Shown one piece after another: positions 1-64,000 of a stretch of 64,000 nt of DNA; the first letter of the stretch is position 1; each line of letters starts with the position of its first letter. The translations under genes were made by a program, and so were the position numbers. The notes under the pieces are model-generated. The model was not told where the DNA came from, did not search any database, and saw only the letters and a list, made by a program, of their open reading frames with translations. Location of the stretch: assembly GCF_035083965.1 (NCBI RefSeq), contig NC_089724.1, positions 14,612,910-14,676,909 on the forward strand, written 5' to 3'. The stretch comes from Branchiostoma lanceolatum. Taxonomy: Eukaryota > Chordata > Leptocardii > Amphioxiformes > Branchiostomatidae.

Positions 1-29
1 TGTCACACTGACTCACAGACAAAGAAGTC

Positions 30-155
30 AAACCCAATAAGTTAGAATTTGGAGTCAGCATTTAGACTAGAACAGACATATACTGTACTATTCTACATTG
101 ATTCTCTGTCTTTTTCATGCTACTTGCTATTAGCTCAGGGGCAAGAATTCGCAAT
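30..155. repeat. dispersed repeat, copy 1 (partner at 26.75 kb)
   Basis: This stretch aligns with 26750-26880 in the same orientation. Shared blocks include 'ccaataagttagaa', 'tttagactagaa' and the end 'ggcaagaa.t.gcaa', with scattered substitutions and small gaps between. The similarity starts and stops abruptly at both sites, as expected of an old transposed sequence. I see no open frame, terminal inverted repeat or RNA-polymerase III box, so the class is unknown. Confidence 0.6.
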
Positions 156-3100
156 TAACTTGTAATTTTTCAAAAATCCCGCTGTTTCCCCCTACTACTT
201 AACAACAAGAAATGCGAAGAAAAGATATCGGAATATGTAACGAAATCGCGGTACCGGGAGGCAGTTTACGTGTAGCGGGAGGTTAGGGGGATTAAATAAT
301 GTTTGCTAATAGCCCGTTCCAACTTATCTGGCCATAGCGCAGCCTAGCTGCATGTGGAGCCGTGGTGCTGCATGGGATATTGACTAAGGTAAATACAGAC
401 GGCGACAGGCTGGCTCACTCTCTCAAGGTTTCTCTTGTTAGACTCGGACATGCCGACTCGAGTCCTTCCTGTCCCCGTAAGTGCAAGGTATCACGGTAAT
501 GATAATTGACAGACGACACCGCAAACCTAAGACCTTCTTTGTTTCAAGGAGGATACCTGGTTCTGCTACCTGCACTCGTGAGGAGCAAGAAAAAGAAGAA
601 GCAAAATTGTCTTAAGATCTATCGCTGATAAACGGCTATACTTTCTTTGTGTATGTGTGTGTTTTAAAACAGACGCGCATGCGCGGTTACCATGATAGAC
701 ACTTGCTGTACAAACTACTTAAATCGTTCGAGACGAGACATTGCGAGGAGCGCTTGCAAGAAAAGAAAGACTTGAAGTTGTCGCACGAGGGCGCTGAGGT
801 ACATTCACACCTAGCCGTGCTGTCTAAAACAAACGGCATCCCATAATACTCTCCCCAACCTTGGACCCAGATCCAGAAGCTGGGTCGGGATCTCAGCTGA
901 CCCTGCGTCATGTCTGAACACAGACGGTGATACGGAAGGTGTATCAAGATAAAAACACAGGTGAACACAATGGCATTCCAATGCCCTGACGTCTTGCCAT
1001 AAACAGGTATCTGACAGAAAAACGCGAAACAAGTGAAAATGATACCTGTATGTATGTATTCACTCCTACATTTCCTTCTGTTTTGTGTTTCTTCTCTTTT
1101 CTGTTGATACTGACTTTTCTTCGATCAACTTATTTTTATTTGTTGTTGTCGTGAAAACAAAAACAACAGGCTTTTGCAAAGTTTACGGGCATTGTTATAT
1201 CTACGTTTAACGCTGAAGCTCCTACTGGATCTCAATATAAATCTTCGCGACATAAGAAAGTCACAAGAAAAAAACTTAAGATCTCGAGAGTGTTCTGTAG
1301 TAATCTACTTAGCATTAAGATAAGGCAGTGAGATAAGTACTTACGGAATTCGTTCTTTTGATCCACCATGACCCGCTAAGCGACCCTATGCCATATAGCA
1401 AACAATCGACGGCACGTAATACCAAACTATCTGATTTTGGAAAGGGACCAGGGTTCTTATTCTAAAGTCTAAACGTCTCGCTGTAAAATGATATACTTCT
1501 GAATGATAATTTGATTATGAATTGATAAACATTTAAGGAGGGAAGAAGAGATGGAATTGAGAAATGTAAGGAATACAGTTAAGTGGTTGGTAACGAAATA
1601 AACGTATATTCAAGTACTAGTGTACGTGGAGCGCTATCTACAAACAAATATTGTTTCTTGTCTTTGGATTTGTACCTATGGTAGCGCTGTGTGTTCAATG
1701 ACTGAGACAACAGCTTACCGTTGATACCAGTCCAAGATCAAAGAATAGAAAGATGTCAAAAGTTTATAATCAATAAAGTACATGTATGGTTGATACTGGA
1801 AGATAGAGAACACTTAAGATTGAGAGCGAAAAATGCAGATGAATGCGGCTCCCTTTTGAAGGGAATTTTTGACCTAGATACGTGTTTTTGTTAGGAAGTT
1901 GACGAAAAATAACGCTGTTGTGCTTTTGAGTATAGCGGGCGATAAGAAGGCGTGGTCACCTGCTAGCTCAGGTAGACAAATGATGTGATCTTTTGTTCAA
2001 ATGTAGCAACTAGAGGAAGGAATTATCCCCCGCATAGGGAGAGCAAAAAGCCGTGCAAAAACTGGAATGCCTCTTAGGGTACTTAGCGTTGCTTTCTACA
2101 TACAGCACTAAGGGCGTCTCCGTAACAATAATAGTCCGGTTTTCTCTCCGTTCGTTTCTATCAACAATCGGGAGGACTGGTAGACTAACGGGCACCACTG
2201 CGCCTAGATTTCCACGGGAGATAGCATTGTGTGGCGAGCCCGTTGTGGCGTGGCGGTGAAAAAAAAACTGACCGGTGGTCATCCACTGGAAACTGTAGAC
2301 TCCGCTAATAGCTTGGACTAGGTAGGGACGGGGGAAAAGTAGTGATAAAAAAAAAAGGCAAACGTTGGTGGCAAAATACGCCGCGATGTTTGTTGATACA
2401 TCCATGAGCTACTTAGGGCCTGGATTATGGCGAAACGTAAATCAGCCGGTGATTGACAGTTGACAATCTATTAGCCAATGGGCGGGCCAGGTTATATCGA
2501 GGGACATCTCTCCAATTAAAGCACGTGTGTTTCCTGCGTTCTGATTGGCTAGAAAAGATAGCATCTTCTCCAACCGAGGGAAGCGACTCATCCATCTTTG
2601 ACTGAGACCACAAAAAAATTTGGCTTGGACCACCCAGCCCGCCCCCTCCCTCAAACTCACTCCCTTTTTGTTGTGGCTTTTAAAGAAATTACTTCAATTA
2701 CCCATGGTGACACGAGGGCTGGCTTAGCACTGACCAATATTTGACAAAGCCGGCTACAAGGTGCTAAGAAACAACCCTAATTCAATGGGAGGGTGACAAC
2801 CCAATAATGACTTAACAACGCTAGAAACAATTGGTAAATATACGACAATAGTCCGGTAGTAGATTATAGACACATTGCGTGGTGCTCCCGTTGCGATATA
2901 AAAAGTTTACCGGTACCAGTGACCTCCAAAAGAAGACATTACAAAGGCGACAATTGGAATTTAATATCAAAGCTGGAAGTTGAAAATTAGTGGGAGGGGG
3001 GCATGTTCTGAAAGTCCGTGGAAATCCTCCCAATTACGTTACAAATTGAGGGCACTTGGCAGGCTTTCTTCGCACGGTGAGCTTCTTCCGGCCTGCGGCG

Positions 3101-3380
3101 AGGGCCAGCATTGCGTGGTGGGTAATTGAGTGGGGCCGAGCCACTTTAACATGCTGTTAAAACGTTTAAAAACGCCAACAATTCGGTGTAATAGCAAGGC
3201 CCACCAATCGCGAGGCTCGCTCAAGCAGGGATGTTTTTATCTCCACCCAGCATCGATCGAGGGCCCTTATGCTGCTGTCAATCTTCCATCAAACGTCATT
3301 TGTACTTCATTATTACAGATGAATAATACATATTGTTGAATCTCGGCCGTCCTACGGAGGCCCTCCGAGATCCAAACAGG
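156..3380. other. upstream intergenic region of Nkx3, no gene seen
   Basis: No open frame here has coding character or matching splice sites. From about 2460 to 2550 there is a small promoter-like cluster: a CCAAT followed directly by a GC box ('ccaatgggcggg', about 2475-2486) and an inverted CCAAT ('gattggct', about 2543). This may be a distal promoter or an enhancer of Nkx3, or the start of a gene read leftward. Nothing else is recognisable. Confidence 0.4.
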
Positions 3381-3389
3381 CCAACGTGG

Positions 3390-3395
3390 TATATA
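3390..3395 (+). promoter_or_regulatory. candidate TATA box of Nkx3
   Basis: TATATA stands about 95 bases before the Nkx3 start codon, which would put transcription start near 3420 and leave a 5' leader of roughly 70 bases. No other TATA-like sequence lies closer. Developmental regulators often lack a TATA box, so the call is tentative. Confidence 0.3.
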
Positions 3396-3488
3396 CAACA
3401 ATTGTGCATGGTGCTGGTACTCTGTTTGTGTGACAGGCCGAGGATACAACAGGAGACCTGTGTGTAGCCTCACAAACAGCAGCAGAGG

Positions 3489-4567
<1,079 letters not shown>

Positions 4568-4803
4568 TGGACAGAAAGCAAACCATGATAGGACTCTTGA
4601 ATCTTGTCGTATTTATATGATGTGCATTTTTTGGACAATAATTTGTGGAGGGTGGAGTTGTGAGACATCGCCGATCGAGGCCGTGCGGACCGGTGCACCA
4701 GGGGCTGGGCCAGCGTGAGTGTGCATCTTCGGTCGCTATATGTTGTTGTAACCCGGTGAGAAAGTAGACATGTGCCTTTATTAGGTCTACCTAAGTGCAG
4801 GCA

Positions 4804-4809
4804 AATAAA
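4804..4809 (+). promoter_or_regulatory. poly(A) signal of Nkx3
   Basis: AATAAA lies 237 bases after the Nkx3 stop codon. It is the first canonical signal downstream, so the 3' UTR is probably about 260 bases, ending near 4825. Confidence 0.6.
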
Positions 4810-7800
4810 AGCAGGGCTTGTTGACATGGCGAGGTTTCTATGATGGCCCTTAATTTGCTTGCTTTAACACCAGAAATCGCTCTTATGCCACGTTACCGCC
4901 AATATTGTTTCGGACAACATTTCTGTCGGTTCGCACACAAAAGATAGATGTGTAAGCGATTGGACAGTGTGTGGGGACAGACACACTGCTCTGAGATGTC
5001 CGGCTATTTCCTCTAGACTTAGCCGATACTGTAGATCAGTATCGGAAGGCTTACTGAGACATGTACAGTGTTTATAGAGTGATTTGTAGGAGATTTGGAC
5101 TCCTAATTCCACGCCTGTCATAGCAGGGCGAAACGAGATAATGATGTACGGAAGCTGTTAGGAGAGCGGTCGCCACGGGGCTCATTTACTCGCATTAACA
5201 GATCGGCTTATCTCTCCTAAAACATAATCCCGCATGTCCTCTCCCTGTATCAGAATATTACAGATGAAAACGAAGATTAAAGATATCTTGACTTTCTAGT
5301 AAATCCAATTCGTATGTCTCTTTATTTGTAATTGACTGCTTTACATAGAATGTCTACTGTATTAACTCTAAACATCAGACACATTTTCAAATGTTAGCTG
5401 ACGCCATTATTTTTGTCTAAAAACTTTGCAAATGATGTCCTGTTTTTTTACCCTTCCGTTTTCTTGAGTTTTGACTATAATCGTTGTTAGCCGCTTAGTC
5501 GAGATCTAAGGGGAAGTGTTTATTTTGTGAGAGAGTCCAGCGCGAAACGATAGGCAGTTCTTCCACTAGGATGGGGTTCTGTCATCCGTTACCGAACAAA
5601 GTATAAACTCCAGCCTTTCGTATTTCGTTCCTCTCTTTTCTTTAGGCATCCGCTTCGTTGTTTGTTGACAGCGGTGTAAAATGTATTGGCGGTGTTTTGA
5701 GTTTTGATTAGGCTTTGTGTGCGGGTGTTTCAAGCCGTGATTCAGGTGGGCGAGCGAGGGAGAGTTAGTCTGCGGCGTTTGGGTGGACTAGAATCGGGCC
5801 CAGATGAGCTGGCCACATTAACAGAATTATTCCGGCTATTAGTTGACCTATAACTTGTCAGGCGGCTCGTCAGGTTGTCCCTTTTCCCCACTTCAGTGTC
5901 ATCTTGTCAAGTCGCTTGTCTGGACTCAATAGCCAGCCATCCGCGTCCGGTGCTGACCGCATCTCACAGCACAATCACAGGAAAATGAAGCCTCCAAGCA
6001 GGTGGCATCAAGCACCCTGAAACAAAGGGTGCAGAAAAATAGGGTCGCCATTCACAAGTATACGTACACAGGCAGAAACACCCTCCGATCGCCTGGCCTA
6101 AAGTACGACTTACAGAAGGTCACCTGTCGAACAATTGTCGCCCCTTTTGTGTTTAGATGAGAGAAAATTGAAGAGTACTGCCCCCACCTGTAGTGTCGCT
6201 CCGAGCGGGGCAGTCCGACAAGTAAAGGGCATGTCCTGTCTTTGTGGTGCGATGGGAGGGGGTACCACTTACGTATTGTGAAAGGGAGGATTAACTTCAC
6301 AAACAGTATTGTTCACACCTCAGCCGACAGTTAGCTTATTTTTCGCAGTAAGGAACGTCTCAACGTCATGTATCGAGGACAGGTTGTTTGCTTTGTCGGG
6401 AGCCAGACGTCGAACGCTCCCGCTAAAATCACCAAAAACCATCCGTAACATTTCTGCAAGACAGACACAAAATAGCAAAGAGAAACTGTTCCTAAGTCCA
6501 AACCCAATATCTTACAGAAATTATTCTACCACATGGCATGGGTATTAAAGGCTAATATGTTTTCCCTGTAACGTAAGTCCGAAATATGGTCTGACATCTC
6601 ATATTTTTACGTTTGGCCATTCTGTATAATAAACACCGGGACTTTATCATGCATAAACTCCACACAGAAAGACGCCAGACTTTACAGAAAAAAATGACAG
6701 ATGCCAGTGTTTATGAAAAATAACCTCAACATTGCTTTTTTTGAGTATATTAGTGAGATGGTTATGTCTCCTATAATAGCCCTATCCATTATTTGTTGAT
6801 AAACTTTGAGTTCAATCCATTATTCGTTCTTAGATAAATGAAAATTTTCAGTGGGATTTGATTAAGAAGGTAGCTTTTCCTCTACATTCAAATGCAGTTT
6901 GGGAAAATATCCAGTATGTTGTGGTAAATGGAAAGGTTCTATCCGTGCAGATCAAGCCAGGACACAAGTGTTTAACAGAACGTTCGCGATTTAAAATGCG
7001 TTTGTACTAAAACAAAAATCCATTCTATGGACAGGTGTGTTGTAAATGTGTTATTTCAGTAAGAAATGGCTTCGGGCACCAGGAAAAGGGAAGAGATTTT
7101 GCAATCATTTTTCGTCTTTCTTTAGTTAGATGTTAGTTGGGACTTTCTCTATTTCAGTAAATACTTGCATAGATGTAGACACTACTACTACTGAAATCTC
7201 TACGGGAAATTACCAAATATTTCTGCCACTTCGGGCCATAAGACCCTCTTCGTATGGATGAAGAAGTCTCTGAAAGGAAGGTTAAGTCGAGATTAGCAAA
7301 TATGGGTAATATTTCCGGGTCGTACTGTTCCACAGCTAACTCCTCCAGCCCACCTAGGTTGTGGACCCGATGGCGTGGAACCGCAAAAATTCTGAGAACG
7401 TTTTCAGTCATCTACCAGTGCGTTCCTTCCCCTGTTTTCTGGTCGTGGGGAGTCTTGACTGGGGACCCTCGACAATTCTACGGCTCATTGCCTCCGCTGG
7501 TCCCCACAGTGTGGCCGTGACAGGTCCCAACAGCTAACCAAGGCGCCCTCAAATCCCAAGACAAATCCCAGTACGATTACACGCTAAAATCGCAGCGCCA
7601 TGTTGGAAAAAAAGGAGGCATGTGTCAAATCTCTCATTTGTAAAAAGATATCGTCTGCCTGCCTCGGCACACGTCCCTCAAACGGTAAATCACAAGATCG
7701 TTTGTCTTTCCTCAGCCTTTAAGCATCTGTTTACCGTGTTGTGGGATCTAAGATTGAAGAGATAAGAATCGAGGGAAATGTTTATAAGTCTAGCACGGGC

Positions 7801-10800
7801 CCGTCCATGGTGGCATCGCCATCTTGGAAACGTCAGCAGAGTCAATTGGAGGGTCACTACATGCCAGTTTCTTTCGATTTGAAAGAAAAAATATTGCTCC
7901 AATGTTTTCTTATCTGTCAGGCCGGTAAATGCCACCGATATTCCCTTGTCAGGAGAATGTTTTCATTAAACGTTGGGGAGGGGGGACAAGAAGATTTCGC
8001 GATGCCCCGGGCTAAGTCCTAGATTACGGCGGGTTCAGCATGCCATGACGGCGACTTTAAACTCCATTTGGATTACCCTTTTTTCCTCAATAATCGGACA
8101 ATGACATTTCCCTGTGGCTCACCGGATCCGATTTATCAAGTCTTACCCGAACGCCAAGAAACATTCAATGACTTTTTAAGCCGAAAATACGATCACAAAA
8201 TGACCCCCAGGCCCCAACTCCCTGAACATTAACTCTAACCACGACAGGTCGTAACTTGGCCGCAGTGTTTTGTACCGTGTCTCTCAAAGATGAAGATATA
8301 GAGTTTCTTAGTCAGAAAGAGTCGAAGAACATCGACACGTATCCTTGTCCGCAAACACTTTATGTTTACTGTTGTGGTCAAACACTTAAAGATGTTTACC
8401 CTTATAGCAAATCTCAAAAGAATGTGTAGGTAAGCTTGCGAAATAACCCTTTCTTCTGACAGACATACTCTTCATTGATAGTTTTGCTATTCATGATTAG
8501 ACAGCTAGGAAAACAGCCATTTCCAAACAGTGAAAACTGAACTACTTGTTTTCGTGTTGATTCTTTGTTGTAACGTACGTGATAAGTAAGACATGTGGTT
8601 CTGTTCATAGTGCATATGTCCGCTTATGTCTGAACCCGGCCACCTGAATCAACTACCCGCTGCGCCAAATGTGTATGTATATATGTGTATATATATAGCT
8701 CCTGTCAAAAGGCAGAAACTTTGGACATAAATCTACGGATGAAGGATCATAACAGGTACAGGATAACACTCTGTTCTTATATGGAATGTTGGAGGAAGGC
8801 CATATAAGTTGTGCAGACAGACTTACATGTGTACCTTTCTCACTGTATATTGGTATTCGCTCATTCGAAGAAATGATACCGAATGCCGTCTATCGGGATA
8901 ATTTGACCTCTGTTTTCTCTTATTTTTCATGTATCGCCAGACTTTTCTGTGACAGAAAGAAAACGTGAAAAAATTCAACATTTTACTTACTTGGAGCTGA
9001 TTGCAACATTGTAACTCGCACTTGTGTTGCAAACAGAAAGTACGCCTTTTTTCTTAATGAAGTCGAGTCTTTTTGTGCATCAACTGAATTGCAGAAATAT
9101 ACAAATGGTATGTGTCTGTATTTTGTAAAATCTAGGTTAGAGTCAGCTACTGCAAGCGGGTTGAAAATGTTTTGAGTAAACTTAAAGAGTGCTATGAAAT
9201 ATACATTACAAAATGCTTTCTCTGATATTTTCCTTTGTCTCGTGTTAGCTCGTAGTACTTAGGCAAAACGTGTTATGTTTACAGCACACTTATGAAGAGC
9301 TACAACAATGTCAGTCAAGAATGCTTATGTTTAAGACCTGCTGGAGATCTTGATAGTGTTAATAAGAAAAATCTTATAATATCCAAGCATATTAGAGGCT
9401 TAACTCGTGCCATTTCTATACGGCTAATATGTATACATATATGACCGATTTCTAAATAAGGCTCAATCTGCTGATCGCTTGACGTCCTGCTATTTGTTAT
9501 GATATTTTGCAATTGATTCACAAAATATTCAATCCATTGTGAAGCTTCTGGGATGAGTCTAAAATGTTATGAGAACGAGTCTTTGAACACTTTGGACAGT
9601 TATCTTTATTTGTCAAATTGTCTGTCAAAACGAACACAATATTTCCCTTTTGTTTCAATGCATAAATCCAGCATAATATTGAACATAAGGAGAGCAATTT
9701 TAGTTCTTCATTTCATACAAACCATATCTTACATATAACAAAGAATGTTGATCATAAGTAAAAATATTCTTCTATCTTAAGGAAGTAACATATCGAGATG
9801 TTGTATGTGTGTGTATGTGTACAGAAAGTGTCCTTAATATGTTCTACATATAGGTGTGTAGAGTTTATAATACCTACAACAAGCTTCCTCGATGTGTAGA
9901 GTAAATAACAAGTCTATAGCACGCGACACAACAGAGGAGACTGTACAGCCGGGTGACGGGCCGTACCGCCTGCTAGTACAGCCGGGCTCCCCGTGACTTT
10001 GAACCCCAGCTTACCCCGACTGGCTTGTGTGTAAGACTTCAAAGCTCGAACACGAACTCGCCTTAAGTAGTATTTTGACTTAGAACATGCCCTTCCCAGA
10101 CGGAGAGGGCACTTAAGCGGCCTGCTAGAGCATTTTAGACACATGTATTCCGCCTGGGAGAGAAAGAGTATTCGTTACTTCGTTTCCTCCGGTTTCTTAG
10201 AGTGTTATAAGACTTCTTAAGTTAAGGTGACAAGGTTTTTTCAGACAAGCGGCTTTTCAGAAACAACGTTTTTGTGAGCGTTTGTTTTGTACTACATCCC
10301 GTGCCATTTACTGAAGGGTCCTGCAAGAAAACCGGACATGTAACAGAATCCCGAATTTGTGTTAGGAAAGTTTGTTTGAGCAGAAAGGCCATTGGAGTGG
10401 CGGTGGAAAACATTGGGACTAAGTGGTTATATGTACCGACAACCCTTGGTCCAATCGTCTCGCGTTCTCTCCCACTCATTTCTAACCTTTGGAATGTCGG
10501 CTGACAGAGGTAGGTTTATTTAGACACAGCTTTTAAAGCAGGTCTTTTGCAAATATTATGCTGATCTTAATTCACTTGTGGACAAAAACCAAATGGACGT
10601 GATGTTATCGGCCGGAGTGGTTCGTGCGAGCTTGTTGGCTGCGTCAACCGGCCTTTTGTTCGACATGAAGGATGTACAACAATTACGGGGCAATTTGTAA
10701 GTCATTAGCTAACGCCTGGGGCGTTGTACGCCATAGGCCGTACAGAAATTATCACGGCAGAGAGACAAATAGAAGACAAATAGAATGATACAGAAAAAAG

Positions 10801-11724
10801 GCGGAGTGGAGAGAGTTGAAAGATGGGACTGACATAAGGAAAGAAAATTATTCAAGTGTCTATTTTGAGTTCATAAACAATAGGAAGGTGGCTACTCTCT
10901 GAATTTGCTTTATCAATCCTTGGCAGTTCTCAGTCTACTTTTTGACAAACTATCCAAAGCAAACTAAGATTTTTTTTAAAGCAAGAACGCTGCTTTTATC
11001 TGTTTCTTTTACTTTTTCAGACGCAATAAAATGTCATCTTCCTATTCCGTGATTATCTTCATGTACGGCTAGGTTGCGACAATCGTAAATCGTGTGCGAG
11101 ATAATCTCTTCGTGTCTACCATTTCCGCAGAGGATAATGTGCCTGATCTGTGCCTAATCTGTGCCTAAGTGCCTGCTATAAACCCCGCCTGATGTGGGGA
11201 CATCTTGTCGCAATTAGGGATTTCGCCTGGGTAGTACGGGAGTCGTTGCCTCGGCCCCCCTCCCCCCAAACCCCGCCGGGCACCCCGCGCCAGACCCGGA
11301 CACCTGCTCGGTAATGGGCAGTAGTCCCCTACACTACACGTATCCCGTTTCCCGGACTCTGTTATTTTTACCCGTATGTCAAGCGCGCGGTTTATTATAG
11401 CAAGATAGCAAAATATATCGATGTGTGACATCAGGAGAGCACGATCTGTGTATGTACTAGAATCCTGGCCCAATTTGTCAAAAATTCCCTGTATTTATAA
11501 GGAGAGTATCGTTCCTTTTTTTAATATCGTATGTGGTTGTATTACAGGTAGCAACTGCGGTTGGTCGTGTTGTACATTCCAACCACTTAAGCCCAGCCAC
11601 GCCTCTTTCTCTGTATGTTGTTAATTAAGTCGATTTAGTAATTACATCCTCGATTGAGTAGTCCCTCCCATACCCAGTAGGATCCCTTACATTCCTCGGG
11701 TAATAACCAACAGTGTCACTCCTC

Positions 11725-11750
11725 GCAAGAGATTCGAACCCGCGACCAAA
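11725..11750 (-). repeat. tRNA-like B box, probable SINE remnant
   Basis: On the minus strand the sequence reads GGTCGCGGGTTCGAATCTC, which fits a T-arm / RNA-polymerase III B box. No complete cloverleaf can be folded around it, and no good A box is visible at the right distance. A decayed tRNA-derived SINE is the simplest reading. Confidence 0.3.
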
Positions 11751-12885
11751 AAACTTGCCCTTCACACCTTAAAAATGATCGTTCCAAGTATTTCACGACC
11801 TCGCGAAATAGGCGGGAAGGAAAAAAATGTGTGCGGCGTCGGCTGCCGACATCTTGTGTGGAAGCACAGATGGAGATGTAGTTAAGTGTTACCCAAGCCG
11901 CGTACCACCCACAAATGTGAGCCCAGTGCCTCTTGCGGGCTCCCCGCGCGGCCAGTCGACAGGGCGGCTGGTGTGTTGGCAGGACGTGTTATTCCTGCCG
12001 ATTTTTCGCGACCCGCTCATAATAGCAGCCCCCGAATGACACCGAGCGAGACCCTCCGTAAAGAGCCGAAACACATCTGCTTCGGGTGGCGGGCGTCCAG
12101 GCCTGGGAGCTGCACCATGTACACCCCCAGTTTACATCGCAGATGGACGAAACATCACGGACATGTTATTTCAAGTGGCTGTATTTTAACAGACACCGGA
12201 TCTACCATACGACATCACTATCTATACACGCTTCAGGCCTCATTTGAGGAATGTATATTCCCGCTCGGTTATTTTGCTTCCTCAGATCTTGAACGCATGC
12301 CTCCCTGTTCGAACATAAACACTTTCCCCTTAGCTCCTGAAAAAGCAAGAGTTCATTCCTTTAAGTCTAGGTTCCTTCCGCAAGTCCGCCTTCTTCTTAT
12401 GTCCATCCCATCTTTTCGTACTTGTAATCTTTTCCATGTGAAGACAAGACCACAAGCCAAGACATGATCAGAGTATCGCCAACTTGAAGTATATTTATTC
12501 TCAAGCAAATCAGTTGTCTTGGATATTTTTCTAAGACCACACTCTTGACATATATATATCAATGGTACTTCTCACAATGCGATCTCAAGATGACAGAAAT
12601 CATATCTTCGTTCCTCCAAACTTGCGACTCTACTACAAGCACCTGTGAAGCGGACATAGCTTGCCGAGCTCTATGGAATTTTTGCTCTTCCCTAAAAAAT
12701 TTCACGGCCCTGCCCTCCCGTCATGTTCTATATGTTTGGTTTCATGCCAATTGCATAAACAGACCACCCGGGAGACGATATTAATATGCCGTCATTTTCC
12801 GCGGCTTAAGCCGTAGGGACGTAACTTGGTCTTTCGTTTCAGTCATCTCATGTTTCAACGCACCATGTTCGTCAATGGTCCATCC

Positions 12886-13080
12886 TCACAGAGCAAGGAT
12901 ACAGAATGAGATAGTGTCGTCCTCTGTTATTTGTCCAAGCTCAATTATTTGTCTTAACTCTTCATCAGGGCACTTGTCTTCCGGTGTGGTCCCGAGCCTT
13001 TCTGGTCTGTATAGACGACACGTGGCGCGGGCTTCCAAATATACTTCCTCAAACAGGCTGTCTTTATCCGCACTGAACAC
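12886..13080 (-). other. weak candidate coding fragment, unrecognised
   Basis: A minus-strand open frame of 64 codons has a protein-like, acidic composition (for example PDEELRQIIELGQITEDD) unlike the low-complexity frames around it. It ends in a stop codon. A possible acceptor (GTGTGTTCAG) lies near its upstream end, so it could be a last exon or a fragment of a transposon protein. I do not recognise the family and find no companion exon. The antisense frame is also open, which weakens the case. Confidence 0.2.
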
Positions 13081-14573
13081 ACGTACTTATAGTTCATAAG
13101 GTATAGAAATGCAAAATAAGAGTAAGCCACCATACCAATCTAATTAAGAAATACATTAATACCATCAATGTAAGACAAGTAGCGCGCTTGAGATGTTGAA
13201 CTGAAGAAGAAGATGGGAACTTCAACGGAACCCTGGGAAGGAGCTTCGGCGTCGTTCCCATCACCAAGTGATTTCCGTGCGATAAATATTGTGAAATTAG
13301 AGGTAAGTGTGTGTTTATGATGAACGCATGAGTATTTATCCAATGTCAGCCGTCCGGATCAAAAGATGGTCCCTGCTAACGACTTTCTCAGCCTCTCGTT
13401 CTGTCCAAACGTGTCCTAAGGCTTGTCTGAGCGAAGGTGTGTTTACACGACTCGTCTTTCATTCCGGCCGAAGCCTCTTCGTTTGTTGCCCTCTCTCCTT
13501 GAAGGAACATCTGTAAAGAGCAATCCGATCGCACAATTAAGAAGAGGCCGCACAGCAACAGCCTGGTCGTTAGAGCTCAACTACAACACCCTAACTTGTG
13601 CCTGGGGAACGAGTGAGGCCGGCCAACGGTAACCATTAGGCTCGTTCCCTGGGACTTCCTCACTTAGGGGAGGGAGGGGTGCACATGTGCGCACTACAAC
13701 AAGGTCTTCTCTCTGAACTCTTTTCAGATAAGTACAAAGTGTACCGAAAAGCGACAGGGTCACTTGAGCAAATTGCTTGCAGTTGCGGCCGCCAGAGGAC
13801 AGAAACCAAAACATCAAAACGGTCAAAGGCGGCGAGGAAGGTCAGGGGAGGATACACGGCGCAAGCGCAGAGCTGCTTCCTAACGGGATGGGAGCATGGG
13901 ATGCAAAAACTGATAAAAAGACTTCAAAGAAGCCGCTGGCGCCTGCAAGTCTCTGGTGGACGACATCTGGAAAAGTCTTTTGGGTGATAAGAGAGTTTTC
14001 AACAATCTGCACCGTCTTCCTTTTGCTGGGAGGTCTTCCAGGGTCGGTCAATGAATATAGTGGCTTCCCGAGTGACAGGAAAAACACATTTCAGTACGGA
14101 CTTGTACCAACCTTACATCTTATGTCCTCTAAGATTTCTTATTCACAGTCTACGTTCTCTTCCAGGTATTGATGTTATAATGATATTTTCATCTGTGAGA
14201 AGATCACAAAGAGTCCACACATGTACATATGCATGAAAAATTCGGCGTCAGAAACAAAGTACGTGGTTGTCTACGCGTCATCACCAAAGACTACGGTTTC
14301 CAAAGTTCAATGAGGGAGGGGGGCGGAAGAGGATTTAAAAGATAAAAATGACGGCATTTGTATTTCTGTCAAAGCAAATAAATTTTCAAAGTGGTGGATA
14401 AGAGAGAACATTGCTATCTTAAGAATAGAGCGTCCGGAATATTCCCAAGGGTATACCGTACAGATGGGTCCGCGAAAACTGCGGTGCGTTCTGTGGTTTC
14501 GTCATCGTGGTCTTGTGTTTTGTACGTCAAGTATTATATAAAGTTAAGTCATATTTATGATAGGAATATCAAT

Positions 14574-14862
14574 GTAGCTCAACTAGCAGCGGCCTCACAG
14601 CTGAGCTCATGGTTCAAATTGTTTGATAACTGGGAGACCCCAGATCAAATCCTGGGACAGGACATCTCGGTTGGGGCTGCACCCGTCTTTCCGAAGGGAC
14701 GTAAAATGGAGGTCCCATGCTCAAGGAGGAGCCCGGCTCGAGCACGTTAAAAGGGAAAGGCTAGAAACCCCTTCCTATAGAAATATACCCTGCTACTGAA
14801 ACAGCAAGGAAACTTGCTGCCCAATGTGCCACTATAGGCACTACAAGGTGAACAACAACAAC
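14574..14862 (+). mobile_element. tRNA-derived SINE, fullest copy of family A
   Basis: A head with an A-box-like 'gtagctcaactagcag' and a B-box-like 'gatcaaatcctggg' is followed by a body also found at 33764-33970 and 42755-42954. Shared body landmarks are 'catctcggttggggctgca', 'gaaatataccctgctact', 'cttgctgccc.atgtgccac' and 'actacaaggtgaacaa'. It ends in a short ACA-rich repeat, the usual form of a SINE 3' tail. The three copies together define the element; the tRNA origin is inferred from the boxes. Confidence 0.65.
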
Positions 14863-14869
14863 TATTTAT

Positions 14870-17800
14870 GACGGAGACTGCATGTTCAAATGAGTCCATC
14901 AGACTTTATTCACCGACAGTTAGTTTCTCTGAGTGATATGATAGACTTCATTACAAACGATTGCGATGTTGGAAATAAACTCAAAGCATGATGAAGGTAT
15001 AGATTAATGCATGCCAATACTATGACAACAATGAAGTACGAATGTGCTTTTGCCAATTTCGTTACTTTGGAAAATCTTTTCTTTCCGAAGCAAACACTCA
15101 AACAGGAGGGAGCGATTTTTTTCCATCACATTTCATTTAGGTATATTTGAAAGGCTATATCATGTGAGAGCAAAAAGGCCGGAAACGCAAAAACAGAAGA
15201 TTGCTTACGACAAAGCTAGTTCTATCACACTAATGCTATATGTGTAAATTACAAAACTGTATTACTAATGATAAGGGTAAATTGTGAATGTAATGACTGA
15301 AATGTAAAGATAATAAGCAATGACACAAATATCCATAGAACACACAGGGTTTTGATTACTTGCACCTGTAGTTCAGTCTCAGTGCCAGACTGTGTCTAGT
15401 GTCTGGATTGTGAAACCATCCGAACCTTCGACAATACTGATTGATATGTGGTCCTCGAACAATGCTTATTATGTCTTTAGTTTATACAATCTTTTTTCGT
15501 GAATCAACTTTAAGAACCATTACTTCGCTAAGACAATGTCGTTATTTGCTTATCTTGGATAGCAAACTTTCAGATGTGAAAATGCAACAACTTTAGCTTA
15601 AGCATAATCTCTTGATGCGGTTTCGGGTGAAATATTGCGTTGTACATTGTACTTTAATTTGACCTGGTTCAACGTTTTACGTAGTTTTCGTTCAGTTCTT
15701 TATTTGTTGAAGACGCTTCGTTCGTTTTCAACGAAAGTATGATTTTGTGTCAGACGTGATATCTGTCAAAAACCCTGTGCGCTTGTTCGTTAGGTTTCAC
15801 GTATTAGAACTAGTGCGTGTATGCGATGCACTTAAATTGTATTTTGTTTTTATTTATCTACATATATGTATGTTTATTTTTCGGTTGTCTTTAAGACTGG
15901 GTGGCCTTCTCGATGGCTGCGCACTGCTTGCCAGTACCGTCCTGTATACACACATATACAAAGCAGACAATGTAAGACAAGACGATTTTGACCAAGAGGT
16001 ACATAAACACAAAGCACTTAGGCAAAGTACAACAAACAGAATCTTTGACCACTCTCACTGTTATTATCAGTTAGTTGTCTGAAGGCCGCAGGCTGGCATT
16101 TTGTACAATTGTGTTGGGAACGCCATTCGAAATGACCGATGTGTCACTGTGAAAGCTAAGGGTGACCGTTTAAGCGACACAAACACTATACTACTGAAAA
16201 CGTACTTTTTTGTTTTCTAGACCTTTGGTCTTGATTGTGACTTTGTTAAATGCTTCTGTGCGTATGTTTCAATGTGAGCAATATAAAGGTTTTCATTTTC
16301 GATACTTGAAATATATTAAGATATCATAATACCCCAAAACTTTATACTTGGGGATTAGACTAAAAAGCTTAGTCCTATATATAGAGTGATTTCTAGAAGT
16401 ATTTAATGCAGCGGTTTGTTTCAATGTTTTAGTAACAATATCGATAGACTATGTCTATGCCGATACACAAAATACCGCTGCAACCATAATGGGACGTTTT
16501 AACCGGCGCAAACAATGTCGATCTGTACGCATTGTCGAAAGACAGGATGTCATAGAAACCTTTAGAATCACATGATGAAAAATATAGTTTTTCCTCGTTT
16601 TTATATGAAATCGAGGGATAAAAAAGAACCGCATACAAGTGTGAAAATATATTTGTGGTTGTGCGTTACGTTGGACACTTCTTCCCTACAAACAACGGCC
16701 GTGCGTGGTGTCAGCTGTGTGACATTGGACCAGGCGTCCGCAGACGAAGCGACCACAAACACTTGCTGTTCATAAATAACGGCCAACCGCAAAAATGCTA
16801 GACACACCCCAGCTAAGTCGTATTTTTTCTGTTTCACATAACTTTTGACAGCGGCACAATCCGAACACTGAAATAGCACTCTATCCGTCATGTATTTTTG
16901 CCAAATAGAGTCCACGTGAAAAATGCTGAATACACATGGCAAAGATAGAATAGACAATCGAGCATGCTGGCTGGCCATGCAGCCAGAGGCTACGTCCGAC
17001 GACGATTATATGAAACGGTCTAAATTACAATGTCTATGTGTGCGATACTATAGACATCGGTAAAGATACACAAACGGCGACCAAAGGTTTTTCTGCTATA
17101 TTTTTAAATCAAAAGTTGCACACAACGTTTTGACTACAAGTGCATACTTCAATTGATGTGTCACTCATTTTAGGAGCCTAATGTCATTATGTCAAAACTT
17201 TGGTATCACATGCATAGATTCATATGTATACTATACTTTCTATAACCCCCAAACGATTTTGAAGATGAGATACTGCGTTATGTACGTAGATCATACTTCG
17301 CATATCATTGCGATACTTTTCGTTCTGTAATACTTTCTTTCTCTGCACGTTGCAATGATCAGGACAAACTAGTACATAAATATGCATGGTATCTTAGCTT
17401 TGTTATCAAGTCTCAAAGAAGAAGTTTATTCCTGAGAATTGAAAAAATATTAGGGCTGAACGTCGCCGTTTTTTGCAAAACTTTGTTTTGTCAGTTAGAC
17501 ACCCGTTCCAAATACGAGCTTCTCACAAATTTAGCCCACTAAAAACAAAATACCCAACAGGTGTTGTGTTTTCGTGTTGTACCATGATATTTCACACTTT
17601 TTCTTAAAACAATTGCGAAGCAATACAGTACAATACAATACAATATTTTCATCGTCACTTGTAACTTTTCTGCTGTAAAATTGAGTAAGCGTCTTGCCGT
17701 TGGAATATCTTCGACGTAAGCAAACACCAGCTAGCGCCGTGTCTTGTTGGTGTCTTGTTGATATACGCGCATGTGTGTACAAAATCATACACTTGGTCCC

Positions 17801-18765
17801 GTGTACAGTTCGCACAAAAGACAGGAAACGTTAATGGTTGTATGACAGGCTGATTTGGTTGTTTGCCGTGCACTTATGCCGCTAGCGACGAGCGCGCATT
17901 TCCCCCTGCCGCCTGACGTACGTACATGGACGCGCCATCTATATTTTACGGTAGGCTAATGGGTTTTGCTCGTCAAACATCTGTCTACTACGCAAGCTTA
18001 AAAAAGAAAACAAAGCTGTTCGAACAAAACAAACAACTTTTTCTGTCAAATCGTTTTGAATATGTTTATCAATTCTCCAGAAACTTCTGCCACGAAAGGA
18101 CAGCGCCAGACGCATGTTAGGATATATCATATCCGTGTTAAAAGTCCATTACAAACTTGTACAAATGGATATTAGGCCCAGAGGACGGTTTTTAGAAACC
18201 GCGACCATTACCACTTTTAACTGCCGGACATGGACGTTAGTTTCAAGTACTTTGAAACGGTTTCCATAGATATTTCAATTAGGGAGTGTTTGTCGGCAGA
18301 CCGCCCCTGCACGCAAATAGTCCCGTAGTGGGACACGGCCGCGCCCGGGATGACAGTTAGTGGAGAAAGAACAGTGACCGTGACACTGCCATCCTTTTAA
18401 GCGCCAACTGCTGTCAACACCCACAGAACAAAAGCTTTTGTTGTGTCTCTTCTGGGCCCAGGATGAGCCAGACCAATAAAGTAACGATAGAGAGTGAACA
18501 TATCGAAGAACAATACATCTCGCACGAGCTGTAACTTGTGGTAAAAGTTTTGGCGTGTTAAAATGTGTGTACACAAAAAAAGTGCGAACGTTTCGACTCG
18601 ATGGGTTCAAATGCACAATAATCAATCCTTTCTTTATATCTATATTAGATTTTATATCTCTATATCTATATCGTAGTGTAGAATTCGGTGTTCTGGATAC
18701 AAGTTTGTCAAATCTACTTTCCACCAACAAGACCGTTTTTGTCAGAGTTAACTGAAAGTGACGTT
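14870..18765. other. AT-rich intergenic stretch, nothing recognised
   Basis: About 3.9 kb of AT-rich DNA. Some open frames exceed 100 codons (for instance on the minus strand near 16.6-17.0 kb), but they have no recognisable domain, no splice partners and average composition. I see no repeats of note apart from a short 'tacaatacaata' run near 17630. Confidence 0.4.
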
Positions 18766-18769
18766 GAAT

Positions 18770-19040
18770 GGTAGAGTGTCTAGTCTAGCGGACACGAGAT
18801 CGAGAGCTGACAGGTTTGATTCCTTTCATTCCTGGCTAGACGTTGTGTCCTTCACTTTACACGACTTTCCTCACTCCACACAGGTGTAAGATGGGCACCT
18901 CACTTGGGGAGGTAAAAGGCGATGGAAGGAGAGGGATGGGCTCTACCTTTCAATACCGTGCCCCAGACACAGTGTATGACACTCCTACGGCCTCAAAAGG
19001 GCTATGTTATTTCCGTCTATATGGTTTGTTGGATGTATTA
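18770..19040 (+). mobile_element. tRNA-derived SINE, family B
   Basis: The head has an A-box-like 'tctagcggacacgaga' and a B-box-like 'caggtttgattcc' about 35 bases later. The body contains 'cgactttcctcactccaca', 'caggtgtaagatgggcacct', 'gatggaaggagagggatggg' and 'ggcctcaaaagggctatg'. This order matches a SINE I know as common in lancelet DNA. It has no second copy in the window, so the end points are approximate. Confidence 0.55.
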
Positions 19041-19429
19041 ACTAGTCTTACAACCAGCGCTTTTCCTTTGAACACTTGCAACATGAAAAAAGCTTTATGA
19101 TGAAGCTGATGCTGTTTCACAAATTGAGGAAAAAAATACAGCAAAAAGACAATACAGCAGAAAAAGGTAATGAGAGTACAAATTGCCATTTCCTGATATA
19201 GATAACAGCCGAGACTCATATTATTGATTTAAATTGACTGTAAATCATTTGGTTGTATACATGAACCTTTCGCACAAAATGACACGGGCAGATACACAAC
19301 AATCGGACGTGTGCGATCGATACAACAACGGCATATCATCATTAAATTCTTCATTTTACTTCCGTGATATTTCTTAAAATAGTCCATGTAATTATAAGAA
19401 AGAGGGCCGGCAAATCGTTTTTCATTCTT

Positions 19430-19815
19430 TTGTGGGGCTGTGTTCCATATGTCATGAAATATCGAAGATGAATTCCATTTTGTGGTGACATGTCCTGATT
19501 ACAGTGAAGAGAGAGAAGCGCTGATACAAACTATCGTCACGAAGACACACTTCTCCTAATCTGGTACACAGACCCATATTTTCCATGTGCTGTTGTCATG
19601 TCCACCTCCAATATCCGTCTACATAGGTCAACTTCTCTGTACTTCATTCCAAAAGCGAGACCAAATCATCCTTACATGACGAAATTGTATACTGTTGTCG
19701 ATTATATTTTGTGGTTCTAAATGTAGCATAGATTAGCATTACAGCACTGTTGTTTAATAACTGTGCATTGTGCCACGTATAAAATAACAATTGTCGAGCA
19801 ATAAAGTCTATTCAT
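19430..19815 (+). mobile_element. LINE 3' end, truncated copy 1
   Basis: From 19464 the frame reads EDEFHFVVTCPDYSEEREAL, the Cys/His-containing C-terminus typical of CR1/jockey-type reverse transcriptase ORFs. A 3' tail follows that matches 42430-42715 at many blocks ('gctgttgtcatgtcc', 'tacataggtcaa', 'ttgtcgagcaataaagt'). The copy is 5'-truncated, as usual for LINEs, and has lost its coding capacity. Confidence 0.7.
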
Positions 19816-20900
19816 TCGTAATCGTCTCCTGTTCGCGATTTGAACCCGGGAAGGCAAAATAGGATTTACAATCCACCCACTCAAAAAAATAAAACTCCAC
19901 ACAGACTCTCTTAACAAGATACGCACCTGTTTGTTGTCAAATAGCGCACTTCACTAACGGTAGCGGATATGATATTAAAGGTAGTGTTTGTGCTTACTGG
20001 TTCACACGACATGCCGTCTGTTGTGCTGTTATTATAGTCGGGTTGTCTACTTTATCATAAAACGGAACTATAAATAAGAGTTATTTTGTTATTTCAATGG
20101 TTTGAGGACAACACTTTAAGATAACATGTTTATCAGTTGTTCTCGGTAAGTGGAGGTAGGGGTAGAAATATGTTATTGTTTCTTCAATAATATCTTTGAA
20201 TATTTTCTCTTTTGGCCATGTTGATTTGATTTGATTAAATAGATGACATCTGCACGCGCATAAATTTCTAAAGAATATTTCAGAAAATGGATACTAATGT
20301 CGTAGAAGAACAAAGCCATTTTCATAGTCAAAGAAGAAGATGTGAAATAACAAAAATAAAGAAACTATTGTTCAGTATACCATACCCTGTATGTTGAGCT
20401 TTGTTCATCCTTCCTGACCTGGATTTCAAAATGAAGGCAATTTTCTTTTTTTGCCAAACTGTTATCTATTCGCACGCCCGCATCAGTTTTGGGGCCCCCA
20501 GAGGATGTGATCCATATGATCAAATCAACATGGCCTGATGGAGAGATACCGCATGTCACAGAGTCGCGGTAAATAGGGGCCATTTGATGTCGTTACAGAA
20601 TTGTTTAGCAGATATCCGTTTTCTCACTTACAATGTGTGCCTGGAAATAGTACCTACGTTAGTAAAAACATATCAATAAGATGAACAAGTATTAGATGCA
20701 TTATTACTATTTACATCGAAATCAATGAGACGTAAAAGCTACATATTCATTTAGTATCGTTTCATACAGAGTGTGATCTCATAATGTATGGGATTCAAGG
20801 AACATATACTGGATTTTTGGATTCGAATCAGTACGATTGTTGTTGTCGGAGCAGAAGAGGAATTATTATCTTATATCTATATGAATGCGGGCCGATATAG
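19816..20900. other. intergenic, nothing recognised
   Basis: No gene or clear repeat. A reverse B-box-like sequence ('gatttgaacccggg', about 19836-19850) directly follows the LINE tail and may be a SINE remnant. The rest is AT-rich and featureless to the eye. Confidence 0.35.
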
Positions 20901-20903
20901 CGG

Positions 20904-20975
20904 GGGGATGTAGCTCAGTGGTAGAGCGCACGCTTTGCATGTGTGAGGCCCCGGGTTCGATCCCCGGCATCTCCA
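20904..20975 (+). tRNA. tRNA-Ala (anticodon UGC)
   Basis: A full cloverleaf can be drawn. The acceptor stem GGGGATG pairs with CATCTCC (one G-U). The D arm is GCTC-AGTGGTA-GAGC and the anticodon stem CACGC/GTGTG. The loop TTTGCAT has anticodon TGC at 20936-20938. The T arm is CCGGG-TTCGATC-CCCGG, with discriminator A. There is no intron, the RNA-polymerase III A and B boxes are intact, and a T-run follows, so it should be functional. It decodes GCA and, by wobble, other Ala codons. Confidence 0.95.
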
Positions 20976-20983
20976 GCGGAGTC

Positions 20984-20989
20984 TTTTTT
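20984..20989 (+). terminator. RNA polymerase III terminator of tRNA-Ala
   Basis: Six T residues begin nine bases after the tRNA 3' end, the normal termination signal for RNA polymerase III. Confidence 0.8.
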
Positions 20990-23270
20990 ATCAATATGAA
21001 AATCTTTTCAAGGCGACAATTTTGCACCGACGCAAACTCACTTTATAAATATCAACGAATGCATTTTTGCATGGATTGAATCGCTTCTCTATTCAACACT
21101 ACCAAAAAGGTAGACGGATTGAGTGGATTGACTGGTTATTGTATTTCATAATCTAATATTAATGTAGCTTAATTATTCAGATTTTGACAGGATACGTACT
21201 TGGGAGAATGTTCACCCTCTGAAACATGACAATAAATAATGTTAGATATTAGAAATAGTTCAATTGTCCTGTATGTACAAGTTGCCATAAATCATACCCG
21301 TTGCAATGGTCGCGCAATATGAGTTCTTCTTCTTCTATTACAAACATAAATGCACTTTTTGTACCACCTCGGGACCAATATTTAAGAAAATAAGCTATTC
21401 TGTAACATCCATATTGATGTAACAAAAACCTGCTGGTCGGTAAAAGTAACAGCGCTCTAGAGATTGATGGCAGTGCTTAAAGTAGGACATACTTGTCCGG
21501 ACCTGTGCTGGAAGAGCGATCAGCCTGGCTAAGAGGCAGACCCTGCAGCTATTTTGTGGCCGGGGTTCGCGGCTGGGAGGAGGGGCGGAGAGAGACATCG
21601 GGAGGACCGTGCACTTGAGTCCGCGGGACGCCGCGAATGTCAGGCCCGCCTCCCCGGTCATTCTTCCCGTAACCTTTGGTTAAAGTGAACGGGTCAGGAC
21701 GTCTGTCAAGAGACGGTAGAGTCGCGGCACTTGGGGCAGCCCGCGGGCGGAGTACAGCCGCCGTGATGCATGAGACAGGGGATGGGAAAATCGCAACCAT
21801 TACTCCGCTCCAGGCGTTTTCTTCTCTTACCCGTGGCACCGCTGGGGATTCGGTAACACGATGTCTTTCCCAGGCCGTCTCACTACACAATATTGCAAAC
21901 AGACTTCTCTCAGTGACTTTTCCCTTCTTCAGAAGGGTCGCAGGCTGGCGGAGTCAAACAGCGCACAACTTGTTACACGCCCCATTAGGTACCGGACCCG
22001 GTCACACTCCCGAGCCCAAACCCTCCGCACAAACGCCCTCACCTCTGCTCTCACCCATGTACCTTCTTGGCGAGCTCAGCTTCCTCGCGATATTTCCAAG
22101 GATTCGGTTCTTTGGCTGTCTGTTAGGTCTAACATCCGCTGGTAGATGGTTTCAAACCTCAGCGGAAGTGCCTTGAGTAGGGTATACAACCTTTTAAGTT
22201 CTACCGAGAGTTCAGAACTGTGTCATTTTGAACAAATCCTTCTTTCATCTCTGTCTAGTGTAGCTCTGTACTTATTCCCTTTGCTGGATAAGGATCAAAG
22301 AAAGCTGACTTTGAATCAGTGTAAATTCCGGATGTACAGCGTCTCAGTCTGTATCATTCCGGTTTTGCGTAATACAAAGCGGTTTCTCACTTTGCCCCAA
22401 GTTCCAACAATTTGCTTGTATTCAAACTTGCATTTGCTAAGGATGACGAGGAAAAGGCATGGTCATACTCTTAACTAGTATTGGTTCGTTTTGCTACATG
22501 AAAGATAAAAATGGAAATTTCCTTTCATTGTAATTCTCTGTGTAAAAGGTCCGTGTGTCGATTTTTTTGTTGAAAAAAGTTTATTCAAAAGGAAATTATG
22601 ACCTTTTCGCACCCTTTGTTTGAGACGTGTGCTTATGATTGATGGGATTTATGATCGATGTTTCTGTTGCTCATTCTAAAACTTTAAAAGCAGCCCATTA
22701 GGTAACACCATTCACTGACATGTCAATCATGATTATCTACCATTGAACTCACTAAAACGAAAGCCAATTTCCGGTTGATATGTCTAAATAATACATTTTG
22801 AGTTCGAATCAAGTTTTCATATCACATTGATAAGCCGCATTCTAAGATGCATTTTTTTCTGCTAATGATCGCTTCCAAGTTCATATTTGCTAGAAAAAAC
22901 AAACACATTTCCGCCACTCTCTGGAGGGGCCATTTCCTCCCTACGTAATTACGCGGTGTTTGGGCAAATCGCTGCTTTTAGTACGTATACATACATTCTT
23001 AACGGCACACCTGCCGAGTTCAAGCTGCTTAAATCTGACTTGACGTGCCCAGGTGAGTGAGTTATGGGCGATGAAAGGGTTTGGGAATAGACCTTAATTG
23101 ATTTAATATCGCCTTTCCATCTAATCGGCTCGCGCGGGTTCGTGTGTTTGCGGCGCGAGCTGCTCTTTCCAGAGTCGCGAACGAATTAAGGGATGAAGCC
23201 TCGACTGGGGACGCCCCGTCAGGGATAAACTCCGCAAAAAATCACGCAGCTCGGGTTTAAAAGCACGTCT
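20990..23270. other. intergenic, with a GC-rich block at 21.5-22.2 kb
   Basis: No supported gene. Between about 21540 and 22180 the DNA is GC- and CpG-rich, and long frames are open on both strands (the longest 166 codons on +, 21676-22176). With no recognisable domain and open frames in several registers, GC content probably explains them. A promoter or CpG-rich first exon cannot be excluded. The block at 22.9-23.2 kb is also CpG-rich and unexplained. Confidence 0.35.
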
Positions 23271-23273
23271 CGT

Positions 23274-23630
23274 GGTATAGATTGATGCATCATTATCGGT
23301 GTTTTAGTCATTAGAACCTGTTATGTACCAGGACAGGTTGTGGGAAAGTAGGTGATCGATGTTGTGGATAGTGAGAAATGGAAAAAAAAAACTGTGTGGC
23401 GTGAGAGAAAAGTACATATGTGGTAAATGATAGCATCTTCCCGTTACATTGGTATAGATCGATGCATCATTATCGCGATGTTTTAGTCATTAGAACCTGT
23501 TATGTACCATGTCTGGATGTGGACAGGTTGTATGGAGAAAAGTAGGTGATCGATCTTGTGTGGTGAGAGAGAGAATTGGGAAAACTTTGTAGCGTGAGAG
23601 AAAAGTACACAAGTGGCAAATGATAGCATA
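23274..23630. repeat. tandem duplication, two units of about 177 bp
   Basis: Unit 1 (23274-23437) and unit 2 (23451-23630) share 'ggtatagat.gatgcatcat', 'gttttagtcattagaacctg', 'gtaggtgatcgat', 'gcgtgagagaaaagtaca' and 'aaatgatagcat' in the same order. They differ by substitutions and indels, including an insertion next to 'gtaccatg' in unit 2. The repeat does not code. Confidence 0.75.
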
Positions 23631-23639
23631 TGCTCGGGA

Positions 23640-26600
23640 TATTGATCTGGCAATGTACTGAAGTATCTACACGCGTACACAATGTGCTGAAGTATCAACA
23701 ATACTGATAACAGGAGGTCCTTTTAACAAAGGAAAGGCAAAACCATGAGCATTAACATTGCGTACTTAGCTGGGCTTTTTTTAACTAGTGCATGATATAG
23801 TATTTTTGTATTGTTTGATTTAACATGCATTTTGTGAGTACTTGAAAGCCATACTCTTTTGTGTGCCAAGAATAGAATAACGACAGGATTATGGCTAATA
23901 AATCTGAATTAGTAGGTTTGTACCGTGAAGTTATGTCAACTGCCCAAACTGCACACACATACATGCCTGGTACCGCACATCGTGATGTGCTGTTAAAGAT
24001 GCTAATAATCAATGTAGGATGATCGTGACAATCTGGGTTGCTAAGTCTTCATGATACTGTATTGACATTTACATGCGCAAGCCCTTTTTCCTATACCTAT
24101 GTAACTTTTTAACTGTTCTGACATTTATACACAGAAAGAAAAAAACGTAACTGCTCCAAAGTCCCTTTATTTTGGTGGTACCAGTAAACACACACTGGCC
24201 GAGTATAAACAAATATGACAGCTTATCTACACGTTAATACAACACAACGACGTCGCATATTCACTCTCTGAATATTGTTTGTTATGGGATGCGATTTTGT
24301 AGATACAGCTTGTGTAAAGAAATGAAAAAGTGACTTTGAACACTGTCCTAATTGAGGACCTTTAAAACATTGATTGTTACCAACCATTCGCACATCTACT
24401 GTAAACAGATATCCCTGAAACCCTGAATCTTGAGGTTTCCTGTCTGTTCTCCCAGTTCCTACAACATTTTCGGGAACTGTGCTTTCAGCGGAAATACTTG
24501 CGGGCGTCTAAATCTATCGGTGGAAATTCTAGATCTACCAGGTCTAGTTTTATTTCCGCAAGGTCGCGACTGGCGTTCAAGGTATATAAAAAGTATCGTA
24601 AAGGACGTTAAACCCGAAGGTATGTGTTATCTTGAATGCCATTGGCGTATTTGAAATGCCCAACCAATTGCCGTTTTTGACGTTAATGATAACTGATCTG
24701 GGACTCAAAATACCCGATGGCAGTAAATCAAAATAACTCTAACCACGCATCCTGAGCCCGCATTTCGCGTGGTCTTACCATTCCACAGAAACAGTTAACG
24801 TCATGTTGATGGTATGCTACTCCCCGGTGGGGTATATGTGCTTGTCCTGTCGTTCCCAGTATTCGTTCTTGAACTGGGACCATGGGAAAAAGTTTCTGCG
24901 GTTTGGGAAAGTTGCAGTTTTCGGTGGGACACGAAACCTCGGGGGATGGTTGACAATGGCGGGAATGTAGCGTGGTAAACACGGTGGGCTGGGGAAGTCA
25001 TCGGGACACTGTCCTGCGGTCACATCGTGCTCACGATGAAAACTCGTTCTGTTAAAATGTTCATCCTATTACAGAGAAATCTCACTGGGTGTCGTTATTT
25101 TCGATGGAACCGTAGTAGGTTTGTTAGAAGTGTTATCATGATAGAGATACTGGTCTGATTTTTGCATCATTGAAGTTGCGAAACTGAAAAGTAGAAAATA
25201 ACATCGATTTTATGATATGGATCATTTCATATCTGGGATAATTGCAAAGATAACAGAAGACACTGAAAAGGGATAATTTGTCTTTGACTTCATTCGCGGT
25301 ATAGAGAATAAGACGGAAAGGTTTCGATGAAAAAACATTTTAAGGGAACATCATACTTAAGTTTGATAGGCTCGGAAATAACTTATATTGGCTCAAAATA
25401 CTACCATTACCAACGGATACTACCATTCCATGTATTCCTGCCAAGTCGTGAAGTACATTATGTTGTATTTCAGTGCCAATTTCTTAATAAATAGGTTAAA
25501 ATCGGTAACGTATGTAAAACGCATTGGCCAGCATTGCAACTGATTTGGCTGACTATAGTGCATACCACACTTATTCCGCCGCCAAATTTTGATAGTATAT
25601 TTTCCAATTCTTGAATGAGAGGAACTAATAGCGTTTTCTGATTCATCAGTTCATGATTAGCAATTATCTGAATTAGTAGTCATATTGAGATCTTGTCATA
25701 TTCAGTTGTTTATAGACCCGTGTCACCTAGGTCTCACCGTTTTGCCCGGGCCAGAGACCCTTGTGTCAAATATCATTGCCCACACACCACATCGGGTGAT
25801 TGGTAAACTCATCGGAACATCTGCTAAATATAGGAATTCCAATCCATTGACAAACGCTGTAAAATCGGGGCTGTGCGCGTGACTCGGGGAGGATTCTTCA
25901 GCCCGTCAGGAAGGACAATAAAGCATTCTTCGACTTGAGTTCTTCCCAAACATTCTTCTCCCACGGTGCACCCCGGCATACCTGCCGACTATTATCAAAA
26001 CAGATGATCGGTGGGCTTGCCTTCGCTATGGGAAGGGCGGGATCGATCGACCTTTTCACCCGCAAATACTCCTGCCTCGCCGCAGGAGCCCATTCAACCC
26101 ACCGGCACCAGGTGATCTTCAACCCGTTACCTTGAAGGGGTGGGGGCGGGGGGAGAGAACGTACGGCAATCAGCGTACATTTCCTACCGAGACAATTGGG
26201 CGCAACAACATAGGAAATGTTCAACCCGGTGATTGCCGTGGAGTGCAAACTAATTGCGCTAAAATGAAGTAAAGTGGAGCAATCAGTGCCTGAGTAAAAT
26301 CGATGGGGCGAAATTACAACCTTCTTCGGCCGCCGACGGCGTCACCTCTCGGGTGAGTGTTTCGGGGGCCTTTATATCGGGGCGGGCGTCTTGCCGCGCC
26401 CGCTAACAGGTGGACCCGGCATAATTATACGGTCTGCAGGCAGTCGATAGTTCAAAGTTGGGCCTGGAGCTCTCGGCAATGATTCACCTTCATAAAGGTG
26501 AGAGGGGTAATGGTTATAAAAGGGTTCGTCTCAAAAAGTGTAGCTGTGTCTGTTGAAAGTGAGTACGTTTAGTTCATAGTTTGAAAAGGTACTAAAATGC

Positions 26601-26745
26601 ATTGCCAACAAAAAGATTTCCCTTTTAAATGTGTGTAAAATAAACGGCATTGTTGAATGAAATCAAAACGCCATTAAACGCCATGGATGATTCTACTTTA
26701 TTTGAACTCGGAGATATGATTACATGTGATTCCAGTTTATATCAA
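23640..26745. other. intergenic, nothing recognised; GC-rich end
   Basis: No gene is seen. From about 25.9 to 26.5 kb the DNA is GC-rich, with a TATAT next to a GC box ('tttatatcggggcggg', about 26371-26386) and an 18-bp palindrome-like hairpin 'tcaccttcataaaggtga' near 26487. A promoter is possible, but no exon follows convincingly. Confidence 0.3.
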
Positions 26746-26749
26746 AATT

Positions 26750-26880
26750 CTAACCAATAAGTTAGAACTTAGTGTCAGTATTTAGACTAGAATAGTCACA
26801 TGCTATATTGTTATCAATTGTCTGTCCGTCCTTCCATGTTACATGTACTTGCAATTAGCCTAAGGGTAAGAACTTGCAAA
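26750..26880. repeat. dispersed repeat, copy 2 (partner at 30-155)
   Basis: Same sequence family and orientation as 30-155, diverged by substitutions. Together the two copies mark out an unclassified element of roughly 125 bp. Confidence 0.6.
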
Positions 26881-27069
26881 AACACTTTCACTTATAATCT
26901 TCAATAAAACTTCTAATCATACAGGTAAACTTTCTTGACCTAAACATCCTAATAGAGAAACCATTGCTTGGCTTTTTAAATGTCTTCGATCTGATTAGTT
27001 AGGATCCCTACCGGTATACCATCCATCTATGATATAGGCGTGTCTTTTTTTTCAGTGTGCTCATGATGC

Positions 27070-27454
27070 ATGATGTTCACCCTCCCGAGCAGGCCCGATA
27101 TCGCTCGATACGTTACCTCCCATACCGGCCCTGCCATTTCAAGCTTGTAAAATCGCTTCTGGCGACGTCACCACCAAATAAAACAGCTTTCAGAGAATCA
27201 GAGGGTTTGCTCAAGCCCATCTTGTGCAAACCCGCAAAGGACGCTGGGAAGCTTTCAACCAAATAAGGCTAGCTCATTAATTATTCACGAGCAACTAACG
27301 GCTGTTTGTGCCAAATAAGGCCAGCTCATTAATCCTTTATGAGCGAGTGTCGGTGATGTCGCCAGAAGCGATTTTACAAGCTTGAAATGGTAGGGCCGGT
27401 ATGGGAGGTAACGTATCGAGCGATATCGGGCCTGCTCGGGAGGGTGATGATGTT
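27070..27454. mobile_element. foldback DNA element with 95-bp inverted termini and 8-bp target duplication
   Basis: The left arm (27078-27172, starting CACCCTCCCGAGCAGG) and the right arm (27352-27446) are inverted copies matching at all but about two of 95 positions. The direct repeat ATGATGTT flanks both ends (27070-27077 and 27447-27454). An 8-bp duplication is typical of hAT, P and some Merlin elements. The 369-bp element has no transposase, so it is a non-autonomous MITE. The interior contains two tandem copies, about 52 bp apart, beginning 'ccaaataaggc.agctcatt' (27259 and 27311). The near-identity of the arms suggests recent insertion. Confidence 0.85.
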
Positions 27455-30400
27455 GTGAAGTGCTGTTTGAAATGTTCTCAAAGATCTGATGACTATCATC
27501 TTGAGAAGCCCTGTCAAATTTTTACTGTCGAAGTTTGTTGAACGTTCTGAAAAAAAGTATAGATATTACTTTAGATTTGCTGGGACAAAAGCAATAGTGC
27601 TTCGCCCCACCCACTGGAAAATTCCTCTTTTGCATAACTAATTCTGATACACAATACAGCCTCATGATAGGTTAGGTCAGACGCATTCACTTTGCCAACT
27701 TATACACACACGGCTTCATTATAAGTTTCCTATCACAGGATTGTCGCCATGGACACATTTTTACATTTTTCAATCAAAGTCTTCCCAGTAGTTCTAAGAG
27801 AAGGGTGTTGTTCTGTTGGCATCTCAACAATAGAATTTATCGAGGAAACAAGATTACCTCACAACCCTACCGCCTCCTTCCTCCCCTCTATGTGAATCTT
27901 ACTGCACGGTGCATGAGCAAAGTTGGCCGACCTATTCAGGTCAACAGTGTTGTCTCCAAGTGGAACAAACTGGAACTCACACCACCGGCTCCTGATGGGT
28001 CCAACAGCGCCAGCCCGCACCCCACCGGCAACCCCTAACCCGCTGAAGAACACATTCTACCCCGGCATAGTTTGCCCAGATGTCTTAATACTACTTTGAT
28101 TGTACACTAATGACACGTTTACCCACCACTGATGTAGTAGGGAGAGTGCTGGGGCACTGGCAATTTGGTACAATTACAGCACTGTTAGACGGAGCTAAGT
28201 GTTACCGGCTGGCTAGGATTGAAGGTTGACCTCCAACATCAGTGCTGAAAACTGTTATTACCCCTAATTTGTGCTTACAAGGCACATGTGGCGAGGCTGG
28301 GAGGTGGCGAACACAGATACTAATTCTACATCCCGGCAGAAGTACGTTCTCGCTGAAAGACAGAACTCCAAAACAACTTGAGTCTGAAGCTGACAAAGGA
28401 GAGCACGCGAGATCAGTCGTGACAAAGTTGATGTAACTTAGTAGAGTAAAGATCAACCTTAAACCTCATCTCAATATTTATCAGTGCAACTTCACAACAT
28501 TACATTTGTAGCTTTTTTCTGATAAAAAGCATCATGGATTTTAACAGTTTAGCATCAGCAAAACAATAATTGCGACGTAGAAAAGCTTTACACTTCGCTC
28601 TTATGTCGTCATTATAATGACGTGATCATCATTATGATAGTTTATCATCAATTCAACAACAACGATGTTATATAAACTAATGTTTGCATGCATCTTAATT
28701 GTGTACTTACAAAATGATGTAAGTTCATGATTGTGGGTTTTGCTATTGTTTTTAGGAATGTCTCGGAGGAAGACAGCAATGCATCATGGGATATACAGGC
28801 TACTATCAAAGATGGCGGCGTCAGAGCTGTAACTCCCATGATGCACTGGATCCTCGATTTTTTTTCTAGTTCATGTATAGGGCGAACTCGATGAGTCTTA
28901 GCAGAAAAAGAAGAAGTTGCTATATATCATAAACACTTATGATGAACGATGACACTGACCCTCTTAAAGTTTCAGAAGCACATGGTAACCAACCGCATGT
29001 AAGCACCAGTATAGCACATGTACAGTGTTCAACATTACCGATACAAAGCTGTTTCAATGGAAATATAGACCTTCTCGCATGTTGATTTTTTCTCTTCTTT
29101 TTGATGTAACGTTATAGAGACAAGAAAGGAAATGGTTAGTACACCATCGATTTTTCTTCGTAACATGTGCAAATGTAAAAAAATTACACAAGATTGATTA
29201 TGCTTTGCACTTGTGTTCATTGCTGTGGCTGTAGAACATATTTATTTGTAATTTTCAGTTACAAAGAGTTGCGTTGGTCATAATATACTTGGACGTCCAC
29301 CTTAAACTCTAAGCTTTTATGATATGATTTCTACCTGTTTGTGTTTATATGATCCTCTTCTCTAGAATCTCCACTCTATCATATTGTCTTTTAAAGATAA
29401 TCTTTACAGGACCACCTGAGGACATAATGGCTTTTTATGGATCGTAACTTAATCCAATTAGTGCAGTCATTTGATATCAGTCGTAATTGTTCGTAGGTCG
29501 AACAAAGCACTATCGGGGAGGGGGGTGATGATGGGGTCGCCATCTTTGTTTCAGGTAAATGATAAGTGCATCCATTTCTTATTTGCTGTTCTGCAACTGG
29601 TTTTCTGCAGATCTTACGTGCAAGATTTTCCTTAAAAATTTAACTGTAATATTCTAATATTTGTTTCTGGTGTTCACCGAACTCTTTCCTATGTCACATC
29701 CTCCCTGACCTGTCCAAGTTATTTTGTTCCTATGTTGATGAGTGCAGTTTGTCACAGTAAGGCTACTGAAGACCAGGAGTTTTTTTGTAAGCCAGCAGAG
29801 AACATGGCGTGCCCGGCGACCAGGCAGCCTGGCGGCGGCTCCTCACGCGCCATTGCACCGGAAAAATCGCCAGAAGTGGGGGAAGAAATCAGGCGTGAGG
29901 CCGGACAAAGGGTGAGTAGACCCCCGGGCATCGTCACAGCTCTTCCGCGATGCAATATTAATGTGACAAGTGGTAAGCTGGGAAGGATAATGGCGGGAGG
30001 GATTGTCTTGAGGTGGCGGTGACAAGGTCGAGCCCAGCCAGAGACGTGTTTGCCGCCGGGACAAAGAACGTTCCGCGGTAACAGACACCTTGTGCCGTCA
30101 GCGGCCAGACATCCAAATAGACAGGTTTACAGCCAGAAGTGAATTTAGCTAGATGAGGAAATTGCTCCGTCAAAAGACATGGTTCAAATGGGTTCTTTAC
30201 AAAAGTAATTCACTTTAGCGCAATACATGTGTACACTAACGTGAAGGAATTCGGACAATACAATCTTGTTAAATATTTTTGTAATAGATGTTTTCTTTTT
30301 GTCTCCTGTGTTGTTTCTATGTGGCTAGGAATGTTTGTGTCATAACACACATGTAGTTTGCCGCTAATGGAGCAAAGTCTACGAAGCAATCCGTGGTGCT

Positions 30401-31185
30401 CAAGGTAGAATTAAGTAACACCATACACGTAATAGGAGCCGTAACGTTATATGAACGAAGATGCGCAATATTTTATCATTGGCTTCGTGTATAATACTGC
30501 CGATTAAACTCGATCAAAATTTCAGTACTTGTCTTATTTTCTCATTAGCTTGGTCTGCAATTATGTTAGATTTGCTATATCACTGTATGTTCACCATCTA
30601 GGAACGTTTACATGTATATACTGGAAAAAAAAACACATGCGGAACTATATTTGTAGTGCTTCTTTCTCTGTTGAATTTGGAAGAAAATATCCCATTTAGC
30701 ATTGCACAGGATATGTAGAGGGATAGTCAATGCCAGTTGCCTTTTGATAGTCCGATCAAAAGGTTTAAATAGAGACTTGTGGGAAAATCGCCTTGGCCGT
30801 ATTGATCCAACAGTTATAATAAGAAACGATTAACATTCGTTGCATTTTATTATTTATAGAAACGACCGGAAATAGATGGGAGAAGATACTCAAAAGACAA
30901 GGAATGATACAATCAAATCGTATATGATAGCTAATTCATTGTTGATTAGTATATTGTATAAAAGTACTTATGCCTTTAGTAGCTTCACTTATTCTATGTG
31001 ATATACATGAATAATTACGTAAGATCACCACAAATGAACTCATTTCTGTGCCACCCCGGCCTAAGCTAATCATTACTCTAGAAGTCATGGATTTAACTCC
31101 TCACCTTTGACCTTTTATACCGCATGGTAGCTATTGACGATGCGCGATTTCAGAAGGAAAGAATATTTTTTACGGTTAACACTCC
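27455..31185. other. intergenic, one weak candidate exon
   Basis: No supported gene. The block at 29.8-30.1 kb is GC-rich and contains a candidate first exon listed separately. A small hairpin surrounds 28780-28850 ('gcatcatggga' / 'tcccatgatgc'). The remainder is AT-rich. Confidence 0.35.
29804..29911 (+). other. weak candidate first coding exon, unrecognised
   Basis: An ATG in good context (AACATGG) opens 36 codons (MACPATRQPGGGSSRAIAPE...) and ends at a strong donor AGG|GTGAGT in phase 0, inside a GC-rich block. No later exon in phase could be found on this strand before 39 kb, and the peptide resembles no family I know. It could be a chance frame in a CpG-rich region. Confidence 0.2.
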
Positions 31186-31189
31186 CCTT

Positions 31190-31777
31190 CTACTAGAGCG
31201 GCGACCGCACTGCGACCGCGCTACGATCTACACTTATATTTGACGGATCGCTCAAAGAATTTCATGAAAAATTATTTTCCGCTTTGTGTGTTTTGTTGTC
31301 TTTTCAGCCATGCCGTTAGATTTTTCATGATATTCCAATTGTAAAATCAATGGTTACACAAATCCAATTTAAGTTGCAGCGAGGTCGCAGCGCGATCACC
31401 GTTTTTCAGCCCCCGTCACAAATAAGAAATTCAGCTCGGCCGACGTGTTGGCGAGCTTCAAATGTGCATTTTCGGCCTAAGTACGGCCAACTTCATGTCG
31501 ATTACGAGGGCTTCGGGCTATTTTTAGAAATAAAAGTTGATCCAGATATTGGCCTTTTACCAGGTTAGTCCGATACTGACTTCGTCCATTTCCAAGAGAT
31601 GGTACCATCTCATGGGGGATTTTTAGTTTTTAGTGTTCGACGGACCTCGCCCGAGATTTTCATTGGAAAATACGGTCGACGCTCGGGCGGTTTTGAAATT
31701 CGGCGATCTTCGGGCGATCTACAGAGAGTCGGCCGACGCTCGCATGAATTGTGACGCCGGCTTTAGGGAAAGGGGGC
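31190..31777. mobile_element. probable non-autonomous DNA transposon
   Basis: The left end CCCCTTCTACTAGAGCGGCG is roughly complementary to the right end near 31757-31777 ('cgccggctttagggaaaggg'), giving imperfect terminal inverted repeats of about 20 bp. A diverged copy of the left end and its neighbour ('gttttgtgtgtttagttgtc') lies at 33172-33340. The interior has short Cys-free frames only. I could not identify a target duplication. Confidence 0.45.
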
Positions 31778-32163
31778 CTAACTGGAAGAAATCGCTTCTC
31801 CCTCGACATGACAAGTAGCAAACTGGTCTAAAGGGCGCTCCATAAAGCGTTCTCACGTGTCAGTCTTTGACCTTTCCTCATGGTCCCCATCTCTAATGTG
31901 TGTTGTTGTAAAGGGAGCGTATTTCAGGATAAATAATCGAATTTGACGTTTGGAAGTGCCGACAAAGCGACGTGGGACGGGGAAGTCTCCGGTGGGCTTC
32001 GGTGGACATTAATAACATCAAGGTGGTCAACTGACAATCGTGCAGATACACTGTCAGTGGGCTAATGGCCGATTGAAGAGGTCTAATAAGCTTCATTATT
32101 TGAACGAGAACATCTGAACTGAAAAAAGAAAGCCTATAGGATGGCATAACGAGGCTAGTAATA

Positions 32164-32330
32164 CTGTAAATGTATTTGAGTTCGCGGTGGTTTGATTTTA
32201 GCAGTAACCTCTTCACCGCAAACTTAAACCCACCGCAAAAATGTTCTTCTAACCCATTGTTTCAACTTAAATCCACCGCGAACACTCCATTTTCTCACCA
32301 CCGCGAAATCGAATCCACAATGCATTTATA
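32164..32330. mobile_element. palindromic MITE-like repeat with CCACCGCGAA ends
   Basis: The left side reads 'taaatgtatttgagttcgcggtgg' (in two overlapping parts) and the right side, read in reverse, begins 'ataaatgcattgtgg' followed by 'tttcgcggtgg'. The interior holds further 'caccgc.aa' motifs. This type of 'ttcgcggtgg' repeat is widespread in marine invertebrate genomes, as I recall. Boundaries are approximate. Confidence 0.45.
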
Positions 32331-33171
32331 GCGCCTGTTGACTCAGAAGGAAGTTAATTTTTTCTTGAGAGTGTGTTTTATTCATTCGTACTTATCGTGA
32401 TTTGATGAAATAATGCATGTACATGTATGAAGAACCTACAAGTTTTGCGCATTCAATCACTCTGTAGGATTTTAAAACGACTGAAAATGGCGGTATTCAT
32501 CAGAACAAATGACTACTATTTTAAGATAGCCATCTCTGCACCCTGTATGGGCAATGGCCGGGGAGGAAAAGGAAAGTCGTATCAGACACAACGCATGTGC
32601 TTTGTCATTTTTATGATCTAGTTTTTTATTGCATGATAACATAACTACCATTCTAGAGTCCTTGACAGATGAACATCGTTTTATGCAAATTAGAAACAGC
32701 CATATTTGTTATTTCTAATTAGTTACACAGAGGTAGAGAAAATTGTTCACCCAAAAATTGCCTCATTTCCAAATGTCAAATATGCCGGTATCTAAAAAAG
32801 AATTCGACACCCGTGTAGTTTGACTACCGAAAACGGTGACATCATTTTTAAGACCGTAATTTCTTTCTGAAAATGCACCTGCGAGATAGCGCTTAATTTA
32901 GCAATATACATTTCATATATCATTATCTATTTCTGCCACATTGGTCAGTCGCATTGTTGAAAAACAAACACTTTTCGTTTTACTGAGAGCTCATTACACA
33001 TAGGGTTCTGTATAAATTCCCACAGGTAATAGATTTCCACTTGAATTCGTTCATGGGCCATAAAAACACATCCAAGGACGATACCAGATAGGGGATCGTC
33101 ACATTGTTTTACATGCCCACAATACAAAAACAATGCTCTCTTTCAGCGACATTCTCCTCAGTCTGAGTTTA

Positions 33172-33340
33172 CCCCTTTCCACCAGAGGACGATACCGCGC
33201 TGCGACACAGAATTGCCAGATTGCTCAACCGTAAATTTCAAATCAAAGATAAACAACGATTTTTTGACGTTTTGTGTGTTTAGTTGTCTATAAATCATAC
33301 TTTTACATCTTACATCATATTCAAATCATAAAATCCAGGA
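33172..33340. repeat. fragment related to the 31.2-kb DNA element
   Basis: The sequence 'acccctttccaccagagg' then 'accgcgctgcgac' and later 'gttttgtgtgtttagttgtc' follows the order of the left part of 31190-31777. It shows that the element is dispersed in the genome. The right end is missing. Confidence 0.45.
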
Positions 33341-33763
33341 GGGCCTTGCAAGCACATCTAATGTCGGTCGTTCAGCCAGAAAAGGGGCCAGATTCTACAT
33401 TCGAACCGTGTTTTACTAATGCAGCCCTGCTGAATGAAAAGGGTCGTGCATTACGGTGATTGGCAGGTACAATTGTTGGCACATTAGGCGGACTGCCGTG
33501 GTGTTTGATTGTTTGCCATTGTTTCCCAACGCCAAAGTCAATAGCAGGAGAAAGAGTACCCCGCTGAGGGCAGTTGAAGTGGCCTGGCGTGCCTTGAATC
33601 TTGGAAGCAATCCTGGACGACAAAACTTCTATCTCAAAAAAATTATCAACTACTCCTTCCGATTGTAAATGTCAAGTTATCAAGGTTGTTGGCCTAGCTT
33701 TTGGCATAGTTTCTAATTCTACTATTTCTACGATCCAAAACTAAGTCTATTTTGGCAGGTAGC

Positions 33764-33970
33764 AAGTGTATCCTGGGAAGGGCATCTCGGTTGGGGCTGC
33801 ACTCCGTCTTTCGGAAGGGACGTAAAATGCGGGTCCCGTGTTCGCGGATGTGCCTTGAACACGCTTAAATGGGCTAGCAACCCCCCTGTAGAAATATACC
33901 CTGCTACTGAAGCCAGGAAACTTGCTGCCCTATGTGCCACTTGGCACTACAAGGTGAACAAAAACAACAA
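33764..33970 (+). mobile_element. SINE family A, 5'-truncated copy
   Basis: Matches the body of 14574-14862 from 'tcctgggaagggcatctcgg' to the ACA-rich tail ('gtgaacaaaaacaacaa'). The promoter-bearing head is missing. A few indels separate it from the other copies, for example loss of bases in 'ctgaagccagg' compared with 'ctgaaacagcaagg'. Confidence 0.65.
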
Positions 33971-36900
33971 TTACAACTCTCGATGCTAGACGATTTTAGC
34001 CCCCTCCCCTTACCCCCAAAATGGCCAAACACCCCAGACCAGGCTAACACTCCCGACTCCTTCCGAACCATACAACAAATCGGACATCATATTTTCCTGT
34101 TTAGTAGCCCACATCATGGAGTCATCACCACCACGCCATGTGGTCACCATATACCAAATCTGTGAAGACAACGCAGAACAAAAGATATGTCTCTGAACTT
34201 TTAAACGCAGCTATTGAAAAAGGTAAATCAAGGGGAAAAAATACACATGTTCCTTTTTTTCAGAACAGCTAAATGTTTGGCCTGTGTAATGAAAGCAATT
34301 AAACGTCAACAAGTGAGGGAGATTTTGACGGAGTTCAGCAAGGACATTATATAGGACCCTGAGTTAAGCAAGATAGACGAAATCGGAGAGAAAATGCTTT
34401 ACGGAGAGATCTCATGTAGTCCTTAGCCAACGGGGGATAAATAATTTGTACCGAAGTCATAGAGGCAACCTTTAGAAAATTGAACCTATCTCCGTTGTCA
34501 GCTAACGCTTTCATAAAGAATTCATTCATATCTGTCCTGCTAGTGGTGACAAGAAATGTGGAGAAAGGAGAAAGCAGCCATCCCTGCCGAAAGAGTATAC
34601 TGTCTCGAACGTCATGCATTTAATGATTATAACAATCTAAGTCGATCTACATTTGATAAAAATCGTACTAACTTGTATGTACGACCAACCTGTGCTGAAA
34701 CTTTTCGCCTCTTTTCAGGCTGAAGAACCAAGAGATTCCAATGAGTCGACAGTCGACAGGGCTGTCGTTCCAATATGCTACTTTTACTTTAAAACGCTGC
34801 AAGCTACATTGTAGAAGACCCCCTTCCAGCACACCTACAGAGCATGTCACTGATAGCTGCACGGAAAGTTCAAGAGCGTGAATATCACTCGCGCCCGATA
34901 AGGGTTTGGAAGTGGGTGTTAGACTCAAGGGCAGACAATTGTTAATCAAGACTTCTAGCTGAACTTCCCTCCGACTATCATTTCCATATGGACGTCCTAA
35001 CTTACAAAGGCGATCCTTGTGTGGTGCCGTGTGACGTCATTATTTCCCCGCAAGGGACTGGGGGTAATATTTTGAACAGACTGCGGTGTGGCGATGGGAA
35101 AATCAGAAAAATAAATGGGGGAAAAGTACGGTCTCAAGATGACTACCACATTGAAAACGCGGTTGGTCACTTTATAGGTGAAGGAATACAGAGCTTAGTA
35201 AAACTCACAACGTTTCCTATCATAGACGGACTTTTACAAAGAGAGACATATTGAAAGGATCGCGACCTCTCTCTGTCTCCCTCACATCTACAGTAAGTGT
35301 TCATGCGATTGTCGTCCGTTCTACACTTTGTACTCTCTTAAACAAATACGGAGAGAGTAGGACTGATAACACCACCACTCGCACGGCCGTATGGTCCCCC
35401 ACTTAAGTAACGTGTTTACACAGAAATAAAATGTTGCCGACAATGATTTTGCCAGATAACGCCGTTTATTATTTGCTCGTCTGAGCCGGGAGCGGCCCAT
35501 TTGGTCCTCTCGATGAAAGGCCCCCCTTTGTTCTTTGACCTGTGTGTGCTTTCAGATGACTGAAGAGCCTTGCGACAAACACATGGACATACTGAACTTT
35601 GACAGGACTGCGATATAGTTTGAGGGCGAGCCGTTTTTTTAGAGATCATTTTCCTTCAATCCACATTTCAAAGATCCATAGGACCTCTGTCAGCACCGTT
35701 GACCACATAAGTTATAACTGCCAAGAATTACAAATGAATCTATAACGATGGTATTTACAATACGTGACATACACGTGACATTTCTGATCATGTAATTTAG
35801 TTATATGATATCACCAGTGCGTCAAAAATCCTGATCAAAGGAAACGTATGTTACACTGCTCTTTCACTGATAACATTTCCAGCTGAGGATATATGGTGAC
35901 ATCATTCTATCTAGCGCATACAGTAGTCTCGTACGACCGATACTTTATTTGAGACCTACACTTACAATCAGACTAATAGATATGAGAGCAACGTCCAATC
36001 GCCTCGTTTCCAAAGCCTTGAAGGCGATGATATCGATCTCGTACCCAGAGCACTAATTTATCGCTAAGGGCCGCTACGATATGATAATAGAAACATTTGA
36101 TTATTAATCATCCCAAACGGAAATACCATACTGGAATCGGACTCAACTTTTCGACAAGATGGTTTTCGACAAATGAAGTAATTCTAGAAAGTAGAGAAAT
36201 GCACAGAAGGAGCCAAACGACACATCTATTTGAAGATTTATCATCGTACATTTTCTAAAGGTACGGTTACTTTTCAATGGCCACACTACATGTAGTGAAA
36301 GTTAATTTTACGCAATTCATCGGCGGTTTACGAAATGTTCGAACATCACTTATTGAGAAAAGTTCAACGACAACAACAACATTACTGCTTAGCAAACCAA
36401 AAATAAAACAAAAGAAATTTCATTGGCCCATGCAGTCATTTTAACCTCTCCTTCTGGTTACTGGTCATTGTTGTTAGGAAGCTATGACGTTTCGCAGTCT
36501 GGTAGCCTTAGGTGGCTTTGGCAATGCTCGTGCAGCAAGAGTACCACGTCACGTCGTGTCTGTACTGCAGAGAATAATCATGAGAACACGGTCACGTGTA
36601 GTTCTGGTTCACCCTGCAAGGAGGCGCTACACCACCAGGAAGCTTCAAGGTACAGCCATGGTCCATAATATATAAATGACCCAAATTAAACCCATGTGAC
36701 GCAATTGCATGACGATAGCGATGCCACCAAGGGAAACATAGCATAAGGAAACCTTCCTGCAAATAAGTGTATAATTGAAGTCAATGATTAAAAGTTCAAA
36801 GAAACGATATCTAGCAACCACTGACATGATAGCACATTTCAAAAGTACAAGGCCCCATCCTGTCTCTTTTCTCTGATAGGAGTTTATAGGGACCACACGA

Positions 36901-37128
36901 CGGGCGTCTTTCTCGGAGCATGTTTGTACTGTTCATTCACAATAAGCCCTAGCTACCCACTTTTCTTCCACTGTTACACAGCTATCACTCACCTTCGCAA
37001 ACAGAAAGGTCTTTGAAAGTAGAAAACTGCAGTACTAGTCAGGGTTGCCAGGCGACGCTTTTGATCCATGAGCATAGAGGTCAAAAGATTCAGTCACACA
37101 CCAGTTGTCCACATACACAAGCAAGTAA

Positions 37129-37337
37129 CCTGTCCTTGGTGCTGAACGTTATTCAAATGAACAAGAAAACTCAATAATACACAGACATACACACAAACGC
37201 ACGTACACACACATACATCTCTGTCCTTGGTTCTGAAAACTAAACCTGACAGACACACGGTGCAAACACTGTCCACACAGACACAAACATAGCTATTCTT
37301 CCAAGACACACAAAATACTTGTCCTTGGTGCTAAACA
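37129..37337 (-). promoter_or_regulatory. cluster of three RE1/NRSE-like motifs
   Basis: Read on the minus strand, three sites resemble the RE1 consensus (TTCAGCACC..GGACAG). The first (37129-37147) reads GTTCAGCACCAAGGACAGG, the second (37221-37239) has TTCAGAACCAAGGACAG and the third (37318-37336) TTTAGCACCAAGGACA. They lie in CA-rich DNA. A fourth copy is at 44566-44584. REST-type repressors bind RE1 in vertebrates. The motif may instead belong to a CA-rich repeat family. Confidence 0.35.
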
Positions 37338-37462
37338 CCACACTTGTCCGACATTCAAATACACCTGTTCGAGTTGCTGAAGTTGATGAATCGTTAAGTT
37401 TTTCCCCAGTACATGTAACTGCATTTTCCAATATTCGATACTGACGAGAAGTATATATAAGA

Positions 37463-37480
37463 GGGGGGGGGGGGGGGGGG
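37463..37480 (+). repeat. poly-G tract of 18
   Basis: Eighteen consecutive G residues follow 'tatataaga'. The tract could form a G-quadruplex. Its exact length is also a likely sequencing weak point. Confidence 0.9.
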
Positions 37481-37841
37481 CAGGTAAACCGACGGGTCGT
37501 CATTCACGAAATACCGCGACACGACCCGGGGATGTACGGACATTAATTAGGTCATCAATTCAGCTCATGGAAACTTTTAACCGGTCAGATGATAGTAATC
37601 TTACGGGTTATTGCTGTTTGCTGTGATTTAAACACATGTATCAGTCCGCGCGTGCCCTCATGTACTTTGCGTGGGAATATCATATGATAGTAATCTTACT
37701 GATCATGTCTGTTGTCGGTAGGTGCATGATTGATTACGGCAGACCAATCTGCGCGTGCACACTGTTTATTCAGTTTACGTACATCACTGCCTTGTAACTC
37801 CTATACTGAGTGGGACCCTGAAGGAATGTCACATGCACGTT

Positions 37842-38049
37842 ATGCTCGGATCACATTTCCAAGCCGGGGCCCGGCCGGGCAGTTTGCCGAAACGAAGTAC
37901 GACATATATGTAAAAGACAACAAAACACATATAACGTGAAAATGGTTATTTATGAGCAAGACTTAATTTTTTTTTTAGATACACAATTTTGTTTTACGAT
38001 CCCGCAAACAGCCCGACCGGGCCCCGGTTTGGAAATGTGACCCTAGCAT
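37842..38049. mobile_element. foldback MITE with about 52-bp inverted arms
   Basis: The left arm (37842-37893) contains 'tcacatttccaagccggggc' and 'ggccgggcagtttgc'; the right arm (37996-38049) carries their near-perfect complement ('gcaaacagcccgaccgg', 'ccggtttggaaatgtga'). The arms end in ATGCT and AGCAT. The interior is AT-rich and non-coding. A target duplication is not certain. Confidence 0.7.
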
Positions 38050-39540
38050 TAGTTGGATGCTGCTACCTCCGGTGTCTATTATTAAGATGTGCATTTGAGC
38101 GCAGTGCCACTTCTCAAGCAGAATGCTAAAGATCTCTTTTTATTCTCTTGCCAACAGAAAACAACTCACGATTACATTTTTTGGGGATACAACCCACATG
38201 TGTTGAAAAGTTTCGCTAGATGAATGTATTGACACTAGTTGCAAAACTGTCTGTTGTAAAAAAACAAGTATGGAATGTCAGCTTCTATGCCAGGTAATTA
38301 ATATTTTATCATTTTTTGAATCTGAAAATTTTCTAAGATACTTGATATAAACAATATATTGTATTGTTGTTCAGTAGTTTTGATTAAAGTGCCTTGGTGC
38401 ACACGGAAGAGATATTTAAAAAAAATACAATGTACTTAACTTAGAGTAAACATAACCGGATTGTACATTTGAAATTTGAGTGTGTAACTTCCAGAGGTGG
38501 TCACAGATACAATGTGTCAAGTCGAAGTTAAGTGTATTGTAAACAATTAAACAATTTTACTATTATTAACAACATGTTCATGCTGATCCGATAAATAGAT
38601 AATATAGATAAGTGTATTGTAGTGTCAATTTAGGTATGGTAATATACGTGTTGAGCTAGAGTTTGTGATGAGTGGCGAACAAATGTACAATGCTCACTAG
38701 TGGATGTCGAATAAAATAACAAATGACTATGAAGGTTAGACATCTAGGTAATAAGATGCGCCAATTGCAAATGACAGTTACTCAAGAAATCGGATAAAAT
38801 TTTGATCAGATATTTCAGACAGCATCCTCTGTCTTTCGTCAGTGACTAAAGGAAAGAACTGAAGAACCAGGTTTTATACCAAAACTCTGATTTGATATGT
38901 TATTGAGGTGAAGACAATTTGGGATGGTTCAATAGAAGACCAAATCAAGACAAGGTCATACGCTGATAGATAAGGGTATGACTACTTTACGAAGCACACG
39001 ACGCTACGTATCAAATACAATGTATCAAGAACGTTCCTATAAGCCACTCATTGCAAACACAACCTCTGTGTTATTCTGTCTATTAACGTAACAACTACTG
39101 AAATCCACAGTGTGTCGTGTAGTTAAATATTCCAACAACTAAAACGTGTAGTTTATACATCCCATCTACCAAAACATTGACCCAGTTGAATTCCAACACA
39201 TTGCCAGTTCAGTTTTTAGTGCACGAATCCTCAGTCGTTAAATATGTAGCATCCATTTGATTGTATGTGTACCAGTGGGGATCATACACATACGTGGTAC
39301 GGGTAACACAGGAGTACGCAGTTCAAGCTTTGCAAAATAAAGTTGATTATCACATAAATCCACATCCGCAATCCTGAACCATTATGTTGTGCCATGTGTG
39401 CTAACATTCATGTATAGTTTGACTTTTAATCAACGTTTTACAGAAAAACAATAACGTTTGCAACCTATCAAGTAAGGGGACGTTCTGTAGTACCGGTTGC
39501 ACTCATTTCTACCAATTTCCATTCATGATAACTCATCTCA
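38050..39540. other. intergenic, AT-rich, nothing recognised
   Basis: No gene or repeat is visible. A variant poly(A) signal for the neighbouring minus-strand LRR gene (ATTAAA, read from 39430 to 39425) may lie about 115 bases past its stop codon. Confidence 0.35.
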
Positions 39541-39542
39541 TC

Positions 39543-41474
39543 TCATTCAGAGTTTTGAGTATACAAGTTCGGTATGTTTTGCTTTACCTGTCCAGATGAA
39601 TAGACATATGAAGGATCATACTGATTCTTATCATCGATTCGGTACGTTTCACCTTCTCCACTGTGATTTACATGTCCAGCTGAATAGACATGTGAACGAC
39701 CATACTGATTGTTATCATCGATTCCGTACGCTTCACATTCTCTACTGTGGCCGGCGTTTTTACGTTGATTGACACCAAAAACATAAGGTTCAATTGTGTT
39801 GGGTGAAGTTTCATGCATGCAGGACTGACTATTATCTGAATTTGGAAACTGATTATCAATTCTGTTGTCATTGGAAACTTCTCCATTATGGTAGGTAGGT
39901 TCACAGGCCTGTGTATCTGGTCCGGTTAGGGTACTTGTACCTTCTCTTTTCTTAAGACTGGTTTTACCTGCCGTTGCAACCTCGCCAATATGATATTGAG
40001 GTACCTCGAAAACATAAGGCGACATTGCATACGGCTCAGTCGTGTTAGATTTAACCTCGTTCATGCAGGACTTTGGTGCCTGATTATCAGCCATGTCGAC
40101 GTCGTCATCAAAAATTGTATGGTTCACAGTTTCCGGACTATTTCTACAGCCTTCCTGATCATCAGTCTGGGTGTCATGACTGGTGGTAGCTTGATCATAA
40201 AAAGCGTTGTTTACAACTTGGCCAGCCGCCATGTTGTTCACGCGACCAACTGGGGCATCTGTATCATCATGTTGTTTCCCACCCAATGTGATATACACCG
40301 CTGACGCCAAACCGCAAAGAACAACGCTTACTCCAACTACTGGTCCAATCACCGACCAGACTGGTGCCGTGGTAACGGTTTGAGGAGATGACGTCTCCTG
40401 ATTCTCTGGCGTCCCTTTCATGGGTCCAGAGTGAGCATTGTACCCTTCTGTAAAGTCTGTCACCTGATTGAAGGTTCTAGCTGCTGCAACTGTCAAGACA
40501 ACGTTAGTAGTGTTTTGAGAAATCTGATCATATGTTTCAGCCTGTTGTAGTTTTGGTTCCTCACTCCGTGGTTCTGAACTACCATTTGCTAGTGACAACA
40601 GGGACGAAGTGGTGACGTCATAGGGACTAAGGGTTTGACGTTCTGTAGGGCAGAAACTGTTGGGATCACAGGACTTTGGTGTGAACAGTCGACTATTCTC
40701 GCCGTTTGCATCCCAGACTTTATAACAAACTGAGATATATTCACTTAACAACTGGAGCTCTACGTTCTCCACTACAGCTGGTGTTTTACAGCGGAACAAA
40801 GGCTGGTTATCATATATGGCGCGTGCCACATTATTATTCCTGAGGAAATTTACGCATTTTGGTGATCTTTTATCCCGGCACTTTCCTGCAATGATCGCGA
40901 AATCAATGAGCCAAACTAAGTTACAGTCACAGTGGAAAGGGTTACCCGTTACGACATTTCTGTGTAGTACAATACGTCCGTTTGGCGCATGCGCGTCCCA
41001 CCCAAGATCGCACAGAGACAATGTCGTCAAAATGTTGTAGGAAACGTCAACCGTTTTCAAGTTGTGTAAGAAAAACTTCACAGGGTAGAGGTTGACACAG
41101 AACAGCTGATTATGTGACAAGTCCAAATGAACTAGCATGGGCAAGTTCTTCAGACAGTGCCAAGGGAAGTAACTGATGCTATTGTTTTTTAAGATCATGT
41201 TGTTCAAGTAGGGGAGGGGCGCAATGCATGGAAATGTGGTCAGGGCGTTGTTGGGAAGATGGAGGTCAACAAGTGTTTTTGGCAGTTCTTTGGGAAAGTT
41301 CGTTAAGCCTTTGTTGTTACAATATAGCAAACGTATATCACTGTTATTCCAATTTTGAACGACACATCCTTTAGATAGTAAGCGTGAAAGTGCCGATGCT
41401 TCCCAAGTGAACGGTACGTTCAGAAATGGGAGGACCGACACCAGAACGAATATTATGCTGTGTTTGTATCGCAT
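39543..41474 (-). CDS. single-exon leucine-rich-repeat transmembrane receptor
   Basis: A type I membrane protein of 643 residues encoded without introns. A signal peptide covers about residues 1-28. A Cys-containing N-terminal cap is followed by about four to five LRRs (roughly 46-165; HLPNNAL, LDLSHNQL and VDVSYNIL are typical cores). The LRRCT cap (178-230) begins NPFHCDCNLVWLIDF. A Ser/Thr-rich stalk leads to one membrane segment (about 373-396, SVIGPVVGVSVVLCGLASAV). The 245-residue tail lacks TIR, kinase or Ig domains. It is acidic and rich in Asn, with many tyrosines (SPYVFEV, EPTYHNGEV, IEPYVFG). It ends in two tandem copies of a 28-residue unit (581-608, 609-636) with cores IDDNNQY and IDDKNQY. 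The extracellular part presumably binds ligand or cell-surface partners, and the tail may be phosphorylated; both are inferences. Lancelets have many intronless LRR receptors. It is not a Toll-like receptor. Confidence 0.9.
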   Translation of the reverse strand: MRYKHSIIFVLVSVLPFLNVPFTWEASALSRLLSKGCVVQNWNNSDIRLLYCNNKGLTNFPKELPKTLVDLHLPNNALTTFPCIAPLPYLNNMILKNNSISYFPWHCLKNLPMLVHLDLSHNQLFCVNLYPVKFFLHNLKTVDVSYNILTTLSLCDLGWDAHAPNGRIVLHRNVVTGNPFHCDCNLVWLIDFAIIAGKCRDKRSPKCVNFLRNNNVARAIYDNQPLFRCKTPAVVENVELQLLSEYISVCYKVWDANGENSRLFTPKSCDPNSFCPTERQTLSPYDVTTSSLLSLANGSSEPRSEEPKLQQAETYDQISQNTTNVVLTVAAARTFNQVTDFTEGYNAHSGPMKGTPENQETSSPQTVTTAPVWSVIGPVVGVSVVLCGLASAVYITLGGKQHDDTDAPVGRVNNMAAGQVVNNAFYDQATTSHDTQTDDQEGCRNSPETVNHTIFDDDVDMADNQAPKSCMNEVKSNTTEPYAMSPYVFEVPQYHIGEVATAGKTSLKKREGTSTLTGPDTQACEPTYHNGEVSNDNRIDNQFPNSDNSQSCMHETSPNTIEPYVFGVNQRKNAGHSRECEAYGIDDNNQYGRSHVYSAGHVNHSGEGETYRIDDKNQYDPSYVYSSGQVKQNIPNLYTQNSE

Positions 41475-41554
41475 GTTTTCCGCAGCGACAAAAGCTAAAT
41501 TGTTTTAAATCCAAAGATTTCTTGTTATCCCTTGCTTATAGTCTGTAACTAAGG

Positions 41555-41560
41555 TATATA
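41555..41560 (-). promoter_or_regulatory. candidate TATA box of the LRR receptor gene
   Basis: On the minus strand GATATATACC stands about 80 bases before the start codon, giving a predicted 5' leader of roughly 50 bases with no need for an upstream exon. Confidence 0.35.
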
Positions 41561-41703
41561 TCACTTTATTTAGAGATCCTCTAGCCCTGTCCATCATGAC
41601 CTCACTGTTACGTCATAGTGCTATTTTGCACTGTTAGCATATCTTTTGTTATCATTGCAAGCAAAACATGTCAGTATTTGAGGCAAACGTAAACGTGTTT
41701 GTC

Positions 41704-41767
41704 ACACGAAGCTGGTGTGTTACGCCAAAGGGCGACTATACCGGATGTATAGATACAGATACAGAAG
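41704..41767 (+). repeat. dispersed repeat, copy 1 ('aagctggtgtgttacgcc')
   Basis: The sequence 'aagctggtgtgttacgcc' continues 'a.agggcg.....taccgg' and ends in a short 'tacagatacagaa' run. A second copy sits at 58428-58475. The terminal TACAGA repeats suggest the 3' end of a retroposed element. Confidence 0.55.
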
Positions 41768-42020
41768 AATATCAAACAAATACACTTTCTACGGCATTCT
41801 GATAGTATTCATACATCGGTTTGACACTTTACCATTAGACTACATTTGGCTACACCTGCGTTTGTGGCATCTGCTGTGAAATTAACTGATGATGTTTCAC
41901 GCAGTCATGGAAAATACCAAGTGCTGAATCTACCCACTGACAGGACAGGTAGCTCCTGTTCTTGTATGGAGGGCAATCTTATGGATGTGAAGACCAGTTC
42001 TTAGTTTCTTCCGCCACACA

Positions 42021-42715
42021 TTGACTTTGTGGATCGGGCGTCTTAGGTTGTCGTCACAGGAAACCTTCGGCTGGTCAAGATATCAAAACAATAAAATCAG
42101 CATTCATAATTGTAACCAAGAGGATGTCCCTGTACATGTGACTCAACTTAGACATTCCAGTAAACTACATGCATATTCTAAAATCAAAAAGCACTTTGGC
42201 ATGGAAACATATCTCACATCAATTCATAATAAACTGTTTGCAAATAGCATAACAAAGCTGAGAATCGGTGCACATTGCTTAGAAGTTGAAAAGGGTTGAC
42301 ACCACAACACACCAGCCACTCAGAGATTGTGTCCCACATGTAATGGAAGTGTTGAAGATAAATTCCACCTTGTGATGAATTGTCCAACTTATAGCAAAGA
42401 GAGAGATGCTTTTACAGACTATTACTACTAAGACAAACTTCACCCTATCTGGTACACAAAGCGATATTTTTTATGTACTGTTGTCATGTCCGACTCTTAT
42501 ATCCATGTACATAGGTCAATTTCTCCATAAATCATTCGAAAAGCGAGACAGAATTACCCATACATGACTATATATTGTAACAAATACACTGGTTTCGAAA
42601 ATATTTTGTACTTAGAATTGTAGGATAGATTAGCCTTGTAGAACAGATTGTTGATTTCATGCCATACATTGTACCATGTACGATTGTTGAGCAATAAAGT
42701 TCACTTCACTTCACT
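42021..42715 (+). mobile_element. LINE 3' end, truncated copy 2
   Basis: The frame 42021-42299 contains SSKLHAYSKIKKHFGMETYL and TKLRIGAH, typical of the region after the reverse-transcriptase domain in CR1-like lancelet LINEs. A TGA interrupts it at about 42298, and the same frame resumes with RLCPTCNGSVEDKFHLVMNC, the Cys/His C-terminus. The 3' tail (about 42430-42715) matches 19520-19815 and ends 'gagcaataaagttcacttc'. It is dead and 5'-truncated, but longer than the copy at 19.4 kb. Confidence 0.75.
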
Positions 42716-42754
42716 GTTAGTGGTACATTTTTGTGAGGTCTGGTTCCGATTCAT

Positions 42755-42954
42755 GAGTTGGTACACGGAGACCCCGGTTCAAGTCTCGAGGTCAGGACAT
42801 AAATGAGGGTCATTTGTACGAGCAGGTGCCTCGAGCACGTTAAAGGGGAAATGCTAGCAACCCATCTCTCTAGAAATATACCCTGCTACTAAAACAGCAA
42901 GGAAATTTACTGCCCTATGTGCCACTAGAAACTAAAAGGTGAACAACACAATAA
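42755..42954 (+). mobile_element. SINE family A, third copy
   Basis: It lies directly after the LINE tail. A B-box-like 'ccccggttcaagtctcg' is followed by 'cctcgagcacgttaaagggg', 'gaaatataccctgctact' and 'aaaggtgaacaacaca'. The middle block ('catctcggttggggctg') found in the other two copies is deleted. The ACA-rich tail is present. Confidence 0.6.
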
Positions 42955-42959
42955 TAACT

Positions 42960-44940
42960 GTTACCAGGAACTTAACAATAAGTAACGGATACGTAGGTGA
43001 TCTTACCTGAACGTAACGTTCTGAAATGATCAAATCTGATCAAAAAGGTCTGTCAAATCATTCTACAAGGGAAATCTAGAAAGTAATGGAATCAGCATCA
43101 TAGGAGGTTCATTTTGTACGAAATGAGTTAAGATTTGGCACAAATATAAAATCACATATCTTCTCGAGACTGAAAGATCTCAATTTGTTCCTCAGATTTT
43201 TATGAGCGACTGCGTTGATTTGTCTCGTATTAACGTAGTGACTGTTGTGAGTGTCACGAAAGGTGAGTCATTCTTCGTATGATCTTAAAGGCTTCCGTTG
43301 ACTGCCAAATATAATTTCTTTCTCATGTGCACGTGTAAGACATAAACATTACTGCCTCAACATATACAACAAAAAAGAAATCAAAATACGAAATATGGGC
43401 ATATTGTTCTCTGTACGTGGCACTGTTAAAATGAGCTTGAGTGCAGAGCCACGTCGTTCTTGTCTGTCAAAAAGCGAAGTAACAAATTAAATAAAAGCCT
43501 TGTCATTCTGTAAGCAAGAATGGTCAGATTTCTAGGTGAGGAAAGTCTAAAATTCGCACATACCTTTACATAGCACGGCTACACCGAGGCATGGGGGAGA
43601 TTCGGGGCGTCTGTTGTGCCGTCATACCCGTGTTGGCACAGAAAAAAGAGAAAGCTTGATTGTCTGATGCTTTTTGAGACCATTGATGACATGGTGGGCG
43701 TTTTATCACAGGCGTGTGACGATGTTCACAAGATCTCTTCTTGTAATACTGTCTGCATGCTGCCACGAATATGATGAATACTAGTATATGAATATTTTAT
43801 AGCCATTGTCTTGGGAAAAATGAATAGTTTCACAAGCCCCCACCTAAGTACCGCCTGCTTTTCCTTTCGCTTCGGACAGAATCACCAATCTGGTGTGCCC
43901 ATCTGTATACTCATTGACACAAACGTATGGACTAGTGTATTGAACTTTATTGAATGGACGAAGCAGACGCATAAAGTTTGCTCCCATGCTGTGGCTCACA
44001 TTTTGATCACCTTTGTGTAAACTGTAGGAGAGGAGTTCCGGAACTGTGATATTTAAAAACAAGTATTTTTTCTAACTCTCGACCAAAATATAACATGTTC
44101 GATCCAAGTTTGACGACGTTAAGGTGCATTGGTCTTATAATTATTCATTGTTCTAAAGACTATGTGTGTGCAACATATACAATGTTTTTGCATTACCAAA
44201 CCACCAAATACATATATCCATTCCATACATTGGAAAGCTATTCGCCGAGGCGTTTCTTACCCTTGCTTAAAACTTCAAGTTTTGTTCGTTAAAGCTTCCT
44301 TAACATACGAGCTAAATGTGTCTTAAAATATCGGCTAACAAGTCGGACCTTTAAATTTCTCGCTACGTCTTGCAATGTCTACTGATGGCGGAGTGAGGAT
44401 AAAATACGATAATTCGTTTGGCATAACGTCATGATAGCTAGTCACGTTTTTTCGCTTTTTTTCTACAGGCGTCGTTGTGTTAAAAAATTTTCTTTCCCGT
44501 GTGTCTGTGTCTGTGTGTGTGCGCGCGCGCGCGCGTGTGTGTGTGTGTTTGTGTGTTAGAATAGTGTTCAGCACCAAGGACAGGTCGCTTGTTTGTAAGT
44601 GGCCTATTATGGAATATATTTGGTCGTCTGCTCTATGATCGATCCGTATTTGGAAACATGAACTGAACAACTTTTGACATAAATGAAAGGGCGTCTGCTT
44701 TCGCCCCTTTATAGCCTTTGATCAAAAGCGTATGTTACATTGAATACATGTTGAAGCATATAGTGAGAAAAAAAGAGAGATTAATTTCATTTCTCCATAA
44801 GAAAGACCATTTGGTTGTATACCAATGTGATTCTAAAGTGATGTGTGAGGCTAATATATCACAAATATAGAAATCACGTTGATTTTCTTGGTGAATTTTC
44901 ACCAATGTATAGAGAGTAGAGACAGCTAACTTGGAGTTTT
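42960..44940. other. intergenic; simple GT/GC repeat near 44.5 kb
   Basis: No gene is seen. A mixed (GT)/(GC) microsatellite runs from about 44505 to 44556. It is followed at 44566-44584 by GTTCAGCACCAAGGACAGG, the exact complement of the RE1-like sequence at 37129-37147. Confidence 0.4.
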
Positions 44941-44942
44941 AG

Positions 44943-45360
44943 TAAGGCTGCACCAAGTAATTTTTATGGATGACGTCCTTTGGAGACCCTAAATCTAATG
45001 CGAGAGCGCGAAAAAAACCCAAGAAGGGCCGAAAAAAACAAGATGCCTAGATTTGAAATATAATAGTCGACGACACATGTTAGGACACAAATTGAATGAA
45101 AGAACACAGTGTAACAACTAGCAATTATTTCATTCATCATGAAAACAGCAATAATTTGAATAAATCAGTTGAAGTTGAACGGCAGTTGTTGTCCTGTCCT
45201 GTTTCTTTCCATATCCCATTGATTTGCGGCACTGTCGTAACTCTTTGGTCATAGTTACGTATACAGGAAACGGAATTTCTTGTTTTTTTTTTTTCTGGGA
45301 ACAGACCAAAATCAATGCGCGCGCGGACGTCATCCATAAAAATTACTTGGTGTAGCCTAA
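44943..45360. mobile_element. Harbinger-like MITE with 33-bp inverted termini
   Basis: The element 44946-45357 (412 bp) begins GGCTGCACCAAGTAATTTTT and ends in the inverted sequence. The 33-bp terminal repeats differ at one position. The trinucleotide TAA flanks both sides (44943-44945 and 45358-45360), as expected of PIF/Harbinger insertion. No transposase is encoded. Similarity of the ends suggests a young copy. Confidence 0.85.
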
Positions 45361-45570
45361 TGGAATAAACAAGAGAATATGCGCTATAGACTACAGGGAT
45401 TCCCCACTCGCTCTCTGTTAGATGGCCTTGATTCAGCATCAGTTCCGTCTGTATTCGCTAGGTGACACTACTGCACCGCTGGTGACAATCACGCCTTAGT
45501 TTAAGGTCGTAGACCACAGTATTTCGCCTGTAGGTATATTACGGTAAACTCAGTCTGTACTGAAAAGCGT

Positions 45571-45590
45571 CGAAGATGATGATGATGATG
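45571..45590 (+). repeat. GAT microsatellite
   Basis: Six to seven GAT triplets in non-coding DNA between the MITE and the acetyltransferase pseudogene. Confidence 0.8.
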
Positions 45591-45640
45591 ATTACGGTAA
45601 ACTGTAAAGCTAAACCTGTATAAGTGTTCACTTTTACACA

Positions 45641-45646
45641 TTTATT
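45641..45646 (-). promoter_or_regulatory. poly(A) signal of the left acetyltransferase-like copy
   Basis: AATAAA on the minus strand stands about 120 bases after the stop codon at 45768. The right copy shows no such signal in the matching place. Confidence 0.45.
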
Positions 45647-46869
45647 GTCAAGGACCACTTGCCTAATGTGACCAATTTTGGTGGTCTCTAAGATAATGTT
45701 TTCAATTCATTGACGCAAGCATCAAGATACCTCCCTACAGAGACCATCTGTTCACAAACATCTCATCTTACAAGTGGCTGGATAGCATGTCCTTTTCATA
45801 CATGATAATGCGACTCTTTGTATCCAACAGATTTTCCATCCGCAACGTGTCTCTACAAAAAATGTGGATTGAATCCTCCAGCTCTGCAAGACCAACAAAA
45901 ACACTCAGATGTATGTCTTCGTTTGTATAGCTTTGGCTTACATCCTGAAGGTGTTTCAGCAAGTTCTTTTGAATTGTATAAACATTCTTAGCGTATATTT
46001 GAATGGACATCATTCTCACTGCAGCGGTTGGGTAAGTGTTGGAGAGACTCAAACTTGCTTCTCCTTTGTGGCATAACATGTAAATTGTGTTTTCTTCTTG
46101 TAGAAGCTTTAAGTTAGCGGGGCATAAAGTAAACGGATCCCAGTCTGCAAATATGACTGGTTTGCGGTCGTAGCCACCACAGACGCCAGCGGGAAGCCAT
46201 TTCTGTACCGCCGTACAGAAGTCGTCATCTGGGTCTTGTAGAGGCACGACGTCCGGTAAGCCGGTCGTGTCCAGTTGAGCCAGCTGAGCAGGGTTCTGTC
46301 GCCACCAGAGACTGGGTCCTCCCTTGTACTCTGCGTAAGGCTAGAAAAGGAAATCTCACCTTAAATCAAGGTTTGCTTTTGAATTCAACGGCGCTTAAAT
46401 TGTACTTTGTACTTTGTTTTAGAGAAATGTATGTATAAACGTCACAGAAGTCATTTTTAAGTAATCCGTTACGTAAGTGGAATAATTTTCGTATTTGGCT
46501 ATTAATTAAGACTTAAGATATTTTTTAGCTAATTTACTGTATTCTAGAGAAAGAACTATAACACAACGTATAACTTAAACTCTCTATGATTTAGACCTAC
46601 CATGCTAAAAACTTCTCGCATGCCATGGATTGGTGCGTTCGCGATCGCCAAGGTGTTGAGGCTTGATATCGTGGCTCGTTTATACCTGGCTGTCGGGTGG
46701 TTCTGTCGGATCCAGGCGTCTTGATACTCCTCTCACTGCCAGATGACCCCCGTCTTTCTCCACGCAGAGACGACCCTTGCTGACGTGGTAATGAACGCCT
46801 TTTCCCCCTCCGTGATAATTGCAATTAACAGTCCTACCTATTAAAGAAAACACAGGCACTTGAAAATGC

Positions 46870-46913
46870 ATGTGTGTATGTGTGTGTGTGTGCGTGTGTG
46901 TGCGCGTGTGTAT
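46870..46913 (+). repeat. TG-rich microsatellite in intron 1 of the left copy
   Basis: An imperfect TG run of about 44 bases, interrupted by CG. It sits about 30 bases beyond exon 2, the same place as the much longer run at 52401-52488 in the right copy. Confidence 0.8.
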
Positions 46914-47379
46914 TCCACGACCTCACACATTCACCACATGAGGTTTAACCTTTTAAGTAACGTTCATAAATATTGCTCCTTGATTGTGCAAATCCTCATT
47001 TGATCAATCATATTATTATACTCATTAACATAACTTAGAAGGACATTACTACAATGGGCTTCTTAATGTACGACCTGATTTCAGGGACACCATGTCCCAG
47101 CTGGGGTTTGGGATGCAGTTCCGATGATGAAAACCTACAAAAGCAGGTCATGTAAACATTTATCAAAACACTACACACATTCATGTGTACTAGTCCTGTA
47201 CCACCAAATGATTTTTTAAGTCTTGGACAAAGGCACTCTCCATAATGAGCCTTGATTATTTGGCGAATGTATGTGAGCGTGGAACTCTAGTTTGATTATT
47301 CATATTAGTTGATCATCTTATCTAAAAAATAACAAAAAACAAACAAATAACACTTAAGTATGAAAGTCTAGCAAAGAAG

Positions 47380-47944
47380 GCTATTGTAGCATTATCTCAT
47401 GTATCATATAAATGAGGACCTCATTTACATATTTCATTGATTATGCATATTTTGTCTCACTTGCATAATTGATATCTACCAAAATATTTCTCAGCTACAC
47501 ATGTCTCATTAATTATGGAAACTAAAGCGCTAATTTGCACAATGTCCACTTAATTTCGAAATGCCACAAGAATGAAATTTCTTCTGATTTGCATAAATAG
47601 CCAATAATTGATTATGTGAATCATTAATTGAATTATCTACATACCAAATGTCATGACAATCCATCAACTACTTTTTTTTAAAACTCTGAAACAAAACTGG
47701 CTCCTGCAGCTTAAAGAAAGTGTATAGGGGTCGAAACCTACACGACTTAATCTCATTCTAACCAGCTGTCTAACACTAGAAAATAATGACCAAAGCTTTT
47801 CCAAAATACAAGATATTCTAACCAAAAGTAACGCCCGAGTCCTTAGAATATCGTCAGGGTTTTCAAAATCTAATCCTTTTTAATTTTTATCAAGACCCAC
47901 CCAAATATCAAGACAATCAACCCAAGCTTTCTCGAGTTATGCTG

Positions 47945-47945
<1 letters not shown>
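47380..47945. repeat. AT-rich dispersed repeat ending at CA microsatellite
   Basis: The phrases 'catttacatatttcattgattatgcatatttt', shortened here, and 'ccaaatgtcatgacaatccatca' (47645-47667, given in part) and 'ctcgagttatgctgttcacac' (in part) are typical of a lancelet interspersed repeat that ends against CA repeats, as I remember it. It lies inside intron 1 of the left acetyltransferase-like copy and explains why that intron (1379 bp) is longer than in the right copy (567 bp). Confidence 0.35.
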
Positions 47946-48036
<91 letters not shown>

Positions 48037-48180
48037 TACACACACACACACACGCACACATACACACACACTCACACACAAACACACACACTCACACAAG
48101 CATACACACACAAACACACACACACTAACACACACACACACTAACACACACACGCAAATACACACCAAAGCACACATACA
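47946..48180 (+). repeat. CA microsatellite
   Basis: Pure CA units run from about 47946 to 48032. They are followed by about 150 bases of degenerate CA-rich sequence with G, T and A interruptions. Open frames over it are artefacts of the repeat. Confidence 0.95.
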
Positions 48181-48399
48181 TACTGAAATGGTAAGTTGTA
48201 ATCAAAACTCACACACCACTTGTTTTCCCACCACCGTCAGGAACATCGTGGTGTCAAGATGATCAATGAAGTGGTGAAAGAACGCTGGCATGTAGTCTGT
48301 GTCGCCATAGATGCCTTTAGACATGCGTATTACAGCGTCGTAATCATCGTGCGAAGCAAGACGAAATGACGGATGCAAACTTTGTTCTGCCATTATCAA

Positions 48400-49260
48400 A
48401 GAACTGGTTGGGGGTGGGGGGCGGAACTGGTTGTACTGCAGCTTGTTGTCCTCATTTGCACCCCGATAAATGCCCCGTGCAAATGGTTTGAAGCAGTGAA
48501 ATGCCTAAATGGAGCTATTCTTTGTCCATGATGAGTGGCAGCTGTCTTGTGACCGAATAAAAGTGTCCCAGAGCGGTGTCACGGCCGGTTCTGTTGTACA
48601 CTCACCGCCGAAGATTCAGCGTGCCGTCACGCACTTCTCAGGTCAAGGGTCAAGTTTAAAGTTCGGCTTTAATACATTGTGCTTGCCAGGCCTGCCATGA
48701 AGCGTCACGTTAACCGGTGATAGCCTGGCTTCAAATATGAACAAATATTGCTTATTGTCATAGAGGTATTGTTTTCGGTGTGTCTGTATGTGTGTTTAGC
48801 TGTTTGTGTTTCCACATATTTGGCGCGGCAGTAACTTAAGAAACAATGGATGGATTGCAGTAATGTTAAAGAGATAGGTAGGTAAAGGTAATGGTTGGTT
48901 ATAGGCCACCTGGCGGCCTTCCTTTGTTCTACAGTTGACCTATGGTTTTGTATCTTTTGCCCTGGACATGCTATTGGAAATGGTTATCTAGTGGCGGATA
49001 GCCTTTGATGTCAGGAAAACGTGGTAGAGGTTTGAAACTCCTAGCAGTCTGCTCTTGAACTGCAGCGGTGCTTCTGATAAACTCTTTGAAATGGGAAGAC
49101 TGAAGAGAGGATCTACAGATTTACATGATGTTATGCATGCAACTATGCAAATAAAGGTCTAGTTTGCATAATGACTGCGAAAGCACCGTAATTCCAATTC
49201 TGAGTGGTAGGTGGAAATTGTATTCGTGGGACATGTGTAACTTAGCTAACGTAGCATGAC
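48400..49260. repeat. 5' flank of the left duplication unit
   Basis: This flank matches 53090-53725 in order and orientation: 'aactggttgtactg', 'gtcaggaaaacgtgg.agagg', 'tatgcaaat' with 'tttgcataatg', and 'tgggacatgtgtaact'. The duplicated unit therefore includes about 0.6-0.9 kb of upstream sequence and probably the promoter. No separate gene is seen. Confidence 0.7.
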
Positions 49261-50975
49261 CAATTGACGTCCGATTTATTCAAAACGTATTTAACTCAAA
49301 ACCGCGCGGACTGAGCCAAATGTTAAACCCATAGGCAGAAATATCAGCCCTTCTAAAAAGAAAATGCATGGTCTGTAAATTTTTCTCCGCCTATTTAACG
49401 CCGTGTGAGCATGTATCAATACTGGGGTATATGATGTAGAATTGTGCTAGGCTTACCCATTATCGTCCACGTCAGTCTTTTCCCTTCTAGGGCTATGCTT
49501 GAAGAACATAAACCAGAAAAAAATGCACAGTACCTGTCGAAAGTAGTCTACAGACAAATGATAGTAAAGTCACTATGTTTGTCCCTCCGCTTGCCTGACG
49601 CGATGGAAGAAAACAATGTTGTCCTCTGATTTTCACCGACATCAGCGGCACGTGGCATTCACGTGATAAACGCATGGCCATTATGCTTTGCCGTGAAAAA
49701 AGTAACCACCGGGCGGGGGTCGCTAGGCTGTATCAAACCTTTCTAAAACTGGTAAGAGTTTCAAACCTCGAATCACCATGGATAGTCTGAATATCAAAGA
49801 ATGGTTTAACGTCAGCTACTTTTAAAAGATACTAGCTCTCGTGTAAGTTAGAAAAACACGATGAAGTACGCGGTGTCGAATTACATATGAAATACGTCAT
49901 GCATGACGCTTCCGTGCAACGTGTTGTTACTGGTTCAGGAGTTTATTCTGTTATGTCGCTGGACGTAAACCTTTTTCATTGTTTTATACAAGAGAGAGAG
50001 ATGGCTAAGGATCATACTTATGACGTTCTTTATTGCTCATGAGAACAGGCTTTGGCATAATACACCGCGACATGTGGACATAACCCAAACTGGACGTAAA
50101 TAGGTGTTTCACGTAAATGGGTGATGTTACGTTACACATTACCGGTATATCAGGTATAGATTATGTAAATGCTGAAATCATTTGCGTAACTAGTGATGAA
50201 ATATAATCATGGAATTCTGCCAAAGGAAAGGTTTTCACTTATACAGTATTTGTAATTTTGATAGATAGTCAAGATCATCATTTCAAACGGATTATGCTTA
50301 TTAATTAATCATTTGCATCATCAATGAGACAAGATAAAACAAAAAATTAAGAAACCTCAAATATTTCACGGTTCTGTGTATGTGGCGCTGTTATTAAGTT
50401 AGTCCCAGCGCCACAATGTATTATTTGTTATTCAAATACACTTTAGACATCCTGTTTCTATACTCAATTTCCAACACTAACATATGCCATCAGTACACAT
50501 CACCCGTTTAAGGAATTTTTGTAAAATGATACCAAAATCGTGATTTACAAACAAAATTATACACTGAGATGCGATCTGAAGACAAAGTATGGCTTTTGTG
50601 TAAAGAAGTAGTACAGTAGTGTCTGATATTTTATTTCTATATGATATGATATGATATGATACACTATGATACACGTGGGGGAAATGAGTCATCAAAGGCC
50701 ATGAAAATGCTGTTATTTCAATAGTATGAAAACCAAAATATTATTATAATTTGGCGTGAATTTTGAAACTCATTCTATATTTGTCACATATGAACATAAT
50801 CTACATCTATTCATCATATCTATCATCTGAAGTAAGCTTCATATATGACGATGTTGTCTCTACATGCAATGTACAATGACAACATGTATTTTACTCCGGC
50901 AAAGTGACGTGTTTGGTCCTTGGCTTGGGAGAGGTGCGTTACACGAATTACCTCACTTCACAGGTGGAAATTAGT
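49261..50975. other. spacer between duplication units, nothing recognised
   Basis: No gene. A short ATGAT-type microsatellite lies near 50640-50660 ('gatatgatatgatatgatac'). The rest is AT-rich. Confidence 0.4.
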
Positions 50976-50977
50976 AC

Positions 50978-51140
50978 TTAACGTCCCTCGGATAGGATGG
51001 TCCCGTGTTTGACTCACACATATAAAGCACGTAAAGGAACCAGAATAATTATCAAAAAGAGAAGGGGACCTTCCTGGTGTGGGTGGATCAAAGAAATCTG
51101 TCCGAATATAAAGCTTGTACTCTTACAAACTTGGTGTGTT
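50978..51140 (+). mobile_element. SINE-like fragment, family C
   Basis: The order 'aacgtccctcggatagg', 'ggtcccgtgtttg', 'gcacgtaaaggaacc', 'tcaaaaagagaagggg' follows a common lancelet SINE body that is also present in reverse at 61505-61775 ('ggacgttaag', 'gcgttaaatctctgcac', 'tatcgagaagagtaggg'). The tRNA-like head is missing. Boundaries are approximate. Confidence 0.45.
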
Positions 51141-51276
51141 ATGAAATATAGACAAACAAGAGTACTTCTTTTGTCTCCCAAGATGAAGAGATGCCAGGAA
51201 AACTGTGCTTTGAACTTGTCAAAGGGAGCCAAGGGAGTACGGCGGACGGAAGTACCCTGCTGTTTAGCATCTTATC

Positions 51277-52393
51277 TTACAAGTGGCTGGCTAGCATGTC
51301 CTTTTCATACATGATAATTCGACCCTTTGTATCTAACAGATTTTCCATCCGCAACGTGTCTCTACAAAACATGTGGATTGAATCCTCCAGCTCTGCAAGA
51401 CCAACAAAAACACTCAGATGTATGTCTTCGTTTTTGTAGCTTTGGCTTACTTCCTGAAGGTGTTTCAGCAAGTGCTTTTGTAGGGTAGAGAAATACTTAG
51501 CGTATATTTGAATAGACATCATTCTCACTGCAGAGGTTGGGTAAGTGTTGGAGAGACTCAAACTTGCTTCTCCTTTGTGGTCCAATATGTAGATTGTGTT
51601 TTCTGCTTGTAGCAGCTTTAAGTTAGCGGGGCATAAAGTGAACGGATCCCAGTCTGCAAATATGACTGGTTTGCGGTCGTAGCCACCACAGACGCCAGCG
51701 GGAAGCCATTTCTGTACAGCCGCACAGAAGTCGTCGTCTGGGTCCTGTAGAGGCACGACGTCCGGTAAGCCGGTCGTGCCCAGTTGAGCCAGCTTAGCAG
51801 GGATCTGTCGCCACCAGAGACTGGGTACTCCCTTGTACTCTACATAAGGCTATTAAAAAAGATAAAACGTATCTTAAGTCAAGGTTTGCTTTTGAATTCA
51901 ACGGCTATTGAAATTGTACATTTTAGATTGGTTTAGAGAAAAACGTCACAGAAGTCATTTTGTAAGTCATTTGATACTGATAAGTGGAAACAGTTGTCTC
52001 TGACTATTTTATACTCAGGAGTTAAGCCTTTTTCCAGCTAACTTACTGCAATTCTGAAAAAGAACTGTAGCTCTACGTATAATATATAATTATCTTGATA
52101 CTGTGGACCTACCATGCTGAAAACTTCACGCATGCCATGGCGTGGTAAGTTCGCCAAGGTGTTGAGACTTGATGCCGTGGCTCGTTTATACCTGGCTGTA
52201 GGATGGTTCTGTCGGATCCAGGCGTCTTGATACTCCTCTAACCACCAGACGACCCCCGTCTTTCGCCACGCAGAAGCGACTCTTGCTGACGTGCTAATGA
52301 ATACCTTCCCTCCCTCTGTGATGATTGCAATCAGAAGTCCTACCTAAGAAAACACAGGCACTTGGATATGCATGCGTGTATGTGTATGTGTAT

Positions 52394-52490
<97 letters not shown>

Positions 52491-52659
52491 TGTTCCACGA
52501 CTTCATACATTCGCCAAATGATGTCAATCATTCGCGGAACATTCATAGATATTGCTAATCAATCATTCAAATAAGATTCTCATTTGAATAAATTGTATCA
52601 ATTGATCATCTTCGGTAACCAAGAAGCAAAAGTTGTTCAAAGTATGAAAGTCTAGCAAA

Positions 52660-52742
<83 letters not shown>

Positions 52743-53087
52743 CACCTTACGAGAGTCGCTTTTGTTGCGTCAATAAAGATTTCTTTAAATGAGCGCTTCT
52801 CTTGTCATTTTGTGACACCCCTCTGAACCATTTGAACCATCAAGTTTAACCTCGGTACTAAGGCCGGGTGTGGTGGCGATGCTGTAATAATACGTTGTAA
52901 TCAAACTCACCACTTGTTTTCCCACCACCGCCAGGAACATCGTGGTGTCAGGATGATCAGTGAAGTAGTGAAAGAACGCAGGCATGTAGTCTGTGTTGCC
53001 ATAGATGTCCTTAGACATGCGTATTACAGCGTCGTAATCATCGTGCGAAGCAAGACGAAAAGACAACTTCGAACACTGTTCTGCCAT
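51277..53087 (-). CDS. NAT16/histidine N-acetyltransferase-like protein, intact right copy
   Basis: Predicted 326-residue GNAT-family acetyltransferase, probably cytosolic. Exon 1 52911-53087, exon 2 52113-52343, exon 3 51277-51849; both introns are phase 0 (donors GTGAGT and GTAGGT, acceptors TTAG and ATAG). Exon 1 holds the N-terminal GNAT half (FRLASHDDYDAVIRM, then IYGNTDYMPAFF, the most characteristic motif of the NAT16/HISAT family). Exon 2 holds the acetyl-CoA-binding region: ARVASAWRKTGVVWWLEEYQ corresponds to the R-x-x-R-x-x-G-V loop, though the family's usual RGxG is changed to RKTG. Exon 3 has the family-specific C-terminal half (GGYDRKPVIFADWDPFTLCP). Vertebrate members make N-acetylhistidine from histidine and acetyl-CoA. 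The substrate here is unknown. The gene is a tandem duplicate of 45768-48393. Start at the first ATG (53087), matching the other copy. Confidence 0.85.
52401..52488 (+). repeat. TG microsatellite in intron 1 of the right copy
   Basis: About 44 TG units, almost uninterrupted, preceded by TGTATG units. It lies in the same place as the shorter run at 46870-46913 of the paralogue, so one ancestral tract has changed length since duplication. Confidence 0.95.
52661..52739 (+). repeat. AC microsatellite in intron 1 of the right copy
   Basis: About 39 AC units follow 'agtctagcaaag', a sequence also present at 47365-47378 in the left copy. Together with the TG tract at 52401-52488 it could form a long intronic hairpin. 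Confidence 0.95.
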
Positions 53088-53089
53088 AT

Positions 53090-53725
53090 TGGATGGCGGT
53101 AGGGGTCGAAACTGGTTGTACTGGTTGTCCTTAATTGACCTTAAAAATGCCCCACAGCTGCGTTACAGCAGCGAAATGGAATTGTTCTTTGTCCTGGGTG
53201 AGGGACAGAGACTTCAGCTGTGTCAAGGCCGTTCTGTTGTAGCAGTTGGAGTCAGTGAATACATTGTGCTTGCCCTGAAGTGTTACTATAACCGATGATA
53301 GCATGGCTTGAAATATGAACAAGTGATTCAAATATTTAAAGGTCAAGGTTGATTATGGGCCACCTGTCGGCTTCCCTTGGTACGGCAGCAGAACGTCCGG
53401 TCTATGTATCTGTTGTCCTGGACATGCTTCGGCCTTGATTATTTAGTGGCGGACTTGAGGTCAGGAAAACGTGGAAGAGGTTTGACCCCCCTGGCGGCCT
53501 GCTTTGGAACTGCATAATTGATGAGGATATTCAATAATTCCAGCGTTTTCTATGATAGGACGTCAGTATATAGCGATCTTACATGTATGTTAAAGCAGTA
53601 ACAATATCAGCAGATGTCAATTATGCAAATGAGGGCCTTATTTGCATAATGAATGCAAAAGTACCGTGATTCCTGAGCACTAAATAATAGGAATTTCATT
53701 CTTGGGACATGTGTAACTAAGTTTA
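53090..53725. repeat. 5' flank of the right duplication unit
   Basis: Counterpart of 48400-49260. It contains the inverted pair TATGCAAAT (53622-53630) and TTTGCATAATG (53641-53651), also kept in the left unit at 49144-49173. The sequence 'catccaat' stands directly before the start codon of the intact gene. Confidence 0.65.
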
Positions 53726-53853
53726 AGGTGGCTGTTGTGTCTTCATATATTGACAACATGTATTTTATCTACTACGGCCAAACGATGTGTTATGATTCAT
53801 GATAACGTTTGACAAGTGAACGATACGAGAGCTGAAAAGGGAAAACGTCTCTC

Positions 53854-54000
53854 TTCAGCTCCGGCTTGTTTTTGGCGTCTTTTTAGGCGTTTTTGTCGGG
53901 CTTTCTATTTTGTCCAGTTATCTTTGTATCGCGAAGCCGAAACAGGACAAAATAGAAAACTCGATAAAAACGCCTAAAAAGAAGTCAAAAACAAGCTGAA
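53854..54000. mobile_element. hairpin-forming palindromic repeat
   Basis: The left arm 53854-53915 contains 'cttgtttttggcgtcttttt' then 'aggcgtttttgtcggg' and 'tttctattttgtcc'. The right arm 53945-54000 has the complement with about nine mismatches. The loop is about 29 bases. The form is that of a small MITE or an old inverted duplication; no target duplication was found. Confidence 0.65.
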
Positions 54001-54218
54001 TCTGAACCTCTCTTAGAGAGTAAGATAATCGTCCACAGTTACCATCCAGCTTTAGGCACATTTTCCTGCCTTGTCCGATTCGCTTTCAGATAATCAATAC
54101 AGTAACGTTAACTCCACAAAACACCCATTTTTTTGCGTTTTGGCGCTCTTACCTTCGATGCAGGCAGGCAGGATGCTTCGATGGTACTTGGTTTAACACT
54201 GTGTCGCACACCAGAAGA

Positions 54219-54273
54219 CCTTATATGGCAATACCTTCCAAAATCCTTGTATAGCTGCCGTTGCCTTATATGG
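54219..54273. promoter_or_regulatory. two perfect CArG boxes (SRF-type)
   Basis: CCTTATATGG occurs at 54219-54228 and again at 54264-54273, each followed by CAA. CC(A/T)6GG is the binding site of serum response factor. The nearest start codon is that of the intact acetyltransferase-like gene, 1.1 kb away on the minus strand. Function is inferred from the motif alone. Confidence 0.4.
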
Positions 54274-54530
54274 CAAGGGAGCACGAAAAGCCAGGCAGGC
54301 TTGATTTGCATGACACATAGGAGGGCGACCGTATGTAACTGCTACAACTGTTCGGAAATATCATTGCACTGTGGTTTCGGACTTTGATATCCTGAAAAAT
54401 GACCATATTACATCTATACCACAAGATTGCAGAAGAAAAAAAATGATTTCGTCAAGAAAACGACCAAAAATCGACATAAATGATACCATGTAGTGAGGTT
54501 ATAGCATTTTGTACAGACACGACACACTAC

Positions 54531-54612
54531 AACTTAGCTCAACTGGTAACGTCGTAGTACTTCGGATCCGGAAGATCCGGGATCGAGTCCGTTCCCTTTT
54601 TTTTTTCTTTTT
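54531..54612 (+). repeat. tRNA-Arg(UCG)-like sequence, degenerate
   Basis: 'ttagctcaactggtaac' fits an A box and 'gggatcgagtcc' a B box. Between them 'acttcggatccggaaga' resembles the anticodon arm of tRNA-Arg(UCG). The T stem and acceptor stem do not pair, so this is a tRNA pseudogene or a SINE head. It runs into a T-rich tract (54596-54612), which could act as a terminator. Confidence 0.45.
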
Positions 54613-56520
54613 AGATATTAAATATCAAAAATATATCTTAATATTATATTAATCTATCAATATCATATCTATGAATATCATTTTTTCTATTTTTTCTATT
54701 AATAAATAAGAAATATTTTATATTTGTTATTTTTAAATATTCATTTAATATATACAAGGCCTTTGTCTTATGAACAGGACTTCATAGATTCCAAACCCGG
54801 CATTCGAATTTTTATGTTCATTGTAATGGAAAATACCGTGCAGCGGCTCCTATGCGCGGTAAGATGATTCTTGCAAAACACTCGCCACTAAACTTCTATC
54901 CCCGATGTAAACAGAGGCTCTTGATGTTGTTTGCAAAACAGCGATCCTTTGTTATAGTACCAAATGCTCCATTGCTCAGTATCGACTTCATTCAGACAAC
55001 ACGGACGTGGAAAGTGACGCCGCTCGGCACAAAAATATGGGAATTTTCATGAATTTTAGCTAAATTATCCAGGAAATTAAGGAAGAAATGTTGTAAATGC
55101 GGAAACCAGAATAATAGGGATGAGGTAGCTTTTAATTGGTTTGAACATTTTAGATAGAACCTTAGCTGTTATGAACTTCTCTTTCACTTAATTACCATAG
55201 TGCTGATGATTCAATGGTGCTTTTTCAAATTTTTTGTTTTATTGCGTGCCATGTACATAATTACATTGATAGCTTTTATAATGAGCCTATTGTAGATTTT
55301 AGAAATAAGTACAAGTTGTAGGCCAAGACCAGCTTTTTCAAAAGCACTTAAGTTAAGTGACGTAACTTCAAAATTGCTTTCCCCAATCTGCCTTCTTCTA
55401 TTAAAACAGTACTCCTTTCCCAAAATGACAATTTTTTTTATAGACTCAATAGCCCTTGAGTGACTTTCTCTGGCAGATTTTACTTCAAGAAAAGGGAAAA
55501 GACAATTCACACTCATAAACGTAGCCAAAACGCCAGCTTTTTTGAAAAGCACTTGTTTCCATATCGCGATTATGACATGGTACGTGTAAAACTTCATCTG
55601 GATCTGAGTATCAATAATTAAATTTAATTAAAAATCCCAAGTATCATGTAAAGAGGCAGGTGATTGCTTGGTGCATTCTGGACGGAAGGGCGGTGACCAT
55701 TGTCCACTCACGTGTCCAGTGAGTGACCACGCGAGGTTGCTGGTTGGGAAAACCCCGCTATATAATATATATATAACTCTCAAACTGACGTCGACGTCAT
55801 GATAACGGCTTTAACTGAAGCCACGCGTGATGGGAAATGGCCACACAATCAGCCATATCATAATCCATCCTCTTTCCGCATTTCAGAATAGCGCAGCGAC
55901 TGTATCGATAACGTTAACAAAGGAGAAAAACTGCTATGAAAATTGAAATGGATATGGGCGTAGCATACACGTGCAGAATTCACGATGGGGATATTAGTCC
56001 GTTTTTCGAGGAAGAGGCGTGGAACCAAACGTATCATTGGTGAGCCCTTTGAAGTCTGATACATGTGACCTGTCACGTGACGGCATGGCACGACGGATGA
56101 CAAAGTATTTTGTCCTCTACGAGTATCTTTTATAAACAGAGATATTCAACAAGTTTGTTTTGACAGAACATTACAGTGGTAATTGAGACGTTTTAAATCA
56201 AACGAATTATTGTTAAAAAAAGACGTTTTCCCATTTAATGATAAACGATGCCTGATTGTATAGCAGATGATTATTGCATTTTGTTGGGAGGAAAATATCT
56301 GAAGAAACAGACGTTGGAATTCTTTAAAGTCATAAACATTCCAATCTAGTTACGTGAGATGCTGCTCCTGGAAGTCCCAGCGACCACACCCAACAAGTGA
56401 ATGTACAAACAAGGAAAATCTACATGTTTTTTTTATTAGGTGATCTGTATGACGTAATCGAAACACTCATTTTTATATTCTTTTGGGTCTTTTTCCAGTA
56501 GTTTCGTTAAAATGTTACTA
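54613..56520. other. AT-rich intergenic DNA, nothing recognised
   Basis: Very AT-rich from 54610 to 54760. A minus-strand open frame of 128 codons at 55211-55597 has no domain and AT-driven composition. A TA microsatellite lies near 55761-55773. Confidence 0.4.
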
Positions 56521-56524
56521 AAAA

Positions 56525-56586
56525 CCAATGAGTCAAAAAGTTTTTTTTATAGAAAAATGCATCTTTTCAAATAATTTGTATAAAAA
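56525..56586 (+). promoter_or_regulatory. promoter of the first cytokine-like gene: CCAAT, AP-1, TATA
   Basis: CCAAT (56525-56529) overlaps a perfect AP-1/TRE site TGAGTCA (56529-56535), and TATAAAAA follows (56579-56586). A transcription start near 56610 gives a noncoding exon of about 50 bases ending at the strong donor CGA|GTAAGT (exon end 56662). The intron 56663-57141 then joins it to the exon carrying the start codon through TTTTCTTCAG. A kB-like GGAAGTCCC lies at 56370-56378. The downstream paralogue has the same plan. Confidence 0.6.
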
Positions 56587-57144
56587 CGGCATGGCAAGCT
56601 GAATGTGCATACTGTCTTCGACATTTTCTAGATCGATCCAGTTCAACAACCACCACCAACGAGTAAGTACTGTACATTCAGGCTTAGAATTTAGATAAAA
56701 CCACAATTTTTGTAATCCTTCGGGTACCGCTACATAACAACAGCGCCAACGAGGCCTTGAAGTAGTTTTTTTTCTATGTACTTTTTTATGCGGCGGATTT
56801 TCTAAATTAATGTGGTGGTCTTAGGGTACTCGGTGGAATTTTGAGGCTACATAAGTTACGAGCCAGAAGTTTTACGCTACAAAAGTAACATAGATTTAGA
56901 TCTACGTTATATTGTGTTTTAATGACAGACTCAATTTTACTGTAGCCCTTAATAAAAGTGTAACATAGGTTGGTGTTATAACAGGAAAACATGATGTTGG
57001 CTAGGTTTTTTATTTTATTTATAGGTTTCAGCCACAAAGGAAAAAGAATTGTGAAAATTTCTTTTAAAGCTGAAATAAAAAAACGTGCTTGCAAATAATA
57101 AGGAACAAAAATTATGATTACATATCCTCGCTTTTCTTCAGATC

Positions 57145-59345
57145 ATGGCCTTCATCAGAGCATACCTGGTCTGTATCATTCTTCTTGCCATCGGAGCTTC
57201 GTCGTCCGAGTTCGGGCGTTTCCGGCACCGTTTGCGTCATCTTCGTGCGGCTTCGCTGGTCCTGAGGGATGCTGCAGACGATACGTTAGACAGCGCGAAG
57301 GAGAACTATGTGAGTCCAACTTGCTTTGTACTCGTCTGTACTCGTCTTCGAAATGTCTGAAAATGTAATCGGCATTTCATTGACAAATGTATCAAAAGTA
57401 ACAAAGTTTATCAGAAAGGTAAGCTTAAAACACATGGAAGGATCTTTCATTATCAGAGAAGATTGTCGTCATATGTATGTTGAATAGACTATTAATATAT
57501 CTTTTTCACTAACTTTTTTAAACATTCTGCTTTATATGGCTATTAGTAGAAAATTCTGCGGTGTTTCTTCTGGTTTCTTGTTATCAACAAACATAAGCAA
57601 CCCCTCCCCTTGAAGGAATTCACAAAGATATGACCTCTTTCTTGCCGGAGACTTCCTCCCTTCTGCGAAAAACTTTCCTTCCACGAATCGGAGGAACTAA
57701 TGCGGTGAACTAACGCACGACATACGTGGTCATTCATGCCTTCTTATGTAACACCCATGGCAGGACATACTATCCCGCCGACTGACCTAAACACAAAGAA
57801 AGTGAACCAGAACAATAAGAGGAGGCAACCTGAGAAGCTACACATGCATACAATCGCTTGGGTAGCATAGGGCAGGGTAACCTGGAATCCATACTGTTTC
57901 AAGGCAGTTACAGTCAAGCTCTTTGGCGACAGAGCTGACATATGCATGCTCCCGACGAAATTTTGCCTCAGCCCCTCCTTAATAGTAAGACTGTTAATTA
58001 GATAAAACTCACAGTGTGGGCAAAGTTGGGATGTGGGGATATGGAAACTTGCAGTGCCGAGAAAAATCAACATATATGCACAGACACGGGAAATACATGT
58101 TCAGGGGGTTCTGAAGCATACTTATGAAAGTACCTATTTGTTCCAGTGTGCAGATGAAGAGTGCCCAGAGGGCTTCTTGCAGGGGATAGGAAACCCGCTA
58201 TGCCGACGGGACCGTGGATTCTTTAACGTTACGCCATCCGCTGAGCAGGTAAAATACTTTCACAATCCACTTGACATACTTCATTTCTTCCCATGCATAT
58301 CGTATTGAGAAACTAAATGTCCGAACAAGTTCAGTAGGGTCAGTCTAACCAACACCTGCGGGGTGAAGTGTGCATGTACAAATGTATGACAGGACGTACT
58401 GTATATGACCATTCGCTGTGTGCCTGTAAAGCTGGTGTGTTACGCCAGAGGGCGGTTGTACCGGTTGTACATCACAAATTCAGATACTTTAATCTACAGC
58501 TACAGTTGATTCATCACCATCTACTGGTTTCTGCATCTGCACTGTTTGAAATAGTTTTTAATGTATTCTTACTCATTTATGCAGTGGTATTATGGATTGT
58601 CGACTGAATTATCTACGAATGTACTGTCTATTCGAAAGTAGTAGAGGTACCAATGGTTGATATATTGTTATCGCAGATTGGTGCTGAAATCGCTGAAACG
58701 GACCTGGCGCTGAAAGTGTGGAGCTGTGTTCTGGAGCCCGTGCTTGAGGAGATGACCGGAGACGGAGAGGGAGAGACCGTCGAGTCTACAGCTAGCATCG
58801 CCTCACAGGTGGAGGCCTTGCGGGAAACGGTCAGTATGCTGAATGCTAAGAAGGCCGGTAACGACATTTTTCGTCTCGATCCAACGCAAACCATTTCGTT
58901 GCCAGTGGACGAAATTTTCCTGTTCGCAGGCGACGAAATAGTTTGTGTTGGCGACGAAAGTTACCGTTATGGGCCTTCGTGGTTTGAGACAGTTGCTGGC
59001 ATCAGAAGATAACGAACTCACGTCTACTGACATACGCAATGGGTATGGTATTGATAATGTAGTATAGTATGTGATTTTACCTATTCTAACCCTTTTGTGT
59101 CTTACACCGACGAAGTGCAGTAATGCCTAACATATCGTCCTGACGTGCCTCGTGAGATTTCGCAAAGTTTCTCAACGAAGTTCCGTCATCTTGTTTTTCA
59201 GATGGAGAGCATGGGTCTCCCACAGGCGTTCAACGATGCCCCGTGCAGCCTGGTACTCCTCCAGGCCTTCAAACGTCACGCCGAGACCTTAACTGATCAA
59301 GTAAACGTCATGGTGACAAGCATCAACCCGCATGCGCAGAAGTAA
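57145..59345 (+). CDS. secreted four-helix cytokine-like protein, complete gene
   Basis: Coding exons: 57145-57309, 58147-58248, 58677-58829 (preferred end) and 59202-59345, all joined in phase 0; about 187 residues. Residues 1-20 are a signal peptide (AYLVCIILLAIGASS). A long helix follows (about 26-55, RHLRAASLVLRDAADDTLDS). Exon 2 is a short Cys-rich link with C56, C61, C74 and an N-glycosylation site NVT at 82. Exon 3 holds a helix around 92-115 (TDLALKVWSCVLEPVLEEM), an acidic loop and a third helix (IASQVEALRET). Exon 4 holds MESMGLPQAFNDAPC and a last helix (SLVLLQAFKRHAETLTDQVN). Signal peptide, helix spacing, size and phase-0 introns are those of class I/II helical cytokines; the order recalls CNTF/CLCF1/cardiotrophin. 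That assignment is inference, as overall similarity is low. An alternative exon-3 donor exists (CAG|GTGGAG, end 58808). A paralogue starts at 63275. Confidence 0.7.
58428..58475 (+). repeat. dispersed repeat, copy 2 ('aagctggtgtgttacgcc')
   Basis: Matches 41708-41755 through 'aagctggtgtgttacgcc', 'agggcg' and 'taccgg'. It lies in intron 2 of the cytokine-like gene and shortly after its end shows 'cagatac', a trace of the TACAGA tail. Confidence 0.55.
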
Positions 59346-59392
59346 ACTGCAGTCATCACGTCATTGAATAGCGTTGCCCTAGAATTGTTTTA

Positions 59393-59494
59393 GTTTTACA
59401 TTGGATGTAGTTTTATATTGGATGCAGTTTTAAGTTGGATGCAGTTTTAGATCAGTAGTAGTTTTAGATTGGTTGCAGTTTTGTATCTGTTATA
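59393..59494 (+). repeat. six tandem 17-bp units in the 3' UTR
   Basis: Six units in exact 17-base register (59393, 59410, 59427, 59444, 59461, 59478), each starting GTTTT, with consensus GTTTTAGATTGGATGCA. They lie just after the stop codon of the cytokine-like gene, inside its predicted 3' UTR. They could influence mRNA stability or be neutral. Confidence 0.85.
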
Positions 59495-59822
59495 GTTGTG
59501 ATTAATCCATCAGAAGTTCATGCATTATAGCCTATTGAAGGAGTGGTTTGGCGGCACCACGCTATAAATGTATCCACTGTACAAGTATAATGTTAAAGAT
59601 TTAACGTATCGTCTAGGCCTACCGTAGAGTCATGACGAATGCATAAATGTAGCCGTAAGAGCGGAAGGTATTTAGAAACATCCAACACGTTTTCTAACAT
59701 ATTTGAAGATCTTTGTTACTTTGTAGGTTCTATGAACCATATAGTGTCCATTTCTGTCAGAAATGTAATATGTTTGTCCCATTGGACGTCCTAGCTTGCT
59801 ATCACGCATCATGATTTTCGAG

Positions 59823-59828
59823 AATAAA
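59823..59828 (+). promoter_or_regulatory. poly(A) signal of the first cytokine-like gene
   Basis: AATAAA 478 bases after the stop codon, the first canonical signal, so the 3' UTR is about 0.5 kb. Confidence 0.55.
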
Positions 59829-59849
59829 GAGTGCCATTAACGAAAAAGA

Positions 59850-61135
59850 ATTTGAGTGTTTCTGAATTAAATGAAGCTGATATGGCATGAAGTGGTGGGA
59901 AGTGCTACACGGAAGAACACGCATTGCCTGCACACAATGATATAAATGTACTTAATATGTTAGAATTGCAGATATTGCAGAGAATGGTTTGATACTGTTG
60001 GAAAGGATAGCTGCCAGCAGTGTTGCTTATGATAAATGTACGTCCACTCCGAGTCGTGACTTGGCTGAGACTGATGTAGGAACAGGTGGGTCCCTCTTCT
60101 TTATTTGGTATAATTCGTAGCACGCGTCCTACTCACTATGTGGTCTACTGAGAACATAGTTTCTATCTCCCACAATACTGTCTTTTAGTATAGGTAAGAT
60201 CCGGAACACTGTCACACGTTTTGGATACAGAAGGGACTTGCTATAAATATATGGTATCAATTAGACTGACTCATGGTGAGAGCTTGACAGTAAGAGATAG
60301 GATTTAAGGTTTTTGTCCGACAAACATTCCCCATATTTACTGGGGCAAAGACGTGACCATACGAGGGGCAGCTAAATACCTGAGGAGCAAGAATGGAGTG
60401 AAGTGACGGCAATTTGTAGTCTTTCACATTTCTCCTACGGCCGCCCTGAATTAATTTTATGGATGATATCCATGCATATGCGTGCACCGGTTTTGACGTG
60501 TTTTTTAAACAAGGAAATCATTGCCTCTATACGGGCAAATGGAAGATTAGGGTTGTGTACCTATCAACACCTGTTACTAGTGGATACAGATACGCAAATA
60601 CACAAGAACCGTCTCCAAGACGAGAATCGCATGAACATTAGCCATGTAAATCCTCATATAAAGATGATTTTATGACCACGAAATAAACCACAAACAAAAG
60701 ACTGCTGTTTATATGTTTAACCAACATGCAAAAATTGGATAACCTTGTATAGGTCCATGGCCAGGTCCGGATATGTTTTAGTTACACAGCATGTGTACCT
60801 AAAAGTGAATCGGAACTTTTTTCTCGTATAAGCCACAGTGCTCTGTTCTGTATTCCTTCCTTCTGACTCACGCCGACGAACATTATATTACATTATATTA
60901 CATTATCCAGCAGCTGTGACATGGACGTTCACAGCAACATGGTTACCAAGAACACGGGTGTGGCTACATTCTGGAAACGGGTGTGGCTACATCCTGGATA
61001 CGAGACACACAAGGTCAAACAGGAAATACACGGGGTCACGTGACGTCAAAATCTGTCGTAAAAGCTAACAGAATCACATGCGTGGCAGTGTCGTTAGCCT
61101 CGTAACCCAGGTGAATTCAAAACATCTACAGTTGC
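59850..61135. other. intergenic, nothing recognised
   Basis: No gene. A short 'attatattac' triplication lies at 60884-60905, and 'gtgtggctacat.ctgga' occurs twice between 60958 and 61000. Confidence 0.4.
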
Positions 61136-61140
61136 AATGG

Positions 61141-61336
61141 CCTCATGCGTTAAAGAGGGTTCGCTGTGTATGCGGCAAGTTGCAGGTTTGATCCCGAAGA
61201 CTTTAAAATGGTACATAAATACTGCAATATCTCTTCAGCACTCAGCACGTATGGGCGAATGGTAGTTAAACATTGACCACTGCCAGTGAACTCACCCCAT
61301 CAGCCCCCTGTTGTAGTGCTTGCACTGCTGTGTAAC
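61141..61336 (+). mobile_element. tRNA-derived SINE, family D
   Basis: The head 'gcgttaaagagggttcgctg', then 'tgcggcaagttgcaggtttgatccc' (in part) provides A- and B-box-like sequence. The body 'actttaaaatggtac', 'cagcactcagcacgtatggg' and 'cttgcactgctgtgtaa' matches a SINE I know as frequent in lancelets. It occurs once here, so the limits are approximate. Confidence 0.5.
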
Positions 61337-61504
61337 CATTGACTACAGAAACACTGTTGGGCACGTTATGATGTTGGAAGGACTTTAACATAACATAACT
61401 AACGGAGCCATGACATTTTACACCCCTCTACTTCTTGTGTGTTGGTTTCTCATTTGCCTCTCAAAATGTATGGATGAATGACTGAATGAATGAATGAAAA
61501 ACGA

Positions 61505-61775
61505 GTCACAAACTGCAAACGTGTACCGTAAGACATTGGTCATGGGAACGTATGGGCCTAAGAATTTGGCCAAACAGACTGGGTCAACCCTACTCTTCTC
61601 GATAAGTATGTTGGGACCTTTAATGTGCAGAGATTTAACGCCTGAGGATTCCCCATACACGATACCAAATGTCTTAACGTCCCCTCCGAAGGACATCATG
61701 TTTGCTGATGAAACTTCTTACATCCATGCCCGAGCGGGATTCAACCCTTCGTCTTTCGGGAGTCAAGCAAGCCTT
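61505..61775 (-). mobile_element. SINE family C, minus-strand copy
   Basis: On the minus strand a B-box-like 'gggttgaatcccgctcggg' is followed by 'cttcggaggggacgttaag', 'gcgttaaatctctgcac' and 'tatcgagaagagtaggg'. The last blocks recur at 50978-51140. The long open frames on both strands over this element have no recognisable domain. Confidence 0.5.
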
Positions 61776-62680
61776 TGGCGTACATTTCTAAAGATATTTC
61801 ACAGACAAAGAACCACACACATTGACCAATAGATATAGATAACCATTTCATGTATTTTCTTATCGTGATAGAAGTGGGAACGTCCCTTTTCCATCCACCA
61901 TAATGTAAAAGATGGTAATGATGGTAAAACTAATGCTGATGCCGTTGTTGAATCTATGCGTGGGTGGCACACGCCTTAACATTCTTACGGTAACGCCCAT
62001 CGCGATGGTCATGATTCAACATTTCAAAGGGATACAGGAATAAGGTGTGGTTTAGGGGCTATAACGTGGCAGTTGCTTTAAGAACTCAGAGTTACATCAT
62101 TAACAACGTGACGTTCCTACCTCGTGACATGGTCTGTAAGGTGTGGTTTTTCGTCACGCCACAGTTTTAAGAACACGTGGTGCCGTGAGCGTAGCAAACA
62201 ACAAGGGGATAGCCCGTTAAATCCTGAAGAAATCCCTGATAGTGTTATTTCTTGGAGTCTTACTTTCTTGTGTTAATTACGGATTAATATTTATGACTAG
62301 ATAAAAACAATACATTGTTAGTAACATCGTTTGCAAGTGTTGTCCGAACATTTAGATTTTGAGTCTCGTGGACAACTATGTTAACTACCTTGGTTAACTA
62401 CAGAAGAGTGCGACGACCACAACGGCAGTCTAGCAACAGAACCCACTAGACTGTTACCCTTTGAAAAGAGAACAACAATGGTAGCTGAAACTAGATACAG
62501 ATAGATTTGTGTATAGTAGCGCGCGTGACGTCCTAATTACCAGGTATAAGCATTGTAAACGTTAACTACATCATCAACTGAATGCCAACAACAACATTTA
62601 AGTTAAAACTCAATTAGATCAGCAAAAAAGGTGCTATCATATAAATTCTTTGCTACTTTACGTTCACATTCGATAATGTG
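61776..62680. other. upstream region of the second cytokine-like gene, nothing recognised
   Basis: No gene. 'ggtgtggtttaggggctat' and 'ggtgtggtttttcgtcacgcc' (parts) recur about 90 bases apart near 62044 and 62138, hinting at a small duplication. Confidence 0.35.
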
Positions 62681-62681
62681 A

Positions 62682-62761
62682 GCTTTTCTGACAGTCACAT
62701 TGCTTTTATGAGAGTCAAATGGCTTTTCTGACTGCCAAATTGCGTATCTGACGGTCAAATC
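62682..62761 (+). repeat. four tandem 20-bp units upstream of the second cytokine-like gene
   Basis: Units start at 62682, 62702, 62722 and 62742 in exact register; the first is GCTTTTCTGACAGTCACATT. They share the core TCTGAC.GTCAAAT with a few changes. The array ends about 165 bases before the TATA box, so it may be a promoter element. The first cytokine-like gene lacks it. Confidence 0.85.
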
Positions 62762-62814
62762 ACAAGAGGACGTTTAATATTGTTTTTCAATTTCCTGTAT
62801 TCCACGTGCTCTAT

Positions 62815-63005
62815 TGAGTCATTCCGTGTACTGTATTTTTCCGTAGCATGGCAGCGGGCAAAATACCTGAGCTAACGTGTGCTAAAAATGGAAACATCTT
62901 TTCAGCCAATTATCCCGTCGTTCTTATAAATAAGGGCTCAAAAACGGTATTTCACTCAGAAACTCTCTTGTCAGAGACCGTGTGTGGAAAGAGAAAAAAA
63001 ATCAG
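62815..63005 (+). promoter_or_regulatory. promoter and noncoding first exon of the second cytokine-like gene
   Basis: AP-1 site TGAGTCA (62815-62821), CCAAT (62906-62910) and TATAAATA (62925-62932). An initiator-like TTCACTC puts the start near 62954. The noncoding exon (about 62954-63005) ends at CAG|GTAAGC. The intron 63006-63269 ends CCCTAAG, five bases before the start codon. A CACGTG E box is at 62803-62808. This repeats the plan of 56525-57141. Confidence 0.65.
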
Positions 63006-63274
63006 GTAAGCCGTCTGTCTTTCTAATTTTTCTTCTCAGTCCTTTTATCCTTACTATATTCAATCTATCATGATATCTACCGTGTGAGTGTGGTTTATCT
63101 AGTATTGAAAATATATATATAGAAAAAAGTATTTTCTAAAAGGTGTGATTTTTCAAGATGCTACCAATCCAGAGAAGCCTAGAAGAGACTGATTGCGTTT
63201 TGTTTTGTTTCTTCGAGAAATCTACAAACGAATTTTCAAATCCTGGCCGTTTTATTCTTCCTCCCTAAGCAAAA

Positions 63275-63463
63275 ATGGCCTTCGTCAAGATCATCGTACT
63301 TTTCGTGGGGTTCTTCCTGCTTGGCACCCCGGGAGCGCTGGGACATCCCAGGCCGGCGCGATCGTCCCCCGACCTGAGGGAGCGCCTGGGCAACCTGCGG
63401 GATGCTGTCGAGGTGCTGGAGACGACCGTAGACATCGCTTACAACGGCGCCAAGGATAACCAC
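63275..63463 (+). CDS. second cytokine-like protein, first coding exon (gene runs off the window)
   Basis: Partial gene: only the first coding exon (63 codons) lies inside the window. It ends AAC CAC|GTAAGA in phase 0, the same position and phase as in the gene at 57145. The signal peptide is about residues 1-23 (VKIIVLFVGFFLLGTPGALG) and the first helix about 33-58 (LRERLGNLRDAVEVLETTVD). Both proteins begin MAF and share R-x-R-L-x-x-L-R spacing and a final acidic/Asn segment (GAKDNH against SAKENY). Similar structure and a similar promoter make the two tandem paralogues, although the residues have diverged strongly. No match to exon 2 of the first gene is seen before 64000. Confidence 0.65.
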
Positions 63464-64000
63464 GTAAGATTCGGAATTGTTTTTTTATTCAACCTTAATT
63501 TAATTCTTTTTTTTTTTGTAATTGCATTTTAAATTATCAATATATACATAAATGAAAAAGAGGAAGAGAAAATTATATCAACGGATACAAACATAAGCCA
63601 CGGATCCAACGATACATGATAAGTACAACAGTGGGAAATACATAAGAGGTAGAAGATAAAACTTATAGATTGTTTGTCTATTGGAAATGTAACAGGGGTA
63701 CATATGTAATGCATGCAGATGTAAGGGTAATATCCAAGCTTATGTAAGGGTCCTTCTGTCTCAGTGTTTTACGTTTGTATTTGCGGCATGTATTACGTAT
63801 TTTTAGCAGTAATTTTTAGGAGATGGCGAAAAGCAAAAAAACATGCTGCAATGCTATAAAGACGAATCCTTACATCTGCTTGGAGATCACGTGTAAGGGG
63901 TTTCCCTGCCATGATTCAGTTGCTTGGCATCCAAGCGGAAAACATAACTAGCCATTTTGAAATTTCCAGGAATTTACCATGACTTGTACGTGAATTCTTC
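63464..64000 (+). other. intron 1 of the second cytokine-like gene
   Basis: AT-rich with T-runs near 63480-63520. No acceptor followed by a Cys-rich frame like 58147-58248 is visible, so the next exon probably lies beyond the window. The first gene's matching intron is 837 bp, which fits. Confidence 0.45.

Follow-up and report, generated by a model that had tools for sequence, protein, structure and literature searches.

Sequence divergence masks four-helix cytokines and with them their origin, and few nonvertebrate ligands have been named despite the presence of class I receptors. A gp130-like and a CLF-3 class I receptor are reported from the sea squirt (PMC1963337), and CRLF3 from the lancelet, sea squirt, and beetle (PMC5509957). 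In amphioxus, a type I helical cytokine of 208 residues, the growth-hormone-like GHl (KJ735508), has been published, as has a receptor-like partner, and the review reporting GHl mentions several further divergent helical cytokines in the amphioxus genome. On the vertebrate side, five exons are reported for the G-CSF gene in carp, human, and mouse alike (PMC6389648), and exon 3 of human EPO is reported to comprise nucleotides 160-246 (87 nt; PMC5473850), which places it in phase 0 on both sides.

We compared these systems with two genes in a 64,000-nucleotide stretch of Branchiostoma lanceolatum DNA (hence, the window), for which an earlier note had proposed a pair of helical cytokines. The tandem gene pair is real, and its features, numbered from the first letter of the window, are as follows.

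56579..56662, + strand: gene 1 TATA box (TATAAA at 56579), then the noncoding first exon, whose last base is 56662
57142..57309, + strand: gene 1 initial coding exon (55 codons from the ATG at 57145; predicted signal peptide and helix A; phase 0 at the 3' end)
58147..58248, + strand: gene 1 AB-link exon (34 codons; C-x4-C start; N-glycosylation sequon; both ends in phase 0)
58677..58829, + strand: gene 1 exon of 51 codons for predicted helix B and the greater part of helix C (both ends in phase 0)
59202..59345, + strand: gene 1 final coding exon (predicted helix D, preceded by the end of helix C and a short CD link; stop codon)
59823..59828, + strand: gene 1 candidate poly(A) signal AATAAA, read from the sequence
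62925..63005, + strand: gene 2 TATA box (TATAAA at 62925), then the noncoding first exon, whose last base is 63005
63270..63463, + strand: gene 2 initial coding exon (63 codons from the ATG at 63275; predicted signal peptide and helix A; phase 0 at the 3' end)

As had been proposed, the two genes are alike in promoter plan: in each, a TATA box is followed by a noncoding first exon that ends in a donor (CGA/GTAAGT, GT at 56663, in gene 1; CAG/GTAAGC, GT at 63006, in gene 2). The coding segments of gene 1 (57145-57309, 58147-58248, 58677-58829, and 59202-59345; 55, 34, 51, and 47 codons) yield a predicted protein of 187 residues, with all three coding introns in phase 0, in agreement with the earlier note, whose Cys-rich AB link and single N-glycosylation site are likewise found as the C-x4-C exon start and the sequon at N82. 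Each of the three coding donors matches 7 of 9 consensus positions, and the four acceptors of the model score 10 to 13 out of 14 on an ad hoc in-house scale; use of an alternative acceptor at 59226 would make the last exon 8 codons shorter. The N terminus is hydrophobic and signal-like (as many as 10 hydrophobic residues in 12), the mature protein contains five Cys (positions 56, 61, 74, 106, and 155), and the total length lies in the range of secreted class I cytokines (about 150 to 200 residues, with a signal peptide). A loose scan for such an exon chain recovered gene 1 as its sole match within the window, and the signal-like first exons of this type on both window strands are exactly two, namely, those of genes 1 and 2. 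The full chain was absent from all 400 dinucleotide shuffles (one strand each), a test rendered partly circular by scan criteria taken from gene 1 itself; a first exon of the same type occurred at least once in 62 of the 400 shuffles and at least twice in 24.

Gene 2 is represented in the window by its first coding exon only (63275-63463), the remainder lying past the window end. This exon and its gene 1 counterpart are 41% identical over 29 residues, with a score above that of all 2,000 shuffles; nucleotide identity by codon position is 14/29, 21/29, and 12/29, and dN (0.54) is lower than dS (1.83) over the 29 codons. Judged by this alignment, the two exons are homologous and gene 2 is a diverged paralogue.

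The exon architecture of gene 1 is the best support for a cytokine, and its plan resembles those of the long-chain class I cytokines (G-CSF, IL-6, EPO, and GH) more closely than first proposed. It comprises a signal-plus-helix-A exon, a Cys-rich AB-link exon, a B-plus-C exon, and a D exon, and gene 1 shares this plan, with phase-0 introns between the helix exons, with the vertebrate genes; in outline, it is common to class II genes too. The mature parts of the gene 1 exons measure 37/34/51/47 codons, beside 35/36/49/54 in G-CSF, 41/38/49/55 in IL-6, 26/29/60/51 in EPO, and 31/40/55/65 in GH. The Cys pair that opens the AB exon occupies exon positions 1 and 6 in gene 1, 1 and 7 in G-CSF, 2 and 8 in IL-6, and 3 and 7 in EPO; the longer G-CSF in 1gnc has three extra residues immediately before C36, which fits an exon junction there. 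With the G-CSF/IL-6 family (PF16647 and PF00489), gene 1 has in common the exon plan with phase-0 introns and the Cys-containing AB link, and its last exon begins MESMGLPQA where that of G-CSF begins MEELGMAPA (exon-wise z = 3.52), whereas none of its remaining three exons scores against G-CSF (z = -0.36, 1.10, and -0.86). Unlike that family, gene 1 has no intron inside the signal peptide; its remaining Cys lie at other positions, and its CD link, in the predicted structure, is shorter than that of IL-6. EPO/TPO (PF00758) is alike in having an AB exon that is comparable in length, opens with a closely spaced Cys pair, and carries an N-glycosylation site, as well as in its phase-0 boundaries, but the exon-wise z to EPO is 1.65 and helix A of gene 1 starts without a Cys to pair with the C terminus. 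The earlier note had instead pointed to the CNTF/CLCF1/cardiotrophin group, to which the likeness is a general one, that of a presumed extracellular four-helix bundle. Genes of this group have fewer exons, gene 1 has no Pfam match to it, and in a pairwise panel of 27 proteins (CLCF1 and cardiotrophin absent), the global z of CNTF, 0.48, is below that of five of the seven non-cytokine controls; the proposed resemblance is not supported.

The AlphaFold model of the gene 1 protein contains the four helices earlier proposed (mature numbering, 4-37, 69-77 plus 81-98, 106-125, and 137-163), albeit at low confidence (pLDDT 51.3, pTM 0.48). In this low-confidence model, the AB link is long, the BC and CD links are short, and a single exon with one long helix and a turn (128-131) follows helix C. 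Helix D alone is amphipathic above chance (shuffle P = 0.018); the P values are 0.28, 0.17, and 0.34 for helices A, B, and C and 0.12 for the gene 2 helix, and the periodicity of helix A peaks at 160 degrees, not 100. The proposal that each first coding exon encodes a signal peptide and an amphipathic helix ending in phase 0 is borne out for the signal-like segment and the phase but not confirmed for the amphipathicity. Prolactin or growth hormone fills rows 1, 3, 4, 5, and 8 of the 50 Foldseek matches listed, with prolactin first (E = 0.18 to 0.69, none significant) and with poor superposition; CNTF appears in row 40 with an rmsd of 17.4 A. What is supported is a family of secreted proteins whose genes have phase-0 introns and whose fold probably comprises four helices.

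On the grounds of the exon plan, the AB Cys pair, the modeled helices, the prolactin/GH matches in Foldseek, the paralogy, and the published amphioxus cytokine, we tentatively read the pair as tandem paralogues encoding secreted, four-helix, class I-type (long-chain-like) helical cytokines, at chances that we put just short of even. This cytokine reading is plausible and unproven, and the pair is assigned to no named cytokine subfamily. Under it, both proteins would be made with a signal peptide and then secreted, disulfides would staple the AB link of a presumed four-helix fold, for which class I membership predicts an up-up-down-down topology with crossover AB and CD links, and the secreted protein may be read by a receptor of the class I cytokine type that signals through JAK/STAT.

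Searches of Pfam, NCBIfam, and PDB sequences recovered no cytokine relative; at an E value of 10, the gene 1 protein had no match in Pfam, including the IL6/GCSF, EPO/TPO, GH/PRL, CNTF, and interferon families, in a search that recognized G-CSF, IL-6, and EPO themselves. Pairwise comparisons with cytokines were mostly at control level, and in-house profiles gave 2.6 bits for IL-6/G-CSF (two sequences) and shuffle level for EPO/TPO. The want of any family match in these databases accords with a helical secreted protein of non-cytokine nature, i.e., a member of a lineage-specific family (e.g., carrier, reproductive, or mucosal) with four helices and phase-0 introns by chance, as do the helical non-cytokine controls, which score about as high as most cytokines, the generic bundles among the top structural matches, the short CD link, and the odd Cys count. 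From such a family alone, one would not expect the G-CSF/IL-6/EPO-like exon plan or the Cys pair of the AB exon, and we regard it as a serious if doubtful contender.

A class II helical cytokine, on the IL-10/interferon side (e.g., an interferon-like protein with a C74-C155 disulfide), is distinctly improbable. Human IFN-beta does top the 27-protein panel (local z = 5.83, global z = 2.34), with CRRDRGFF... aligned over CLKDRMNF... in a match that runs from the AB link through helices B and C and whose local score is reached by 2 of 5,000 shuffles; moreover, all gene 1 coding introns are in phase 0, the global z of IL-10 is 1.86, and the exons of human IL-10 at the places matching gene 1 measure 55 and 51 codons. 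Against this, the score is not shared by the relatives of IFN-beta (z = -0.71 for mouse IFN-beta, 0.41 for IFN-alpha2, 0.80 for IFN-tau, -0.62 for IFN-epsilon, -0.42 for chicken IFN, and 2.27 for IFN-omega), a seven-sequence type I interferon profile gives -1.8 bits, reached by 263 of 698 reported shuffles, and under stricter gap costs 23 of 5,000 shuffles reach the IFN-beta score. Furthermore, class II cytokines have two last helices (E and F), against the single long one in the low-confidence gene 1 model, and none is present among the 50 Foldseek matches listed. A paralogue of GHl, although of the same claimed superfamily and animal group and in keeping with the nonsignificant prolactin/GH head of the Foldseek list and an exon-wise z of 2.04 to GH, is very improbable in view of the 208 residues of GHl versus 187 here, a GH/PRL profile score of -1.1 bits, and two GHl quantitative PCR primers (PMC5376476) with no match in the window at up to 3 mismatches, a comparison limited by a possible difference in species and by the truncation of gene 2.

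As to the class I-type reading, the pair was earlier called a possible previously undescribed signaling system, which is too strong because amphioxus GHl, a receptor-like partner, and further divergent cytokines are already in print. A literature search through open-access papers found none naming the gene pair, which may already have been annotated. A further, rather unlikely proposition is that the pair, in an invertebrate chordate, keeps an ancestral exon plan and AB Cys pair that predate the split of EPO, G-CSF/IL-6, and GH and would represent another line of lancelet cytokines in addition to GHl; if true, it would offer a direct view of the founder of the long-chain class I family. If the proteins are cytokines at all, the exon plan of their genes would be of use in dating the long-chain family, and the pair would provide a concrete ligand for testing on lancelet receptors.

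Two tandem genes lie on the plus strand near the end of the window. The first (gene 1) starts with a noncoding exon behind a TATA box and reads as four coding exons, opening on a signal-like stretch and encoding 187 residues, with all three coding introns in phase 0; this agrees with the complete gene of about 187 residues, with phase-0 introns only, described in the earlier note. G+C is 0.55 to 0.59 in its exons versus 0.40 to 0.44 in its introns. The remainder of gene 2 lies past the window end.

57145-57309, plus strand, gene 1 coding exon 1 (55 codons)
58147-58248, plus strand, gene 1 coding exon 2, the AB link exon (34 codons)
58677-58829, plus strand, gene 1 coding exon 3 (51 codons)
59202-59345, plus strand, gene 1 coding exon 4, including the stop (47 codons)
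63275-63463, plus strand, gene 2 first coding exon, preceded by a TATA box and a noncoding exon

An in-frame alternative acceptor lies at 59226, 24 bases inside the last exon of gene 1. A short ORF (MKIEMDMGVAYTCRIHDGDISPFFEEEAWNQTYHW; 55936-56043, plus strand), downstream of a TATA-like stretch at about 55758 and with GTGAGC close to its end, could belong to a further gene as its first exon, or have no significance.

With its spliced genes and an NKX3-like homeobox, the window looks like animal DNA.

3468-4567, plus strand, NKX3/bagpipe-type homeobox gene (homeodomain in 4103-4567; best PDB match, Nkx-3.1)
20904-20975, plus strand, tRNA-Ala (TGC; 69 bits)
39543-41504, minus strand, ORF of 653 residues containing leucine-rich repeats (LRR_8, E 9.3e-08); a membrane segment may be present, judged by eye
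45768-46340 and 51277-51849, minus strand, a tandem pair of genes resembling histidine N-acetyltransferase (Hisat_C, E 7.9e-13 and 9.1e-15)
48202-48504 and 52785-53162, minus strand, their putative N-terminal exons, alike by eye and with no convincing Pfam match

The upstream ORF of the NKX3-like gene (3468-3887) has no Pfam match and contains an 11-residue stretch that resembles the TN motif. The acetyltransferase-like genes point away from the cytokine-like pair; in human, NAT16 and EPO are both located at 7q22.1.

A loose scan required an ATG exon of 45 to 75 codons with a signal-like stretch, followed by phase-0 exons of 25 to 45, 40 to 65, and 35 to 75 codons with fair splice sites. Both strands of the 64 kb yielded two first exons, exactly those of genes 1 and 2, and the full chain was recovered for gene 1 only, with one alternative last acceptor. 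Among dinucleotide shuffles (one strand each), 62 of 400 had at least one first exon, 24 of 400 at least two, and 0 of 400 the full chain, a comparison that is partly circular because the ranges came from gene 1 itself. The two first exons are 41% identical over 29 residues, scoring above all 2,000 shuffles; over the 29 codons dN is 0.54 and dS 1.83, and identity peaks at codon position 2 (14, 21, and 12 of 29 at positions 1, 2, and 3). Judged by these comparisons, the genes are paralogues retained as proteins.

The gene plan is the strongest argument for reading gene 1 as a cytokine gene. In vertebrate long-chain cytokines, the signal and helix A are encoded together in exon 2 and the AB link in exon 3; helices B and C share exon 4, helix D occupies exon 5, and introns 2 to 4 are in phase 0. 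Cysteines stand at positions 1 and 6 of the gene 1 AB exon, compared with 1 and 7 in G-CSF, 2 and 8 in IL-6, and 3 and 7 in EPO. Unlike the vertebrate plan, gene 1 has a signal peptide without an internal intron, and its short predicted CD link and five cysteines also count against the likeness. Class II genes such as IL-10 (exons of 55/20/51/22/30) have a comparable plan, which counts against the argument as well. Partial support for the long-chain plan comes from EPO exon 3 (PMC5473850) and the five exons of G-CSF genes (PMC6389648), and from a G-CSF isoform with extra residues immediately before C36.

Searches with gene 1 against Pfam and NCBIfam up to E 10 recovered no relative, and PDB sequences gave two irrelevant rows; this is weak evidence, because single-sequence searches nearly miss true cousins too (G-CSF recovers IL-6 at E 0.33, EPO recovers TPO at 0.49). 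In pairwise comparison with 20 cytokines, and with 7 helical proteins as controls, global z was 2.34 for IFN-beta, 2.17 for G-CSF, 2.12 for GH, 1.86 for IL-10, 1.60 for calmodulin (control), 1.51 for IL-7, 1.40 for ferritin (control), 1.33 for IL-6, 0.52 for EPO, and 0.48 for CNTF; local z was 5.83 for IFN-beta, 3.10 for BCL2L1 and 2.51 for calmodulin (both controls), and 2.14 for GH. Among the long-chain cytokines themselves, G-CSF/IL-6 and EPO/TPO reach 5 to 7, and the remaining pairs lie mainly between -1 and 3, with higher values for G-CSF/IL-11 (4.8), LIF/OSM (4.6), and G-CSF/CNTF (3.8). Exon-wise, gene 1 scored 2.04 with GH, 1.85 with G-CSF, 1.65 with EPO, and 0.80 with IL-6, against -1.17 to 2.52 for known cross-subfamily pairs and 5.22 for G-CSF/IL-6. 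Home-made profiles gave 2.6 bits (G-CSF/IL-6), -0.8 (EPO/TPO), -1.1 (GH/PRL), and -1.8 (type I interferon). Class I membership is therefore neither shown nor excluded by these scores. We tentatively favor a class I-type helical cytokine, at slightly short of an even chance: the genes, their intron phases, the signal-like start, the paralogy, and the exon plan are shown here, and the corresponding fold, receptor, and signalling are predicted. That these are secreted helical proteins other than cytokines, a reading against which the gene plan stands and in favor of which helical controls score much like most of the cytokines, is a serious but lesser possibility.

A class II cytokine is improbable; what keeps it alive, besides the IL-10 plan, is the human IFN-beta match, whose local score was equalled by 2 of 5,000 shuffles (3 or 23 of 5,000 under stricter gap costs) and which places gene 1 C74 (CRRDRGFF) over the conserved cysteine of CLKDRMNF. 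Among the interferons compared, only human IFN-beta scores: z was -0.71 for mouse IFN-beta, 0.41 for IFN-alpha2, 2.27 for IFN-omega, 0.80 for IFN-tau, -0.62 for IFN-epsilon, and -0.42 for chicken interferon, and the type I interferon profile score was matched by 263 of 698 reported shuffles. On these alignments the match is probably due to chance. By eye, the contexts of C74 and C155 (CRRDRGFF and APCSLVLLQA; 58147-59324) resemble those of the type I interferon disulfide cysteines (CLKDR.DF and SPCAWEVVRA).

A paralogue of GHl, the amphioxus growth hormone-like cytokine, is the least probable reading; the published GHl primers (PMC5376476) have no match in the window. Returning to the class I-type reading, the earlier note had suggested that the pair could be a previously undescribed signalling system, which goes too far: a 2022 review (PMC9010856) records GHl (208 residues; KJ735508) with a receptor-like protein, and several more, quite divergent type-I helical cytokine genes in the amphioxus genome. 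As a description of the pair itself was not found in the open-access literature searched, the pair is a candidate new member of a kind already known and not a new system.
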